A stretch of DNA of 64,000 bases, from NCBI RefSeq assembly GCF_000422085.1, contig NC_021741.1, positions 2,480,001 through 2,544,000 of the forward strand, in the 5' to 3' direction. The position numbers and the translations under genes were made by a program. Under the pieces are notes generated by a model that made no database searches, was not told the DNA's origin, and saw only the letters and a program-made list of their open reading frames with translations. The stretch is from Serratia liquefaciens ATCC 27592. GTDB taxonomy: Bacteria > Pseudomonadota > Gammaproteobacteria > Enterobacterales > Enterobacteriaceae. Of this stretch, positions 1 through 64,000 are shown piece after piece (position 1 is the stretch's first letter; the number at the start of each line of letters is the position of its first letter).

Positions 1-974
1 ACCCGGCCATTATCCGGCGCAGGCATCAGCGAAATCACGCAGGAGAGGGCCGGCTTGCCGACGGGCATAAACACCATTTCACGATCGTTGCAAAACGGCA
101 TGGTTAACAACGATCCGGATTGAGGACGCAACAGCTCATCGATCGGCGTATCACCGGGTTCCAGCCCGCCAAAAATTTGGCGAGCATAGCGGTTGACCGT
201 TTTCAGCCGGCCGTGCCCATCGCAGACCATCACGCCTTCATTCAGGGTTTCCAAAATGGACTGCTGCTCGGCCAACAGCCGGTGCAGCTTGAGCTGTTGA
301 CCGATGGCCTCCGCGGCCGCCTGCACGGTACCCAGAGTGTGGGCATTGAAATTGTCCGGCGTGGCGGTGAGCGTCAGCACGCCAATCATGACGCCTTCGG
401 CGTTGCGCACCGGCGCGGCGGCGCATTGGCGATGCCGTTGCCGCAGGCCCATCTTCCAGTTTTCACCGCTGAGCACATACACCAGCCGCTGTTCAAGCAG
501 GCAGCGTGCGGTGCAGTTGGTGCCCTGAACCTCTTCACGCAAGATGCTGCCGATCGGCGTCATGTCCGCGCCACAGTAGTGAAGGGTGACGCCATGGGCA
601 TCGGTCAGGTTGATGTGACCGTCGGGATTATAGGCCAGCAAATTTTCCATGATGCTGCGCGCCACGGCAATCAGCTCGGCATTGTGCGCCAGAATCGCCA
701 GCAGTTGGTCAGCCGGTGGCGCGTGATAAACAAACTCATCGGGATCGATGCCGTATTCTCGCGAGCGTCGCCAGGATTGCAGGATCGACTTGCGTATCCA
801 GCCGGGCTGGCCGCCTTCATTAAACGCCTGCCACCCTTGCCAAAACAGGCTGTCCCATTCACCGGATTCCGCCCCTTCAGGCAGGCTGAAGATCGGATCG
901 CTCTCGTCTTTGATCGGCATCAGGCCGGCGGCTGTCTGCATGGTGCGCTCCGCTGTTTGGAATGTAATGTTCAT
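1..974 (-). CDS. Sigma-54-dependent Fis-family activator, N-terminal part (cut by window edge)
   Basis: About 324 residues are visible, read leftwards from an ATG at 974. They show the sensory half of an AcoR/DhaR-type enhancer-binding protein: an N-terminal segment with the typical SILQSWRRSREYGIDP signature (about residues 59-74), a GAF-like domain (about 85-205, with EEVQGTNCTAR), and a PAS-like segment from about 215 (ILETLNEGVMVCDGHG). The AAA+ and Fis-type HTH domains expected for the family lie outside the window, so sigma-54 contact is inferred from the family, not seen. A second in-frame ATG lies 11 codons in. It is divergent to the operon starting at 1138, whose promoter region has a -24/-12 element, which makes it the likely activator of that operon. 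The inducer is unknown; a sugar or polyol would fit the neighbours. Confidence 0.85.
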   Translation of the reverse strand, partial: MNITFQTAERTMQTAAGLMPIKDESDPIFSLPEGAESGEWDSLFWQGWQAFNEGGQPGWIRKSILQSWRRSREYGIDPDEFVYHAPPADQLLAILAHNAELIAVARSIMENLLAYNPDGHINLTDAHGVTLHYCGADMTPIGSILREEVQGTNCTARCLLEQRLVYVLSGENWKMGLRQRHRQCAAAPVRNAEGVMIGVLTLTATPDNFNAHTLGTVQAAAEAIGQQLKLHRLLAEQQSILETLNEGVMVCDGHGRLKTVNRYARQIFGGLEPGDTPIDELLRPQSGSLLTMPFCNDREMVFMPVGKPALSCVISLMPAPDNGR

Positions 975-978
975 TTTA

Positions 979-1004
979 TTGACATGTGAAATTGACATGT
1001 CAAT
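979..1004. promoter_or_regulatory. Tandem TTGACATGT sites, candidate activator-binding site
   Basis: TTGACATGT occurs at 979-987 and again at 992-1000, one start 13 bp after the other. The second copy sits in a perfect 14-bp palindrome (991-1004, ATTGACATGTCAAT). The pair lies directly upstream of the start of the divergent regulator gene and roughly 90-115 bp upstream of the predicted start of transcription of the 1138 operon. That is the normal position for a sigma-54 enhancer. It could also mediate autoregulation. Binding is inferred. Confidence 0.5.
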
Positions 1005-1030
1005 TTAGTTGTCACTTTGTTATGCCTATC

Positions 1031-1046
1031 TGTGCAACGTCTCACA
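1031..1046. promoter_or_regulatory. CRP-like site
   Basis: TGTGC-N6-TCACA matches the CRP consensus TGTGA-N6-TCACA at 9 of 10 conserved positions. It lies 20 bp upstream of the -24 element. A role in catabolite control of this operon is plausible but inferred. Confidence 0.35.
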
Positions 1047-1065
1047 AATTCCGCGTGTTTTGAGC

Positions 1066-1081
1066 TGGCATCCCCTTTGCA
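1066..1081 (+). promoter_or_regulatory. Sigma-54 (-24/-12) promoter
   Basis: TGGCATCCCCTTTGCA has the invariant GG and GC doublets separated by exactly 10 bases, as in the family consensus TGGCAC-N5-TTGCW. It lies about 57 bp upstream of the ATG at 1138 and opposite a sigma-54 activator gene. A start of transcription near 1092 is expected. Confidence 0.75.
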
Positions 1082-1137
1082 ATACCCAGGGTGAACTCCG
1101 TTGCCCAATAGGGCGTTACCTCACATAAGGAATCACT

Positions 1138-2154
1138 ATGAGTCATTCATCCCAACCTCTGCGTGTTGGTCTGATCGGTGCTGGCAGAATGGGCACTTTC
1201 CATGCGGAGTCGTTGGCACGGCGCGTGCCGGGTGCGGTGCTGGCGGCGGTGGCCGATCCTCTGCCGGGGGCGGCGCAACGGCTGGCGGAACGTTTGGGCG
1301 TTGAAGCCTACAGCGATTTGCAGGCGATGCTGGACAACCCGGCTATTGATGCGGTGGTAATAGCATCTCCGGCCCGCACCCATGCGGAGTGGGTGATTGC
1401 AGCGGCACAGGCCGGTAAGCATGTGTTCTGCGAAAAGCCGATGGCCATCACGCTGGATGAGGCAGACAGCGCCATTGCCGCCGCAAAACGGGCGGGCGTG
1501 GTTCTGCAGGTCGGATTTAATCGCCGTTTTGTCAGCGGATTTGCCGCCGCCATCGCCGCCGTAAAGGCGGGTGAGAATGGCACTACGCAGTTATCCCGTT
1601 CGGTGACGCGCGATCCCTTGCTACGGGATCCGGCGCCTATCCCGGCGTGGACCATCTTTCTTGAAACCTTGATTCATGATTTCGACACCTTGCTGCATTT
1701 CAACCCTGGCGCCAGGCCGGTAGAGGTGTATGCGTTGGCGGACGCCCTGGTGCGGCCGGACTTCAAAGACAAAGGGCTGCTGGACACCGCCGTGGTCACC
1801 ATTCGCTTTGACAACGGGGCAATCGCCACCGCCGAAGCCAATTTCCAGGCGGTATACGGTTACGACGTACGCGGCGAGGTGTTTGGCAGCAAAGGCATGT
1901 TGCAGGCGGGCAATATCAACCTGAACAACTGCGTGCGTTATCACGCCGGAGGCATCGCCATAGAAACCTCGCGGCAGGACACCGATCTGCTGCGTGACGC
2001 TTACGTGGCGGAGTTGACCGAATTCGCCCAGAGCATCCGGCAGGGTTGCAGCCCGCGTGCTACCGGACAAGATGCGCGCAATGCGCTGGCGATAGCCTTA
2101 GCCTGTATCGAGTCGGTGCAGCAGGGCAAACCGGTCAAATTAGGGGGGCAATAA
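1138..2154 (+). CDS. Gfo/Idh/MocA-family dehydrogenase (inositol 2-dehydrogenase-like)
   Basis: The 338-residue product has the full length of the family. The N-terminal Rossmann fold has GLIGAGRMGTFHAE (about residues 11-24), and the family motif EKPMA lies near residue 99. The C-terminal domain is the usual alpha/beta substrate domain. Members oxidise a hydroxyl of inositol, sugars or sugar acids using NAD(P); inositol 2-dehydrogenase is the best-known relative, but the substrate cannot be read from sequence. The start is supported by AAGGAATC upstream. It is first in an operon with an isomerase, whose ATG overlaps its stop by one base (TAATG), and with a periplasmic sugar-binding protein. 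Transcription is probably from the sigma-54 promoter at 1066-1081. Confidence 0.88.
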   Translation: MSHSSQPLRVGLIGAGRMGTFHAESLARRVPGAVLAAVADPLPGAAQRLAERLGVEAYSDLQAMLDNPAIDAVVIASPARTHAEWVIAAAQAGKHVFCEKPMAITLDEADSAIAAAKRAGVVLQVGFNRRFVSGFAAAIAAVKAGENGTTQLSRSVTRDPLLRDPAPIPAWTIFLETLIHDFDTLLHFNPGARPVEVYALADALVRPDFKDKGLLDTAVVTIRFDNGAIATAEANFQAVYGYDVRGEVFGSKGMLQAGNINLNNCVRYHAGGIAIETSRQDTDLLRDAYVAELTEFAQSIRQGCSPRATGQDARNALAIALACIESVQQGKPVKLGGQ

Positions 2155-2933
2155 TGGCCAGTTATCAGCTCTCTGTATGCGCAGAAATGGTATTTCTCGA
2201 TCTGCCGTTTATCGAACGCGTGGCGCGTATCGATGCGCTGGGTTTTGGCGTTGAAATGTGGAACTGGGCCAATAAGGACCTTGATGCTTTAGCCGCCAGC
2301 GGGGCGCGCTTTACATCAATGACCGGCTATCTGACCGGCAACCTGACCGACGACGAAGACATTGCCCAACTGTTGCACAGCGCAGAGCAGTCATTGGCCG
2401 TTGCCCAACGCTTGAACTGCCCGAGCCTGAATCTTCACGGTACCGGGCTGGATCCTCAGGGATTACCGGTGAAACCGGTGGCGGTGGTAACCGGTGCGAT
2501 GTGGCTCAAGGCGGCCGATACGCTAAGCCGGCTGGCGCACATGGCGGAGCAGACCGGGAAAGTCTTCACGCTGGAAAACCTCAATTTGCCACGCGACCAC
2601 CCTGGCACACCCTTCGCCAAAGCCTGCGACACCCTGGCTCTGGTGGAGGCGGTAAACCGCCCGGGCCTGAAGATGAATCTCGATCTTTACCATGCGCAGA
2701 TTGGCGAAGGGGATCTTATCGAACTGATCCGTCGCTGTGGCCCGGCAATAGGGGAAATCCAGGTGGCGGACGTGCCGGGGCGGCAACAGCCTGGTACCGG
2801 TGAAATCAATTACCGCGCCATCGCACGCACGTTAGAAGACATCGATTATCAGGGCGTGGTGGCGATGGAAGGGTGGGCATCCGGTGACAGCACCGAGGCG
2901 CTGTTACAGTTCCGCGACCATTTTACCCGATAG
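2154..2933 (+). CDS. TIM-barrel sugar isomerase/epimerase, hydroxypyruvate isomerase-like
   Basis: The 259-residue protein belongs to the xylose isomerase-like TIM-barrel superfamily (AP endonuclease 2 fold), closest in style to Hyi-type hydroxypyruvate isomerases. Visible features are the N-terminal SVCAEMVFLDLPFIERV, the metal-site segment FTLENLN, then MNLDLYHAQ, GEIQVADVPGRQQPGTGEI and the C-terminal VAMEGW. I chose the ATG at 2154, coupled to the upstream stop, rather than earlier in-frame codons inside the dehydrogenase gene. It probably isomerises the ketose or keto-acid made by the upstream dehydrogenase; the actual substrate is unknown. Confidence 0.85.
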   Translation: MASYQLSVCAEMVFLDLPFIERVARIDALGFGVEMWNWANKDLDALAASGARFTSMTGYLTGNLTDDEDIAQLLHSAEQSLAVAQRLNCPSLNLHGTGLDPQGLPVKPVAVVTGAMWLKAADTLSRLAHMAEQTGKVFTLENLNLPRDHPGTPFAKACDTLALVEAVNRPGLKMNLDLYHAQIGEGDLIELIRRCGPAIGEIQVADVPGRQQPGTGEINYRAIARTLEDIDYQGVVAMEGWASGDSTEALLQFRDHFTR

Positions 2934-2944
2934 CCTGAACACAT

Positions 2945-2965
2945 CCGGGCAGGGCCGCTGCCCGG
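2945..2965 (+). other. Intergenic hairpin inside operon
   Basis: CCGGGCAG and CTGCCCGG form a perfect 8-bp stem with a 5-base loop between the isomerase and binding-protein genes. There is no T-run directly after it. It may stabilise or attenuate the transcript so that the binding protein is made in a different amount from the enzymes. Confidence 0.45.
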
Positions 2966-3024
2966 CATTCAAAATGATGCGTTGATTTTAATAATAAATA
3001 AACCTCAACCTACAGGATGTCATC

Positions 3025-3948
3025 ATGAAAACCAAAACCTTGCTACTGATACTGCTGAGCATCGTCATGAGCTTCAGCGCCCAGGCGAAAACCTACAAGG
3101 TCGGCGTGGCGCTGGCCAATTTCGACCTTAACTTTGTCTCTATTTTGCGTTCACAGATGGTGAGCGAACTTAAGCAGTTGGGGATGGACGGCCAGTTTGT
3201 CGATGCCAAAGGGGACGTGGCGCTGCAGGTGCAGCAGGTGGACGATTTTATCAACCTCGGGGTGGACGCCATTATCCTCAACCCGGTTGACACTCAGGGG
3301 GTGAAACCGATGATGGACGCCGCCGAACGGGCCAATATTCCGTTGATTTTCGTCAACCGCAAACCGGAGGTGAAACTGGGCAAGGACATGGCCTACGTAG
3401 GCTCTGACTCTGCGGTGGGCGGTGAAATGCAGATGGAAGCCTTGGCGAAAAAGATGAACTACCGTGGGAACGTGGCGATCCTGATGGGGGCGTTGTCCAA
3501 TGAAGAAGCACGCGAGCGCACCCGCGCCGTGGAAGCGGTGATCGCCAAATACAAAGACATGAAGGTGCTGGAGAAGCAGACCGCCAAATGGCAGCGCAAC
3601 GAGGCGGTGGACGTGGTGTCCGGTTGGCTGCTGAACGGCCGGCCGATTGACGCGATTGCCGCTAACAACGATGAAATGGCGATTGGTGCCATCATGGCGC
3701 TGAATCAGGCCAAAAACAAAACCATTCTGGTGGCGGGCATCGACGGCACGCCGGACGGTCAGCAGTTCATTAAAAACGGCGGCATGACGTTGACCATTTT
3801 CCAGGATGCCAAAGGGCAGGCCATCGGGGCGGTGCAGGTAACCAAGGCGCTGTTGGAAAAACAAAAGGTCGAGCCTTATAACTGGATACCTTACAAAACC
3901 ATCACACAGCAGAATTTGGCAGAATTCCAGGCGGTTAATCAGAAGTAG
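3025..3948 (+). CDS. Periplasmic sugar-binding protein (RbsB-like), no cognate permease nearby
   Basis: The 307-residue protein starts with a signal peptide (MKTKTLLLILLSIVMSFSAQA, cleavage expected after AQA) and continues as a type I periplasmic binding protein of the ribose/inositol class. Typical segments are VGVALANFDLNFVSILRSQM, GVDAIILNPVDTQGV, NRKPEV, AANNDEMAIGAIMAL and VAGIDGTPDG. It is the third gene of the sigma-54 operon. Importers of this class normally have an adjacent ATPase (RbsA-like) and permease (RbsC-like), but the next gene is an unrelated MFS exporter on the other strand. It may share a remote importer or act in sensing. Start context: an AGGATG motif upstream. Confidence 0.9.
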   Translation: MKTKTLLLILLSIVMSFSAQAKTYKVGVALANFDLNFVSILRSQMVSELKQLGMDGQFVDAKGDVALQVQQVDDFINLGVDAIILNPVDTQGVKPMMDAAERANIPLIFVNRKPEVKLGKDMAYVGSDSAVGGEMQMEALAKKMNYRGNVAILMGALSNEEARERTRAVEAVIAKYKDMKVLEKQTAKWQRNEAVDVVSGWLLNGRPIDAIAANNDEMAIGAIMALNQAKNKTILVAGIDGTPDGQQFIKNGGMTLTIFQDAKGQAIGAVQVTKALLEKQKVEPYNWIPYKTITQQNLAEFQAVNQK

Positions 3949-3985
3949 ATATAGTGCCCTTGGTGGCCGTGAGGCGATGGCATCT

Positions 3986-4006
3986 TAGCCGCAGTGACTG
4001 CGGCTA
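3986..4006. terminator. Hairpin between convergent genes
   Basis: TAGCCGCAG and CTGCGGCTA form a perfect 9-bp stem with a 3-base loop, between the stop at 3948 and the stop of the convergent MFS gene at 4022. There is no clear T-run on either side, so termination efficiency is uncertain. Confidence 0.5.
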
Positions 4007-4021
4007 TCGGTGATGTACTTT

Positions 4022-5248
4022 TCAGGCCGCCACGCGCGGGGCGGTTTTGGCGAACAACCTCATTGCCAGACCGCCAGCCGCCGTCAGCGTGGCCAACGTC
4101 ACTACGCCAGGCCAGCCGGCAGCTTCCAGGATCTTGCTGCCCAGAGCAGCCCCGCCTGCCATGCCGATAAACACCAGCGTAAACATGATGGCGTTAAGGC
4201 GGCTGCGGGCGGCCGGATTGATAGCGTAAATAATGGTTTGATGGGCGACCAGCGTGGCCTGAATGCCGAGATCAAAACCTACCGCGCTCAGGGCAATCAA
4301 CGCCAGTTGGGCGGGGAGCGACAGCAACGGCAGCAGGAACATCAGGGCAAAAGAAACCACCACCATGGCAGCGCCAATCTTAGTGACATAGTCCGGCCCG
4401 TGACGATCGGCCAGCATGCCTGCCAAGGGGGCAGCCAATGCACCTGCCGCACCGGCCAAACCAAAAGCCCCGGCGACGGCGCTACCCAACTGATACCGTT
4501 CCGCCAACATCACTGCCAGCGTAGACCAGAAAGCGCTGAACGCGATCGACAGCAAGCCTTGCGCCAGCGCTGCACGCCGCAACTCCGGGTAATCGGCCCA
4601 CAATTGGCCCAATGAACGCAACAACGCCGGGTAGCTGAGGGCAGTATTGGGTTTTAAACGGGGCAATACGGCCCCGATGGCAAAACTGATCGCCAACACC
4701 GCCACGGCCGCCAGCAGGTAAACGCTGCGCCAGCCGAAATATTCCGCCACCACGCCGCTGAACACCCGTGAAAGCAAAATCCCCGCCAGCAGCCCGGTCA
4801 TCACGGTTCCCACCGTTTTGCCCCGATTGGCGTCGGTTGCCAGCGTTGCGGCCGCCGGGATAATGTCCTGCGCCACCGTAGCGGCCAGGCCGATCGCCAG
4901 GCTGCTGAGCAGCAACAGCGGGAATGAGGATGAAAAACCACAGAACAGCAGGGTAACAGCCAGCAGCAAGCCTTTTATACGGATGATCTGGCGACGATCG
5001 TGACGATCGCCCAGCGGGGCCAACAGCAGGATCCCGAGCGCGTAGCCTGCCTGGGTGAGCGTAGGGACCCAGCCGGCGTCACTTACTCCGGCATGGAACG
5101 CATCCCCCATAATCCCCAGCATCGGCTGGCTATAGTAAATGGACGCCACGCTAAGACCGGCGCCGGTCGCCAGCAGAAAGACAACTTTGGCGGAAAGCGC
5201 ATGGGCCGGTGTGGTGCCGGTATGATTGGCTGGTGAAATCAGGGTCAT
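4022..5248 (-). CDS. MFS transporter (DHA1-type drug or sugar efflux)
   Basis: With the start MTLISPANHTG the protein has 408 residues and about 12 hydrophobic segments, the normal MFS size. The inter-helix loop APLGDRHDRRQIIRIKG (cytoplasmic loop 2-3) matches the MFS signature. I prefer this start over the upstream in-frame ATG at 5302, because it has a GGGAT-type ribosome site and the longer version would overlap the control region of the divergent LysR gene. Relatives export drugs, sugars or amino-acid derivatives; the substrate is not identifiable. It is divergent to, and probably controlled by, the LysR gene at 5345. Confidence 0.85.
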   Translation of the reverse strand: MTLISPANHTGTTPAHALSAKVVFLLATGAGLSVASIYYSQPMLGIMGDAFHAGVSDAGWVPTLTQAGYALGILLLAPLGDRHDRRQIIRIKGLLLAVTLLFCGFSSSFPLLLLSSLAIGLAATVAQDIIPAAATLATDANRGKTVGTVMTGLLAGILLSRVFSGVVAEYFGWRSVYLLAAVAVLAISFAIGAVLPRLKPNTALSYPALLRSLGQLWADYPELRRAALAQGLLSIAFSAFWSTLAVMLAERYQLGSAVAGAFGLAGAAGALAAPLAGMLADRHGPDYVTKIGAAMVVVSFALMFLLPLLSLPAQLALIALSAVGFDLGIQATLVAHQTIIYAINPAARSRLNAIMFTLVFIGMAGGAALGSKILEAAGWPGVVTLATLTAAGGLAMRLFAKTAPRVAA

Positions 5249-5331
5249 GGTGATTATCCCGTAGAGGTAAAGTGCGCTTATTTTTGCCAGTATTTGCCGC
5301 AAACTGTAGCCCCCGAACGGGTAGAACTGTT

Positions 5332-5344
5332 ATACGTAATACGT
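5332..5344. promoter_or_regulatory. TACGTA-A-TACGTA palindrome
   Basis: Two copies of the self-complementary hexamer TACGTA, separated by one base, end immediately before the LysR ATG at 5345. The site lies in the 96-bp gap between the divergent MFS and LysR genes, so it is a candidate operator. A binding role is inferred. Confidence 0.3.
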
Positions 5345-6283
5345 ATGAATAAAAACTCATTTCCCAATGGCGATCGCATAGCCATGATGCAAACGCTGGT
5401 GCGCATCGTAGACAGCGGCAGTCTTTCTGCCGCTGCGGCGCAAATGCAGACCTCACAACCCACCGTTAGCCGGCGCCTGCAGGTGCTGGAACAACTGCTG
5501 GGCGTTAAATTAATCCAGCGTACCACCCACAGTATGAAGCTGACGGATGACGGAGAGCGCTGTTATCAGCATGCGCGCAAGCTGATAGAGCAGTGGCAAA
5601 TCATGGAGGATGAGCTGCGCGGCGTGCGCGATGAGCCGGTCGGCGTATTACGGGTACGAGCGCCGCATGCCTTCGGTCAGGATCAGCTAATCGGGCCTCT
5701 GGGTGACTATTTGCAACGCTATCGCCAGACCAGCGTGGAATGGACGCTTAACGACCACTCTCCGGATTTTATCCCCGAAGGCGTGGACTGCGCGATCCAC
5801 GTGGGGGCCGTAACCGATCCTTCGGTGGTGGCGGTATTGCTGGCGGAAGTGCCGCGCATTGTGGTGGCAGCACCGAGCTTATTAGCAGGTCATGATCCTC
5901 TGAAGCAGATCGGTGATTTAGCGCAGTTGCCCTGGCTGGCGTTGAATAGCTTTTACCGTAACGAAGTCACCCTGACTCACAGGGATAGCGGTGAAGCCTA
6001 TCGTTTTGACATTGCTCCCAGATTAAGCACCGACAGTCTTTATGCGGTGCGTAAAGCCGCGTTGAACGGCGTGGGGGTGGCGATGTTGTCCTCCTGGGTG
6101 GTCAAACAGGATTTGGAGCAGGGCGCTCTGATTCCTTTAATGCCAACCTGGCGTGCCGCGCCCTTGCCGATTTATCTGCTTTATCCGTACGCCAGCTATT
6201 ATCCCGCCCGGCTGCGTAAATTCCTCGAGCTGATGAAAGAGGTGATGCCGCGTATCACCGGCGCAAATGCGCCAACGACCTAA
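5345..6283 (+). CDS. LysR-family transcriptional regulator
   Basis: The 312-residue product has the LysR winged HTH near the N-terminus (MMQTLVRIVDSGSLSAAAAQ, then SQPTVSRRLQVLEQLLGVKL), followed by a periplasmic-binding-like effector domain of the usual length. I use the ATG at 5345 (MNKNSFPNGD); the earlier in-frame ATG at 5294 would add a segment overlapping the probable operator. It is divergent to the MFS transporter, the usual sign that it regulates it. The dimethylargininase operon starts 147 bp downstream on the same strand and could also be a target, though it has its own AsnC-type regulator. Confidence 0.88.
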   Translation: MNKNSFPNGDRIAMMQTLVRIVDSGSLSAAAAQMQTSQPTVSRRLQVLEQLLGVKLIQRTTHSMKLTDDGERCYQHARKLIEQWQIMEDELRGVRDEPVGVLRVRAPHAFGQDQLIGPLGDYLQRYRQTSVEWTLNDHSPDFIPEGVDCAIHVGAVTDPSVVAVLLAEVPRIVVAAPSLLAGHDPLKQIGDLAQLPWLALNSFYRNEVTLTHRDSGEAYRFDIAPRLSTDSLYAVRKAALNGVGVAMLSSWVVKQDLEQGALIPLMPTWRAAPLPIYLLYPYASYYPARLRKFLELMKEVMPRITGANAPTT

Positions 6284-6429
6284 AAACGCGTACAGCGGAA
6301 TTTGTCGTTAGCGGAGCGATATACAGCGCAAATCTAGAGTGTCTGCGCGCGGATTCAACCTGATTGGCGGCGGTATCTGTTTGATAATCTAAGCAACAGT
6401 GACCGTCCCTTTCAATCGAGAGAATCGCC

Positions 6430-7191
6430 ATGCACTTTACTCAAGCCATTGCCAGACTCCCTGCCGACAGCTGCGGCAGCGGACAAACTACCGCCCAATT
6501 GGGCGCGCCGGATATCGCGGCCACCGGCCGTCAGTTTTTGGCCTATGTGGACACCTTGCTCCGTCTGGGGCTAAAAGTGACCGTGTTACCGGCAGCACCC
6601 GCATTTCCGGATGCACACTTTGTTGAAGACACGGCGGTGGTGATGCCTGAGCTGGCGGTGATCAGCCATCCGGGCGCACCCAGCCGTCAGGGCGAGGTGG
6701 CCACCATTGCGCCCTTGTTTGAAGGCGAACGGCCAGTGGTGCGTATGAGCGAGCGCGGTCATCTGGACGGGGGGGATGTGCTGCTGGTCGATCGCCAGTT
6801 TTTCGTCGGCCTGACGGCCCGTACCGATGAGGCTGGTATTGGCGAGTTCGCTGCGGCGGTGGAGCCCTATGGCTATCGGGTGACGGCGATTGAAGTCAGC
6901 GCCGGTCTACACCTGAAGTCCATTGTTAATTACGTTGGCCGCAATACCTTGTTGCTGACCGAAGACTATCAGCACCATCCTGCCTTTAGCGGTTTCAGTT
7001 CGATCGTCATTCCCGAAGCGGAGTCCTATGCCGGCAATACGCTGTGGATCAACGATACGCTGATTACGCCGCAGGGTTATCCGTACACGCTTGCGCAAAT
7101 CGAAAAGCTGGGCATGCCCATCGTTCAGCTCGACACCAGTGAATTTAAAAAAATGGACGGCGGCCTGACCTGCCTGTCACTTCGTTTCTAA
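6430..7191 (+). CDS. Dimethylarginine dimethylaminohydrolase (DDAH) family protein
   Basis: The 253-residue protein has the size and motifs of dimethylargininase, which hydrolyses asymmetric dimethyl- or monomethylarginine to citrulline and an amine. Visible are FVEDTAVV (64-71), HLDGGDVL (111-118, substrate-binding acid), a His at about 161 in LHLKS, the repeat-like LDTSEFKKMDGG and the C-terminal catalytic Cys at about 248 (LTCLS). These match the Cys-His-acid triad of the amidinotransferase superfamily. It leads an operon with an amino-acid importer and may use imported methylarginines as a nitrogen source. Other guanidino hydrolase activities in the superfamily cannot be excluded. Confidence 0.88.
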   Translation: MHFTQAIARLPADSCGSGQTTAQLGAPDIAATGRQFLAYVDTLLRLGLKVTVLPAAPAFPDAHFVEDTAVVMPELAVISHPGAPSRQGEVATIAPLFEGERPVVRMSERGHLDGGDVLLVDRQFFVGLTARTDEAGIGEFAAAVEPYGYRVTAIEVSAGLHLKSIVNYVGRNTLLLTEDYQHHPAFSGFSSIVIPEAESYAGNTLWINDTLITPQGYPYTLAQIEKLGMPIVQLDTSEFKKMDGGLTCLSLRF

Positions 7192-7218
7192 TCTTTTCTT
7201 TTACCGGGGATCTCAGCG

Positions 7219-7992
7219 ATGAAAAAAACATTAGCGGTTTTACTGACCAGCCTGGCGTTGGGCGGTCCTGCGGCGGCTCAGGCCTTCGACACCATCAGTT
7301 TTGGCGTTGACGGTGGCTATCCGCCGTTTGACGTGCTCGCGCCCAACGGTGAGATCACCGGTTTTGATATCGATATCGCCAATGCGCTGTGTACGCAGCT
7401 GCATGCCAAATGCGTGTTCGTCAAACAACCCTTCGAAAGCATGATTGCCGCGCTCAATGCCCATAAGTTCGATGCCATTATCGCTTCGCTGACCATCACC
7501 GATGAGCGCAAAAAGGAAGTGGATTTCACCGATCGCTATTACCGCAGTTCCGCCCAGTTGGTGGCGCGTAAAGGCAGCGCTTTACTGCCTGACGTTGCCA
7601 GCCTGAAAGGCAAAACCGTCGGCGTGCAGACCGGTTCGATACATGAAGCCTACGCGAAACAACATTGGGGCGGAAAAGGGGTGAAAATTGTTTCTTACGC
7701 CAACCAGGATAATGTCTATCTGGATCTGATGTCCGGCCGCATTAATGCGTCGTTGCAGGACAATACTCAGGCCGCCAGCAGCTTTATCGATACCCCGCGC
7801 GGACAGAAATTTGCCTTTGCCGGCCCGGTGATTGAAGACAGCAGCATTTCCTCCGACGTCGGCATCGCGGTAGGCAAAGACAACCCGGCGCTGCGCGATG
7901 CGCTAAACGGTGCGATCAAGGCCATTCGTGCCGACGGCACTTACGAAGCCATCCAGAAAAAATATTTCAGCTTCGATATTTACGGTAACTAA
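7219..7992 (+). CDS. ABC transporter periplasmic binding protein, basic amino acid type
   Basis: The 257-residue protein has a signal peptide (MKKTLAVLLTSLALGGPAAAQA) and the family-3 solute-binding pattern: ISFGVDGGYPPFDV, GEITGFDIDIANALC, FDAIIASLTITDERKKEVDFT, KTVGVQTGS, and the C-terminal ALNGAIKAIRADGTYEAIQKKYF. This is the lysine/arginine/ornithine/histidine (HisJ/ArtJ) type. It lies 27 bp after the DDAH gene and before two permeases, so arginine or methylated arginine is a reasonable ligand. The ligand assignment is inferred from context. Confidence 0.9.
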   Translation: MKKTLAVLLTSLALGGPAAAQAFDTISFGVDGGYPPFDVLAPNGEITGFDIDIANALCTQLHAKCVFVKQPFESMIAALNAHKFDAIIASLTITDERKKEVDFTDRYYRSSAQLVARKGSALLPDVASLKGKTVGVQTGSIHEAYAKQHWGGKGVKIVSYANQDNVYLDLMSGRINASLQDNTQAASSFIDTPRGQKFAFAGPVIEDSSISSDVGIAVGKDNPALRDALNGAIKAIRADGTYEAIQKKYFSFDIYGN

Positions 7993-8047
7993 ACCGGCGC
8001 GCTAATGCCGGCTGGCCCGGCAATCTGTCAAGTATGGGAGGCCGGGT

Positions 8048-8737
8048 ATGGTCACAGAGTATTTACCGTTGCTGGCGCAGGGGGCGGCGCTGTCGCTGTG
8101 CGTCATGCTGGTGTCACTGGCGGTGGCGCTGGCGCTTGGACTGGTCAATGCGCTGATCAAACTCTTTGGTCCGCGCTGGCTGCGCTGGGTTTCAACCGGC
8201 TACACCACGCTGGTGCGCGGTATCCCCGAACTGGTGATTATGCTGCTGTTGTTCTTTGGCGGTGAGATGCTGGTTAACGGAGCCTTGGGGCTGCTGGGGC
8301 TGGGGCCGCTGCGGTTCAACACCTTTATCTCTGGGGTGTTGGCGATTGGCTTCGTGTTTGGCGCTTACTATACCGAAACCTTCCGTGGCGCGTTTCTTAC
8401 CGTGGAGCGTGGCCAACTGGAGGCCGCGATGGCCTATGGGATGAGCCCTGGCCAGGTATTTCGCCGTGTTCTGTTACCCCAGATGCTGAGCTTTGCCATC
8501 CCCGGCATCAACAACAACTGGCTTGGGCTGATGAAGGCCTCGGCGCTGGTGTCGATCCTCGGGCTGGAGGATATGGTCTGGCTGGCCGAGCAGGCCGGGC
8601 GGGCAACCCAAAAGCCATTCCTGTTTTATTTCCTGGTGGCGTTGATCTATATGGCGATCACGGCGATTTCCAGTTGGGGCTTTAGCCGGTTGTCGCGGCG
8701 GTACGCCTTGGCTTCCTCAAATGCAGGAGCCCGCTGA
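8048..8737 (+). CDS. Amino-acid ABC transporter permease, HisQ/ArtQ-like
   Basis: The 229-residue inner-membrane protein has about five hydrophobic helices and the permease EAA loop (EAAMAYGMSPGQVFRRVLLP), which docks to the ATPase. LVRGIPELVIMLLLFFGG is typical of HisQ-type subunits. GGGAGG precedes the ATG. Its stop overlaps the start of the next permease (TGATG), so the two are translationally coupled and presumably form a heterodimer. Confidence 0.9.
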   Translation: MVTEYLPLLAQGAALSLCVMLVSLAVALALGLVNALIKLFGPRWLRWVSTGYTTLVRGIPELVIMLLLFFGGEMLVNGALGLLGLGPLRFNTFISGVLAIGFVFGAYYTETFRGAFLTVERGQLEAAMAYGMSPGQVFRRVLLPQMLSFAIPGINNNWLGLMKASALVSILGLEDMVWLAEQAGRATQKPFLFYFLVALIYMAITAISSWGFSRLSRRYALASSNAGAR

Positions 8738-9459
8738 TGAACCTGCAAAATATGCTGGAAGCCGCACCGAGTTTTCTGTGGAGTGACGGGTCCGACGTCA
8801 CCGGGCTAGCGATGACTGCCAAACTCTTCTTGCTGTCGGTCGTCCCCGGTTTAGTGCTGGCGATGCTGATGGCGATCGGTCAGGTTTACGGCCCGCGTCC
8901 GCTATCTTATCTGATCCGCAGCGTGACCTACTTTTTCCGCAGTACGCCACTGTACCTGCAATTGATGCTGATTTATTACGGCCTGTCGCAGTTTGACGTG
9001 GTGCAGTTGGGTTGGCAGAACAACCAACCTTTCTGGCTGCTGTTTCGCGACGCGACCTTCTGCGCCACGCTGGCGCTGGTACTCAATACCAGTGCCTACG
9101 TCGCGCAGCTGCTGGCCGGCATGATGGAGACCTTCCCGCGCCAGGAGTGGATTGCCGGTGAAGCCTATGGCATGAGCCAGCGGCAGATCATTCGCCGGCT
9201 GGTGCTGCCGGCCACGCTACGACGCGGCATTCCAGCACTCAACAACGAAATGGTGTTTTTGCTGCATGCCACTTCGCTGGCCAGCACGGTAACGCTATTG
9301 GATATCACCGGCGTGGCACGGGCACTTTATGCCGCCACCTATTCGCCATTTATCCCGTTTTTGATGGCTGCGGCGCTCTACCTGCTGTGCACCTTCCTGC
9401 TGATATTCCTGTTTTCGCGGGCAGAGCGACGCTGGTTGGGCTTTATACGTCGTGATTGA
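8737..9459 (+). CDS. Amino-acid ABC transporter permease, HisM/ArtM-like
   Basis: The 240-residue permease has the pattern SVTYFFRSTPLYLQLMLIYYG and an EAA loop (GEAYGMSQRQIIRRLVLP). It pairs with the upstream HisQ-like subunit. No ATP-binding subunit (HisP/ArtP type) follows: the next gene is an AsnC regulator on the other strand and then a deacylase. The transporter must borrow an ATPase encoded elsewhere, as HisP can serve both HisJ and ArgT routes, or be non-functional. Confidence 0.9.
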   Translation: MNLQNMLEAAPSFLWSDGSDVTGLAMTAKLFLLSVVPGLVLAMLMAIGQVYGPRPLSYLIRSVTYFFRSTPLYLQLMLIYYGLSQFDVVQLGWQNNQPFWLLFRDATFCATLALVLNTSAYVAQLLAGMMETFPRQEWIAGEAYGMSQRQIIRRLVLPATLRRGIPALNNEMVFLLHATSLASTVTLLDITGVARALYAATYSPFIPFLMAAALYLLCTFLLIFLFSRAERRWLGFIRRD

Positions 9460-9465
9460 GACCGT

Positions 9466-9936
9466 TCAGGAACGTTTGATGGATTGCAGTTCGGTCAGGG
9501 TGACGATTTTATCCACCCGGAATTTCTTGCTGGTCAGCCAGCTGTCGGCCAGCAACCGGTAGTTTTCCATGCTGCGACAGCCAATGCGCACCAGAAAATC
9601 GAAGTTGCCGCTGACCAGCCAGCAATCCAGCACCTCCGGGGTATTACGCATCTCCTGCTCAAACGCCGGTTGGGAATGACCGTGGTCGGCCAGCGCGATC
9701 TGAGCCTGGATCACGAACGCGTGCTCCGGTTCCGGCAGCTCGATGATGGCACTGTAGCCGCGGATGATGCCGTCGCGCTCCAGCCCACGCACCCGTTCCA
9801 GACAGGGGCGAGCGGTCAGATTGACCTGCTCGGACAGCTTTTGATAGGAAATGCGGCCATCCCGGCACAGTATTTCAAGGATTTTTTTGTCGATGCGATC
9901 AAGCCGGGCTTTCTTTTCCACAGATAGGGCGTCCAA
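9466..9936 (-). CDS. AsnC/Lrp-family transcriptional regulator
   Basis: The protein has about 156 residues, the normal Lrp length. The N-terminal HTH is LDRIDKKILEILCRDGRISYQKLSEQVNLTARPCLERVRGL in outline (about 11-51), followed by the RAM ligand domain (about 70-145, with CWLVSGNFDFLVRIGCRSMENY). The longest frame begins with TTG at 9936; a GTG five codons later (9921) with a GGACG upstream is an equally good start. It is divergent to, and touches, the deacylase gene, and lies between it and the importer. Lrp relatives sense amino acids, so it probably regulates one or both flanking units. Confidence 0.88.
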   Translation of the reverse strand: MDALSVEKKARLDRIDKKILEILCRDGRISYQKLSEQVNLTARPCLERVRGLERDGIIRGYSAIIELPEPEHAFVIQAQIALADHGHSQPAFEQEMRNTPEVLDCWLVSGNFDFLVRIGCRSMENYRLLADSWLTSKKFRVDKIVTLTELQSIKRS

Positions 9937-11042
9937 TGAAAAGTAAACATCATAAGTTACCTGAACATGCCCTGGGGGGGCAGCGCCAATTCACCAGTTT
10001 TCATTTCGGCCAGCCGGGCAAAGGCGAAAAAATTTACCTGCAGGCCGGTCTGCATGCCGACGAACTGCCCGGCATGCTGGTGCTGCATTATCTTAAAAGA
10101 TTACTCAGCCAGGCGGAACGGCGTGGTGAGCTGCAAAGCGAAATAATTCTGGTGCCGCTGGCCAATCCTCCAGGGCTGGCGCAGGTACTGCTCAACGGCG
10201 GCGTAGGGCGCTTCGACCTGGTTAGCGGTCGCAACTTCAACCGCGATTTTCCCGACCTGGCGCGTCTGCTGCAAAACCACGATTTTACCGCCTCGGCACC
10301 TCTTCAGCCGCAAGTCCGGGCCGCCATGCGTACCGTTTTGCAAGCCATGACCGAGGGCAGTGAAGTCACGGCACTGCGGCGGCAATTGCTGCTACTGGCC
10401 TGTGATGCCGATGTGGTGCTGGATCTGCACTGTGACGATCGGGCGATCTTGCATATGTACGCCGATCCGGCCTGGGAACGGCAGGCCGAAATTCTGGCGC
10501 GCTTTATGAACATAGCGGCGGTACTGCTTTCGCAAGACAGCGGTGCCGGTTCATTTGATGAAGCCTGCGGTTTGCCCTGGCTTCGGCTGGCGCAACAGCA
10601 TCCTGATCTAAGCCAGCTCAAACCGGGCTGCATGGCGGTTACGCTGGAGTTACGCGGACAGCGAGATATCAGCCATGAATTGGCCAGCGGTGACGCAGAA
10701 CGCTTGTACAGTTATTTACAGCACCGAGGCGCCGTTGCCGGACCCTCTCCGGCGATACCGCAACGCGAAGTGGCGATGCTGCCGTTCGCCGCCGGGGAGA
10801 TCGTTACCGCATCCGCCAGCGGTATTCTGCTGTTGTTGCGCCAGCCGGGGGAATGGGTGGAAGCCGACGAGGCGGTGGCCGAAATTATCGACCCGATCAC
10901 CGATACGGTAAAAGCGGTGCGTGCCAAGGCAGGCGGGCTGATTTATGCCTGTCGGCAAGCGCCTTTTGTCACCCTGGGAGCCGAAGTGATGAAGATTGCC
11001 GGTAAAACTGCCTACGCGGGCGGTGGTGAGTTGGCATTCTGA
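9936..11042 (+). CDS. Succinylglutamate desuccinylase/aspartoacylase-family (AstE-like) deacylase
   Basis: The 368-residue protein is a zinc carboxypeptidase-fold deacylase. Zinc-site motifs are AGLHADE (about 36-42) and VLDLHCDD (about 155-162), with RNFNRDFP between them, and a C-terminal barrel-sandwich segment (VEADEAVAEIIDPITDTVKAV). Family members remove acyl groups from acylated amino acids (succinylglutamate, N-acetylaspartate) or act on related amides. Here it may free an acylated arginine derivative before or after DDAH action; this is inference from context. The start overlaps the first base of the divergent AsnC gene. Confidence 0.82.
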   Translation: MKSKHHKLPEHALGGQRQFTSFHFGQPGKGEKIYLQAGLHADELPGMLVLHYLKRLLSQAERRGELQSEIILVPLANPPGLAQVLLNGGVGRFDLVSGRNFNRDFPDLARLLQNHDFTASAPLQPQVRAAMRTVLQAMTEGSEVTALRRQLLLLACDADVVLDLHCDDRAILHMYADPAWERQAEILARFMNIAAVLLSQDSGAGSFDEACGLPWLRLAQQHPDLSQLKPGCMAVTLELRGQRDISHELASGDAERLYSYLQHRGAVAGPSPAIPQREVAMLPFAAGEIVTASASGILLLLRQPGEWVEADEAVAEIIDPITDTVKAVRAKAGGLIYACRQAPFVTLGAEVMKIAGKTAYAGGGELAF

Positions 11043-11331
11043 GGGCTGTGTGGCCATCGCTCCAGGGTATGACTGATTTCTGGCCCGAAACCGGTAACCG
11101 AAAGGCTGTCGCCATCCAGTTCTACCACGACGAACGGTAGCATTTCATTGCCCTCTGCTGAGGATTTATCTGGTATCAATAATTGATGACAGTTGAGTGT
11201 CGACGGAGCTCCTTCCAGAAGAGGAAAGATGGCTCACTGTTAAGAAATGTTAATTATTTTGAAACCTTAATGTCATTTTAATAGATTAAAAAAACAACTA
11301 TAAATACCGCGCTAAACTTAGGGAATGTGTG
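11043..11331. other. Transition into AT-rich cassette; promoter region of fic
   Basis: The left part (11043-11180) has normal base composition. It carries a short minus-strand open frame (11143-11012, about 43 codons, with MLPFVVVELDGDSLSVTGFG) that runs into the 3' end of the deacylase gene. It looks like a gene remnant, but I cannot name it. From about 11230 the sequence becomes strongly AT-rich. TATAAAT at 11300-11306 is a plausible -10 region for the fic gene. Confidence 0.35.
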
Positions 11332-12111
11332 ATGAATAACTATTTGTTACAAGGGAATGTGATTAAGCTAATGCCGCTGAACTACCCCCGTCATGAAGAT
11401 ATTGAGATCGGATCATGGGATATTATAAATAGCAGTACGTTGATTTTGCAGAACGGCATGCGCTCAGGGATAAATTATGAAACATTTATGATGAATGTAG
11501 AGGGTGCTTTAAAAACAAACAGAACTTCAATTTTGAAACATCGCTTGAGTGCCTATGTTGATAACATAATGTTTGCTAACGAAAACAAGAGCAGCAGAAA
11601 GGATTTCTTGGCTTTTTCATCTTCAGATAAGATACTCGTTGATATTTTAAGGAGTGATGATGATTTCATTGATTTCATTATTTTTATGGGGCTAAAATTC
11701 AGCACTGAAAATGGCATAAGAACAGTGAGTGTTAGGACTGTCCCTGAATTTGATGGAGGTTATACGGAGTTTTTGGATGTTCAGCATTTGTCAACAGAGC
11801 TAAGAAAGTTAAGGCGGTTTATTTTAAATAATCATACAGACAACAAGCTTTTTTGTTCAATTATTGCAGCGGTTTTCTTTATGCATATTCATCCCCTGCA
11901 TGATGGGAATGGCCGTGTATCCAGAGTGTTATTCAATTTGATATTAGGCAGGGATATAAATAACTATATTCCAATGACAGAACTTTGTCACGTGGCCAGG
12001 AGTGGGTACGTTTTAAGCTTAAGGGAAGTATTTTTATTTTCAGAGTGGGGTTCAATTATTATTTTTTATTGTAAGTGCATAAGTATTATTCATGAAAATA
12101 TAGATGAGTAA
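11332..12111 (+). CDS. Fic-domain protein (putative nucleotidyl- or phosphotransferase)
   Basis: The product has 259 residues from the ATG at 11332, six bases after AGGGAA; an in-frame GTG one codon upstream is too close to that site. The Fic core motif HPLHDGNGRVSR is at residues 187-198 and fits HPFx[D/E]GNGRxxR with Leu for Phe, so the catalytic His, Asp, Asn and Arg are present. Upstream is a flap-like strand pair (GIRTVSVRTVPEFDGGYTEF, 128-147). NVEGAL (55-60) resembles the inhibitory-helix motif [S/T]xxxE[G/N] of class II Fic proteins, but with Met at the Ser/Thr position. Fic enzymes usually transfer AMP to a Ser, Thr or Tyr hydroxyl. Codon use is AT-rich, unlike the flanking genes. 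A peptide gene and an exporter follow, so the peptide may be its target (inference). Confidence 0.88.
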   Translation: MNNYLLQGNVIKLMPLNYPRHEDIEIGSWDIINSSTLILQNGMRSGINYETFMMNVEGALKTNRTSILKHRLSAYVDNIMFANENKSSRKDFLAFSSSDKILVDILRSDDDFIDFIIFMGLKFSTENGIRTVSVRTVPEFDGGYTEFLDVQHLSTELRKLRRFILNNHTDNKLFCSIIAAVFFMHIHPLHDGNGRVSRVLFNLILGRDINNYIPMTELCHVARSGYVLSLREVFLFSEWGSIIIFYCKCISIIHENIDE

Positions 12112-12117
12112 CATGTC

Positions 12118-12145
12118 TAGCATGTGAATAAATGATCGCATGCTA
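12118..12145 (+). repeat. Inverted repeat between fic and the peptide gene
   Basis: TAGCATG (12118-12124) and CATGCTA (12139-12145) form a perfect 7-bp inverted repeat around a 14-base AT-rich spacer. It lies just after the fic stop and before the ribosome site of the peptide gene, and could be an operator or an mRNA stem-loop. Confidence 0.4.
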
Positions 12146-12178
12146 TACATCTTACTTTAATTTATAAAAGGAGCTTAC

Positions 12179-12286
12179 ATGCTGAGTGAAAGAGATCTTT
12201 TACTGATTAAAACAACAACCATGACTGATACTCAGGTTGACAAAATTGACCCAACACTGGGTTACAGAAGATTTATTAAGCGCTAA
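12179..12286 (+). CDS. 35-residue peptide, candidate precursor of a modified exported peptide
   Basis: The frame reads MLSERDLLLIKTTTMTDTQV followed by DKIDPTLGYRRFIKR and a TAA stop. It was deduced directly from the sequence and is too short for standard gene finders. Support is the strong ribosome site AAAGGAGC placed 5 bases before the ATG, the correct orientation, and its position between a Fic enzyme and an ABC exporter, with a stem-loop after the stop. The N-terminal half is hydrophobic to acidic and the C-terminal end is basic (YRRFIKR), with Thr12-14, Thr16, Thr18, Thr26 and Tyr29 as possible hydroxyl targets for Fic. No double-Gly or signal-peptide motif is seen. It resembles no family I can name. 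It could also be a regulatory leader peptide. Confidence 0.6.
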   Translation: MLSERDLLLIKTTTMTDTQVDKIDPTLGYRRFIKR

Positions 12287-12291
12287 AACTA

Positions 12292-12321
12292 AAAGCATAG
12301 TGGGGATTCCCGCTATGCTTT
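12292..12321 (+). terminator. Stem-loop after the peptide gene (attenuator-like)
   Basis: AGCATAGTGGG (12294-12304) pairs with CCCGCTATGCT (12309-12319) over 11 positions, including one T-G wobble, around the loop GATT. Flanking AA/TT pairs extend it. Only three T residues follow, so partial termination is likely. Such a stem-loop after a peptide structural gene commonly makes peptide mRNA more abundant than exporter mRNA. Confidence 0.6.
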
Positions 12322-12344
12322 GTGGTATGTGAAAAGGATGCTGG

Positions 12345-14096
12345 ATGAATAAATTTTTATTTATAATCAGATACTTTAAAGGTACATCCAATTTATCAGC
12401 TAAGGGAAATTTTTTTGTCATTATAACCATTTCGCTTCTGTCTACGGTTTTAATATCAGTACAGCCGGTTATCATGGCAAAGTTAATCAGTGGAATTGAA
12501 AGTGAATCCGTTGATTTTAAGTTCATAATATATGCATTGGCGCTCAGTTACATTGTCGTAATGAGCTTAAGGAAACTCGCATCAGCTTTGAATTTTATTC
12601 TCATCACCTCTTTAAGAAGTAACTTGGTCATCAGCATGACAAATGACTATTTCAAAAGCTTGTTTTATAATGCTGATGCTATAAAAATCCATGAAAACAC
12701 CGGCGACATCACTCAGCGGTTGAATCAGGCTATAGATGAACTCACCGTTTTGTTAAGAAATATCTCTCATAATTTTATACCACCACTGTTGCAGTTAGTT
12801 CTTAGCGTGGCTTTTATTGTCATTTCTGGTGATTACATTGTTGCGATGCTGTTCACGCTATATTTTTTGCTGTATTTCATCATTAAAGGGGTTTTTAATC
12901 CAAAGATTGTTGGTTTATACAATGATTTTTACAACACTTCAGTAAAAAAATACAGCCTAATCACTGACAGTGTCAAGAATATGGGGGCCGCTAAAGTCTG
13001 TAACTCTTATGACTATCTGTTTGGTCGCTATGAGGCTTTGCTTCATAAAATAGAAACAAAACATGAGAAATTGCTAAAGGCAGATATGCATTTTCTGCTG
13101 GTCGAGTCCGCCTGCAATATCATTTTTTTTGGTTTGTCTTTCCTCTATTCTTTGTATCAGGTTATGAGTGGAAATATCAGTATCGGCCATTTCGTGATGA
13201 TTTCATCTTATATATTGTTGCTGTCTTCACCTTTGGAAAGCATGGGGTCCATGTATACTGCACTGCAGAAATCCACAGTGTCTCTTTACGGTTTTATTAG
13301 TGCCATGCCAATGATTGTGGCGAGACAGGTTGATTCAGAACAGATCAAGCCTGTCGATTCAATGACAATGAGAGACCTGAGTTTCTCGTATCAAGGTGAG
13401 GGGGGAGCTATCATCAAAGACCTTAATCTTGAGATCGATAAAGGACATTTCATCACCTTAACCGGACGTAGCGGTTCGGGAAAAAGTACGGTGGCTAAAC
13501 TGTTAGCGGGAGAGCTTAAGCCAGAGCAGGGTGAGATCCTTATTAACAATATGAATATTAATGAATTATCTTCGGTTCAGCGGGCTGAGTTGGTTTTCCA
13601 TGTTTCACAAAATGACTATATTTTTATGGATACGTTGAGATTCAACCTAAAGATAGCCTGTCCGGAAGCTACGGATGAACAATTAGCCGTAGCACTCAGG
13701 TTATCCAGGCTCGATGATCTGGTTAATGATGGGAACGCTGATTTGCTGGATATGAGAATCGGTGACAATGGGGTAACGCTTTCTGGCGGCCAACGTCAGC
13801 GGTTGTCTCTGGCTCGGCTTTTTTTACGGACGCCCAGTATCATCATTCTTGATGAGGTGACATCAGCATTGGATGTGATCAATGAGAGAGGGATCATGCA
13901 CAATATTAAAATTTGCTTTCCCAATGCCTTGATATTGAACATCAGCCATCGGAGTTCCACCTTCGATTTCTCGGATGAAATCCTGGTTATGGACAGCGGC
14001 CGTATCGTCGCCAGCGGTGACTTTGTGACGTTAAAAAACAATAATGCCTATATTCAATCGATTCTGCGGCAAGAGGCGTTAAAGCAAGCCAGCTGA
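12345..14096 (+). CDS. ABC exporter, membrane and ATPase domains fused
   Basis: The 583-residue half-transporter has about six transmembrane helices (residues 1-320) followed by an ATPase domain: Walker A TGRSGSGKST (about 377-386), Q-loop near VSQNDYIFMD, signature LSGGQRQRLSLARLF, Walker B PSIIILDEVTSALD (Val replaces the usual Pro) and the H-loop His in ISHRS. There is no N-terminal C39 peptidase domain, so it would not itself cleave a leader. It starts at the ATG after AAGGATG, 58 bases beyond the peptide stop. The AT-rich composition of the membrane half matches the fic gene. Export of the 35-residue peptide and self-protection are the obvious inferences; lipid or drug export remains possible. 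Confidence 0.88.
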   Translation: MNKFLFIIRYFKGTSNLSAKGNFFVIITISLLSTVLISVQPVIMAKLISGIESESVDFKFIIYALALSYIVVMSLRKLASALNFILITSLRSNLVISMTNDYFKSLFYNADAIKIHENTGDITQRLNQAIDELTVLLRNISHNFIPPLLQLVLSVAFIVISGDYIVAMLFTLYFLLYFIIKGVFNPKIVGLYNDFYNTSVKKYSLITDSVKNMGAAKVCNSYDYLFGRYEALLHKIETKHEKLLKADMHFLLVESACNIIFFGLSFLYSLYQVMSGNISIGHFVMISSYILLLSSPLESMGSMYTALQKSTVSLYGFISAMPMIVARQVDSEQIKPVDSMTMRDLSFSYQGEGGAIIKDLNLEIDKGHFITLTGRSGSGKSTVAKLLAGELKPEQGEILINNMNINELSSVQRAELVFHVSQNDYIFMDTLRFNLKIACPEATDEQLAVALRLSRLDDLVNDGNADLLDMRIGDNGVTLSGGQRQRLSLARLFLRTPSIIILDEVTSALDVINERGIMHNIKICFPNALILNISHRSSTFDFSDEILVMDSGRIVASGDFVTLKNNNAYIQSILRQEALKQAS

Positions 14097-14177
14097 GGCA
14101 GAGCACGAGCAAGTCCGTAGCCGCCGGTCTCAGGCAGTGAGCATGCTGGCGGGAAAGATGGCTTGCGGACCGCGGTC

Positions 14178-14235
14178 CATGTTAAATTTGTGCCAGGTAA
14201 CTCTGTATCCCTGATGACAAAGAGAATTTAACATG
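14178..14235. repeat. 11-bp inverted repeat downstream of the exporter
   Basis: CATGTTAAATT (14178-14188) and AATTTAACATG (14225-14235) are perfect inverted copies 36 bases apart. They lie near the point where base composition returns to that of the neighbours. They may mark the edge of the transferred cassette or be a transcript hairpin. Confidence 0.4.
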
Positions 14236-14356
14236 AAGATCGGCCATTTTTATCCCATCACGAAGGATGTTGCCCCCAAGGCCTGTAACGTGGCTCTGCG
14301 ACTGCGGGCCATTGAATATCAGCGATAACCGATCCGCCCCGAAGAAGTCAGACGCT

Positions 14357-14557
14357 ATGCGCACCACCAAACCACGCCGCCCGCATGGCCGATGGGTCTA
14401 CTACATTCTGCATGAAGATATTCTGTGGCCCTGCCCGGTAAAATGGGAGTGGGAGAGCAGTTACCATGCCTGGTTGCCTTTTTACTATTCGCCAACGCTG
14501 GAGTTCGTTGCCGGTAACCCTGCCAAAGCGACAAAAATCACTAAAACCAAGCGTTAA
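14357..14557 (+). CDS. Small basic hypothetical protein
   Basis: A 66-residue frame (MRTTKPRRPHGRWVYYILHE at its start) is rich in Trp, Tyr and Lys, with a Lys/Thr-rich tail (KATKITKTKR). Start choice is uncertain: a longer version begins at 14267 and there is no strong ribosome site. I do not recognise a family. It stands alone between the exporter cassette and adhP, and may be a genuine small protein or a fragment. Confidence 0.35.
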   Translation: MRTTKPRRPHGRWVYYILHEDILWPCPVKWEWESSYHAWLPFYYSPTLEFVAGNPAKATKITKTKR

Positions 14558-14699
14558 TCATTATTTTCGTTTCACGACCGCAATCGTGCTGTTGATATTA
14601 AATATTTGTTTTTAAACAAAACCCCACATTTCTTGCCCTCGGGGTTATGAGTAACTACATTAACAACTGTACTTCAACTCACCTGAGGAGAGAAATCCT

Positions 14700-15713
14700 A
14701 TGAAAGCAGCCGTAGTGACTAAAGACCACAGTGTCGATATTCAGGATAAACAGCTTCGTCCACTGAAACACGGTGAGGCCGCGCTGAAAATGGAGTGTTG
14801 CGGCGTTTGCCATACCGATCTTCACGTCAAAAATGGCGATTTTGGCGAAGTGCCCGGCATCACCCTAGGGCACGAAGGGATTGGGGTAGTCACCGCCGTA
14901 GGTGAAGGTGTCACCTCGTTGAAAGTCGGAGATCGCACCAGCGTCGCCTGGTTTTATCAGGGATGTGGTCATTGCGAATATTGCGTTAATGGTAACGAAA
15001 CGCTGTGCCGCTCGGTGAAAAATGCCGGTTACAGCGTCGACGGCGGTATGGCGGAAGAGTGCATCGTAGTGGCGGACTATGCGGTCAAGGTGCCGGATGG
15101 CCTGGACTCCTTTGCAGCCAGCAGCATTACCTGTGCCGGTGTCACTACCTATAAGGCGGTGAAAATTTCCGACATCAAACCGGGGCAGTGGATCGCGATT
15201 TACGGCCTGGGCGGCTTGGGCAACCTGGCATTGCAGTATGCCAAGAACGTGTTCAACGCCAAAGTGATCGCCATTGACGTCAACCAGGGGCAGTTGGATT
15301 TCGCCAAAGAAATCGGCGCCGATCTGGTCATCAACTCCAAAACTGAAAACGCCGAAGAAATCATTCAGCAAAAAGTCGGTGGCGCGCATGCTGCCGTAGT
15401 CACCGCGGTGGCGCGTTCAGCCTTTAATTCTGCGGTCAATGCGGTTCGCGCAGGGGGCAAAGTGGTCGCTGTGGGGCTACCGCCAGAGAGTATGGATCTG
15501 AGCATTCCACGCTTGGTATTGGACGGTATTCAGGTTGTGGGCTCGTTGGTGGGAACCCGTGAAGACCTTAAGGAAGCTTTCCAGTTTGCCGCCGAAGGCA
15601 AAGTGACGCCGAAAGTGACCAAGCGTCCATTGGGCGACATCAACGCGATCTTCGAAGAGATGAAGTCGGGCACTATCCGTGGCCGCATGGTTATCGATCT
15701 CTCCGCATCATAA
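14700..15713 (+). CDS. adhP: Zinc-dependent alcohol dehydrogenase, propanol-preferring
   Basis: The 337-residue protein has the normal AdhP length and strong resemblance over its whole extent. It oxidises ethanol, propanol and similar alcohols (or reduces aldehydes) with NAD in the cytoplasm. The catalytic zinc site is CGVCHTDLH (about 36-44) with GHEGIG; the structural zinc loop is [16 protein letters not shown] (about 88-103). The Rossmann motif is [16 protein letters not shown] (about 168-183). GAGGAG precedes the ATG. A strong terminator follows. The acetaldehyde dehydrogenase aldB lies just beyond, convergently, so the two can turn alcohol into acid. Confidence 0.93.
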
Positions 15714-15727
15714 TCCCGCGCAAATAA

Positions 15728-15751
15728 CTAAGGCCACCGAGGTGGCCTTAG
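15728..15751 (+). terminator. Rho-independent terminator of adhP
   Basis: CTAAGGCCAC and GTGGCCTTAG form a 10-bp stem with the loop CGAG, followed by TTT. It lies between the convergent adhP and aldB genes and may work in both directions. Confidence 0.8.
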
Positions 15752-15770
15752 TTTGCAGTAACGCTAAAAA

Positions 15771-17291
15771 TCAAAACAGCCCGAGCGGCTTACTGTCGTA
15801 ACTGACCAACAGGTTTTTGACCTGCTGGTAATGCGACAGCGCTACCTTGTGGGTCTCGCGGCCGACGCCGGAGTTTTTGTAACCGCCGAAGGCAGCATGC
15901 GCCGGATACAGGTGATAACAGTTGGTCCACACGCGTCCGGCCTTGATGGCGCGCCCCATGCGATAGGCGCGATTTACGTCGCGGGTCCACAAACCGGCAC
16001 CCAGCCCGAACTCACTGTCGTTGGCCAATGCCAGTGCTTCGGCTTCGTCTTTGAAGGTGGTCACGCCGATCACCGGTCCGAAGATCTCTTCACGGAAGAA
16101 ACGCATGCTGTTATTGCCGGTGATTAAGGTGGGCTGCAGATAAAAACCGCTTTGCAAAGTTTGCTCATGGCTGGCGCGCTCGCCGCCGGCAATGATTTTT
16201 CCGCCTTCGTTTTTAGCGATCTCGATGTAAGACAGGATCTTGTCGAACTGCTGCTGAGACGCCTGAGCACCGATCATGGTGTCGGTGTCAAAGGGGTCAC
16301 CCTGGCGAATGGTGGTGATGCGCGCCAGCACTTTTTCCATAAATTGCGGGTAAATCGATTCCTGAATCAGGGCGCGCGAAGGGCAGGTACAGACTTCACC
16401 CTGGTTGAAGAAGCCAAGAATCAGCCCCTCAACCGCCTTGTCGATGAATTCGGGTTCCGCCTGCATGATGTCTTCAAAGAAGATGTTAGGCGATTTACCG
16501 CCCAGCTCCACGGTGCTGGGAATGATATTTTCCGCCGCGCAGGCCAGAATATGGCGGCCTACCGGGGTTGAACCGGTAAAGGCGATTTTGTCGATACGCT
16601 TGCTGGTTGCCAATGCCTCACCGGCTTCTTTACCGAAACCGTGAACCACATTGAGCACGCCCGGCGGCAGCAAGTCACCAATCATTTCCAGCAGCACGCA
16701 GATGCTGAGCGGGGTTTGCTCCGCCGGTTTAAGCACCACGCAGTTGCCGGCGGCCAGCGCCGGGGCTAGTTTCCATGCGGCCATCAACAGCGGGAAGTTC
16801 CAGGGAATAATCTGCCCAACCACGCCCAGAGGCTCATAGATATGGTAGGCCACGGTGTTTTGATCGATCTCAGCGGCGGTGCCTTCCTGTGCACGCAAAC
16901 AGCCGGCGAAATAGCGGAAGTGGTCGATCGCCAGCGGAATGTCCGCGTTCAGCGTTTCGCGGATCGGTTTGCCGTTGTCCCAGCTTTCGGTCAGTGCCAG
17001 CAATTCGAGCTTTGACTCCATACGATCGGCGATCGCCAGCAGCACATTAGACCTTTCCTGAACGCTGGCTTTCCCCCAGGTTTCGGCTGCGGCATGCGCC
17101 GCATCCAGCGCTTGTTCGATATCTTTCGCGTCGGAGCGCGGGAATTCGGCGACAGTCTGACCTGTCATCGGGGAGGTGTCGGTGAAGTAGTTGCCTGAAA
17201 CGGGTTCGACAAATTTGCCGCCAATGTAGTTGCCGTAGCGCTGTTTGAAAGAGACCAACGAACCAGGCAAACCAGGATGAACGTATTTCAT
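15771..17291 (-). CDS. aldB: NAD(P)-dependent aldehyde dehydrogenase, AldB/ExaC type
   Basis: From the start [20 protein letters not shown] the protein has 506 residues, as expected for AldB/ExaC acetaldehyde dehydrogenases, which convert acetaldehyde to acetate. Visible are the cofactor segment [26 protein letters not shown], the catalytic Glu in [12 protein letters not shown] and the catalytic Cys in [12 protein letters not shown]. The upstream frame to 17423 is rejected because it runs through the promoter. A sigma-54 promoter lies upstream, and the divergent sigma-54 activator at 17569 is the expected regulator. Redox partner: adhP at 14700. Confidence 0.92.
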
Positions 17292-17359
17292 GTAACACCT
17301 CTCATGGGAACGGAGACTGTAAGGGTGGTGCCTGATAGCCGGCACTCTACAGACACTTA

Positions 17360-17375
17360 AGCATTGCCCATGCCA
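17360..17375 (-). promoter_or_regulatory. Sigma-54 (-24/-12) promoter of aldB
   Basis: On the minus strand the site reads TGGCATGGGCAATGCT, with the GG and GC doublets exactly 10 bases apart. It lies about 70-85 bp upstream of the aldB ATG and faces away from the sigma-54 activator gene. Confidence 0.72.
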
Positions 17376-17503
17376 CATTGATGGAAAGCTGTGCCACATA
17401 AATAAATAATATAAAAATATCAACTAACTAAAACAGAATAATAGCTACCAATGCCAATAAAGCCCCTGGCTTACTATTCATTTCTATTGTTTTTTGTGTT
17501 CCA

Positions 17504-17522
17504 TGTCGCAACGCATGAGACA
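17504..17522. promoter_or_regulatory. Candidate enhancer site for the sigma-54 activator
   Basis: TGTCGC-N7-GAGACA is a 19-bp imperfect palindrome, about 150 bp upstream of the predicted aldB transcription start. This is a usual distance for a sigma-54 upstream activating sequence. It also lies just ahead of the regulator gene, allowing autoregulation. Its presence argues against translation starting at the ATG at 17503. Confidence 0.45.
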
Positions 17523-17568
17523 CATTCATGATACAAAAATGCAACACTTTAATTGGCGGGAGTTGGGT

Positions 17569-19359
17569 ATGCTGCATAAAGACCAGACCACCCAGACCGG
17601 GTGTATCTCTGACGACGATCGCCTGTCACTCTCCGGCCCACTTTCCGAATCCTGGTTACGCAGCCGGCACTATGGCCTCAATCGAAGCGACGACCATGTT
17701 CCTTTTATCCGGCCGACCCTGTTGAAAGAAGTGCGGGGGCAAAACGGTTGGGTTGCGCAGCTCGCGCGGCCGCTGATCGAGCGCTTGGGTCGTGAGATCA
17801 ACCGCCAACCCTCCATTGTGGTGGTGTCCGACGCCGGTGGACTGGTGCTGGAAACCTGTGGCAACACGCACTTTTTGCGTAAGGCATCGCGGGTTTCTCT
17901 GGCTCCGGGCAATCTGTGGGGCGAGCAGGAGCGTGGCACCAATGCCATCGGTACCGCTTTGGCAATGGGGGCGCTGTGCGAAGTCAATGGCGACGAGCAC
18001 TTTCTCAATCAGAATGCCGGGCTTTACTGCTCCGCAGCGCCGATTTATCGCCCCGACGGCCTGATCGCCGGCGTATTGGATATCTCGACGCCGGCCCAAC
18101 ATCCTTACAGCGAAGCAGGTTCGTTGATTCTGCAGGCTGTCCGGCACATTGAACATCAATGGGTGAAAAGCTGTGTCACCGACCGACATTGGACACTGCG
18201 CCTGCACAGCGATGCGCGGGTTCTCGGCAGCGCCCATGAGATGATATTGGTGTTTCGCGATGAGATCCTCACCGCGGCCAACCGATTAGCGATGCAAGAA
18301 TTCAATCTCAACGTGGCGGCCTTTGGGTCGATGGACTTTGCCACGCTGTTTCCGGAAATGTCCCTTCAGACACTGAATGCGCCGCGACAGACTCTGGCGG
18401 TGAATAATCGTCACTATTATTCACTGTTGCAGATGCCGGAACGCCCATCGCAGTGCGTCAGGCAGCAGTTGCAGCCTTATGATCGTGACGGAGCCGACAG
18501 ACAGAAGGCCCTGCGTATTCTTAATGCCGGGCTGGCGCTATGCATTAGCGGGGAAACCGGCTGCGGGAAAGAGTATTTCAGCCAGCGTTTGTTCGAGGAA
18601 AGCCACCGGCGACAGGGCAATTTTGTGGCTATCAACTGTGCAGCCCTGCCGGAAAGTCTGATCGAGTCCGAACTTTTTGGCTATGCGCCAGGGGCGTTTA
18701 CCGGCGCCAGCACCAAAGGGTACGTCGGCAAGATCAGAGAGGCCGACGGCGGGGTGCTGTTCCTTGATGAGATTGGCGATATGCCATTGAGTTTGCAGAC
18801 CCGTTTATTGCGGGTGCTGCAGGAAAAGACGGTCACGCCGCTCGGCAGCCGCGTCAGCTATGCGGTCGATTTCTCGCTTATCTGTGCCACCCATCAGGAT
18901 CTGGAACAGCGGGTCGCGGCAGGGGCATTCCGCGAAGATTTGCTGTATCGCATTCAGGAATTCAGCCTGCGCATCTTGCCGCTGCGGCAGCGCGCACACG
19001 TTGATCGTTTTATCCTCAATCTCTGGAGCGAATTGGGGGGTGATGCGCGGGGCATCAGACTGGCACCGGACGCTATCACCGCCTTGGCCGGTTATTCCTG
19101 GCCCGGTAATGTGCGGCAGTTGTTGAGCACCTTGAAAGTGCTGCTGGCTTTGGCCGATGACGGTAACCTGATCAGGCTTGAGGATCTGCCGGAGCAGTTT
19201 CATCTGCTTGCTCGCCCCGTAGCGCCGCAGAGCGTATCGGTAGACATGTTGACGGCTATTCGAAACGCCAAGGGCAATATCAGCCTGGCGGCAAAACGAT
19301 TAGGGATCTCGCGCAGCACGCTTTACCGCAAGATGGAGAAACATCGCGCCGAGAGCTGA
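17569..19359 (+). CDS. Sigma-54-dependent activator, AcoR-like
   Basis: The product has 596 residues from the ATG at 17569, which has CGGGAG six bases upstream; earlier in-frame ATGs overlap the putative enhancer. Domains: N-terminal signature SESWLRSRHYGLNRSD, a GAF domain (about 70-205, with GNLWGEQERGTNAIGTALA), a linker, the AAA+ ATPase with Walker A SGETGCGKE, the sigma-54 contact motif GAFTGA and Walker B GGVLFLDEIGD, and a Fis-type HTH at the end (NISLAAKRLGISRSTLYRKM). It activates sigma-54 polymerase in response to a small molecule bound by the GAF domain. It is divergent to aldB, so the likely signal is an aldehyde or alcohol. Confidence 0.9.
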   Translation: MLHKDQTTQTGCISDDDRLSLSGPLSESWLRSRHYGLNRSDDHVPFIRPTLLKEVRGQNGWVAQLARPLIERLGREINRQPSIVVVSDAGGLVLETCGNTHFLRKASRVSLAPGNLWGEQERGTNAIGTALAMGALCEVNGDEHFLNQNAGLYCSAAPIYRPDGLIAGVLDISTPAQHPYSEAGSLILQAVRHIEHQWVKSCVTDRHWTLRLHSDARVLGSAHEMILVFRDEILTAANRLAMQEFNLNVAAFGSMDFATLFPEMSLQTLNAPRQTLAVNNRHYYSLLQMPERPSQCVRQQLQPYDRDGADRQKALRILNAGLALCISGETGCGKEYFSQRLFEESHRRQGNFVAINCAALPESLIESELFGYAPGAFTGASTKGYVGKIREADGGVLFLDEIGDMPLSLQTRLLRVLQEKTVTPLGSRVSYAVDFSLICATHQDLEQRVAAGAFREDLLYRIQEFSLRILPLRQRAHVDRFILNLWSELGGDARGIRLAPDAITALAGYSWPGNVRQLLSTLKVLLALADDGNLIRLEDLPEQFHLLARPVAPQSVSVDMLTAIRNAKGNISLAAKRLGISRSTLYRKMEKHRAES

Positions 19360-19394
19360 CAAAGCGGGGGCCCATTCAGGGCCCCGCGTGGTTA

Positions 19395-20321
19395 TTATTT
19401 ATCGCCCAATCCCTGTGGGTTGATTTCGGATCGTTCGATTTTCTCGTCGCTTTCCGCCCAGCGATCCAACACTTTCAGATAACTGCCGTTGGCAATAGCG
19501 CTATTGAGCGACGCCTGCACCGCTTCCACCAAGCCATTGCCTTTCTTCAGCGTAACGGCAATGTTGGCGCTGCGCGGCCAGCCGCCCGGCACGATGCCGA
19601 CCAACCGGGTTTTACCGGTCAATTTTGCCTGATAAGCGCCGGACACGTTCGGCCCGAAGGTCGCATCCGCACGGCCGGACTGGATGGCCAGCGTCGACGC
19701 CGCCTTGTCGGTGACGTAAATCGGCTGAAGGGCCGGTAACCCCTTGGCCTGGTTCTCTTTATCCCAGGCCAGCAGCACAGCTTCCTGATTGGTGCCGGAG
19801 TCTACAATGATCTTTTTGCCGGCAATGTCCGGCGCCGATTTGATCGAGGTGATCTTACTGTCAGATTTCACGTAGAAGCCCAACGTATCCTGGCGATAGG
19901 TGGCGAAGTCGAATTTGGTTTTACGTTCCTGAGTGACGGTAATGTTGTAAACCGCGGCGTCGTATTTACCCGAGGTGACGCCTAACGGCCAGTCTTCCCA
20001 TGAGGTCGGAACCAGTTTCAGTTTCAACCCCAGGCCGTCGGCAACCAGCCTGGCAATATCCGACTCGCTGCCAATCACCGTTTTATTGTCGCGCGCGTAC
20101 AGACCGAACGGTGGGCCGCTGCCCAAGATCGCGACGGCTACAGTCAGCGTCCCCGGTTCAACAAATTTGAACCCGGCGGGGATTTTGGCCGCAGCCTCGG
20201 GATCCTTCTGGGTATGAATAGGGGTTTCGTTGGCGATCAGGTCCAGCCCCGGTGCGGCATGGGCCAGGGCGGAAAGGCTCAGGAGAGCCGCCGCTGCGGT
20301 GAGTTTTGCGCTATATATCAT
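19395..20321 (-). CDS. Periplasmic amino-acid-type binding protein, orphan
   Basis: A 308-residue family-3 solute-binding protein with signal peptide (MIYSAKLTAAAALLSLSALA, cleavage after AHA). Family segments are GTLTVAVAILGSGPPFGLYA, GSESDIARLVADGLGLKLKL, KYDAAVYNITVTQERKTKFD and GKKIIVDSGTNQEAV. The start at 20321 is preferred over an ATG five codons upstream because AGG lies at proper distance. No permease or ATPase is adjacent: the neighbours are the sigma-54 activator and a GNAT gene. It may work with a remote importer or in chemosensing. Confidence 0.88.
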   Translation of the reverse strand: MIYSAKLTAAAALLSLSALAHAAPGLDLIANETPIHTQKDPEAAAKIPAGFKFVEPGTLTVAVAILGSGPPFGLYARDNKTVIGSESDIARLVADGLGLKLKLVPTSWEDWPLGVTSGKYDAAVYNITVTQERKTKFDFATYRQDTLGFYVKSDSKITSIKSAPDIAGKKIIVDSGTNQEAVLLAWDKENQAKGLPALQPIYVTDKAASTLAIQSGRADATFGPNVSGAYQAKLTGKTRLVGIVPGGWPRSANIAVTLKKGNGLVEAVQASLNSAIANGSYLKVLDRWAESDEKIERSEINPQGLGDK

Positions 20322-20467
20322 TATTATTACCTGCATTATTATGTTGTTGAGGCGGTCAACTCACTATCCTTCAAGCCGCTAGATCTGTGAACGAACAAAA
20401 TTGGCTAACTAATTTTACAAACGGTCAGGTTGCAAAGAAGGGGGAGCGCTCGGTGAGCGTGAGGGGC

Positions 20468-20935
20468 TTAAACGTCGAGATTTTTACGCATGAAAGCATT
20501 TTGCAGCACGATGCCGCGCAGGACCGGACTTTTCCGCTCAACGACCTGAAATCCCTGGCGCATAAAGAAGGGTTCTGCGGTTTTACTGACGTCTGAGGTC
20601 AGCTCTTTAAGCCCTAACAGTCTGGCCTCTTTATGGATTCGATTCATCAATAAGGTCCCAATGCCTTGTCGGGGACAGGTGCCGGATACATAGAAATGGT
20701 CGATATAGCCGTCAGGCTGGAGATCGGCATAGCCGACAATCTGTTTATCAATCTCCACGACAAAGGGATGCAAATCTCTCATGCGAGCCGCCCAAAGCTG
20801 GGGATCAGTATCGGCGGGAGCCCAGGCATTGACCTGCTCAGTGGTGTAGTCGCGTGATGCGACCTCATGCACCGCAGAGAAAAAAACGCGAAACAGCGCA
20901 ATTTCATCGCCTTTGATGAACTGTCGAATCATCAT
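20468..20935 (-). CDS. GNAT-family N-acetyltransferase
   Basis: The 155-residue protein has the GNAT acetyl-CoA motif (FYVSGTCPRQGIGTLLMNRI, about 93-112) and the C-terminal PFFMRQGFQVVERK typical of the family (YafP-like). It presumably acetylates an amine on a small molecule or protein; the substrate is unknown. AAGGAAAGGC precedes the start. It lies 38 bp after the GGDEF-EAL gene on the same strand, so it may be cotranscribed with it. Confidence 0.85.
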   Translation of the reverse strand: MMIRQFIKGDEIALFRVFFSAVHEVASRDYTTEQVNAWAPADTDPQLWAARMRDLHPFVVEIDKQIVGYADLQPDGYIDHFYVSGTCPRQGIGTLLMNRIHKEARLLGLKELTSDVSKTAEPFFMRQGFQVVERKSPVLRGIVLQNAFMRKNLDV

Positions 20936-20973
20936 GCCTTTCCTTAAGAAGTCCCGGAAAGTATTGTACCGGT

Positions 20974-23061
20974 TCAGGTGTTTGAAGGGACGTTTTCTCG
21001 TAGCATATTGATGACTTGGGTCGCTTCGACGGCCTGGCTGAACAGAAACCCTTGCCCCAGGTGATAGCCGGAATCACGCAGCGTTTGCCGCTGCAGCTCG
21101 GTTTCAATGCCTTCCGCAATAATATCAATGGATAATTTCTGCCCCAAAATTCCCATACTTTCCACGATGCCCAAAATCGCCGGTTCGTTATTCATGCGGC
21201 GGATGAAATCCCGATCCAACTTGATGCAGTCCAGAGGGTAGTCCATCAGGTGCGTAAAGGAGGAGTGGCCGGTGCCAAAGTCATCAAGCGCGATCCTGAT
21301 CCCCATTTCCTTAAGCATTTGCAAGGCTCGCAGCACATACTTCGACCCATGTTTGTTGAAGGCATGTTCAGTGACCTCCAGCTCGATAAGATGGTGGGGG
21401 ATGCGAAACATTTGCAGACGCCGCAGGAAAGTTTCGGCGTAGTTATCACGTAAAAATTCGATAGGTGCGGCGTTCAAAGACACCGGCAACACCTCCACGC
21501 CAGACGCGATCCAAGTGGCGATATCGGCAAAAACCTTCATCTGCATGGTTTCGCTGATCTTGGTTGCCAGTTCGTAATCGTTGAATGCTTCGACGACGGT
21601 ATCTGGCATCTTCATACCATGATGCGGACAATACCAGCGCAGCAGCGCCTCAAAGCCCACAATGGCACCGGTTGCCAGGCTGACCTTGGGTTGGTAGCTG
21701 GGGCGGATTTGATTATCGCGAACTATCTGCCGTGCGTGATTAAGCTGCGCCGCACGCTCTTTGGCCTTATCCATCATCTGTGGATTAAACATGTACACGC
21801 CGCCCCGGCCGCCGTCCTTGAGTTCGTATAACGCGGTATCGGCGCATTTCATCAATTCCGAGGCGTCGCGGGCATCCTGAGGATAGAGGGCGCAGCCGAT
21901 ACTCATGCCGCAATGCAACGCCTTGCCGCCATGGGTAATGGGTGACTCAAGCTGCAACAGAAAGGTATTGGCGATTTTGTAAATATCCTGCTCGTTTTCG
22001 ACGTCGCCGATCACAATCGCAAACTCATCGCCGCCCAGGCGGGAAACGAACGAGTTCGGATTTAAATAAGCCGTCAGCCGGCGGGACAACACGCGCAGCA
22101 GATGATCGCCGGCGGCGTGCCCTAGGGTGTCGTTAACCAGCTTAAAATGGTCCAGGTCCAGCAAAATCAACCCGAGCGATTTATTGCTGCTCAGGGCTCG
22201 CTTCATTTCCTGCTTTAATCTTTTCTTGAATAAGCGTCTGTTGGGCAAACCGGTCAGTTCGTCATACTGACTGGCGATCAGCAAACGTTTTTCAGCTATT
22301 CGCTGAGAGCTAACGTCGCGCGAGACGCACAATATATTTTCTATTCGATCCTCGTTATCGAAGACCGGACTGAGAATATTGTCCCAGTGCTGCAGCTTGC
22401 CGTCAGGCGTGGCGCTAAGGCCGGCGAAGCGGGCGTTTTTACCGGTTAGCACTTTACGCAGCGCTTTTTTGCCGCGCGAGCGCACTTCGGGTTGCAGCAG
22501 ATTCAGCCAGGGCATGCCAAATTGCGGTTGGTTCTCATCGATGCCCAGCGCGACGCTGCCGGCTCTGTTGATGTGCAGCAGCGTCCCGTCATTATTGATG
22601 ACCTTGATGCAGTCGACGCTGGCATCAAGCATGTTTTTCTGCGCGGCCAGCGTGGTGGTAATTCGCTGTTTTTCCAATACGGAATCATGGATATCGGTGC
22701 CGCTCAGATACCAATCTGTTTCCTCGCTATCAGGCTTTTTCTTCGCGCCGAAAGACAGTAAAAACCAGCGGTACTCGCCGTTGTACTGTCGCAGGCGAAC
22801 TTCATTAACGAAAGAGGTCGCCGTGGCAATCGCCTGCTGCCATAGCGATTCGATAAGAGGATATTCGGCAGGGTGCAGGGCTTTCAACCAGCAAGCGCCT
22901 GGGTTATCAAATGAGGAGAGGCCGGTATATTCACACCAAAGCTTATTGAAATGTCCCCCGAGACTATTACCCATGCCAATGAGATTAGGTAAACCATTAA
23001 AAATTTCATTAGCCATATCCACAGGCGGTTTTTCATCACTGCGCTCGGGTAGAACACTCAT
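20974..23061 (-). CDS. PAS-GGDEF-EAL cyclic di-GMP signalling protein
   Basis: A 695-residue soluble protein. Two PAS-like domains (about 15-130 and 140-250; the first with VRLRQYNGEYRWFLLSFG) precede a GGDEF domain (about 260-425) with intact RLGGDEF, and an EAL domain (about 440-690) with EALLRW, ELEVTEH, DDFGTGHSS, KLDRDFI and AEGIET. Both catalytic sites look intact, so it could make or degrade cyclic di-GMP; in such dual proteins usually one activity dominates. No transmembrane segments are obvious. AGAGGAAATG precedes the start. Confidence 0.92.
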   Translation of the reverse strand: MSVLPERSDEKPPVDMANEIFNGLPNLIGMGNSLGGHFNKLWCEYTGLSSFDNPGACWLKALHPAEYPLIESLWQQAIATATSFVNEVRLRQYNGEYRWFLLSFGAKKKPDSEETDWYLSGTDIHDSVLEKQRITTTLAAQKNMLDASVDCIKVINNDGTLLHINRAGSVALGIDENQPQFGMPWLNLLQPEVRSRGKKALRKVLTGKNARFAGLSATPDGKLQHWDNILSPVFDNEDRIENILCVSRDVSSQRIAEKRLLIASQYDELTGLPNRRLFKKRLKQEMKRALSSNKSLGLILLDLDHFKLVNDTLGHAAGDHLLRVLSRRLTAYLNPNSFVSRLGGDEFAIVIGDVENEQDIYKIANTFLLQLESPITHGGKALHCGMSIGCALYPQDARDASELMKCADTALYELKDGGRGGVYMFNPQMMDKAKERAAQLNHARQIVRDNQIRPSYQPKVSLATGAIVGFEALLRWYCPHHGMKMPDTVVEAFNDYELATKISETMQMKVFADIATWIASGVEVLPVSLNAAPIEFLRDNYAETFLRRLQMFRIPHHLIELEVTEHAFNKHGSKYVLRALQMLKEMGIRIALDDFGTGHSSFTHLMDYPLDCIKLDRDFIRRMNNEPAILGIVESMGILGQKLSIDIIAEGIETELQRQTLRDSGYHLGQGFLFSQAVEATQVINMLRENVPSNT

Positions 23062-23273
23062 TCGTCATTTCCTCTGAAAACCACCTGTCTTTTATGCTAG
23101 CCAATAAAAAGCCTGCGGGTGGAAATATTCAATAGCCGTTTCTGCGCAATAAAAAGCCGCCAGAGAGAATGAGATATAAAGTCGGTTAACACATTAGGAA
23201 TACTCTCGTATTTCCGCCTTTTAATGGGCCAGTTTAATGAGATCTAGGCTATTAAACACGTGCCCGGGAATAT

Positions 23274-23302
23274 AAAAAAGCCCCCGCGGTGAGGCGGGGG
23301 CT
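23274..23302 (-). terminator. Rho-independent terminator of gcd
   Basis: AGCCCCCGC and GCGGGGGCT form a 9-bp GC-rich stem with a 6-base loop. On the minus strand a run of six T follows, directly downstream of the gcd stop. Confidence 0.88.
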
Positions 23303-23325
23303 GCGATCATAACCTGTGGTTAGAT

Positions 23326-25761
23326 TTATTTATCAAGTGCATAGGCAATGACGTAATCGCCACGGTCCGGCGACTGACGAGCGCCACCGGCGGAAATCAC
23401 GATGTACTGCTTGCCGGTTGTCGGTGAAACATAACTCATTGGCGTGCCGCCGCTGCCGACAGGCAAGCGCGCTTTCCACACTTCTTTACCGGTGGAGGAG
23501 TCAAAGGCCCGCAGGTAGTAATCCTGAGTGCCGGCAATGAATACCAGGCCGCCCTGAGTCGCCAGAGTGCCGCCGAGCGTCGGCATGCCCACCGGCATTG
23601 GTGCACGCATTTTGATACCGAAAGGCCCGGTATCCTGAACCGTACCGGCCGGCACTTGCCACACCACTTTCTGCGTTTTCAGATCGATCGCCGACAGGGT
23701 ACCAAACGGTGGTTTCTGGCAAGGAATGCCCAGAGGTGACATGAAACGATTTTTGTTCACGCCGTAAGGCGTGCCTTTTAACGGCACCGCACCCATACCG
23801 GCATTGACCGATTCACCGCCATTGCTGGCCGGGGTATTGGCATCGGTTTTTTGCGGGATCATCTGTACCCACAGGCCCAAACGCATGTCGTTGGCGAAGA
23901 TGTAATGATTATTCGGATCGGTCGACAAGCCACCCCAGTTCATGCCGCCCAGAGAGCCTGGGAAGCTGAGTGAAATATCGGTGTCCGGTGCGGTAAACAG
24001 GCCGTCATAGCGCATGGATTTAAAGCTGATGCGACACATCAGCTGATCAAACGGCGTAGCGCCCCACATGTCGGACTCAGTCAGTTTTTCAGCGCCAATT
24101 TGTGGCATGCCGACAGAGAAAGGTTGAGTGGCGGAGTATTGCTCACCGGGAATGGTGCGGGTTTTCACCGGCAGCTCTTTCACTTCGGTCAAAGGCTTCC
24201 CGGTATGGCGATCCAACACGAAGATCTGACCGGTTTTGGCACCAATGACCAGGGCCGGTTTGGTGGTACCGTCCTTCATTGGGAAGTCGATCAGGCTAGG
24301 CTGCATCGGCAGGTCGAAATCCCACAGGTCGTTATGAACGGTCTGATAAACCCATTTCTCTTTACCGGTGGTGGCGTCCAACGCCAGGATGGAAGCGCCG
24401 TATTTGTGATCCAACGCGTTACGGTTAGCGCCCCACAGATCCACCGAGGAGCTGCCCATTGGCAGGAACACGGTGTTCATCGCCGGGTCATAGGACATCG
24501 GTGCCCAGGAATTTGGGGTGCTGCGTACAAAGGTCTGGCCGGGTTTTAAGGCCGAGTTTGGATCCTGATTACCCGGGTCGAACGCCCATCGCATCGCGCC
24601 GGTGATCACGTCGAAACCACGCAGCACGCCGCCAGGCATATCCGTTTGTACGTTATCGGCTACGCGGCCGCCGACGACAACGGTGGTGCCCGCCAGCGTG
24701 GGTGCGGAAGTCAGCTGATATTTTGGATCGGCCGCATCGCCCAGACCGACTTTCAGATCAACCACGCCCTGGTTGCCAAAGTTCTGACAGAATTCACCGT
24801 TATCGGCGTTGATTGCCACCAGGCGCGCATCGATGGTATTCATCAGAATACGGCGCTGGCAACTGTCGCCCGCAGCCAGGGTGACCGGTGTAGCGGGCGT
24901 AGAGCCGGGTACGGTCGGTTGTTGCAGGGGCTTGGCAACATCAAAGTAGGCCAGGCCGCGGCAACGGTTCCAGACTTGGGATTTCGCGTTGATTTCACGT
25001 TTCCAGATCTCTTTACCGCTGTCGGCATCGACGGCAATCACGTTGTTATGCGGCGTACACAGGAAGATACGGTTGCCGATTTGCAACGGCGTTTGCTGAT
25101 CTTCAGCGCCGTTGCCATCCGGACTCAACGGAGTATCGCCGGTGTGGAAGGTCCAGGCGACCTTCAGGTCTTTCACGTTGTCGCGAGTGATTTGGTCCAG
25201 CGCCACGAAGCGGCTGCCACCCGGGGTATTGCCGTAGTTATCCCAATCTTTTTGTTGTTTGCTTTTGTCCACCGGGATCAGCGGCAACGGCTCACCGCTG
25301 AAAGCCACGGTAGGGTGTGGCTGGAACATCTGCACAAAGGTGCCGACCATGCCAACGGCCAATACCGCACTTAGCAGGTAAGACAATTTTGCCAACGGCG
25401 TTTTGCCTTCTGGCTTACGCAGTGCCGGCCAGCTCAGGAAGGCCAACAGCATCAAACCGGCAGGGACCATCAGCCGCGAAACCAATGGCCAGAAATCGAA
25501 ACCGGCATCAACCACCGACCAAACCAGCGTGCCGACAAACACCAGCAGGAATAGCGGCACGGCCGAAGATTTGCGACGGAAGAATTGCACGGCGGAAAGC
25601 AGAGTTACGATACCGGCAATCAGAAAGTAGCTGCTGCCCCCCAGCGAAACCAGCTTACCGCCAGCAATGGCGAAGAATAAGCCGACAACGGTAAGGATTA
25701 TCCCTAATAAACAACACCATAGTTTAAGTTTTATACCCGGACGGGCATTTGATTCAGGCAT
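23326..25761 (-). CDS. gcd: Membrane-bound PQQ-dependent glucose dehydrogenase
   Basis: The 811-residue protein has five N-terminal transmembrane helices (about 10-145) and a periplasmic beta-propeller holding PQQ and Ca or Mg. It oxidises glucose to gluconolactone and passes electrons to ubiquinone. Propeller W-motif-like segments include DADSGKEIWKREIN, DATTGKEKWVYQTVHNDLWDFD and DSSTGKEVWKARLPVGSGGTPM. The E. coli enzyme is slightly shorter (796). No pqq biosynthesis genes are visible in this window, so cofactor supply must come from elsewhere. It has its own strong terminator and appears monocistronic. Confidence 0.94.
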   Translation of the reverse strand: MPESNARPGIKLKLWCCLLGIILTVVGLFFAIAGGKLVSLGGSSYFLIAGIVTLLSAVQFFRRKSSAVPLFLLVFVGTLVWSVVDAGFDFWPLVSRLMVPAGLMLLAFLSWPALRKPEGKTPLAKLSYLLSAVLAVGMVGTFVQMFQPHPTVAFSGEPLPLIPVDKSKQQKDWDNYGNTPGGSRFVALDQITRDNVKDLKVAWTFHTGDTPLSPDGNGAEDQQTPLQIGNRIFLCTPHNNVIAVDADSGKEIWKREINAKSQVWNRCRGLAYFDVAKPLQQPTVPGSTPATPVTLAAGDSCQRRILMNTIDARLVAINADNGEFCQNFGNQGVVDLKVGLGDAADPKYQLTSAPTLAGTTVVVGGRVADNVQTDMPGGVLRGFDVITGAMRWAFDPGNQDPNSALKPGQTFVRSTPNSWAPMSYDPAMNTVFLPMGSSSVDLWGANRNALDHKYGASILALDATTGKEKWVYQTVHNDLWDFDLPMQPSLIDFPMKDGTTKPALVIGAKTGQIFVLDRHTGKPLTEVKELPVKTRTIPGEQYSATQPFSVGMPQIGAEKLTESDMWGATPFDQLMCRISFKSMRYDGLFTAPDTDISLSFPGSLGGMNWGGLSTDPNNHYIFANDMRLGLWVQMIPQKTDANTPASNGGESVNAGMGAVPLKGTPYGVNKNRFMSPLGIPCQKPPFGTLSAIDLKTQKVVWQVPAGTVQDTGPFGIKMRAPMPVGMPTLGGTLATQGGLVFIAGTQDYYLRAFDSSTGKEVWKARLPVGSGGTPMSYVSPTTGKQYIVISAGGARQSPDRGDYVIAYALDK

Positions 25762-26616
25762 GTCTGAAAGACTCCAAGATAATGTTTTTCTTCATGTTTA
25801 CCTCGAATGATCGCGTCCATGCCGTTCCCTGGTGGAGTGAAAGCAGAGCGTAAATCAAACGATGGAATGTCGATATTGTACCATTTGATTCATTATAAAG
25901 TTAAGGATATGTTGCCTGCTAACTAAATTCTTAGCCCGAATTGCAACAACTGCAGGGCAGCGTGCTCCATTCTGGAGAGAACGCGGCTTAGGCGTCCAGC
26001 AACTCCCCAAGCCCGCAAGGTACCCCCGCGCAAAATTTGTGATGCCTGGTTATTTAAAGGAAGGTAGCAGCCACATACGCCAGCCGTATCTGCTGAACTG
26101 CCGCAGTTATTATTTATTGCGTGAAGACAGGATGAGGCACCGCCTTACACAGAAGCAATGGCGAAAGCCTTTAATAGCCCCTGCATCATTGTTGAATGGG
26201 ATGGGGCATACGCTCGCGTTTTCTGGATTAAAGCTGTGCGTTAATAATGCGGTTATTGACTAATTTATAAACCCTGAGGCGTTTGCTGGAAGTAAAAAGG
26301 ACGAGTGTTATACAGAGAGAATATAACCCAGTCGCTTTTATATTTTTGCTCTGGCAACGAGGAAGGATTTTCAGGTTACTTTTCAGTTTCTTTAGTTACA
26401 TAAGGTTATAGAAATTAATTCATTACGTTAACATTAGTATTCCACTATGCAGTGCTTCGATTGATTGGGCGTCATCGTTTTACTGTACTGCATAGTGGGC
26501 ACTATTAAAGCATTATTAATCTTAAAGCGGAAAATCCCAAAAAACGCCGTCCTCTGCTAAATTTCCCGCTATCAATCACCTGTGAATTTTATCGTCCCAC
26601 CTCGCCGTTATCTGGC
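25762..26616. other. Long intergenic region between gcd and a LysR gene
   Basis: This 855-bp stretch includes the gcd promoter region (AT-rich, 25860-25930) and the long inverted repeat at 26442-26498. One open frame, 26039-26263 (74 codons, start MMPGYLKEGSSHIRQPYLLN), has no ribosome site or recognisable family and is probably not coding. The right part (26280-26600) is AT-rich without a clear gene. Confidence 0.5.
26442..26498. repeat. 12-bp perfect inverted repeat, 33-base spacer
   Basis: CCACTATGCAGT (26442-26453) and ACTGCATAGTGG (26487-26498) are perfect inverted copies. There is no T-run after the second arm. It could be a small-RNA stem, an operator, or the remains of a mobile element. 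Confidence 0.45.
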
Positions 26617-27504
26617 TTATTCAACATTCGCACTAAGGTAGGTTGTCAGCTGTTCCTGACAGAAATCGAGATACGCCCGCACCAGTCGCGAGGGATGTCG
26701 TTGTGATGGATAGAGCAAGCTAAGCGTTTGTTCTGGCAACGGGTGAGAGGGTAATACTGCGCACAAACGGCCGGCGGCGATCTCCTTGTTCGCCATAAAG
26801 GGCGGTAACTCAGTGACCGCCTGACCCGCGACGGCTCTGCTGCGTAAAAGTGCGTAATCGTTCGCCACCAGTACCGCCTTCGGCTCAAACACCTGATGGC
26901 CCAGCCGCCAGAGACCACGGGCGCTGGAGTCCGCCGCCCAGCTCGCACAAGGGTAACGATGCAAATCCTCCACGCTGGCAGGTTGGCCAAACTGCGTCAG
27001 TAATGACGGCGCAGCGACCAGCAGATGCCGATACTTCAGCATTTGCCGTGCCACCATAGACTCATGCACGATGGTGCCGACGCGGAGCGAAACGTCAATG
27101 CCATCCTGTACCAGATCGATCCGCCGTTCCGTTGAAAATACGCTAACGCTGATTTCGGGAAACCGTTGTTGGAAAGCCCCCAGCAAGTCCCACCAGGGCT
27201 CAAAGTTGGGGGGCATCGACAGACGCAGGCGGCCTTTAAGCCGGGTTTCATCATTCATCACGGCCTGCTGAGCTTCATTCAGGGCTTCCACCCCGCGGCT
27301 GGCATGTTCATATAAACGGCTGCCGGCTTCAGTCAGCTTGATACCGCGCGGTGAACGCTCCAGCAACTGCACGTCAAGTTCGCGCTCCAGCTCACGTATG
27401 CGCCGGCTCAGGGTAGGGAGCGGCACATGGGTCTTGTCGGCGGCGGCCGAAAGACTGCCTGCTTGTACGACTGAGACAAACATTTTGGTTGCGTTGAAGT
27501 CCAT
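26617..27504 (-). CDS. LysR-family transcriptional regulator
   Basis: A 295-residue LysR protein with N-terminal HTH (MFVSVVQAGSLSAAADKTHV, then LPTLSRRIRELERELDVQLL) and effector domain. AGAGGAG lies seven bases before the ATG. It is divergent to the quinone oxidoreductase-like gene at 27637, with a short palindrome in between, so it probably regulates that gene. Confidence 0.9.
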   Translation of the reverse strand: MDFNATKMFVSVVQAGSLSAAADKTHVPLPTLSRRIRELERELDVQLLERSPRGIKLTEAGSRLYEHASRGVEALNEAQQAVMNDETRLKGRLRLSMPPNFEPWWDLLGAFQQRFPEISVSVFSTERRIDLVQDGIDVSLRVGTIVHESMVARQMLKYRHLLVAAPSLLTQFGQPASVEDLHRYPCASWAADSSARGLWRLGHQVFEPKAVLVANDYALLRSRAVAGQAVTELPPFMANKEIAAGRLCAVLPSHPLPEQTLSLLYPSQRHPSRLVRAYLDFCQEQLTTYLSANVE

Positions 27505-27514
27505 ACGACACTCC

Positions 27515-27528
27515 TCTCATTTATGAGA
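27515..27528. promoter_or_regulatory. TCTCAT-TT-ATGAGA palindrome
   Basis: A 14-bp palindrome lies immediately upstream of the LysR start and within the 132-bp divergent gap. Overlap with the LysR ribosome site suggests possible autoregulation. Inferred. Confidence 0.25.
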
Positions 27529-27636
27529 TTGACGTTACCATTTTCGTGTATTCCCCATCAATATTGGAATCTATACAGTTCAACCTATCGGCGAGATAGT
27601 TCGTTGATTAACTCACTGTTGAACTGGAGAACGGTT

Positions 27637-28623
27637 ATGAAAGCTTATGTGATTGAACAAGTTGGCGGCCCGGACGTTTTGCAACTGCGCGATATTCCTT
27701 CTGTCGCGCCAAAGGCGGATGAAGTTCGCATTCGGGTACGGGCGTTTGGTCTTAACCGCGCCGAAATTTACCGCCGTGCCGGTAAAATGGGCCCGATCGC
27801 CGGACAGGTTGTGCCTGGGATTGAAGCCGTAGGCGAAGTGATTGAGGATGCTTCAGGACTGTTTCGCCCCGGGCAGCATGTGGCCACCGCCATGGGGGGA
27901 TTGCAGTTCACCCGCAACGGCAGCTACGCCGAGGAGGTCACGGTGTTACGCAGCAACGTCATCGATTTGGACGGCATCAGCCTTTCATGGGAAGAACTTG
28001 CCGCGCTGCCGGAGAGCTATCTTACCGTATGGGGGGCTCTGGGCCGCTTAATTGACAACGTACCGGGGCAGACGGTGCTGGTGCGCGGCGCGACCTCTTC
28101 GGTGGGTCAGGCTGCCGTGGCCTATGCCAAGGCGCGTGGACAGCGGGTTATCGCCACCACCCGATCGGCCAGTAACGCAGCCCGGCTGACCGCTATTGGC
28201 GCTGATGCGGTGGTGATTGATACCGGTGAAATTGCAGAACAAATACGGGGTGTAGCGCCGGAAGGCGTAGATGTAGCCCTTGAGGTGGTTGGCGCCGGCA
28301 CGGTGCGCGATAGCCTCAATGCGCTCAAACCTTTTGGTACCGCAGTGGTAATAGGCCTGCTGGGCGGGGCACCGGTGTTGGATAATCTGCATCTGATGAA
28401 CGATCTTCCCAATGCAACACGCTTGACCTTCTTTGGCAGTGGGTTGCTTGGCACCCCAGCGCTGCCTTTGGCCGACTCGCCGCTGAAGTGGATTGCTCAA
28501 CAGGTAGCGGACCAGACCATGCCGTCGCTGCGGGTGAAAACCTTCGACTTTGACGATGTCGCCAACGCTCACCGCATGATCGAGAATGACCGTGCTCAGG
28601 GCAAACTGGTGGTTCGCGTCTGA
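27637..28623 (+). CDS. Zinc-type alcohol dehydrogenase/quinone oxidoreductase-like protein
   Basis: The protein has 328 residues from the ATG preceded by GGAG; the longer in-frame version is rejected. It is an MDR-superfamily member of the QOR type: GroES-like N-terminal domain (MKAYVIEQVGGPDVLQLRDI), LPESYLTVWGALGRL, the nucleotide motif VRGATSSVGQAAVAYAKARG, and the C-terminal KTFDFDDVANAHRMIEND. No zinc ligands of the CGVCHTD type are seen, so it is probably a zinc-free NADPH:quinone or enone reductase. It is divergent to the LysR gene at 26617. Confidence 0.88.
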   Translation: MKAYVIEQVGGPDVLQLRDIPSVAPKADEVRIRVRAFGLNRAEIYRRAGKMGPIAGQVVPGIEAVGEVIEDASGLFRPGQHVATAMGGLQFTRNGSYAEEVTVLRSNVIDLDGISLSWEELAALPESYLTVWGALGRLIDNVPGQTVLVRGATSSVGQAAVAYAKARGQRVIATTRSASNAARLTAIGADAVVIDTGEIAEQIRGVAPEGVDVALEVVGAGTVRDSLNALKPFGTAVVIGLLGGAPVLDNLHLMNDLPNATRLTFFGSGLLGTPALPLADSPLKWIAQQVADQTMPSLRVKTFDFDDVANAHRMIENDRAQGKLVVRV

Positions 28624-28655
28624 GGCCAGCAAGGACCATGATGGGTAAAAAACAG

Positions 28656-28682
28656 TGAGGAAGCCTGTGACTGGCTTCCTCA
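28656..28682. terminator. Bidirectional terminator
   Basis: TGAGGAAGCC and GGCTTCCTCA form a 10-bp stem with a 7-base loop. TTT follows on the plus strand, and a run of six A precedes it (T-run on the minus strand). It lies between convergent genes. Confidence 0.85.
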
Positions 28683-28688
28683 TTTGCC

Positions 28689-29591
28689 TTACTGTTCTGA
28701 AAGCTCAAGCTCGGCAATAACCGGCAGGTGATCGCTTGCCGTTGACCAGGTAAATTCAGGCGAATTATGTGGGATATCCAGATTCTTCACGTTCCACTTT
28801 TGCCCCTTAAATGTGAAGATATGGTCTATATCAATAGCGGGATTAACCGCTGGCCAACTGCGAGTATCGGCTCCATCTTTCGCAACTTCATTGAAAAAAT
28901 AGCGTATTTCTTTCAATGGCTGTTCATCTTGAGTCGAGTTGAAATCGCCGGCGAGGATCTTAATCGAGGAAGCCATATCTTTGAAATCAGATGCGGCATC
29001 GCCAATACTCAAATCCAACAGGTAGCGTGCTTGTTCAGTGCGTATTGCCGGATCTTTTTGCCAGTCGAGATGGGTGACCATGATGATTGGCGCTGAATCA
29101 AATCCGGGAACCTCAACCTGCGCCAGTAATGTGACGCGCTGTTCGGCATCACCCGAGGGTAATTTCACCACCTGTGAATGTAGAATTTTATATTTGGAAA
29201 GCAGTCCTACCCCATACTCGCCGTCATCGAAATCAAGCGCTTTGCCAAAGGCATAATGCATTTTATTGGCATCAGCGATTTTTTTAAGCTGATCGAGTTT
29301 TTGACTGCGCTGGGTCTTATTGTCCACTTCCTGGATGGCGATGATATCCGCATCTATTCTTTTAATGGCCGAATTAAGTGCGGTGAAATCGGAGACGGCA
29401 GAGGAGGCTTCATTTTTACCGATGTTATAGGTGGCTATCTTCAAATGCGGTTTATCCTGCGTGTAAACCTTGTCTGGCACGCCGCCTTTTTGAACGGCAA
29501 GTATTTCATTACCAGCTAGTTTGTCGCTCGCCTGCGCGTTGGCGATAAGGCTGCCCAGCGCCATCATGGTGAATATAACTGTTTTTTTCAT
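28689..29591 (-). CDS. Secreted endonuclease/exonuclease/phosphatase-family protein
   Basis: The 300-residue protein has a signal peptide (MKKTVIFTMMALGSLIANAQA) and an EEP (DNase I-like) fold. Visible motifs are KIATYNIG, IIAIQEVDN (metal-binding Glu), VTHLDWQ, LAGDFNSTQDEQP (catalytic Asp and Asn) and the C-terminal ASDHLPVIAELE (catalytic His). Periplasmic or secreted members include nucleases, sphingomyelinase-like phosphodiesterases and CdtB-type toxins; sequence alone does not decide which. It appears monocistronic, with a terminator at its 3' end. Confidence 0.87.
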   Translation of the reverse strand: MKKTVIFTMMALGSLIANAQASDKLAGNEILAVQKGGVPDKVYTQDKPHLKIATYNIGKNEASSAVSDFTALNSAIKRIDADIIAIQEVDNKTQRSQKLDQLKKIADANKMHYAFGKALDFDDGEYGVGLLSKYKILHSQVVKLPSGDAEQRVTLLAQVEVPGFDSAPIIMVTHLDWQKDPAIRTEQARYLLDLSIGDAASDFKDMASSIKILAGDFNSTQDEQPLKEIRYFFNEVAKDGADTRSWPAVNPAIDIDHIFTFKGQKWNVKNLDIPHNSPEFTWSTASDHLPVIAELELSEQ

Positions 29592-29723
29592 GTCACCTAA
29601 TCTCCCGATAAAATAGATTCCTTATCAAAGAATACAGAAGAAAGGGGGCGGTTATTGTGATACCTGACTCATACTTCCGACGCGATGAAAATTAAGGCGC
29701 GAATATCTGCCGGCACAGTGCTT

Positions 29724-30644
29724 TCAGGTATTTAGCGTGGCAAAGCGTTGTTGAACCACCTTCAACACCCATTGCCGCAGCCAACGATGAGCAGCATCGG
29801 CCTCCAAACGCGGGTGCCACATCTGCGAAACGGTGATGCTTTGGGTTTTTACCGGCAGTTCAAACATATAAAGCGCAGTGCCCAGCGGTTGATTGATCAG
29901 GAAAGAAGCAGGGACCAATGCCACCAGATCGGACGCCTGAGCCACCGCCAGCGCGGCGGGAAAACTCGGCACCACGGCGGCTATTTTTCGTTCCAACCCC
30001 AATTCAGCCAATCCCTGATCTACCGGGCCGGTGACCAGCCCACGGCGTGATGCGACCACATGGCCACAGTCAGCATAGGCTCGCGCGGTGATGTCGGCTT
30101 TCTGCTCCAACGGATGGCCCTTTCTGACCACCGCGACAAATCGGTCGCGGAACAGCGCCTGCAAGCGAATTTCCGGCCCCATATCCCCCAAAACGCCGAT
30201 CTCCAAATCAACCCGTCCCTCACGCAAATGCCGGGAGCTTTTTTCCGGTTTGGGCGCAAAACAGAGTCTCACCAACGGGGCTGCCGTTGCCACGGCGGAG
30301 ATCAGTGCGGCGCCGAATGCTTCGACAAATCCCTCGTTGGCGCGCAGGGTAAATGTTCGTTCCAACGTTGATAAACTCAGTTCTGATACCGAAGGGCGCA
30401 GTATCGAACGTGCCTCAAATACGGTGTTTTGCGTACGCTCACGAATCTCTTCGGCATAGGGAGTGAGCACCATATTGCGGCCGGCCCTTACCAGTAAAGG
30501 ATCTCCGGTGACTGCCCGCAGGCGGCCAAGCGTGCGGCTCATGGCCGAAGCGCTGAGGTTTAGGCGGCGTGCAGCTTCGGCCACGCTGCCGAGCGTAAGC
30601 AACGCATCGAGCGCAATCAGTAAATTGAGATCGGGTTCTGACAT
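29724..30644 (-). CDS. LysR-family transcriptional regulator (NodD-like group)
   Basis: A 306-residue LysR protein. The start MSEPDLNLLIALDALLTLGS and LSASAMSRTLGRLRAVTGDP resemble the NodD/PcpR/YbeF-like subgroup, which begins with a short DLNLL motif and often controls efflux or catabolic genes. The gene that should be divergent to it is missing: only a 43-codon frame (30781-30912) and then another LysR gene are found. Confidence 0.88.
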   Translation of the reverse strand: MSEPDLNLLIALDALLTLGSVAEAARRLNLSASAMSRTLGRLRAVTGDPLLVRAGRNMVLTPYAEEIRERTQNTVFEARSILRPSVSELSLSTLERTFTLRANEGFVEAFGAALISAVATAAPLVRLCFAPKPEKSSRHLREGRVDLEIGVLGDMGPEIRLQALFRDRFVAVVRKGHPLEQKADITARAYADCGHVVASRRGLVTGPVDQGLAELGLERKIAAVVPSFPAALAVAQASDLVALVPASFLINQPLGTALYMFELPVKTQSITVSQMWHPRLEADAAHRWLRQWVLKVVQQRFATLNT

Positions 30645-31857
<1,213 letters not shown>

Positions 31858-31961
31858 CGGGGTTTGGCCGGACACTGCTCGTGTTGCGTCGGTGACAGAT
31901 TGCTGAAGGTGCTTTTCCTGCGGACGATGGTGACGATGGTAATGCTACTTCTGCCCAACAA

Positions 31962-31995
31962 AAAAGCCGATAACAAGCTAATGTTATCGGCTTTT
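31962..31995. terminator. Bidirectional terminator
   Basis: AAAAGCCGATAACA and TGTTATCGGCTTTT form a 14-bp stem with a 6-base loop, ending in T on both strands. It lies between the convergent LysR and ddc genes. Confidence 0.9.
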
Positions 31996-32023
31996 GGCTG
32001 CCGGTTAGGGCAGAGCGGGCGGA

Positions 32024-33496
32024 TTAGGCGGCAGGCAACTGCTGCGCGGTTTCTTCCACCAGCGCCAGCAGGACTTTGATATCGTCCAGGCTGACCGTAG
32101 GGTTCAACAACGTCATTTTCAGGCAGGTCACGCCGTTAAACTCGGTGACCCCGACGTTGGCGCGGCCAGATTCCAGCAACGCATCGCCGATCCGTTGGTT
32201 CAGCAATGCCACGGCGGCATCGCCGGCGGCGGCTAACTGCTGCGGACGATAGCGGAACAGCACGCTGGCCAGCTGCGGCTGCATGACCAGTTCCAGCGCC
32301 GGCCGATCGCCGATGTAGTGAGCCACCTGTTGCGCCAGCGTTACGCCATGATCGATGATCGCCGCATATTGCTCCTGCCCCAAAGCTTCCAGGCCCATCC
32401 ACAGTTTCAACGCATCAAAACGGCGGGTGGTCTGCAAGGATTTGGACACCAGGTTAGGCACGCCCTGAGCTTCGTCGAACTCGGAGTTCAGGTAGGCCGC
32501 CTGATAACGCATCAGTTCATAGTGACGGGCTTCTTTCAGCAAGAAAGCACCGCAGCTGATGGTCTGGAAGAATTGTTTGTGGAAGTCCAGGGTGACGGAG
32601 TCCACCAATTCAATGCCATCCAGATAGTCGCGGTACTTCTCGGAAAGCAGCAAAGCGCCGCCCCAGGCCGCATCGACATGCACCCAGATCTGATGTTCCG
32701 CCGCCAATTGCGCAATGCCGCGCAGCGGGTCGATAGCCCCGGCATCCGTGGTACCTGCGGTGGCGACGATCGCCAGGATCTGCTCGCCATTGGCCTTGGC
32801 CTGCGCCAGTTTTTCGGCCAAATCGTTCAGATCCATACGTGCGAATTGATCGGTTTTCACCAGCGTCACGGATTGGTAACCCAGGCCGAGTAAAGCCATG
32901 TTCTTTTGCACCGAGAAGTGGGCATTTTCAGAACATAACACTTTAATCTTTCTCAGATTACCAACCAGGCCATCCTGCTGCACAGAGTGGCCCTGTTTGG
33001 CGAAGAAGGCGTCGCGCGCCAACATCAGCCCCATCAGGTTGCTCTGGGTACCGCCACTGGTGAACACCCCAGCGTCGCCAGGTTGGTAACCTACCTGGGT
33101 ACGCAACCATTCAATCAGCTTCATCTCGATGAGGGTCGCTGACGGGCTTTGATCCCAAGAGTCCATGCTCTGGTTAGTGGCGTTGATCAACACTTCGGCA
33201 GCCTGGCTGATCACCAGGCTAGGGCAATGCAAATGCGCGACGCACTGCGGATGATGCACCGACAGGCTGTCTTTTAAAAAATACTCAATGGCGCGTTCGA
33301 TAGCGACCTGGTTGCCCAGGCCCTGAGGGGTAAAATCAAGCTTGATGCGTTCACGCAGCTCGGCAACGGTTTTCCCCTGATACATCTCGGGTTGTTGCAG
33401 CCACTGCACCACGGCCTGACTGCTCTGTTCGATCGCTTGCTGGTACGCCTCTGTGCTTTGCGCAGAAGCGGCCAGAATCGGGTTTAACCGGGACAT
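32024..33496 (-). CDS. ddc: L-2,4-diaminobutyrate decarboxylase
   Basis: The protein has 490 residues from the ATG at 33496 (GGAG placed properly; a GTG three codons upstream is the alternative). It is a PLP-dependent group II decarboxylase that makes 1,3-diaminopropane from 2,4-diaminobutyrate. Visible are FTSGGTQSNLMGLMLARDAF, VHVDAAWGGALLLSEKYR and the PLP-binding Lys in LDFHKQFFQTISCGAF. The gene follows dat with an overlap of stop and start regions, the standard dat-ddc arrangement, so the pair forms one operon. Confidence 0.92.
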   Translation of the reverse strand: MSRLNPILAASAQSTEAYQQAIEQSSQAVVQWLQQPEMYQGKTVAELRERIKLDFTPQGLGNQVAIERAIEYFLKDSLSVHHPQCVAHLHCPSLVISQAAEVLINATNQSMDSWDQSPSATLIEMKLIEWLRTQVGYQPGDAGVFTSGGTQSNLMGLMLARDAFFAKQGHSVQQDGLVGNLRKIKVLCSENAHFSVQKNMALLGLGYQSVTLVKTDQFARMDLNDLAEKLAQAKANGEQILAIVATAGTTDAGAIDPLRGIAQLAAEHQIWVHVDAAWGGALLLSEKYRDYLDGIELVDSVTLDFHKQFFQTISCGAFLLKEARHYELMRYQAAYLNSEFDEAQGVPNLVSKSLQTTRRFDALKLWMGLEALGQEQYAAIIDHGVTLAQQVAHYIGDRPALELVMQPQLASVLFRYRPQQLAAAGDAAVALLNQRIGDALLESGRANVGVTEFNGVTCLKMTLLNPTVSLDDIKVLLALVEETAQQLPAA

Positions 33497-33501
33497 CGAC
33501 T

Positions 33502-34896
33502 TCACTCCACATCCACCGGCTTGATGCCGGCAGCTAACAGGGCCTGTTCAAATTTATCCAGGAAGATAGCCAGTTCGTCGTTAGTGATCAGCAGGGAAGG
33601 CAGCAGACGCAGCACGCAGCCGTTACGGCCGCCGCGCTCCAGGATCAGGCCGGCTTCGAAGCATTTCTTCTGCAACAGGGCAGAGAGCTGGCCGTCAGCC
33701 GGGTAGCAACCCATGTGATCCTGCGCTTCGTTCGGTTTCACAATTTCCAAACCGATCATCAGACCCAGACCACGCACGTGACCAATCACCGGATAACGTT
33801 TTTGCAGCTCGGCCAGCTTGGCTTTCAGCCATTCGCCTTGCGCAGCAACCTTTTCGGCCACCTGATTATCTTTGAGGTGTTGCAGGGTGGTCAGGCCGGT
33901 AGCCATCGCCAGTTGGTTGCCGCGGAAAGTACCGGTATGGTGGCCAGGCTCCCAGGCGTCGAACTGTTTCTTGATACCCAATACTGCCAGAGGCAAACCG
34001 CCGCCAACCGCTTTGGACATCACGATGATGTCCGGCTCAATACCGGCGTGTTCGAAGGCGAACAGTTTGCCGGTACGGGCAAAACCAGCCTGAACTTCGT
34101 CGATGATCAGCAAAATGCCGTGTTCCTGCGTGACTTTGCGAATACGCTGCAGCCACTCGACCGGGGCCGGGTTAACGCCGCCTTCGCCCTGAACGGCTTC
34201 CAGAATGACCGCCGCAGGTTTGCGCACGCCGCTTTCGACGTCATTGATCAGGTTTTCGAAATAGTAAGTCAGCGCTTTGACCCCGGCTTCGCCACCGATG
34301 CCGAGCGGGCAGCGGTATTCGTGCGGGTAAGGCATAAACTGGACTTCCGGCATCATGCCGTTAATGGCTTCTTTTGGCGACAGGTTGCCCGTGACCGCCA
34401 GTGCGCCATGGGTCATGCCGTGGTAACCGCCGGAGAAGCTGATCACGCCGGTACGGCCGGTATGCTTTTTCGCCAGTTTCAGTGCGGCTTCTACCGCATC
34501 TGCGCCCGAAGGGCCACAGAACTGCAGGCAGTATTCCTGGCCTTGACCTGGTAATAAAGAGAGTAAATAGGCAGAAAACTCATCTTTCAACGGTGTTGTA
34601 AGATCGAGGGTATGTAACGGCAAGCCGCTGGTAATGACATTTTGGATGCTTTGGAGGACGTCAGGATGGTTATGACCCAGAGCCAGCGTACCCGCACCAG
34701 CCAGGCAATCAAGATATTGATTATTCTCAACATCAGTGATCCAAACGCCTTGGGCTTTCGCAATTGCCAACGGCAATTTACGGGGGTAACTCCTGACATT
34801 CGATTCAAATTCAGCTTGTCGCGCCAAATATGTTTCGTTATTTACATTTTCTAAATTCACACCGAAATTATCAATACGGACTTTATCCGTCATCAT
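33502..34896 (-). CDS. dat: Diaminobutyrate-2-oxoglutarate aminotransferase
   Basis: The 464-residue class III PLP aminotransferase matches the Dat family: [97 protein letters not shown] and the PLP Lys in [17 protein letters not shown]. It aminates aspartate 4-semialdehyde with glutamate to give 2,4-diaminobutyrate, the substrate of Ddc. AGGAGAG precedes two consecutive ATG codons; either may start translation. The upstream leader carries a strong hairpin (34997-35028). Confidence 0.93.
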
Positions 34897-35293
34897 ATCT
34901 CTCCTACAACTGGGGGTAACAATGACGCCCTAGTTGAATTATTGAATTGAACAATTAACTACCGTGAGAAAAACGGGCCCAATATATGGCTTTTTACCCC
35001 CCGGCTCAATAGTTATTTGGCCGGGGGGAATTTATGGTTTTTTTAATAAAAATCAATAAATTGCTTGTTTTGTGGCCAATAATGGCACGATTTAAGGGCG
35101 ATTGCGGGCTTGACACGGCACAAAAAACCTCCTCAAGAAAAGTAAGGGTACCGGCCCAATACGTTTATTTTGAAGGTAATTTTCAAACAAAGGTCAGGAA
35201 CATGCGGAAGGAATTTTGAAACAATGTCTTAATATAAATAAGGCATTGCTTAGACATTAACGGACTTTAGCGGAAAAGGGTGCCATTGGCGCA
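34897..35293. other. Promoter and leader region of dat-ddc
   Basis: This 397-bp AT-rich region contains the GC hairpin at 34997-35028 and no convincing gene. A 61-codon frame at 35034-35219 lacks a ribosome site and family resemblance. The region must contain the dat promoter. Confidence 0.5.
34997..35028. promoter_or_regulatory. Very stable hairpin upstream of dat
   Basis: CCCCCCGGC (34997-35005) pairs with GCCGGGGGG (35020-35028), nine G-C pairs around a 14-base AT-rich loop, about 100 bp before the dat start. Such a structure in otherwise AT-rich DNA is striking. On the minus strand it is followed by TAAAAAG, not by a T-run, so it is not a typical terminator. It may be a leader control element. 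Confidence 0.5.
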
Positions 35294-36007
35294 TTACCAG
35301 GGAATTTCGCCATGACGATCAAAAAATCCTCCCGTTGGGCCATCGTTTGCGATTGAGGCCAGGGCCACGATCGCATCAGTACCCTCGGTTATCGTCTGGC
35401 AACCCAGAGGGTTGAGATCGGTTTGGGTAAAGCCCGGGTTAACGGCGTTAATCTTGATTTTCGGCAACGCCTTGGCGTATTGCGTTACCAGCATGTTGAG
35501 CGCCGCTTTTGAAGAGGGATAGGCCAGTTGCAATATTCTGGACTCGAAGGTGCCGCTTTTGCCGGTCATGGTATGAAACGAGCCCAGCGAGCTGGACACC
35601 ATCACCACTCTGGGGTTGGCGGCGGCTTGCAGCAGGGGGAGAAAGGCCTGCATCATGCGAACTACGCCAAAAACCTGGGTTTGGTAGATTTCCGTCAGGG
35701 CTACGGCGCAGGTTTCCCTTGGGTGTCCCCAGGGGCCAGAAACGCCGGCGTTATTGATCAGAACATCTAGGCGATCGTGCACCTTGCTGAAATCCGCCGC
35801 CGCCTGACGCACTGACTCCTCGGAAATCACATCGATGATCAGCAATTCTGCATGCAGGCCCTGCTGCGCCAGCTCTTGAATGGCCTGTTCGCCGCGCAGG
35901 GGATCCCGCGCGCCGAGGACTACGTGCCACCCGCACCCGGCAAGACGCCGGGCGGTTTCATGACCCAGGCCCCTGTTGGCACCCGTAATCAATACGGTGG
36001 TTGTCAT
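35294..36007 (-). CDS. Short-chain dehydrogenase/reductase
   Basis: The 237-residue SDR has VLITGANRGLGHETARRL (TGxxxGxG, about 5-22), INNAGVSGPWG and the catalytic YxxxK in LAYPSSKAALNML. It lies two bases downstream of the GMC dehydrogenase stop on the same strand, third in an operon with an aldehyde dehydrogenase and the GMC enzyme. It probably reduces or oxidises a carbonyl intermediate of the same pathway; the substrate is unknown. Confidence 0.88.
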   Translation of the reverse strand: MTTTVLITGANRGLGHETARRLAGCGWHVVLGARDPLRGEQAIQELAQQGLHAELLIIDVISEESVRQAAADFSKVHDRLDVLINNAGVSGPWGHPRETCAVALTEIYQTQVFGVVRMMQAFLPLLQAAANPRVVMVSSSLGSFHTMTGKSGTFESRILQLAYPSSKAALNMLVTQYAKALPKIKINAVNPGFTQTDLNPLGCQTITEGTDAIVALASIANDGPTGGFFDRHGEIPW

Positions 36008-36009
36008 GG

Positions 36010-37656
36010 TTATGCCTTACTCGACAAAATCATGTCTGCGGCTTTTTCACCGATCATAATGCTGGGAGCATTGGTGTTGCCGGTAGGAATGACCGGCATC
36101 ACCGAGGCGTCGATCACGCGCAGACCAGACAGACCGTGCACGCGCAATTGCGGATCAACCACTGCCATGTTGTCGGTCCCCATGCGCGCCGTACCGACCT
36201 GATGGTGGTAGGAAGCCGTCATTCGGCGAATGTAATCGCGCATTTTATCGCGGTTATTCACACCCTCCATGCCCATCTCTTTGCCGCGCCACGGTGCCAA
36301 TGCGGTTTGCTTCATCACTTCGCGCAACAGCAGGGCCTTGTCGGTCATGACCTCAAGATCTTCGTTTTCAGAATAGACTCGCGGATCCATCAGTGGGGCT
36401 TGCAGCGGGTCACGTGAGTTGAGCCAGAGACGGCCACGACTTTTCGGTGCGACCAGACCGGGAGTGACAGTGTAACCCTGAGCGACGCCCGGCATGAACG
36501 GCATGGTGAACAGCAGGGACTGGGTGTCCGGCGCGGAAAGCTCCGGGGCTGACTTATGGAAAATCTGCGCTTCAATGCCGGAGGCCAGACCGACAGCCAC
36601 CGGCTGCGGCGAAGACCAAACCATAGGACACACCAGATGATCGTGCAGGTTTTCACCCACGCCTGGCAGGTTGACCAGGGTCTTAATGCCCATTTTCTCC
36701 AGCTGCTCGGCCGGGCCGATACCGGAGTGCAGCAGAATGGAAGGGCTCATCAGTGAACCTGCGCACAGCAGCACCTCATGACGGGCCTCGATGCGATAAT
36801 CGGTGCCACGATGTACAAAGTGCACGCCGGTAATGTGATCGCCCTGGTTAAGCAGCTTCAATACCCGAGCTTCGGTGATCACCGACAGGTTATCCGCTCC
36901 GCGAATGGCATCGCCGTAACAGACCCAGGCGCTGGCCCGTTTGCCGTCTGGCGTCATGGTGTACTGCGGGAAACTGACGCCGGTGGAATCCTGGCCGTTG
37001 TTGTAATCCTGCACCAGCCGCAATCCGGCCTGTTGTCCGGCCTCAACAAAGGCGTGGGCCAATGGCGTCATGGCGGGACGAGATACCTGCAGCAGCCCTC
37101 CGGTAGCATGCAGGTTAGACAAGCCATCGATATTGCAGTTTTCCGCTTTGCGGAAATAAGGCAGCACGTCCTTCCAGCTCCAGCCGGTGGCCCCCATCGC
37201 CGCCCAGTTGTCGTAATCGGAGGGCAGACCACGAACGTACATCATGCCGTTAATAGCGCTGGAACCGCCCAGGGTCTTGCCGCGCGGCCAGTAAATATCC
37301 TGTTTGCCGGCGTAAATCTGCGGTTGAGTCGAAAAACCCCAGTCAACGGCGGAATGCCACAGCGCCATGGCTTCCGGCGGGTTATGAATGGCCGGCATAT
37401 CGTCGCGTGGCCCGGCTTCCAGCAGCAGGACCTTTAATCCGGCATCAACCAGCCGACGGGTCACCACCGAGCCGGCCGAACCGGCGCCGATTATAATGTA
37501 GTCGTATTTTTTGTCGTCGCTTCCGGTCCCGGTGCTGCGAGGGGCCGGCTGGCGGGCATAGCCGGAGAAAGGCAGTGCGGCTGCAGCGCTCATTGCCAGA
37601 CTGGCGGCAATGAACCGACGGCGGCCGGCGTCGGTCTGTAGTTTATCTTGTTTCAT
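36010..37656 (-). CDS. GMC-family FAD alcohol dehydrogenase with Tat-like signal
   Basis: The 548-residue flavoprotein is choline dehydrogenase-like: IIIGAGSAGSVVTRRLVDAG (FAD-binding), PRGKTLGGSSAINGMMYVRG (GMC signature), and the C-terminal catalytic His in SYHHQVGTARMG with NTNAPSIMIGEKAADMI. Unusually it starts with a twin-arginine type signal (GRRRFIAAS, then a hydrophobic stretch to about residue 34), suggesting export of the folded flavoprotein to the periplasm. It probably oxidises a primary alcohol to the aldehyde used by the ALDH encoded 35 bp upstream. Confidence 0.9.
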   Translation of the reverse strand: MKQDKLQTDAGRRRFIAASLAMSAAAALPFSGYARQPAPRSTGTGSDDKKYDYIIIGAGSAGSVVTRRLVDAGLKVLLLEAGPRDDMPAIHNPPEAMALWHSAVDWGFSTQPQIYAGKQDIYWPRGKTLGGSSAINGMMYVRGLPSDYDNWAAMGATGWSWKDVLPYFRKAENCNIDGLSNLHATGGLLQVSRPAMTPLAHAFVEAGQQAGLRLVQDYNNGQDSTGVSFPQYTMTPDGKRASAWVCYGDAIRGADNLSVITEARVLKLLNQGDHITGVHFVHRGTDYRIEARHEVLLCAGSLMSPSILLHSGIGPAEQLEKMGIKTLVNLPGVGENLHDHLVCPMVWSSPQPVAVGLASGIEAQIFHKSAPELSAPDTQSLLFTMPFMPGVAQGYTVTPGLVAPKSRGRLWLNSRDPLQAPLMDPRVYSENEDLEVMTDKALLLREVMKQTALAPWRGKEMGMEGVNNRDKMRDYIRRMTASYHHQVGTARMGTDNMAVVDPQLRVHGLSGLRVIDASVMPVIPTGNTNAPSIMIGEKAADMILSSKA

Positions 37657-37690
37657 GACGATCCCTTTTTATTGGTTTGGACGCAGGAGC

Positions 37691-39208
37691 TTAGTGAGCG
37701 TCGACGTCTTTCAGAGCAATCCAGGTGGCTTTCATTTCGCCGTATTGCCGCATCGCATGTAACGACAGGTCGCGGCCGATGCCTGACTGTTTGAAACCGC
37801 CGAAAGGCGAGAGAATATCGCGGGTCAGGAAGTGATTGACCCAGACGGTTCCTGCCTCCAGTTGGCGGGCAACGCGGTGAACTTTGGCGATATCCGGCGT
37901 CCAGAAGCCGGCGGTTAAGCCGTATTCGCTGTCATTTGCCAACCGGATGGCGTCTGCTTCGTCTTCAAACGCGATGACCGAAGCGACCGGGCCGAAGATT
38001 TCGTTTTGCGAGGCGGTCATGGTCGGGGTGGCGTTGTCGATAACCGTTGGCCAGAAGAAATGCCCGCCCTGGACGACGCTGTCGTCCGCATGGCCACCAC
38101 AGACGATGCTGGCGCCTTCATCACGCGCGGAGTCGACATAACGCAGGACATTGGCCTGATGCCTGGCATCAATCATTGGCCCCATCATGGTTGCGGGATC
38201 GAGTGGATGCCCTGGCTGCCAGCGGTTCACTTCTTCAATCAGCAGCGCGACAAACTGCTCCTTGATGGATGACTGCACCAGCAGGCGGGTCCCTGAGGCG
38301 CAGACCGCCCCCTGATTGGCGCAAAAGCCCAAGGCGGCAAAACGTGCTGCACGTGCCAAATCTGGCGTATCGGCAAAAATGATATGCGCGTTCTTACCGC
38401 CGCCTTCGAGGTAGGTGCGTTTCATGTTGGACTGGCCGGCATAAATCAGCAGCTGTTTGGCCACCTGGGTGGAGCCGGTAAAGGCCATCACCCGCACGGT
38501 GGGGTGCAGCGCCAGTGCCTGTCCGACCTGAGCCCCGCCGGTCACCACGTTGAATACGCCATCGGGGATACCGGCCTGTTGCGCCAGCTGCGCCAGGCGG
38601 ATGCCGGTTAACGGTGCTTTTTCAGAAGGTTTGAACACCACCGAGTTACCCATCGCCAGCGCCGGCGCAATCTTCCAGCAGGCAATCATCAGCGGGTTGT
38701 TCCACGGCGTCATCACCGCTACCACACCCAAGGCCTGGTAGGTGATCATGCCGTGGAAGCTGTCGCTGGTAGGGGCGATTTCGCCGGCAATCTTGTCGAT
38801 CGCCTCGGCGTAATAACGCAGTGCGATCTGCACGTCCTGCATATCCATATCCAGCGACTCATGGATGGTTTTGCCGGTGTCCAGGCTTTCCAGCAGCGCC
38901 AGTTCCTCTTGATGCTGACCGACCAAATCGGCCAGGCGCAGCAGGGCGTTTTTGCGCTGTACCGGCGATTGGTCGCGCCAAATTCCAGATGCAAATGTTC
39001 GGGCCGCCGCCGCAACGGCTCGATCTACGGTGGCGGCGTCGCAGTCGGCAACCGCCGCTAGCAGCCGACCGTCGATCGGGCTGATATCGGCAAAAGTGGC
39101 ACCGTCGGCAGAGTCCTGATACTGACCGTCGATATAGGCACGCCCTTCGATCTGCAGTGCGTTTGCCTGCTGCTGCCATTGTTCAAAGGTTTTCGTCTGG
39201 CTACTCAT
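37691..39208 (-). CDS. NAD(P)-dependent aldehyde dehydrogenase (PuuC/BetB-like)
   Basis: A 505-residue class-1/2 aldehyde dehydrogenase: MTPWNNPLMIACWKIAPALA, GSTQVA, the catalytic Glu within LEGGGKNAHIIFAD (Gly replaces the usual Leu of ELGGK) and the catalytic Cys in ANQGAVCASGTRLL. It leads the operon ALDH-GMC-SDR, divergent to a LysR regulator. The most likely role is oxidation of the aldehyde produced by the GMC dehydrogenase; the natural substrate may be an amino- or hydroxy-aldehyde. Confidence 0.92.
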   Translation of the reverse strand: MSSQTKTFEQWQQQANALQIEGRAYIDGQYQDSADGATFADISPIDGRLLAAVADCDAATVDRAVAAAARTFASGIWRDQSPVQRKNALLRLADLVGQHQEELALLESLDTGKTIHESLDMDMQDVQIALRYYAEAIDKIAGEIAPTSDSFHGMITYQALGVVAVMTPWNNPLMIACWKIAPALAMGNSVVFKPSEKAPLTGIRLAQLAQQAGIPDGVFNVVTGGAQVGQALALHPTVRVMAFTGSTQVAKQLLIYAGQSNMKRTYLEGGGKNAHIIFADTPDLARAARFAALGFCANQGAVCASGTRLLVQSSIKEQFVALLIEEVNRWQPGHPLDPATMMGPMIDARHQANVLRYVDSARDEGASIVCGGHADDSVVQGGHFFWPTVIDNATPTMTASQNEIFGPVASVIAFEDEADAIRLANDSEYGLTAGFWTPDIAKVHRVARQLEAGTVWVNHFLTRDILSPFGGFKQSGIGRDLSLHAMRQYGEMKATWIALKDVDAH

Positions 39209-39307
39209 AGGGAGTCCTTGTTTCAGTCTGTGGGGATCCTCTTTCGAGGGATAAAGCTAAACTAGCTGTGGTCAGGCTGAACAACCAGAGGGCTTGCCGT
39301 ATCACAC

Positions 39308-39326
39308 TGGTGCCGAACAGGCACCA
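39308..39326. promoter_or_regulatory. LysR-type operator candidate
   Basis: TGGTGCC-GAACA-GGCACCA is a perfect 7-bp inverted repeat in the gap between the divergent ALDH and LysR genes. It contains the T-N11-A pattern usual for LysR binding sites. Confidence 0.5.
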
Positions 39327-39370
39327 ATGGATGACGTATATTGTGCTAATGACGAGCGTGCTGAAGGGAC

Positions 39371-40309
39371 GTGAATGTGGACATGATGAATGCATTACGC
39401 ATATTCAATGCGGTGGTAAAAGGCGGCAATTTTACGGCGGCTTCAGAGGCGCTTGACCTTTCCCGACCGCGAGTGAGCAAGAGTATTGCCGAGTTGGAAC
39501 AGCATTTTGGCGTGCGCTTGCTGCACCGTACCACGCGGTCGATGACGCTGACGGAGGCCGGGCGGGAATGTTACGAATACAGCCAGCGCATTGCCGGCGA
39601 ATGCCAGGCGTTGGAAGCCTATATGGGCAACCAGGGGCAGCCCGCAGGCACCTTGCGTATCAGTGCGCCACACCCCTATTGTCGGGCTGAACTGGCAACC
39701 ATAGTGGCCGGTTATCAGCGTCGTTATCCGCGGGTGTCGGTGGAGTTCTGCCTCAGCGACCAGTTGATCAACCTGATCGATCAGGGGATTGATGTGGCGA
39801 TCCGCGTGGCCAATCTGTCGGATTCGTCTCTGGTGGCGCGCAAGCTGTGTGAAATACCCCGAATACTTTGTGCGTCTCCCGATTATTTAAAGCACCACGG
39901 GACCCCAGACAACCCACAGGCACTGCGGGAGCACAATTGTCTGGTCTACTCACTGTTGCCCCGTGCGGAACAATGGGAATATCTGGATGAGGAGGGGCGT
40001 CTGATCGAGGTGCCGGTATGCGGATCGCTGCGAGCCAACAGTGGCGATGCCTTGTTGGCCAGCGCGCTGGAGGGCAGAGGCATTATTCTTGAGCCGGAGT
40101 TCGTGGTGAGAGAGGCGTTGGCCAGCGGCGCGTTGATCAGGTTAATGAGGGATTACACCTGGAGCCATCGATCGCTGTACGTGGTCTATGTTAACCGGCG
40201 CTATCTGCCGGTTAACATTCGCAGTTTTGTCGATTTTGTCGCGGAGTACTATCGGCAATCCAGATTACCGCCGGGGCAGAAACTCACGGACACCCCGCCG
40301 GCGGCCTGA
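39371..40309 (+). CDS. LysR-family transcriptional regulator
   Basis: A 312-residue LysR protein with HTH MMNALRIFNAVVKGGNFTAA and SKSIAELEQHFGVRLLHRTT, and an effector domain ending in a Pro-rich tail. The longest frame starts with GTG at 39371 (AAGGGAC upstream); the ATG at 39383 is an alternative. It is divergent to the ALDH-GMC-SDR operon, with an inverted repeat in the gap, and is its probable regulator. Confidence 0.9.
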   Translation: MNVDMMNALRIFNAVVKGGNFTAASEALDLSRPRVSKSIAELEQHFGVRLLHRTTRSMTLTEAGRECYEYSQRIAGECQALEAYMGNQGQPAGTLRISAPHPYCRAELATIVAGYQRRYPRVSVEFCLSDQLINLIDQGIDVAIRVANLSDSSLVARKLCEIPRILCASPDYLKHHGTPDNPQALREHNCLVYSLLPRAEQWEYLDEEGRLIEVPVCGSLRANSGDALLASALEGRGIILEPEFVVREALASGALIRLMRDYTWSHRSLYVVYVNRRYLPVNIRSFVDFVAEYYRQSRLPPGQKLTDTPPAA

Positions 40310-40317
40310 ACGCAGGG

Positions 40318-40515
40318 CTACTCTGCGTCGAACTTAAAGCGCGCGGCTTCTGCTATCAACTCCCGCGCCAGCGTTTCATTCGCCAACGCGTCCAGCAACA
40401 GCAGGTTAAGGCGAGTCAAAAATAGCGCCAGAGGTTCGCCGGTAAACGGCTCGGCGGCCAGATAGAACTGGCTGTACAGCTCATCGAGCTGCTGTTCGGT
40501 CAATTTAGCCTGCAT
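40318..40515 (-). CDS. DUF2783-like small protein
   Basis: The 65-residue protein (LTEQQLDELYSQFYLAAEPF, then LTRLNLLLLDALANETLARE) has the length and helical pattern of DUF2783 proteins, which are typically encoded next to FAD aromatic monooxygenases. It starts within the last codons of the monooxygenase gene (11-base overlap) after AAGGAGC, so expression is coupled. Its function is unknown; an accessory role for the monooxygenase is inferred. Confidence 0.65.
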   Translation of the reverse strand: MQAKLTEQQLDELYSQFYLAAEPFTGEPLALFLTRLNLLLLDALANETLARELIAEAARFKFDAE

Positions 40516-42217
40516 CTTTTGCTCCTTGGTTATCGTTCTGCCAGCCGCTGGCCCGCAAGATGGCCTGTTCGATGACGGCAAAGTCCACATCATCACTCTG
40601 CGTCCAGCGCCAGCAGACGTGCCCGTCCGGTCGAATCAGATAGAGCGCGCCGGCGGGCCCGCTGTAGGCCGCGTGCACCTGCCCATCAGGATCTTCCACC
40701 CATCCGGCAGCGCCAGCCTGCGGTTGTCCAGGCCGCCCCAGAGTGACCACGCGCAGCAACGGATGGTCGCTGATTTCCACAGCGCTGGTAGCGTGCTGCG
40801 CCGGGAAGCGCAGCAGGGTGAAGAGTCGCGCATCCAGCAATCGGGTCAGGTGGGTTGGCTCACCATTCAGTAACAGGGGGAACTCCGGCAATACCGCGCC
40901 GAGTTTGGGCCCTACAGCCACGGGGGCCGTCACCGTCGGGGTATTCAAGGGCGAATCCCCGTAACAAATGCTGTGGGTCTGACGGGGATTGATCAGCGCG
41001 GAAAACTGCGGGTGACGAGCCGCCAGCGACAGCACCGCATTACGCAGCGTGCTGCCGGCCGGGGTCGCCGGGCACATAAACTCGGCGCTGCGGCTGGCTT
41101 GTCCGGCATTTTCACGCCAGGCCTTCTGACGTTCGCTGGAATAACTGGCCAATAGCGACGGTGGCGCCAACCCTTTCAGCACGTAGGCCAGCTTCCAGCC
41201 GAGGTTATAGGCATCGTCCAGCCCGCCGTTAAGCCCACGTACGCCGAAAATTGGCACTACGTGCGCCGCATCGCCGACGAACAGCACCCGGTCGTGATGA
41301 TAGTTGTCCAGCGACAGCGCTTTGGCGTTGTACATGCTGATCCAAATCGGGCGCCATTTCCCTTTTTCACCGACCATATCGAGAAAACTCTCGACGACCG
41401 GCAGCACGTTTTCCGGCTTCAGTCCTTCTTCGTCGCTGACGCCGTCTTCCAGCAGGTAATCAATGCGCCAGATGTTGTCCGGTTGGCGATGCATCCACAT
41501 TGGGCCAGGGCGCAGGGCGGTTTCGAACCACACGCGCCGTTCTGCCGGGGTCTCGCTTTCCAATTCAATATCTATGATGGCGAAGCGTCCATGATGCACA
41601 TCCCCCTGCAGATGCAGACCCATTTGTTCCCGCACCCGGCTGCGGCCACCGTCGCAGGCAATCACCCAGTCGGCTTCTAACTGGTAATCGACCCCGACAG
41701 CATTCAGTGACAATGTCACACCTTCGTCATGATGCACCAGGCTCTGGAGCTCGGTACCCCAACGCAGTTCGATCAAATCCTCATGGCGCAGCACCTCGTC
41801 CAGCAAAAATTGCTCGATATAATACTGCTGCAGGTTGATCATCGCCGGAAACTGCTGGTTATCATCCACCAGCATGTCGAACTGCATCACCATCTCGCCC
41901 TGATAAAAGCTGCGTCCACGGGTCCAGGCGAGACCCTTGCCGACAAAGGTGTCTGCCAGCCCCAGTTTGTCGAGGATCTCCAGGCTGCGGCGGGAGATGC
42001 ACGCCGCCCGGCTGCCGGTGCATACCTGGGTATCATTCTCCACTATCAACGAAGCGATGCCTTGTTTCGCCAATGCCAGCGCCAGCGATAAGCCCACCGG
42101 TCCACCGCCGACAATCACCACCCGATGCCGACGCTGTTCGCGGTTATCGTGCAGCGACGGTAGCTTGACCGCATATTGTTGATAACGGAATTCACCAATC
42201 ACGTTTTCTTGTTGCAT
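40505..42217 (-). CDS. FAD-dependent aromatic monooxygenase, MhpA-like
   Basis: The 570-residue protein is a class A flavoprotein hydroxylase. It shows the FAD dinucleotide motif VVIVGGGPVGLSLALALAKQ (about 33-52), the DG motif WVIACDGGRSRVREQMG, the second FAD motif FVGDAAHVVPIFGVRGLNGG and a C-terminal thioredoxin-like domain. Such enzymes hydroxylate phenols or phenylpropionate-type compounds with NAD(P)H and O2. With the extradiol dioxygenase at 48641 it suggests hydroxylation to a catechol followed by ring cleavage. The substrate is not determined. Confidence 0.88.
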   Translation of the reverse strand: MQQENVIGEFRYQQYAVKLPSLHDNREQRRHRVVIVGGGPVGLSLALALAKQGIASLIVENDTQVCTGSRAACISRRSLEILDKLGLADTFVGKGLAWTRGRSFYQGEMVMQFDMLVDDNQQFPAMINLQQYYIEQFLLDEVLRHEDLIELRWGTELQSLVHHDEGVTLSLNAVGVDYQLEADWVIACDGGRSRVREQMGLHLQGDVHHGRFAIIDIELESETPAERRVWFETALRPGPMWMHRQPDNIWRIDYLLEDGVSDEEGLKPENVLPVVESFLDMVGEKGKWRPIWISMYNAKALSLDNYHHDRVLFVGDAAHVVPIFGVRGLNGGLDDAYNLGWKLAYVLKGLAPPSLLASYSSERQKAWRENAGQASRSAEFMCPATPAGSTLRNAVLSLAARHPQFSALINPRQTHSICYGDSPLNTPTVTAPVAVGPKLGAVLPEFPLLLNGEPTHLTRLLDARLFTLLRFPAQHATSAVEISDHPLLRVVTLGRPGQPQAGAAGWVEDPDGQVHAAYSGPAGALYLIRPDGHVCWRWTQSDDVDFAVIEQAILRASGWQNDNQGAKDAG

Positions 42218-42241
42218 AAAGATTCTCCTTGCCGTTGCCGG

Positions 42242-42898
42242 TTACTCCGCCACAGGGGCGATCAACTCAGAAAAGGGATGCCGGATCTGGCCCGCCTGCA
42301 TCGGCATTACCCAATCGGGAAGTTGCTGCGTGATTTCCACGTCCATCAACACCGCTTTTTCAATAAAATGCGCCAGATGCTCCATCGCTTCGGGCCGGGC
42401 ATCGTGCAACACCATCACCGTCCAGGGCTGATTGGCGATATCTTCCAGCGCACGCGCCACCCAGGCGTCGGTTGGCAATTCCCAATCCCGCGGTACCGAG
42501 TTCCACAACACCAGACTGAACCCTTGCTGTTGCAGCACCTCAACCGCCTCTTGATTCAACACGTGCGGTCCGAGGATCCCTTTACCGGCATAGGGGCGAA
42601 ACAGCGGCGGCGACTCGGCGTATTGACCCAGTCGGGCCTGGCCTTCGGTAATTTCGTGACGGGCAAAACCCGGAGCCCCCAGCCCCAGAGGCAGAGAGTG
42701 GGTCAGGGTATGAATGCCGACCCGGTGACCGGCGTCTTTCACCGATTTAACCAGAGCTTCACCGCCAGGCGCGGAGATCTTCTCGCCGATAGGGAAGAAG
42801 TTGGCCAGAATGCGGAACTCCTGCAGCGTCTTCAGCACCAGCGGGGTTCCCTGGGGATGGGGACCGTTATCAAAGGTCAAAGTGAGTTTTTTATGCAT
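42242..42898 (-). CDS. Polysaccharide deacetylase-family (NodB-fold) protein
   Basis: A 218-residue NodB-fold protein with LTLTFDNGPHPQG near the N-terminus and the metal-binding HxxxH in VGIHTLTHSLPLG, then RPYAGKGILGPHV and TVMVLHDARPEAM. The usual TFDDGP motif has Asn for the second Asp, a metal ligand in the family. It overlaps the GMC gene by 8 bases and precedes the monooxygenase, so it probably acts on the catabolic substrate, for example as an amidohydrolase, rather than on a polysaccharide (inference). Confidence 0.8.
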   Translation of the reverse strand: MHKKLTLTFDNGPHPQGTPLVLKTLQEFRILANFFPIGEKISAPGGEALVKSVKDAGHRVGIHTLTHSLPLGLGAPGFARHEITEGQARLGQYAESPPLFRPYAGKGILGPHVLNQEAVEVLQQQGFSLVLWNSVPRDWELPTDAWVARALEDIANQPWTVMVLHDARPEAMEHLAHFIEKAVLMDVEITQQLPDWVMPMQAGQIRHPFSELIAPVAE

Positions 42899-44513
42899 GT
42901 TCCTGCTCCTGAGAAGTGGCCAGCATCAAATCAACTGCGCGCTCTGCCACCATGATAGTCGGTGCATTGGTATTGCCTGCCGGGATGCGCGGGAAAATCG
43001 ACGCATCAGCGATACGCACTCCCGCCAGGCCACGCAGGCGAAGTTCCAGATCCACCACGGAAGTCGCGGGATCTGCCCCCATGCGGCAGGTACCGGTAGG
43101 GTGATACTCCGTTTTGCCATGCTCACGCACGAACGACGCCAACTGTTCATCGCTGTTCAAATTCGGCGCGGGCAACAAAACCCGATCAATCAGTGACGCC
43201 AACGCCGGGACCTGGAACAGCTGCAAGCCCAGACGTACCGCTCTGACCTGCGCCGCGACATCTTCCGGCGTCCCCATATAATTGAGGCTGATGCACGGTA
43301 ACGAACGTGGATTACCGTCGCGCAACCGGACTTCACCCCTGGCCTGTGGCCGCAGGTGCGCCAACTTGAGGGATAGGGCATGTTGGTTTTGCGCCTGTTT
43401 TCCCTTGTCGTCGACGTTATCCGACGCCGCCAGCCCCATCAGCTGCACATCTGGCCGATCGTCGTCGCCGGTGGCGAAAAAACCGCCGCACTCCAGCAGG
43501 TTGGAGGCGCAGATACCGCGTTTGAACAGCAGCCATTCCAGACCGTTCGCCAACGCCTTCAGGCCTTTGTCTTGCCCGAGCAGGCTAATCGGCTTTCGCA
43601 GGCTGGCAATCAGCGAAAAATGCAGATGATCCTGCAGGCGTTGGCCGACCAGAGGGCTGTCAACCTGGAGTTTGATGCCGACTTCGCGCAGATGCTCTGC
43701 TGGACCGATGCCGGACAGCATCAACAGTTTTGGGGTCCCGATGGCGCCGGCGCATAACACCACTTCCCGGCTGGCCAGCGCCTGTTGGCGTTTCCCCTCG
43801 GCGTCGGTAAATACCACGCCGGTGGCACGATCCTGCTCCAGCAACAGGCGCTCAACCAGCACGCCGGTCATCACCTGGAGATTCGCGTGTTGGCGCACCG
43901 GTGCCAGATAGGCTACTGAGGTGCTGCAACGGTGCCCCTGATAGGTGGTAGTTTGATAGAAGCCTATGCCTTGCTGGCTGGCGCCGTTAAAGTCATTGAG
44001 ATAGGGATAACCCAGCTCCTGACCGGCTTTGACGATGGCGTAGCTGAGCGGATGGCGATAACCGGAGTCGCTGACTTTCAGGTGGCCGCTATCGCCATGA
44101 TAGTCGTCGTGCAGGCTCTGGTTGCATTCCGACCGGATAAAATAGGGCAGCACATCGCGATAGCCCCAGCCGGTACAGCCGTCCTGGGTTTCCCAATCGT
44201 CATAATCCCTGGCATTGCCACGCACGTAGAGCTGTCCATTCACCGAGCTGCCACCGCCCAGAACACGGCCCTGCGGTACGCTCATCGACCGATTGTCCAT
44301 ATGGGGTTCGGCATCGCTTTGATAGGGCCAGACCAGCTTGCCGACAATTTCCGGAAATCCGGCCGGCATGCGGATGAAGATCCCTTTGTCTTCTGGCCCG
44401 GCCTCCAGCAGCAAAATGCGCGCCGAGGTTCTTTCCGCCAACAAACCGGCAACCACGCAACCGGCAGAACCACCGCCGACCACAATGTAGTCGTACCTTT
44501 CATTCTCTTTCAT
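42891..44513 (-). CDS. GMC-family FAD alcohol dehydrogenase
   Basis: A 540-residue choline dehydrogenase-like flavoprotein: DYIVVGGGSAGCVVAGLLAE (FAD-binding), PQGRVLGGGSSVNGQLYVRG (GMC signature) and the catalytic segment YHPTGTCRMGADPATSVVD, then AGNTNAPTIMVAERAVDLM. It has no signal peptide, unlike the GMC enzyme at 36010. First gene of the minus-strand half of the aromatic cluster. It presumably oxidises an alcohol side chain of the substrate. Confidence 0.92.
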   Translation of the reverse strand: MKENERYDYIVVGGGSAGCVVAGLLAERTSARILLLEAGPEDKGIFIRMPAGFPEIVGKLVWPYQSDAEPHMDNRSMSVPQGRVLGGGSSVNGQLYVRGNARDYDDWETQDGCTGWGYRDVLPYFIRSECNQSLHDDYHGDSGHLKVSDSGYRHPLSYAIVKAGQELGYPYLNDFNGASQQGIGFYQTTTYQGHRCSTSVAYLAPVRQHANLQVMTGVLVERLLLEQDRATGVVFTDAEGKRQQALASREVVLCAGAIGTPKLLMLSGIGPAEHLREVGIKLQVDSPLVGQRLQDHLHFSLIASLRKPISLLGQDKGLKALANGLEWLLFKRGICASNLLECGGFFATGDDDRPDVQLMGLAASDNVDDKGKQAQNQHALSLKLAHLRPQARGEVRLRDGNPRSLPCISLNYMGTPEDVAAQVRAVRLGLQLFQVPALASLIDRVLLPAPNLNSDEQLASFVREHGKTEYHPTGTCRMGADPATSVVDLELRLRGLAGVRIADASIFPRIPAGNTNAPTIMVAERAVDLMLATSQEQEHA

Positions 44514-44582
44514 GCTCTCTCCGTGCAGATGAGGGTGGAAAATTTGCGATGGAAGAAAAAATATATTTTTTAATATAAAGAA

Positions 44583-44615
44583 TATTTTTTGTTGATGTCA
44601 CTATTTTTTGTCGAT
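44583..44615. promoter_or_regulatory. Direct repeats in divergent promoter region
   Basis: TATTTTTTGTTGAT (44583-44596) recurs as TATTTTTTGTCGAT (44602-44615), 13 of 14 bases identical, starts 19 bp apart. They lie in the AT-rich gap between the divergent GMC and SDR operons, and may be binding sites for the GntR regulator encoded in the second operon. Confidence 0.4.
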
Positions 44616-44682
44616 AGCATGACATTTATGCAACATCGCACGGCTCAGTCATGAGCTGCCTCGCTAGAAGGAGAGAACGGTT

Positions 44683-45462
44683 ATGGATGTGAGACTGGCT
44701 GATAAACGCGCCCTGGTATGCGCTTCCAGCAGTGGTTTGGGTTATGCCTGTGCTGCAGCCCTGCTTAGAGAAGGGGTCAGCGTCTGGATTAATGGCCGCG
44801 ACGAAGAGCGCCTGCTGGCCGCGCAGCAGCGGCTTAAGGCTGAGACCGGCGGGCGCGTTTTTACTGTCGCCGGTGACATAACCACCCTGCAAGGGCGCGA
44901 AGCCTTACTGGCTGCCTGCCCGGATGCCGATATTCTGGTCAATAATAACGCCGGGCCACCGCCGGGGAATTTCTTTGAGTTTGACGAGCAGACCTGGCTG
45001 TCGGCGCTGCAAGGGAATTTGCTGGCACCGCTGATGTTGATCCGCGCCTTGATACCGGGGATGCGCGAGCGGAAATTTGGCCGCATCATCAATATCACCT
45101 CGGCGATGGTCAGTACGCCGCGTGCGCACATGACGCTTTCCGCTGCGTCGCGCGCCGGTCTGACGGCCGCCTGCAAAGGGTTGTCCCGCGAATGCATTGT
45201 CGATAACGTCACCATTAACAATTTGCTGCCGGAACGTTTTGATACGCCTCGCCAGCAGCAGATGGCGCAGGTGGCGATGAAACAGAGCGGCATTACCTTC
45301 GAACAGGCGCGCCAACGACAGATTGACTCGATCCCCGCCGGTCGCATGGGCCAGCCTGCCGAATTCGGCGCGGCCTGTGTTTACCTGTGCAGCGACCTGA
45401 GCGGATTTATTACCGGGCAAAACATGCACCTGGACGGCGGCGCCTATCCAGCGTTGTTATAA
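44683..45462 (+). CDS. SDR-family oxidoreductase lacking the usual Tyr and Lys
   Basis: The 259-residue protein has an SDR Rossmann fold (ALVCASSSGLGYACAAALLR, ILVNNNAGPPPGNFFE, GRIINITSAMVSTPR and the C-terminal SGFITGQNMHLDGGAYPALL). At the active site, where YxxxK is expected, it reads MTLSAASRAGL, that is Ser and Arg at the aligned places. Related FabG-like proteins with this change exist, so it is probably a divergent subfamily rather than a damaged gene. Its reaction is uncertain. Leads the plus-strand half of the aromatic cluster; AAGGAGAG precedes the ATG. Confidence 0.85.
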   Translation: MDVRLADKRALVCASSSGLGYACAAALLREGVSVWINGRDEERLLAAQQRLKAETGGRVFTVAGDITTLQGREALLAACPDADILVNNNAGPPPGNFFEFDEQTWLSALQGNLLAPLMLIRALIPGMRERKFGRIINITSAMVSTPRAHMTLSAASRAGLTAACKGLSRECIVDNVTINNLLPERFDTPRQQQMAQVAMKQSGITFEQARQRQIDSIPAGRMGQPAEFGAACVYLCSDLSGFITGQNMHLDGGAYPALL

Positions 45463-45486
45463 CCGTACAGCGAGATAAAACAGCGA

Positions 45487-46227
45487 ATGAACAGCAAACA
45501 AACAGAAAACCTGCAATTGCAGAACGGGACTTTCAAAAGCCTGAGCGGCGCCGCCGTGGCGCTGATCCGCCGTCGGATTATCAACGGTGAATACTCGCCG
45601 GGCAGCAAACTGGTGATCGGCAATATCGCCGGTGAATTGGACATCAGCCCAGGACTGGTGCGTGAGGCGCTGTCGCGGTTGGTGACGGAAGGGCTGGTGA
45701 CCGCCCACGAGCAACGCGGTTTTCGTGCCAGTGAGGTATCACTTAGCGAACTGAAAGACATTACCGCCAATCGACAACTGATCGAAACCCATGCTTTGCG
45801 GTTAGCGATTGCCAACGGTGATGCTGAATGGGAAGCGGGGATTATCGCCGCCTTTCACCGACTGACGCGCTGCCCGCGCATGGATGACGAAGATCACTCG
45901 GCAAACTGGAGCCAGCTCCATTACAGCTTTCATCGCAGCCTGCTGATGGCCTGCAATTCACCGTGGATGCTGCGCTTTTCCGACTTGCTGTTCGATCAGT
46001 CGGAGCGCTATCGCCGCCTGCGGTTCGGTTATGAGCTGGAAGGGATGGATGCGCCACGCGATGTCGACGGTGAACATCAGGCCATCATGGATGCGGTGCT
46101 GGCGCGCGATGCCGACCGCGCCGTCGAGCTGCTTAGCCAGCATTATCAAAGCACCGTGCAGCGAATTATCAACCAGGCCGACAGCACCATATTCAACGGC
46201 GCGGCTGCGTCCCCGGAGGCCAAATGA
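45487..46227 (+). CDS. GntR-family regulator, FCD subgroup
   Basis: A 246-residue GntR protein with N-terminal winged HTH (IRRRIINGEYSPGSKLVIGN, DISPGLVREALSRLVTEGLV) and an all-helical FCD ligand domain (LIETHALRLAIANGDAEWEA, EHQAIMDAVLARDADRAVEL). It is embedded in the SDR-FAH-ALDH-dioxygenase operon and its stop overlaps the next ATG (ATGA). FCD regulators usually repress and are released by a pathway intermediate, so it probably controls both halves of the cluster. Confidence 0.9.
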   Translation: MNSKQTENLQLQNGTFKSLSGAAVALIRRRIINGEYSPGSKLVIGNIAGELDISPGLVREALSRLVTEGLVTAHEQRGFRASEVSLSELKDITANRQLIETHALRLAIANGDAEWEAGIIAAFHRLTRCPRMDDEDHSANWSQLHYSFHRSLLMACNSPWMLRFSDLLFDQSERYRRLRFGYELEGMDAPRDVDGEHQAIMDAVLARDADRAVELLSQHYQSTVQRIINQADSTIFNGAAASPEAK

Positions 46228-47069
46228 AGATCGTCAGTTTTATTAGCCAGGGGCGTGCAGGTTATGGCCTGCTGCGCGGAGACGACGAGATTGTCGACTG
46301 CAGCCAGTCATTGCCCTATCCGGACGTGCGCAGCGCGTTAGCCGCCGGCAGTTTTAACGTGTTCCTGCCGTTTGTGAATGCGCCTGCCACCCTGAAAGCC
46401 AGCGAGGTCAGTTGGTTGCCGCCGGTGCCCAACCCGGACAAAATTATTTGCGTGGGGCTGAATTACCGCCCGCACCTGCTGGAAACCGGCCGTGCTGAGC
46501 CCGATCGGCCAACGCTGTTTTTGCGGCTGCCTTCTTCACAGGTCGGACATCAGCAGCCGCTGCTGGCACCGCCGGAGTCGTCTCAATTTGACTATGAAGG
46601 CGAGCTGGCCGTGGTGATTGGTAAAGGGGGGCGCCGCATTGCCCAGCGCGATGCCATGCAGCATATCGCCGGTTACGCCTGCTACAACGACGGCAGCGTG
46701 CGCGACTGGCAGCGGCACAGCTCGCAATTCACACCCGGTAAAAACTTCCGCCACACCGCGGCCTTTGGTCCCTGGCTGGTCAGTGCCGACGACATTCCCG
46801 ACCCGCGTGCGCTAACGCTGGAAACCCGTCTGAACGGACAGGTGATGCAACAGGCCTCTGTCGATGACCTGATTTTCTCGATCCCGGCGCTGATCGAATA
46901 TTGCTCGGCATTTACCGATCTGCTGCCCGGCGATGTGCTGGTGACCGGTACGCCCGGTGGCGTTGGCGCATTCCGACAGCCACCGGTCTGGATGAAAGCG
47001 GGGGATCGGGTGGAGGTCGAGATTGCCGGTATCGGCACCCTGAGTAACCCAGTGATTGACGACGCCTGA
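46224..47069 (+). CDS. Fumarylacetoacetate hydrolase-family enzyme
   Basis: The 281-residue FAH-fold protein has PDKIICVGLNYRPHLLETGR, the metal-binding FDYEGELAVVIGKGG (ExE), ACYNDGSVRDWQ and DVLVTGTPGGVGAFR. Members hydrolyse, hydrate or decarboxylate acyl-pyruvate-type compounds, including intermediates of meta-cleavage pathways (4-oxalocrotonate decarboxylase or 2-oxopent-4-enoate hydratase relatives). Its position before a semialdehyde dehydrogenase and an extradiol dioxygenase supports a role in the lower pathway. The exact step is open. Confidence 0.87.
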   Translation: MKIVSFISQGRAGYGLLRGDDEIVDCSQSLPYPDVRSALAAGSFNVFLPFVNAPATLKASEVSWLPPVPNPDKIICVGLNYRPHLLETGRAEPDRPTLFLRLPSSQVGHQQPLLAPPESSQFDYEGELAVVIGKGGRRIAQRDAMQHIAGYACYNDGSVRDWQRHSSQFTPGKNFRHTAAFGPWLVSADDIPDPRALTLETRLNGQVMQQASVDDLIFSIPALIEYCSAFTDLLPGDVLVTGTPGGVGAFRQPPVWMKAGDRVEVEIAGIGTLSNPVIDDA

Positions 47070-47111
47070 GGGCGTTAAAGGACTCTTTTCCGACAAACGA
47101 GGTGGATTACG

Positions 47112-48599
47112 ATGGCTGATATCAAAGTGCTTCCACAGGTTTCCGCCTTTCTGGCGCAGGAACATGGGCAGTTTATCGATGGACAACTGATCCCGGCGGC
47201 GGGCGGACAACGCTTGCCGGTAGTCAATCCGGCCAATGGCCAGACGATCGCCAGCGTGGCTGGTGCCACGGCCGACGAAGTGGAGCAGGCGATGCAATCG
47301 GCTGACCGGGCGCTGAAGGGCGAATGGGGAAAAAGCCTGCCGGCCCAGCGTCAGCAGATACTGTTACGCTTTGCCGATCTGCTGGAGGCCCACAGAGAGG
47401 AGATTGCCCAGCTAGAAACCCTGACCAACGGTAAGCTGATCGGTTCCTCCAGGCTGTTCGAGGTTGACCATACCTGCGTTTTCATCCGGTATTACGCCGG
47501 TTGGGCCACCAAACTGCATGGTGAAACCCTTGCGCCGTCAATCCCTTCGTTTAACGGCGAGCGATATACCGCGATGACTTACCGCGAGCCGGTGGGCGTG
47601 GTGGCGGCCATTATTCCCTGGAATTTCCCGGTGATGATCGCCATTTGGAAAATTGCAGCCGCCTTGTGCACCGGGTGTTGCATCGTGGTCAAACCCAGTG
47701 AGTTTGCACCTTTGACCCTGCTGCGTCTGGCGCAGTTGGCCCATCAGGCCGGGGTGCCTGCGGGCGTGTTCAACGTGGTCAATGGCGAACGCCAGGTGGG
47801 GCAGTGGCTGATCGAGCATCCACGGGTCAATAAAGTCAGTTTCACCGGTTCGGTTCCGGCCGGTATCGCGATCGGCCAGGCGGCGATAAAAGCCGATTTG
47901 ACCCGCATCACCCTGGAGTTGGGTGGAAAAAACCCGGCGGCGTTTCTTGCCGACGTCGATACCCAGCGGGCGGTGGACGGCATTATGCTCGCCGGACTGG
48001 TGCATCAGGGGCAGGTCTGTTCCTCTGCCGAGCGGTTTTATATTCATGCGTCGCGCTTCGACGAGATTGTCGAGCAGGTTATCGCCCGGGTCGAGGCGCT
48101 GCAAATAGGTTCGCCGATGGACGAAGCCACGCAGTACGGTCCGTTGGCTAACCAGGCGCATTTTAACCGCATCAAGGCGATGTTTGATCAGGCGCACAGC
48201 CATGACCAGGTACTGAGTGGCGGTACGGTGCTGGACGGAGAGGGGTTCTATGTGACCCCGACGGTGATCCGTGCCACCGGTCAGGACGATCCGCTGATGC
48301 GTGAAGAAGCCTTCGCCGGGGTGCTGAGCTTTATGCCGTTTGAGGATGAAGAGCAACTCTTGCATTTGATGAATGATTCGTCCTATGGCCTGTCCGCCAG
48401 TATCTGGACCAATGACTTCAGCAAGGCGATGGATTTGATGCGGCGGATTGAGGCCGGAATGGTATGGGTAAATTCGCACACCATTATGGATCCGGCGGTG
48501 CCGTTCGGCGGGATGAAAGCCTCCGGTATTGGCCGCGAGTTCGGCAGCGCGTTTATCGAGTCCTATACCGAACTTAAATCCGTCATCATGTGCTACTGA
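47112..48599 (+). CDS. Aldehyde dehydrogenase, probably 2-hydroxymuconic semialdehyde-type
   Basis: A 495-residue aldehyde dehydrogenase: IIPWNFPVMIAIWKIAAALC, FTGSVPAG, the catalytic Glu in LELGGKNPAAFLAD and the catalytic Cys in HQGQVCSSAERFYIH. Within an operon with an extradiol dioxygenase, the most likely substrate is the semialdehyde from ring cleavage, but the sequence itself is close to general betaine-aldehyde and phenylacetaldehyde dehydrogenases. Confidence 0.9.
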   Translation: MADIKVLPQVSAFLAQEHGQFIDGQLIPAAGGQRLPVVNPANGQTIASVAGATADEVEQAMQSADRALKGEWGKSLPAQRQQILLRFADLLEAHREEIAQLETLTNGKLIGSSRLFEVDHTCVFIRYYAGWATKLHGETLAPSIPSFNGERYTAMTYREPVGVVAAIIPWNFPVMIAIWKIAAALCTGCCIVVKPSEFAPLTLLRLAQLAHQAGVPAGVFNVVNGERQVGQWLIEHPRVNKVSFTGSVPAGIAIGQAAIKADLTRITLELGGKNPAAFLADVDTQRAVDGIMLAGLVHQGQVCSSAERFYIHASRFDEIVEQVIARVEALQIGSPMDEATQYGPLANQAHFNRIKAMFDQAHSHDQVLSGGTVLDGEGFYVTPTVIRATGQDDPLMREEAFAGVLSFMPFEDEEQLLHLMNDSSYGLSASIWTNDFSKAMDLMRRIEAGMVWVNSHTIMDPAVPFGGMKASGIGREFGSAFIESYTELKSVIMCY

Positions 48600-48640
48600 A
48601 TCCCACGGAAACGGGGCCACGGCCCCGGTAAGGAATCACA

Positions 48641-49639
48641 ATGACCACATTGCCCCTCACCGAATACGATCCGCCATTTTCCATTACCCGCGCCAGCCAT
48701 CTGGTGCTGACCTCGCGTGACCTGGCCGCCAGTGAGCTGTTTTACACCCAGGTGATCGGCATGGTGCTGACCCATCGGGAAGAGGACAGGCTCTATTTGC
48801 GCGGGCTGGAAGAGGCTTGCCACCACAGTCTGGTTATCAAGCTCAGTAAGGCGGAGCCCCACTGCGAACGCGTTGGCCTGCGTGTTTTTCGTGAAAAAGA
48901 TCTGGAGTTGGCCAAGCTGTTTTTGGACCGGCAAGGGTTGGAGAATTGTTGGGCGGAGGTGCCGTTTCAGGGGCGTACTCTGCATTTCACCGATCCGACA
49001 GGTACGCTGATCGAACTGTGCGCCTCAATGCCCGTGGTGCCGCGTTTGCACCATCAGGTGCATCTGTACCGTGGCGGCAGCGCCCAGCGGCTGGATCACT
49101 TCCAGTTGCACACTCCCCACGTGCAGCGGGCAGCCGAATTTTACATGACGAAGCTGGGATTCCGGGCCACAGACATCTATTTCAATGAGGGTGGAATGGG
49201 GGCCGCATTCTTACAACGCAAAGGCAATACGCAGGATCTGGTGTACTTGCATGGCCCCGGCCCGCGTCTGCATCACTTCGGTTATACCATCCCCGATTCG
49301 CAAGAGATCCTGCGCGCCTGCGACACTGCCGGCAATCTGGGCTTTGGCAGCAGCATTGAACGCGGGCCGGGCAGGCACGGTATGGGCCATGTCCTCTATG
49401 TTTATCTGCGGGATCCGGACGGGCATCGTATCGAGCTGCACAACACCCCTTATCAGATAATCGACATTGAGCTGGAAACCAATATTCTTGCACCCGATCA
49501 ACGCCAGCAGTTGCTGCCCTGGGGGCTGCCGCCGCAGCGCAAATGGGTCACCGAAGCCAGTGCCTTTGCCAACACGCCGGTAGAACCGACCACCGAGGGC
49601 TATCCGCTGGTGCTGGAAGAGTACTTATCCCGCCAATAG
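48641..49639 (+). CDS. Extradiol ring-cleavage dioxygenase (VOC family, catechol 2,3-dioxygenase-like)
   Basis: A 332-residue two-domain type I extradiol dioxygenase. The N-terminal VOC module (about 15-130) is degenerate; the C-terminal module (about 150-270) carries the Fe(II) triad: His153 in LDHFQLHTPH, His212 in LHHFGYTIPDS and Glu265 in RDPDGHRIELHNTP. It opens a catechol ring next to the two hydroxyls, giving a 2-hydroxymuconic semialdehyde. AAGGAATC precedes the ATG. Last gene of the operon before a small hairpin. Confidence 0.9.
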   Translation: MTTLPLTEYDPPFSITRASHLVLTSRDLAASELFYTQVIGMVLTHREEDRLYLRGLEEACHHSLVIKLSKAEPHCERVGLRVFREKDLELAKLFLDRQGLENCWAEVPFQGRTLHFTDPTGTLIELCASMPVVPRLHHQVHLYRGGSAQRLDHFQLHTPHVQRAAEFYMTKLGFRATDIYFNEGGMGAAFLQRKGNTQDLVYLHGPGPRLHHFGYTIPDSQEILRACDTAGNLGFGSSIERGPGRHGMGHVLYVYLRDPDGHRIELHNTPYQIIDIELETNILAPDQRQQLLPWGLPPQRKWVTEASAFANTPVEPTTEGYPLVLEEYLSRQ

Positions 49640-49684
49640 GGCTTGATGCCCGAACCATGCCAGGGCAACCCTTGGATAACCTTG

Positions 49685-49705
49685 TGCCCGGAAACTCTCC
49701 GGGCA
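49685..49705 (+). terminator. Hairpin after the dioxygenase gene
   Basis: TGCCCGGA and TCCGGGCA form an 8-bp stem with a 5-base loop; a T-rich stretch follows only about 20 bases later. It may end the aromatic operon. Confidence 0.4.
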
Positions 49706-49866
49706 ATAACATCGGCCTTTACTTCCGTTTTTTTTCAACCAATATGGTCCGGCTGAAATGACAGTCGGAGCCGCCATGGCTCCGTTTATCCACAACGTCG
49801 TGGTTGTGGCACAAGGCATCGATACGGATATCCCGCCACGATGCCGAATGACGAACTGGAGAGGTT

Positions 49867-51075
49867 ATGGCTAATCCCTATCGCGAACTTCTGACCACGC
49901 CCGGCGTCGGGGGGTTAGTGATTGCGAGCTCGGTTGCCCGTTTACCGCAGGCGATGATCGGCATCGGTATTATCACCATGTTGGTACAGCAGAGCGGTCA
50001 CTATTGGTTGGCTGGTGCGGTAGCCGGTATATTTACGCTGGCGAACGCGCTCATGGGTCCGCAGGTATCGAAGCTGGTTGATCGGCGAGGCCAGAACAGG
50101 GTGCTTCCATGGGTCACCGCGTTTAGCATTACCATGCTGCTGGCGTTGATAACCGCTGCGCATATGCGTGCCCCAGTCCCGTTGCTGTGTATTCTCGCCA
50201 TGCTGGCCGGCACTATGCCAAGCATGCCGGCAATGATAAGAGCGAGATGGACACAGCTTTTCCGGGGCAAGCCGCAACTCCACACCGCCTTCTCGCTGGA
50301 TACGGTGCTGACAGAGCTGACCTTCGTTATTGGCCCCCCTTTATCTATTGGCTTGAGCACCGGTATCGCCGCCGAAGCCGGGCCCCTCGCCGCGATAGTG
50401 TTGCTGGTGATTGGCGTCACGGCTTTTCTTCTGCAACGACAGACGGCGCCCAAAGTCATCAAAAACACGACTGAACACCGCGGCTCGACCCTGCGTATCC
50501 CGGGCCTCGGCACCATCGTGCTGGCACTTTTAGCCATGGGGGTGATTGGCGGATCTATCGATGTGGCGGTAGTCGCTTTCGCCAACGCACAAGGGTGGCC
50601 GACGGCCGCCAGTTTGATTCTTGCTGCCTACGCGCTCGGTTCCATGGTTGCCGGTCTGGCTTTTGGCGCGATCAGGGTTAGCTTGCCGATAGAGCGTCAG
50701 TTCTTTATTGGGGTGCTGTTAACGGCGGCAACGTCGGTGTTGCCGCTCCTGTCTGCAGACGTTTACATTCTGATGGCGACCATTTTCGTGGCCGGTATGT
50801 CCTTTGCACCCACCATGGTTGTCGTGATGAACCTTGGCACTATCCTGGTACCGCCGTCCAGGCTCACCGAAGGGCTGACATGGATGACCACCGGCATCAG
50901 CATTGGCGTGGCGCTGGGTGCTGCGCTGGCGGGGCTGGTCATCGACGCTTATGGCGCACGCGCCGGCTTCGGCATCGCCATTGCTGCAGGCGTTGTGATG
51001 ACGATTATCGTGCTTCTCGGTCGACGTACGCTCCACGCTGCCTCGATGCCCCAGGGGGGAGCAACCTGCTCTTAA
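49867..51075 (+). CDS. MFS transporter
   Basis: The 402-residue membrane protein has about 12 hydrophobic segments and the MFS loop GPQVSKLVDRRGQNRVLPWV between helices 2 and 3. The start has GGAGAGGTT upstream. It lies 227 bp behind the dioxygenase gene on the same strand. It could be the uptake or efflux system of the aromatic cluster, but the separation and the hairpin suggest an independent unit, for example drug efflux. Confidence 0.82.
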   Translation: MANPYRELLTTPGVGGLVIASSVARLPQAMIGIGIITMLVQQSGHYWLAGAVAGIFTLANALMGPQVSKLVDRRGQNRVLPWVTAFSITMLLALITAAHMRAPVPLLCILAMLAGTMPSMPAMIRARWTQLFRGKPQLHTAFSLDTVLTELTFVIGPPLSIGLSTGIAAEAGPLAAIVLLVIGVTAFLLQRQTAPKVIKNTTEHRGSTLRIPGLGTIVLALLAMGVIGGSIDVAVVAFANAQGWPTAASLILAAYALGSMVAGLAFGAIRVSLPIERQFFIGVLLTAATSVLPLLSADVYILMATIFVAGMSFAPTMVVVMNLGTILVPPSRLTEGLTWMTTGISIGVALGAALAGLVIDAYGARAGFGIAIAAGVVMTIIVLLGRRTLHAASMPQGGATCS

Positions 51076-51080
51076 TGCAG

Positions 51081-51107
51081 CGGCAGCCAGGGATGACCGG
51101 GCTGCCG
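51081..51107. terminator. Hairpin between convergent MFS and nickel permease genes
   Basis: CGGCAGCC and GGCTGCCG form an 8-bp stem with an 11-base loop between two stops. No T-run is present on either side. Confidence 0.4.
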
Positions 51108-51115
51108 TAAGCGGA

Positions 51116-52147
51116 CTAGACGCTTAACGAGTCATAATTTTTGCGGCGGTAATTGAGCGCGGACAAGATCCACAGCACCACAAACAGCACGATAGCGGCG
51201 TAACCGACGCTGCCCAGGTTGTCATTGAGCACCTCAACACCCCGCCACAGCCCGCCCTGTAGCCCCAGCTTATCGGCCAGTAGCCCCAGGCCTTCCAGCC
51301 CGCCGATCACCACAGCGATAACCACGCTGGTGGCGGTGATGGTCATGTTGTAATACAGCTTGCGGATCGGTTTATTGAACGCCCAACCGTAAGCGCCAAC
51401 CATCACAAAATTATCCAGTGAGTCAATCAAGGCCATGCCGCTGGCAAACAGCAGCGGGAACACCATGATTGACCAGACCGACATGCCGGATGTAGCACCG
51501 GTAGCGGAGATCCCGAGCAGGCCCACTTCGGTAGCCGTATCAAAGCCCAAGCCAAATAAAAAGCCGACTAAATACATATGCCAGCTTTTATTCACCAGAT
51601 TAAAAGCAAAGCGGTACAGCCGCGTCATTACGCCGCCGCTGCCGCTCACCAGCAGGGCTACGTCCTGTTCGACCAGGGTTTCTCCGCGCTTCACCCGACG
51701 GAAAATGCGGTAAACGTCGCGGAAGATCAGCCAGTTCAACAATGCCATCCCCAGTAAGAACAGCGAGGAGATCAGCGTGCCCAAAGTGGCGCCATACTGA
51801 TGCAACCAGCCGATGCGATCGCCAAATGCCAATGAGGTGGCGGCAATCGCGATGCAGGCCAGTACCACAATGCTGGAATGCCCCAGAGAGAAGAAGGCCC
51901 CGACGGAAACCGGACGTTGGCCTTGTTGCATCAATTTGCGGGTGACGTTATCGATGGCGGCGATGTGGTCGGCATCCACCGCATGGCGCAGTCCGTAACC
52001 GTAAGCCAGCAGCGCGGCGGCAATCAGGGCCGGGTGATGGTGAAAAGCAGCAAAGGCCGCACCCCATGCCAGCAGGTTTAGCGCCACTAACGTCAACAAC
52101 AGCCAAAAGGCGCGGGTATGGGTATGGAAAAACTCGCGGTTTAACAT
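51116..52147 (-). CDS. Nickel/cobalt permease, NiCoT family
   Basis: A 343-residue integral membrane protein with the NiCoT signature [20 protein letters not shown] (HX4DH in helix II), [13 protein letters not shown] and [13 protein letters not shown]. It imports Ni(II). Its start overlaps the end of hypF by 7 bases, so it is translationally coupled to a hydrogenase maturation gene. The job is evidently to supply nickel to the formate hydrogenlyase hydrogenase. Confidence 0.92.
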
Positions 52148-54453
52148 GTTACATCCTGTTGTGTTTTAAAGGGGAGGCGCGCCATGGGGATATGCTGCGC
52201 GCAGGCGACCAATGCCTGACCGAATGCCAACCCTCCATCGCCCGCCGGCAGCCGTTGTGGCAGCAGCACGTGCAGCGGGGCCAGATGATGCTGCAGCCGT
52301 TGGCGTAACAGGCGGTTGTGCAGTACGCCACCGCTTAACGCCACGTGCCGGAGGTTATGCTCTGCGGCAAAATGTTTGGCCAGGCCGGCAAATCCCTGCG
52401 CCAGGGCATCATGAAACGCCCAGGCCCGTTGAGCGGCCGGCGCTTGCCAGGCCAGCCACTGCCGCCACAACACGCCCAAATCGAGCTGTGCTGCGCAACG
52501 TGGCAACGTCACCGGGTGAGAGCAAGGGCCACTTTGGTGGGCCAGCGCCTCAAAAATACTGGCGGCTTCGCCTTCCCAACTTTGCCGTTCGGGCGCACAT
52601 CCCAGCGTGGCGGCGGCCGCGTCAAACAAACGGCCACAGGAGGAGGCGAGCGGCGCATTGATGCCGGCGTTGATGGCTTGGAGCAGGGGGCGCCAGGCGC
52701 GTGTCAATAGCCGTTCGGCCTGTGGGCTGCTTTGCCAGTCAGGCACGAAGCGTGCAAAATGCGCCAACTGATTGCGCCAGGGTTGTTGCGCGGCCAGATC
52801 GCCGCCGGGCAGTGCCACCGCAGGCAATCCCCCCAGATGACGACAGCGGCGGTAATCGACCCACAGGCATTCGCCGCCCCACAGCGCGCCGTCCTGCCCG
52901 TACCCCAGCCCATCCAGCGCCAGGCCGATAACCGCTCCGCCTTCCAGTGGCCAATGGTGTTCGGCCAGGCACGCGGCCAAATGCGCATGATGGTGCAGCA
53001 CCGGGGTCACCGGCAGCCTCTGTCGGGCGGCCCATTGGTGGCTGACGTAACCCGGATGAGCGTCGCTGGCTAAGCGCTGTGGCTGGCAATGGTACAACGC
53101 CATAAAATGCGCCATGGCCTGCTGCCACTGTTGCTGAATGTCTTCCTGTTGCAGGTCGCCAAAATGTGAACTGAGTACGGCATTATTTCCCTGCAGCAGG
53201 CAAAAGGTATTTTTGCGATCCCCGCCCACGGCCAATAGCGGAAGCTGTGAAGGGAAGCCCGGAGGCAATGGCAGGGCATCCGGAACAAATCCGCGCGCCC
53301 GACGTAACATTTCATGGCCTTCAGGCAGCAGACGCACCAGCGAATCATCGGCGCGCTGCAAGATTTCGCGATCGTGCAGCAACCACAGGTCGGCAATACC
53401 GGCCAAATCAGCCAAAGCCTGGCTATTGGTTAATGCCGGAGCTCGGCCGGTGGCATTGCCGGAGGTCATCACCAGGGGCCGTTGTATCCCCTGCATCAGT
53501 AAATGGTGAAGGGGATTGGCGGGTAACATCAGGCCCACTTCGTTCAACTGCGGGGCGATAGCCTCAGACAGCGGCGAATGGGGCGAGTGGGACACCAGCA
53601 CGATAGGCGCGGCAGCGGACGCCAGCAAAACCTGTGTGCGCGCCAGATCAATGCCACGGGTGCAGCGCGTCAGCCAGTCGATATTCGGCAGCATCACCGC
53701 CAGAGGTTTGCCGGGACGCCGTTTGCGAAGCCGCAGACGTTCTACGGCCTCCGTCTGGGTAGCATCGCAAGCCAGGTGAAAACCGCCCAGCCCTTTGATG
53801 GCCACAATCTGCCCGGCAGCTAATGCGGCTACCGCCTGCTGCAGGGCTTCTTCCCCCTGATGCTGAGGTTGTCCCTCAACGGTGAAACTGAACAACTGAG
53901 GGCCGCAGTCGCTACAGGCGACCGGTTGGGCATGAAAGCGCCGGTCGTGCGCCGAACGGTACTCTTGGGCGCAGGGCGAACAGAGCGGAAACGGTGCCAT
54001 GCTGGTTGCCGGGCGATCGTAAGGCATGGCACGAATAATGGTGAAGCGTGGGCCGCAGTGAGTGCAATTGATAAAAGGGTAGCGGTAACGCCGATCCTGC
54101 GGATCGTTCATTTCCTGCAGGCAGTTTGGGCAGGTCGCGGCATCGGGAACAATCTGGGTCGTCATAGCACCGCGTTGGCTGGCGCGGATGCGAAAATCAT
54201 CGGGCTTTTTCAGCCAGGTAAAGGGCCGTTGCTGAATGTTGTCGATCTGCGCCAACGGTGGCGCCTGCTGGCACAACAGATGCAGCAACAGCTCAAGGTC
54301 GACGGGGTTCACCAGCCGAATCTCCACCCCGGCGCTGTCGTTCCAGACTTCGCCACGTAGATTGAGCTGGTTGGCCAGTTGCCAGACAAAAGGCCGAAAG
54401 CCGACGCCCTGTACTTTGCCGCTGATACGCAGCAGCAGCCCCGGATAGGACAT
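52141..54453 (-). CDS. hypF: Hydrogenase maturation carbamoyltransferase HypF
   Basis: The 770-residue protein is close to the usual HypF length (750 in E. coli). Domains in order: acylphosphatase ([18 protein letters not shown], about 10-27), zinc-finger region with paired Cys motifs (CPNC, CTHC, CSPC, CSDC), a YrdC-like domain ([36 protein letters not shown]) and a Kae1-like domain ([25 protein letters not shown]). It turns carbamoyl phosphate into the cyanide ligands of the NiFe site, with HypE. It lies downstream of hydN-fdhF, separated by an ERIC element, and upstream of the nickel permease. Confidence 0.95.
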
Positions 54454-54487
54454 GGTTTATTACCCTCTTTGGGTTTTTATAAATTAT

Positions 54488-54516
54488 CAGGAGGCACAAC
54501 CCTGCGTAGCCTCCTG
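54488..54516 (-). terminator. Hairpin upstream of hypF
   Basis: CAGGAGGC and GCCTCCTG form a perfect 8-bp stem with a 13-base loop, about 35 bp before the hypF start. It could attenuate transcription coming from fdhF, or mask the hypF ribosome site region. Confidence 0.4.
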
Positions 54517-54534
54517 TCAATTTATTCCCTGGTA

Positions 54535-54655
54535 TTCCCTAAATAATTGGAGTTGCATCAAGGCGGCAAGAGCGGGGATCCCCAGGAGCTTACTTAAGTA
54601 AGTGACTGGGGTGAGCGCTTGCAGCCAACACAGATGCAGCTTCAAGTATGACGGG
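54535..54655. repeat. ERIC (intergenic repeat unit) element
   Basis: This 121-bp imperfect palindrome contains the conserved core of the enterobacterial ERIC repeat: CCCCAGGAGCTTAC at 54580-54593 and, at 54596-54617, the well-known GTAAGTGACTGGGGTGAGCG sequence. The outer arms (CCCTAAATAATTGGAGTTGC, GCTTCAAGTATGACGG) also fit. It ends two bases from the fdhF stop and lies between fdhF and hypF, where it would be transcribed and fold into a long hairpin. Confidence 0.92.
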
Positions 54656-54656
54656 A

Positions 54657-56813
54657 TTACATCACGTCTTCTGCGGCGCGGCGCAGGCGAGCTTTCATAT
54701 CGCTGTAGCTTTGCTGCGCATAGTTCTCCGCCCAGTGCTGGTCGGTAATCGCCGCCAGTTTTACCGCACAGTATTTGGTTTCCGGCGTTTTGGAGATCGG
54801 ATCCAGGTTTTCCTGCGTCAGTTCGTTACAGGCGCCAATCCACCACTGGTAGGTCATATACACCGCACCCAGGTTAATTCGCTCGTTATAGTTGGCTCGG
54901 CTGATCACTTTGCCGCGACGAGAGGCAACCCACACCAGTTGCTGGTCGGCAATGCCCAACGAGGCGGCATCCTGAGGGTTGATCTGCACGAAGCCGGGCT
55001 CATCCGCCAGCGTTTGCAAGGCGGCACAGTTACCGGTCATCGAACGACAGGAGTAATGCCCAACCTCACGCACGGTACAGAGCACCAGTGGGTAATCTGC
55101 ATCCGGGATCTCGGCCGGCGCACGCCAGGTGGTGGCGAACAGTTGCCCTTTACCGGACGGCGTTGTGAACTGGTTACCCTGATACAGGTACGGCGTCCCT
55201 TGGCTTTCCAGCGAAGTGCAAGGCCATTGCACGTGACCGAGCTCGCCCATTTTTTCGTAAGTGGCGCCGTAAAACAGCGGGCAGAGTTCGCGCATTTCGT
55301 CCCAGATCTGCTGGTTATCCTCATAGTGCATCGGATAGCCCATTTCGCTGGCCAACAGGCTGATGATTTCCCAGTCGCGCTTGACGTTGTACTGCGGCTC
55401 AATGGCTTTTTCGAAACGCTGGAACCCGCGATCGGCGCAGGAGAAGACGCCGCCATGTTCGCCCCAGGAGGTGGCAGGCAAGATCACATCCGCCTGTTCG
55501 GCGGTTTTGGTCATAAAGATGTCTTGCACCACCACAAATTCCAGCGCTTCGAACGCGCTGCGCACCAGGCTCAGATCGGCCTCGGTCTGCAAGGGATCTT
55601 CCCCCATGATGTAGTAGGCCTTCACTTTGCCTTCATGCACCAGGTGCGGGATTTCGGTGATGCGATAGCCGACGTTGGGATCCATTTTTGTGGCGTCGAT
55701 TCCCCAGGCTGCGGCGAATTTGGCGCGCACGGCCGCATCGGTAACCGCTTGATATCCAGGGAATTCATTGGGCAGCACGCCCATATCGCAGGCACCCTGT
55801 ACGTTGTTCTGCCCACGTACCGGGCCGACACCCACGTTGGCGCGGCCCAAATTGCCGGTGAGCAGCGCCAAACTGGCGAGGCCTTTGACCACGTCAACCG
55901 CCTGGCCGAATTGGGTCACGCCCATGCCCCACATGATGGTGGCCGAAGGGGCGCTGGCATAGGTGCGCATGGCCTGGCGGATCTGCTGTGCGGTCACGCC
56001 GGTCAGGTGTTCCACCGCTTCTGGCGCATAATCCGCCAGTTGCTGCCGGTAGGCCTCGAATCCCTCGGTGTATTTGGCCACGTAATCGCGGTCATAAAGA
56101 TTCTCTTCAATCAGCACGTAGGCGAACGCATTCACCAGCGCCATGTTGCAGCCGTTCTTGATCTGCAGATGCTGGTCGGCAATACGTGCAGTTTCTATCC
56201 GGCGCGGGTCGCACACGACGATCTGTGCGCCTTTCTCTTTAGCCTTCAGCACCCGGCGCGCCACGATGGGGTGCGAGTCGGCACAGTTGTAACCGATGAT
56301 CAGCAGACACTTGGAGTTTTCGATATCGCCAATCGAGTTACTCATGGCACCGTTACCGAGCGTGGCCTGCAAACCCGCGACCGAAGGCCCGTGGCAGACG
56401 CGGGCACAGCAGTCGACGTTATTGGTGCCGATCACCGCGCGGGCGAACTTCTGCATCACATAGTTGGTTTCATTGCCGGTCCCGCGAGAGGAACCGGTGT
56501 GCATGATGGCGCTGGCACCGTGCTGGTCTTTAATCTGCTGCAGCCGCTGTGCGGTATAGCTGATCGCTTCATCCCAACTGACGGCCTCAAACTTGCCGCC
56601 TTTCTGCCGCCGAATCAGCGGCTGGCTCAGACGCGGGGTCAACAGTTTGGTGTCGTTCAGGAAGTCCCAGCCGTAATAGCCTTTCAGACACAGTTCACCC
56701 TGATTGGTCACGCCGTCAGCCGCCTCGGCGCGAATGATTTTGCCGTTATCGACCACCAGTTTCATTTTGCAGCCTGCACCGCAGTAAGGGCAGACGGTTG
56801 TGATTTTTTTCAT
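54657..56813 (-). CDS. fdhF: Formate dehydrogenase H, cysteine type
   Basis: From MKKITTVCPYCGAGCKMKLV the protein has 718 residues, against 715 in E. coli FdhF, and matches it throughout. It is a molybdopterin (bis-MGD) enzyme with one [4Fe-4S] cluster (CPYCGAGC with Cys42 in ELCLKG) that oxidises formate to CO2 for hydrogen production. At residue 140, in ARVCHGPS, a TGC codon (56394-56396) encodes Cys, where the E. coli enzyme has selenocysteine from UGA. His141 and the rest of the active site are kept. The longer frame to 56969 lies inside hydN and is rejected. hydN precedes it by 11 bases. Confidence 0.96.
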   Translation of the reverse strand: MKKITTVCPYCGAGCKMKLVVDNGKIIRAEAADGVTNQGELCLKGYYGWDFLNDTKLLTPRLSQPLIRRQKGGKFEAVSWDEAISYTAQRLQQIKDQHGASAIMHTGSSRGTGNETNYVMQKFARAVIGTNNVDCCARVCHGPSVAGLQATLGNGAMSNSIGDIENSKCLLIIGYNCADSHPIVARRVLKAKEKGAQIVVCDPRRIETARIADQHLQIKNGCNMALVNAFAYVLIEENLYDRDYVAKYTEGFEAYRQQLADYAPEAVEHLTGVTAQQIRQAMRTYASAPSATIMWGMGVTQFGQAVDVVKGLASLALLTGNLGRANVGVGPVRGQNNVQGACDMGVLPNEFPGYQAVTDAAVRAKFAAAWGIDATKMDPNVGYRITEIPHLVHEGKVKAYYIMGEDPLQTEADLSLVRSAFEALEFVVVQDIFMTKTAEQADVILPATSWGEHGGVFSCADRGFQRFEKAIEPQYNVKRDWEIISLLASEMGYPMHYEDNQQIWDEMRELCPLFYGATYEKMGELGHVQWPCTSLESQGTPYLYQGNQFTTPSGKGQLFATTWRAPAEIPDADYPLVLCTVREVGHYSCRSMTGNCAALQTLADEPGFVQINPQDAASLGIADQQLVWVASRRGKVISRANYNERINLGAVYMTYQWWIGACNELTQENLDPISKTPETKYCAVKLAAITDQHWAENYAQQSYSDMKARLRRAAEDVM

Positions 56814-56824
56814 CGGTTCAGTTC

Positions 56825-57370
56825 CTAAAACAGTGACGACATTGTGTCGAGCGCGGCGCGGCGGCGCTTCTCGGCGTTCATTTCCTGCAGCATGTTGCGA
56901 TCGACGCAGTGCAACGCATTGGTTGGGCAGGTTTCCATGCAGGCCGGGCCGCTGTCGCGACCGATGCACAGGTCACATTTATGGGCTTCGGCTTTCTCGG
57001 AGGTGGCGCTCATCATGGCGCCGTTCTGGCGGACCACCGGACGGGTGATCACTTCCATGGCGCCGTAGGGACAGGCCACGACGCAGGTTTTGCAGCCGAT
57101 GCAGCGTTCCTGCATCACCAGGACCATGCCGTTGGTGCGGCTGATGGCACCGTTAGGACAGACGTTGGCGCAGGGGGCGTCCTCGCACTGGCGGCAAAGC
57201 ACGGCGGTGCTGACGTTGACGCCTTTAATCACATGCAGGCGCGGGGCAAAGCTGGTGGCGTTCAACGCCGAAATATCCTGGCTTTCGCTGTGCGCCATCA
57301 CGCAGGCAATTTCACAGGTACGGCAGCCGATGCATTTTTTGGGATCGGCGATGATAAACCGGTTCATCAA
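56825..57370 (-). CDS. hydN: Four-cluster ferredoxin HydN
   Basis: The 181-residue iron-sulfur protein has four [4Fe-4S] motifs: CIGCRTCEIAC, CRQCEDAPCANVCP, CIGCKTCVVACP and CDLCIGRDSGPACMETCP. It matches E. coli HydN, an electron-transfer protein needed for full FdhF activity, more closely than HycB because of NRFIIADPKKCIGCRTC and the C-terminal EKRRRAALD. It is first in the hydN-fdhF unit, with a sigma-54 promoter upstream. MM at the start leaves two possible start codons. Confidence 0.93.
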   Translation of the reverse strand: MMNRFIIADPKKCIGCRTCEIACVMAHSESQDISALNATSFAPRLHVIKGVNVSTAVLCRQCEDAPCANVCPNGAISRTNGMVLVMQERCIGCKTCVVACPYGAMEVITRPVVRQNGAMMSATSEKAEAHKCDLCIGRDSGPACMETCPTNALHCVDRNMLQEMNAEKRRRAALDTMSSLF

Positions 57371-57428
57371 TAACTCCTGGGTTACCCTTCATCCGGGTAT
57401 GGCAAAAGAGAGGTCGTGGCTCTGGTTA

Positions 57429-57444
57429 AGCATAAAACATGCCA
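57429..57444 (-). promoter_or_regulatory. Sigma-54 (-24/-12) promoter of hydN-fdhF
   Basis: On the minus strand TGGCATGTTTTATGCT has the GG and GC doublets 10 bases apart. It lies about 60-75 bp upstream of hydN, as in the FhlA-controlled formate regulon of E. coli. Confidence 0.8.
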
Positions 57445-57492
57445 ATATTGAAAATACTTAAAAAGCAGAGGGTTATCTTTTTATGGCGCCGG

Positions 57493-57512
57493 GGTCGACA
57501 GCAGGTCGACAG
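57493..57512. promoter_or_regulatory. Direct repeats upstream of hydN, possible FhlA region
   Basis: GGTCGACAG occurs at 57493-57501 and again at 57504-57512, starts 11 bp apart, about one helical turn. The second is followed by AAATGACG, which resembles half of the FhlA recognition sequence (a GAAATG arm). The distance to the -24/-12 promoter, about 50-70 bp, is suitable for activator binding. Confidence 0.35.
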
Positions 57513-57528
57513 AAATGACGATGCCGCG

Positions 57529-58002
57529 TCAGACATTCGTCACCTCCAGCTGCGGATAACCGCCATTGTCTGCCCAGTGAAACAAGCGTTGATGGAGCAC
57601 CGTCACCGCCTGTTTCACCGCCGCGCTGATCGGGTAATAAAACGCCACCACTTCGGGCTGAATGCCGATAAAGGTAATTTCCGCTATGTCTTCGCGCAGT
57701 TGGTCGATCAGAAAGTTAAGCGGCAGGTTATGCGTCGTCATGATGAACATGGCGGCAATGTCTTTTTCGTCGATCACCCGTGTTTCACCCGGCGCGAGCC
57801 CCATGTCGGTGGCGTCGACGATCACCAGGCGATCAGGGCGCAGCGCGCGGATATGCCCGATGTCATTTTCCGGTGCCGCGCCGCCGTCAATCACCTGCCA
57901 ACCCGCGGGGGGATGACCGGCACAGAGTTCAGCCAGCAGCGGCCCGGCACCGTCATCTCCCATCATGCAGTTGCCCACACACAATAAAACGTCAGTCATC
58001 AT
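57529..58002 (-). CDS. hycI: Hydrogenase 3 maturation protease HycI
   Basis: A 157-residue nickel-dependent endopeptidase close to E. coli HycI throughout: GNCMMGDDGAGPLLAELC (Asp nickel ligand), VIVDATDMGL and MTTHNLPLNFLIDQLRED (His ligand). It trims the C-terminus of HycE after NiFe insertion. It overlaps hycH by 11 bases and is last in the hyc operon. Confidence 0.94.
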   Translation of the reverse strand: MMTDVLLCVGNCMMGDDGAGPLLAELCAGHPPAGWQVIDGGAAPENDIGHIRALRPDRLVIVDATDMGLAPGETRVIDEKDIAAMFIMTTHNLPLNFLIDQLREDIAEITFIGIQPEVVAFYYPISAAVKQAVTVLHQRLFHWADNGGYPQLEVTNV

Positions 58003-58408
58003 GCCTCCGGACCATCAGGTAAATGGCGGGTTCGTTTTCAATCGATTGAAGCAGGGCGATCAGCTGTTGGCTCCAGCTTTGCTGTTCAGTGTTCATACGC
58101 GGCGCCGCGTGGCTCAACGCCGTGGCCAACAGGTGGGTATGGCTGTTGTCGATACAGATTTCGCCAAACCGATCGACCCCTTCCAGTTTGCGCCGTGCGG
58201 TGCTGCCCGCAGGCAACTGCGCTATCCAGGCACGAAACCCCGCCAGCGGGCAGCTGAGTTTGGCTTCCAGGCAGTCGATCACCCCCAGATGATGGCCGAT
58301 CGCCAGGCTGTAATAGATCACCTCCTGGGCCTTCGGCGGGGCCTTTTTCTCCTGCACAAACTTGCGGCTAAGGGAGTAAAACACCACCTGCCCTTGGGAA
58401 TCGGTCAT
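57992..58408 (-). CDS. hycH: Formate hydrogenlyase maturation protein HycH
   Basis: The 138-residue protein ([54 protein letters not shown]) matches HycH/HyfJ, a cytoplasmic accessory protein for assembly of the hydrogenase large subunit. Overlaps hycG and hycI. Confidence 0.9.
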
Positions 58409-59202
58409 AGCCGCAGCTCCCCACGCAGCACCCGTTGATAAATGCCCTGCAGGTTGCCGACAATTTCATTCAGGCGCAGGTCATCTTGCTGGTGCAGATA
58501 AGCGGCGATGCGCTGTTCGACCGGTTCTGGTGTCTCTGCTGCCAGCAGTTGCATGAACTGGTCGGCGATTTGGCGACCATAGCGGTAACCGGCCATACGC
58601 CGGGCTTCGCGATCCAGCAGCACTCGCAGCGGCTGGGGCAGTTGCGGGTGCAACAGGCGCGTAGCTTCACCGTCGGTTTCATCATGCTGGTGGCCTTTGA
58701 TTTTCTGATCCAGCAGGCCCAGCGCCATGGCGAAACCGTAAATGGTCGCCGCCGGCGTCGGCGGGCAGCCGGGAATATAGACATCGACCGGAACGATGCG
58801 ATCGGTACCGCCCCACACGCAGTAAAGATCGTGGAAGATACCGCCGCTGTTGCCACAGGCACCGTAGGAGATGCTGATTTTAGGATCGGGTGAGGCCTGC
58901 CAGGCGCGGATCGCCGGAATGCGCATGGCGCGGGTCACTGCACCGGTGAACAACAGAATATCGGCATGTCTGGGGGAAGGAACCACTTTGATGCCGAAAC
59001 GTTCCGCGTCGAACAGCGGTGAAATGGCAGCGAAAATCTCAATTTCGCAGCCATTACAGCCGCCGCAGTCCACCCGATAGACATAGGCCGAGCGGCGGAT
59101 ATCCTGCAGCAGGGTGGTTTTCAGCTTGGCGATGCTGTCATCGAGGGTGATTGGCACCGGCAGGCCATTTTCATCACGTGGTCCAATCAATGGCGAATTC
59201 AT
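58405..59202 (-). CDS. hycG: Formate hydrogenlyase small subunit HycG
   Basis: The 265-residue subunit is related to NuoB. Cluster ligands lie in [33 protein letters not shown] and [16 protein letters not shown], forming one proximal [4Fe-4S] site that passes electrons to HycE. A C-terminal extension of about 100 residues is present, as in HycG/HyfI. Start and stop overlap the neighbouring hyc genes by four bases. Confidence 0.93.
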
Positions 59203-59744
59203 GAGATGACCTCCCGGGTCAAATGGCGGCCGATATCAATACGATCGGCCTGGGTCAGATTCTGCTGCTGTTTGCAGGCCGGGCAGGTTTCAAACTGCGC
59301 ACGGCGGGTTGCCGCCTCCGAGCTGCTCAACCCGAGCAACGCCATCGCATAATCAATTTCCTTTTGCGCCGCATAGGGTTTGCCGCACTGTCGGCAATGA
59401 CAAATGGCGAAGTCGGCTTGTTCGTACAGATCCTCTTTACGCCACACTGCCAGTTCGAACTGCTGCGAAAGCCGAATGGCGGCGGTTGGGCACACTTCCT
59501 CGCAGCGGGCGCAAAAGATGCAGCGCCCAAGAAACAGCTGCCAGCGCAAGGTGCCGCTGTTGAGATCGGGGGTCATGCTCAACGCGTTGGACGGACAGGC
59601 GTTGGCACAGGCACCACAGGCTATGCACTGCTGTGGGCTGTATTCGGGCTTGCCGCGAAAGTTCGGATCAATGGCCAACGGCTGGGCCGGATAGGCGACA
59701 GTGGCCGGGCCGGTCTTCAGCACTTTTTTAATCAGTTTCAGCAT
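59199..59744 (-). CDS. hycF: Formate hydrogenlyase ferredoxin subunit HycF
   Basis: The 181-residue iron-sulfur protein, NuoI-like, has two [4Fe-4S] motifs ([16 protein letters not shown] and [16 protein letters not shown]), then extra Cys pairs (CHCRQC, CPAC) characteristic of HycF/HyfH, which may bind a further metal. It links HycB to HycG electron flow. Overlaps hycG by four bases. Confidence 0.92.
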
Positions 59745-59756
59745 GATGGGCTCCGG

Positions 59757-61460
59757 TTAGAACGGCTTGTTTTTCCGCTCGATGCCGTAACGTTCGATCT
59801 CTTTGTACGGCACGATGATGGACTGGCGCTTGCGTACGTCGACGATGGTCATGCGATCGGTGCAGGAGTAGCAGGGATCGAGACTGCCGATAATCAGCGG
59901 GGCGTCGGATACCGTATTGCCGCGCAACATGTAACGCAGGGTGGGCCAATTGGCATAGGTGGCGGCACGGCAGCGCCAACGGAACAGTTTCTGGTTGTCG
60001 CCGGTCATGCTCCAGTGGATATCATCGCCGCGCGGCGCTTCGGCAAAGCCCAGGGCGAAGCGGTGCGGTATATAGGTGAAGCCGTCCACCGCCAGCGGTC
60101 CGCCCGGCAAGCTTTGCAAACCGAACTCGATGATGCCGAGCGAGTTGAACACTTCGTGAATGCGCACCTTGAGGCGGGAATAGACGTCGCAGCCGCTTTC
60201 CACGCATAACTCCACCGGCAGTTTGGCGTAGCCGGCAAACGGATGGTCGATGCGGGTATCGCGACGGTGGCCGCTGCCGCGGATCATCGGCCCCACGTTG
60301 CTGTAATCGCGGGCCACCTGGGGATCGAGACGCCCAACCCCGACGCTGCGTTGTTCGGTGTTGGGCGTACTGAGCAAGATATCGACCAAATCCACCAGTT
60401 CGCTGCGCATTTGCGCGGCCAGCTTCAGGGTTTGCAGCATGTCCTCTTTCAAAATATCTCGGCGGATACCGCCAATCAGGTTCAAACCATAGGTTTTGCG
60501 CGCGCCGGTCAGTATTTCTGCCATCTTCATCGACTGCTCGCGTACGCGGAAGAACTGCATAAAACCGGAATCGAAGCCGACGAAATGGCAGGCCAGACCA
60601 AGATTCAACAGGTGGCTGTGCAGGCGTTCCACCTCCAGCAGGATCGAGCGGATCATCTGGGCGCGTTCCGGCACCTGAATGCCCATCGCATTTTCGACCG
60701 AGCTGGTGTAGGCCACGCTGTGGGTAAAGCCGCAAATGCCGCACACCCGGTCCGACAGAAAGGTGACTTCGTTATAGCCCATACGGGTTTCGGCCAGTTT
60801 TTCCATCCCGCGGTGCACGTAGAACAAGCGGTAGTCGGCGTCGATGATGTCTTCTCCATCGACAAACAGGCGAAAGTGCCCGGGTTCGTCCGAGGTGATG
60901 TGCAACGGGCCAATCGGCACCACATTGGCTTTGGCTCCGGCCAGGCTCTCGAACGGATAGGTTTCCACATCGGTGGTGGGTGCGGGGCGTTGACGATAGT
61001 CCATCGCGTCTTTGCGTAGCGGGTAAAGATCGTCCGGCCAGTCGTCAGGCAGCACCAGCCGCCGCTCATCCGGCAATCCCACTGGGCGCAGACCGTACAT
61101 GTCACGCACTTCGCGTTCGCCCCAAACGGCGGCGGGCACGCGCGGCGTGACGGAAGGGAACTCCAGCGTTTGGGCATCCACTTCGGCGCGCACCGTGATC
61201 CAGCATTTGGTGCCTTGCTCCATCGACAGAACGTAATACAGCGCGTAATGGCCGCACAGCGTGCGCTCGTCGTTGCCAAACAGCACCGACAACCAACCGC
61301 CTTGCTGGTAATACAGCCATTCCACCACGTCCGGCAGCGCGTTGAGCTTAACGGTGACCGTCAGCTGATCGGCAGTTTGCCATTCGGCTGCCAGCATGGC
61401 CGCAGGGAATTGTTGCTGCAACGCCGCCAGATAGTGCTGGCCTTGATGTTCGTTAGTCAT
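59757..61460 (-). CDS. hycE: Hydrogenase 3 large subunit HycE
   Basis: The 567-residue protein is a fusion of a NuoC-like domain (1-170) and a NuoD-like NiFe catalytic domain. NiFe ligands are in SDRVCGICGFTHS and DPCYSCTDR. After this Arg a 31-residue tail (MTIVDVRKRQSIIVPYKEIE at its start) remains, equivalent to the peptide that HycI removes in E. coli. It makes H2 in the cytoplasm. The adjacent hycI agrees with this processing. Confidence 0.95.
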   Translation of the reverse strand: MTNEHQGQHYLAALQQQFPAAMLAAEWQTADQLTVTVKLNALPDVVEWLYYQQGGWLSVLFGNDERTLCGHYALYYVLSMEQGTKCWITVRAEVDAQTLEFPSVTPRVPAAVWGEREVRDMYGLRPVGLPDERRLVLPDDWPDDLYPLRKDAMDYRQRPAPTTDVETYPFESLAGAKANVVPIGPLHITSDEPGHFRLFVDGEDIIDADYRLFYVHRGMEKLAETRMGYNEVTFLSDRVCGICGFTHSVAYTSSVENAMGIQVPERAQMIRSILLEVERLHSHLLNLGLACHFVGFDSGFMQFFRVREQSMKMAEILTGARKTYGLNLIGGIRRDILKEDMLQTLKLAAQMRSELVDLVDILLSTPNTEQRSVGVGRLDPQVARDYSNVGPMIRGSGHRRDTRIDHPFAGYAKLPVELCVESGCDVYSRLKVRIHEVFNSLGIIEFGLQSLPGGPLAVDGFTYIPHRFALGFAEAPRGDDIHWSMTGDNQKLFRWRCRAATYANWPTLRYMLRGNTVSDAPLIIGSLDPCYSCTDRMTIVDVRKRQSIIVPYKEIERYGIERKNKPF

Positions 61461-61482
61461 TATTGATTGCCTTTGTCATTAT

Positions 61483-62418
61483 TCAGCCGACGACCAGCCA
61501 GGAAACCAGCGCCAGAAAAGCCAGTCCAAAACCGGCCCAGGTGGTACGGGCCGTTTTCAGGAAGCGCAAACGTGCCACGCTATTTTCGATAATCGCGATC
61601 AGCGTCAGCGCGCACAGCAGCTTGAGCAGCGCCAGGACCAGCGCCGCCGACAGGTGAAGGACGGTGAATTGTGCCGCTTGCCCCCAGGGCAGAAACACGC
61701 CGAGGAACAGCTGCAGCACCACCAATTGTTTGAGGCTGATGCCCCATTTCAAAATGCCGAGCTCGGCACCGGAATATTCCGTCAGTGGCCCTTCCTGCAG
61801 CTCTTGCTCGGCCTCCGCCAGGTCAAAAGGCAGTTTGCCCATCTCGATATAGGTGGCGAACGCACAGGCCAGGGCGGCCAACAGCAGCGGCAACCAAGCG
61901 GGGTGTGGCAACGTCAGCAGGCTCTGCACCATGGCGCTCAACTGAGTCGAACCGGCCACCAGGGCGGTCACCCACAGCCCCAACAGCAGGATGGGTTCGA
62001 CCAGAATGCCCAACACCGCTTCGCGGCTGGCGCCGATGGCGGTAAAGGGACTGCCGGTGTCCAGACCGGCAATGGCGAAAACAAAGCGCACCACGGCGAA
62101 CAGATAGATCAGGGTGATCACATCACCGATGGCAGGCAGCGGCGAGGCGACAGTCAACATGGGTAACGCACAGGCGATGGCCAGCAGGGTGCCGGTCAGC
62201 AAGTACGGCATGGCATGAAAGGCCAGACCGGAAGCCGCCGGTGCTACGTTCTGACGCTTCAACAATTTGGCGATATCGCGGTATTCCTGCAGCACTCCGG
62301 GGCCGCGACGGTTATGCATTCGCGCGCGCAGCACGCGGCTGATACCGGCAAACAGTGGGGCGACGGCCAGTAACAGCAAGGCCTGCGCCAGACCGAGTAA
62401 CACATTGGGATAGGTCAT
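61483..62418 (-). CDS. hycD: Formate hydrogenlyase membrane subunit HycD
   Basis: The 311-residue NuoH-like membrane protein starts at MTYPNVLLGLAQALLLLAVA (GAGGAG at the proper distance; a nearby upstream ATG overlaps that site). About eight hydrophobic helices and the family segment RRGPGVLQEYRDIAKLLKRQ and PFDLAEAEQELQEGPLTEYS are seen. It anchors the soluble arm and may take part in ion translocation. Confidence 0.93.
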   Translation of the reverse strand: MTYPNVLLGLAQALLLLAVAPLFAGISRVLRARMHNRRGPGVLQEYRDIAKLLKRQNVAPAASGLAFHAMPYLLTGTLLAIACALPMLTVASPLPAIGDVITLIYLFAVVRFVFAIAGLDTGSPFTAIGASREAVLGILVEPILLLGLWVTALVAGSTQLSAMVQSLLTLPHPAWLPLLLAALACAFATYIEMGKLPFDLAEAEQELQEGPLTEYSGAELGILKWGISLKQLVVLQLFLGVFLPWGQAAQFTVLHLSAALVLALLKLLCALTLIAIIENSVARLRFLKTARTTWAGFGLAFLALVSWLVVG

Positions 62419-62428
62419 TGTCATCTCC

Positions 62429-64000
62429 TCAGGCAAAAGCCACCACCAACAGCACCGCAAACTCCACTGCGGCCAGGCCGCGGCAGAAGGCAACGAAGGC
62501 GTTACAATGTAACGGGTTGATCAAAGATTCCGGCAGCCAGCGGCGCAGTTGATAGAGCGGGGCGAACATCACCCGAAGCGGTTGGGCAAAACCGGTGGCG
62601 GTGATCACCATCGCCTCCTCATGACCATATCCGCAGGTCCAGGCGCTACCCTGTACCCGGCGAGGTTGACGACGGGTCTGATAACGTGCAGCAATCAATA
62701 GCGGCAGCAGCGGCATTGCCAGCAACAAAATGGCGATCAACGGGGTAGAAACCAAAGTGTCGGACACGGAGAGGGATTGTTCGGACGTCATGCCGATCAG
62801 CCGGGCAAACAGCGGGATGATCCAGGGCGCACCCAGGCCGCAAACCAGACACAGCAACGCGGGCAGCGCATGGCTCAGCGTCAGGAAGAGGTTAGCCTGC
62901 ACGGCCTGGGCTGCCGCAGCGCAGCGCGGGGCTCCCAGACAGGCGACGCCAAACACCTTGCTGACGCACATCACTGCCAGCGCACCGGTCAGGGCCAGCG
63001 CCACCGCCAGCAACGGCCCGAACAGATGGCCAATAAAGCCAGAGGCCGCACTGAAATGGAACAGTCCCTGATAGATCAGCCATTCACTGGCGAAACCGTT
63101 CAATGGCGGCAGTGCGGCCATGGCCACCAGGCCGATCAGCAGAGAAATGGCGGTCCAGGGCATCAGCCGTGCCAGCCCGCCCATTTTCTCCATGTCCTTC
63201 AGCCCGGTTTGTTGTTCAATGGTACCCGCCGCCAACAGCAATGCGCTTTTGAACAGGCTGTGATTCAACAAATGGAACAGGCCGCCGATCAGGGCGAACG
63301 CCGTCAGTAATGGTTGTTGCAGCGCCATACCGACCATGGCACCGCCAATGCCCAGCAGGATGATGCCGATATTCTCCAGCGTGTGGTAAGCCAGCAAGCG
63401 CCGCAGATCGTGCTCCATCAGCGCATACAACCCGCCAAAAAATGCGGTGCCGGCGGCCAGCAGCAGGACCAGCAATCCCCACCACAGCGGGGGCGTACCC
63501 AGCAGATCCAGTCCTATCTTCAGGATCCCCAGCAGGCCGACCTTCATCAGTGCGCCGGAAAACAACGTGGCGGCCGAGGCCGGCGCGCTGCTGTGGGACT
63601 GAGGCACCCAGGCATGCAGCGGCATCACCCCGGCAAAAATGCCAAACCCGGCCAACGCCAGCAGGAAGACGCCGTTACGCAGTGCATCCGGTAATGGCGT
63701 CGCGCGGATCACGCTGAATTGCAGGCTATGGCTGTGGGTATAAATCAGTGCGAAAGCGATAACCAACAGCAGGGTGCCCAGGCGCATCAGCAAAAACTGG
63801 CTGTGCCCGGCCCGCAGACCTTTCGCGTTCGGGGCGTGGACAATCAAGAAATAGCCGCACAGCGCCGCCAGTTCTAACAGCAACAGCAAGGCCAGTGCAT
63901 TATCGGCGATCGCGGCGGCGCTGAGCGCTGCCAGCATCAGATTGATCAGCCCGCCCAACCGGCCACCTGCACTGGCGTTCAGCTTCGCGACGCTTCCGAT
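62429..64000 (-). CDS. hycC: Formate hydrogenlyase membrane subunit HycC (5' end outside window)
   Basis: The frame is open to the window edge: 523 residues, against about 608 in E. coli HycC, so roughly 85 N-terminal residues are missing. It is an antiporter-like (NuoL/N type) membrane subunit with many hydrophobic helices. Visible signatures are FAGVMPLHAWVPQSHSSAPA, LLAYHTLENIGIILLGIGGA and LNHSLFKSALLLAAGTIEQQ. It is followed by hycD without hyfD, hyfE or hyfF homologues, which favours the hyc (FHL-1) arrangement. Confidence 0.93.
   Translation of the reverse strand: MGSVAKLNASAGGRLGGLINLMLAALSAAAIADNALALLLLLELAALCGYFLIVHAPNAKGLRAGHSQFLLMRLGTLLLVIAFALIYTHSHSLQFSVIRATPLPDALRNGVFLLALAGFGIFAGVMPLHAWVPQSHSSAPASAATLFSGALMKVGLLGILKIGLDLLGTPPLWWGLLVLLLAAGTAFFGGLYALMEHDLRRLLAYHTLENIGIILLGIGGAMVGMALQQPLLTAFALIGGLFHLLNHSLFKSALLLAAGTIEQQTGLKDMEKMGGLARLMPWTAISLLIGLVAMAALPPLNGFASEWLIYQGLFHFSAASGFIGHLFGPLLAVALALTGALAVMCVSKVFGVACLGAPRCAAAAQAVQANLFLTLSHALPALLCLVCGLGAPWIIPLFARLIGMTSEQSLSVSDTLVSTPLIAILLLAMPLLPLLIAARYQTRRQPRRVQGSAWTCGYGHEEAMVITATGFAQPLRVMFAPLYQLRRWLPESLINPLHCNAFVAFCRGLAAVEFAVLLVVAFA

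Follow-up and report, generated by a model that had tools for sequence, protein, structure and literature searches.

A compact Serratia locus encoding a Fic protein, a conserved short peptide and a McjD-type exporter as a candidate module for a nucleotidylated peptide

We analyzed a stretch of 64,000 nucleotides, hereafter the window, from the 5.28-Mb genome of Serratia liquefaciens ATCC 27592. By blastn of positions 9901-15800 against loci L021, L024 and L073, a three-gene module was delimited at 11238-14096 on the plus strand. It comprises only fic (11332-12111), a peptide gene of 35 codons (12179-12286) and an ABC exporter gene (12345-14096), with a hairpin at 12292-12321 between the latter two; no further gene for immunity, proteolysis or regulation was found within 11238-14096. 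The GC content of 11238-14089 is 37.6%, and that of the flanking 6 kb is 57.0% and 55.2%. The original prediction had placed a fic gene, a 35-codon open reading frame (ORF) and an exporter gene on one strand in AT-rich DNA, and all three were recovered at the predicted positions on the plus strand.

The fic start was assigned to ATG 11332 because homologues begin with M[EN]NY; a GTG at 11329 is also in frame, and the stop codon ends at 12111. The product matched the Fic domain of Pfam (PF02661, E 4.2e-7, 31.2 bits against a cut-off of 24), and alignment, a structure model and fold comparison indicated a SoFic-like fold. It carries the motif HPLHDGNGRVSR intact, as had been predicted, and the active site HP[FL]xDGNGRxxR was present in all 18 Fic proteins of the subfamily. 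An active site of the HPFx[D/E]GN[G/K]R type together with the score above the cut-off places the protein in the Fic/DOC family, and we predict that it is a nucleotide transferase. The nearest named Fic protein is from Serratia liquefaciens (97% identity). Self-inhibited Fic enzymes of the SoFic or NmFic type carry the inhibitory motif (S/T)xxxE(G/N), but this pattern was missing from 15 of the 18 subfamily members; the other three contain it at non-equivalent positions (residue 252 in the window protein, 60 in P0011 and 77 in P0015). The subfamily also differs from the SoFic-type AMP transferases in length (~260 aa against 369 aa) and in a motif, LxHxLS, that is invariant in 18 of 18 members, including three distant ones. 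This motif, at 11533-11550 in the window (residues 69-74 counted from 11329), is possibly part of peptide recognition.

The ORF at 12179-12286 on the plus strand encodes 35 aa, and AAAGGAGC, a ribosome site, stands just upstream. We compared the window with L021 (genome G026, Serratia sp. PL17), L022 (G015, S. grimesii NBRC 13537), L023 (G007), L024 (G022) and L069 (G854), the exporter of the last being identical, across 585 residues, to a protein that carries the name Samsonia erythrinae. All six loci (five Serratia, one Samsonia) have such an ORF, of 27-35 codons, between fic and the exporter gene. The peptides are MLSERDLLLIKTTTMTDTQVDKIDPTLGYRRFIKR (window), MLTEKDLLLIKTTTMTDTQVDKIDPTLGFKRFVKI (L021), MLTEKDLLLIKTTTMTDTQVGKGDIWTTSKT (L022), MLTEKDILLIKTTTMTDTQVDKISTQR (L023), MLTEKDLLLIKTTTMTDTQVDKIDPTLGYKRFIKI (L024) and MLSEKDLILIKSTTMTDTQDDKIDPIFGLN (L069). 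The family libraries used here annotated none of these genes, so that such loci look like an isolated fic next to an isolated exporter.

Alignment of the six peptides showed a conserved N-terminal block, residues 1-23, followed by a tail (24-35 in the window) that varies in sequence and in length, from ~4 to 12 residues without clear pattern. Over codons 1-23 the pooled pN/pS was 0.105 (pS 0.740, pN 0.078), a rough value whose direction is clear, since pS is near saturation and the 15 pairs from six peptides are non-independent. Three peptides share DPTLG, and among them the tail is conserved too, with 2-5 non-synonymous changes per ~27 sites, the large tail differences falling between peptide groups. 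These results indicate that codons 1-23 are under purifying selection and that the small ORF is a real gene. The proposal that the unannotated 35-codon frame is a gene, conserved in relatives that keep fic and the exporter, thus survived. The expectation that the C-terminal part of the peptide would be the conserved one was overturned by the alignment and the codon test, in which that part was the least conserved. The variable tail may set specificity or be trimmed.

Between the peptide stop and the exporter start, a stem of 9-15 pairs (G-T counted) with a four-base loop was found in all six loci; in the window it has 13 pairs (12292-12321, plus strand). The loop is GGCC in five loci and GATT in the window. 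When the stems were aligned from the loop, pairs were changed on both sides between loci at 10 of 15 positions, which supports a conserved structure and is no measure of conservation, the stems having been chosen by eye and by maximal pairing, without a shuffle control. The hairpin was not in the list of the terminator scan and was rejected as an ordinary terminator. It may protect or dampen the message, which would favour peptide over exporter production. The position of the short ORF directly upstream of the hairpin and the exporter start would also suit a regulatory leader or arrest peptide that controls the exporter together with the hairpin, with fic and the exporter forming a separate stress or detoxification pair. 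In arrest peptides, it is usually the C-terminal part, close to the stall site, that is conserved. Here, the N-terminal residues are under selection and the C-terminal end is variable in both sequence and length; the ORF also has a ribosome site of its own, so we consider a leader or arrest peptide very unlikely.

The exporter gene (12345-14096, plus strand) encodes 583 aa with fused ABC_membrane and ABC_tran domains, as identified by Pfam. No C39 peptidase was found among the best 25 of 27 Pfam matches, in agreement with the original description of a complete ABC exporter without a peptidase domain. A search of solved structures returned McjD (4pl0) as the closest relative at E 6.2e-102, the next-best match being at 6e-61. 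Among plasmid proteins, the exporters of two lasso-peptide loci were 36-38% identical to the window exporter; lasso-peptide genes are annotated in two of three plasmid regions examined around exporter matches, and none is annotated in the third. With McjD as its closest relative, fused membrane and ATPase domains and no peptidase domain detected, the exporter is, judged by sequence, of the McjD peptide-exporter type.

The module resembles the microcin J25 operon (mcjA, mcjB, mcjC, mcjD), in which a short precursor gene, a modifier (here a putative one) and the McjD exporter are likewise combined, and an exporter from a locus annotated as microcin J25 shares 38% identity with the window exporter across 521 residues. 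It differs in that neither a B-protein protease nor an asparagine-synthetase-like cyclase, the lasso maturases, was found within 11238-14096, where Fic takes their place; the window peptide differs from lasso precursors as well, judged by inspection alone. An excerpt of PMC5641919 describes McjD as needed both for secretion of microcin J25 and for self-immunity. In genome G019 (L025, 6218-8100), fic is cut to about its first 30 codons, the peptide gene and the hairpin are deleted, and the exporter gene is one intact frame. Because the exporter was kept after the producer genes were lost, it behaves as an immunity gene would, and we infer from this pattern, seen in one genome, that the exporter gives self-immunity, as had been suggested from the window. 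At L024 (5764-8531), frame breaks occur in fic and in the exporter gene and the peptide gene is intact, which may represent decay or sequencing errors.

To the AT-rich, apparently mobile character of the cassette are added matches of its Fic protein to the PADLOC SoFic model (E 1.3e-11) and to candidate PDC models, and of its exporter to ATPase models such as mad3 (1.6e-25). They would be compatible with a toxin-antitoxin or anti-phage defence unit in which Fic is a toxin restrained or relieved by the peptide or the exporter. Any ABC protein would, however, give a match at the ATPase level, and such a unit offers no role for a peptide exporter. In the known pairs FicT-FicA and VbhT-VbhA, the antitoxin is encoded before fic and carries (S/T)xxxE(G/N), but the peptide gene here follows fic, and the motif was present in none of the six peptides when these were checked by eye. 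We therefore give scarcely any credence to a defence unit.

We next consider how constantly the three genes occur together. Among 30 genomes of the genus, the Fic subfamily was found in five, the copy in G022 being in two pieces, and a degenerate DNA pattern for IK[ST]TTMTDTQ matched exactly those five genomes; the reversed control gave 0 matches. In the family samples, fic was found in three of 392 genomes and the peptide DNA pattern in three of 384, the two sets of three being identical. With a threshold of E 1e-140, the exporter was detected in five of the 30 genus genomes, namely four fic carriers and G019; the fifth fic carrier, G022, missed the threshold set, its exporter frame having breaks that are real or stem from sequencing. 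The control consisted of 44 loci of other Fic proteins, with flanks of at most 1.5 kb that were in some cases shortened by contig ends. None of them contained a related exporter or such a peptide, against both in six of six loci of this subfamily. The possibility that fic and the exporter mostly occur apart, which would have spoken against the idea, was thus not borne out.

A dedicated modifier gene beside a small gene-encoded precursor is typical of ribosomally synthesized and post-translationally modified peptides (RiPPs), and here fic, a candidate modifier gene, adjoins the conserved peptide gene in all six loci. The only hydroxyl residues common to the six peptides are at positions 3, 12, 13, 14, 16 and 18, and the Samsonia peptide (L069) has hydroxyl residues at these positions only. 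A single common acceptor, if there is one, would accordingly lie within this set, and the cluster at 12-18 (codons TTTMTDT, 12212-12232, plus strand) would be the natural choice of Fic acceptor. The original prediction had named the Thr cluster 12-18 or Tyr29; the cluster stood, with hydroxyls in all six peptides, and Tyr29 was rejected as a conserved site, being present in the window and L024 peptides only and missing from four of six. It is thus likely, as far as the alignment can tell, that the earlier picture has to be reversed, with the conserved part bearing the modification and the tail varying.

Most RiPPs have an unmodified leader at the front. The conserved front and variable tail of these peptides resemble such a leader and core, yet here the conserved front block contains the likely target, unlike a usual RiPP leader, and this counts against the explanation we favour. 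Were the peptides of the classical kind, the front would be a leader, Fic would modify the tail and a host protease would then remove the leader. Five of six tails do contain Ser, Thr or Tyr, but hydroxyl residues are missing from the tail in Samsonia even though fic and the exporter gene are open frames there, and there is neither a peptidase gene in the module nor a C39 domain on the exporter; we regard the leader-core arrangement as having very little probability. The lack of a protease in the module also weighs on our preferred explanation, modification of the Thr cluster, as it leaves processing unexplained. Further points against it are the narrow distribution of the module, the irregular tail lengths and the occurrence of the exporter by itself in G019.

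We then weighed whether the peptide is made and exported but acts unmodified, Fic modifying something else, such as a regulator of the module or, for self-protection, the molecule that the peptide targets in the cell. Linkage of fic and the peptide gene is no proof of an enzyme-substrate relation, and known Fic enzymes modify proteins, such as topoisomerase IV in an excerpt of PMC7479194. Several observations argue against another target: no part of the peptide is as well conserved as the block with five close hydroxyls, the module contains no other candidate substrate gene, and G019, the single genome of its kind, lost most of fic and the peptide gene and kept the exporter, which fits fic as a gene for production and not for protection. 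We consider another target unlikely. The Thr cluster is instead taken as modified because it and position 3 hold the only hydroxyls common to the six peptides, and the peptide is taken as the probable Fic substrate.

We consider it somewhat more probable than its opposite that the locus is a three-gene module in which the peptide is nucleotidylated by Fic on its Thr cluster and handled by the McjD-type exporter. In this model, the peptide gene would yield a short peptide of 27-35 residues, with the hairpin favouring its production over that of the exporter; Fic would attach a nucleotide, with AMP expected, to the conserved Thr cluster at residues 12-18; and the exporter would secrete the product and protect the producer. 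The product would be a microcin-like antibacterial or a signal.

Microcin C is a peptide-nucleotide made by MccB, a ThiF/E1-like enzyme that acts on a C-terminal Asn. The predicted product would likewise be a ribosomal peptide carrying a nucleotide. It would differ in that the enzyme is Fic, the acceptors are Thr/Ser side chains and the peptides have 27-35 residues, with a C-terminal Asn in only one of six; no ThiF/E1-like MccB was found in the module, where Fic is the sole candidate for a modifying enzyme. Known Fic enzymes modify proteins and act as toxins, effectors and regulators. In the titles and abstract openings of open-licence papers, no Fic enzyme acting on the precursor of a ribosomal natural product was found; in the accessible part of PMC9491552, 'FIC' stands for fractional inhibitory concentration, and the whole word 'Fic' was not found in PMC12325987. 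We regard the chances as evenly balanced that the locus represents the first ribosomal peptide class with Fic as the sole maturase, a nucleotidylated microcin bearing AMP or another nucleotide on its Thr cluster, exported and guarded against by a McjD-type pump and encoded by a minimal mobile cassette without another immunity gene. If so, a Fic enzyme maturing a secreted peptide would bring a chemistry new to ribosomal peptides, the attachment of a nucleotide to Thr or Ser, and Fic biochemistry would gain a short, defined substrate. One purified enzyme and synthetic peptides would be enough to test this, six natural sequences of 27-35 residues being known.

The genomic context of the module was compared among the loci. 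The block shared by the window, L021 and L024 corresponds to 11238-14089 and lies beside an M14-like gene, and an alcohol dehydrogenase gene stands on the other side in the window and L024. At the same site, G011 (L073) has a sugar-importer-like operon with a phosphodiesterase gene (judged from translations) and no trio; L021 has both the trio and the further insert. Window positions 11045-11234 and 14130-14300 match the two ends of the operon of G011, and the window genome seems to have lost this operon, which G011 kept whole. The neighbours of the trio in L022, L023 and L069 are quite different from those in the window, so that the fic-peptide-exporter arrangement recurs at four different genomic sites. 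The trio thus appears to be a discrete, moving module, and the compact locus of the original prediction proved to be a conserved unit.

Possible vehicles of movement were also examined. A scan of viral contigs gave 270 pattern matches and no relative, the plasmid collection gave a distant Sphingomonas match only, and neither the window nor six loci of 13-16 kb yielded a tRNA; carriage by phage or plasmid and tRNA-guided insertion were rejected. Just upstream of the S. grimesii fic (L022, 7888-7948) lies an element of ~60 bases that is repeated elsewhere in several Serratia genomes and may mark the insertion.

Database-wide, 14 Fic proteins were found at 38% identity or more. The names Serratia and Pectobacterium are shared by these proteins and the close exporters, Samsonia, S. 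proteamaculans and S. plymuthica are named for close exporters only, and the named public copies include S. marcescens and S. quinivorans. By these sequences the module is narrow, occurring in Serratia and Samsonia and, from proteins only, in Pectobacterium. The Fic search gave three matches in 394 genomes of the order sample and 48 in 398 of the phylum sample, consisting of the window's own copy and otherwise of partial matches in other, mostly longer Fic proteins.

A distant Fic gene was found on plasmid pISP0 of Sphingomonas sp. MM-1 (L033, 2801-6309). Used as a query, its product matched itself and one Hephaestia protein. A search with a distant Fic gave 0 matches in the 74 genomes of one further family, which may not be the right one. 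The Sphingomonas gene encodes 260 aa and starts one base after an ABC ATPase gene; compared with the window, the gene order is reversed and the exporter is broken by an IS5 element, and no peptide gene was recognised among the ORFs listed for the region. This arrangement hints that the pairing of Fic and exporter could be older than the Enterobacterales module.
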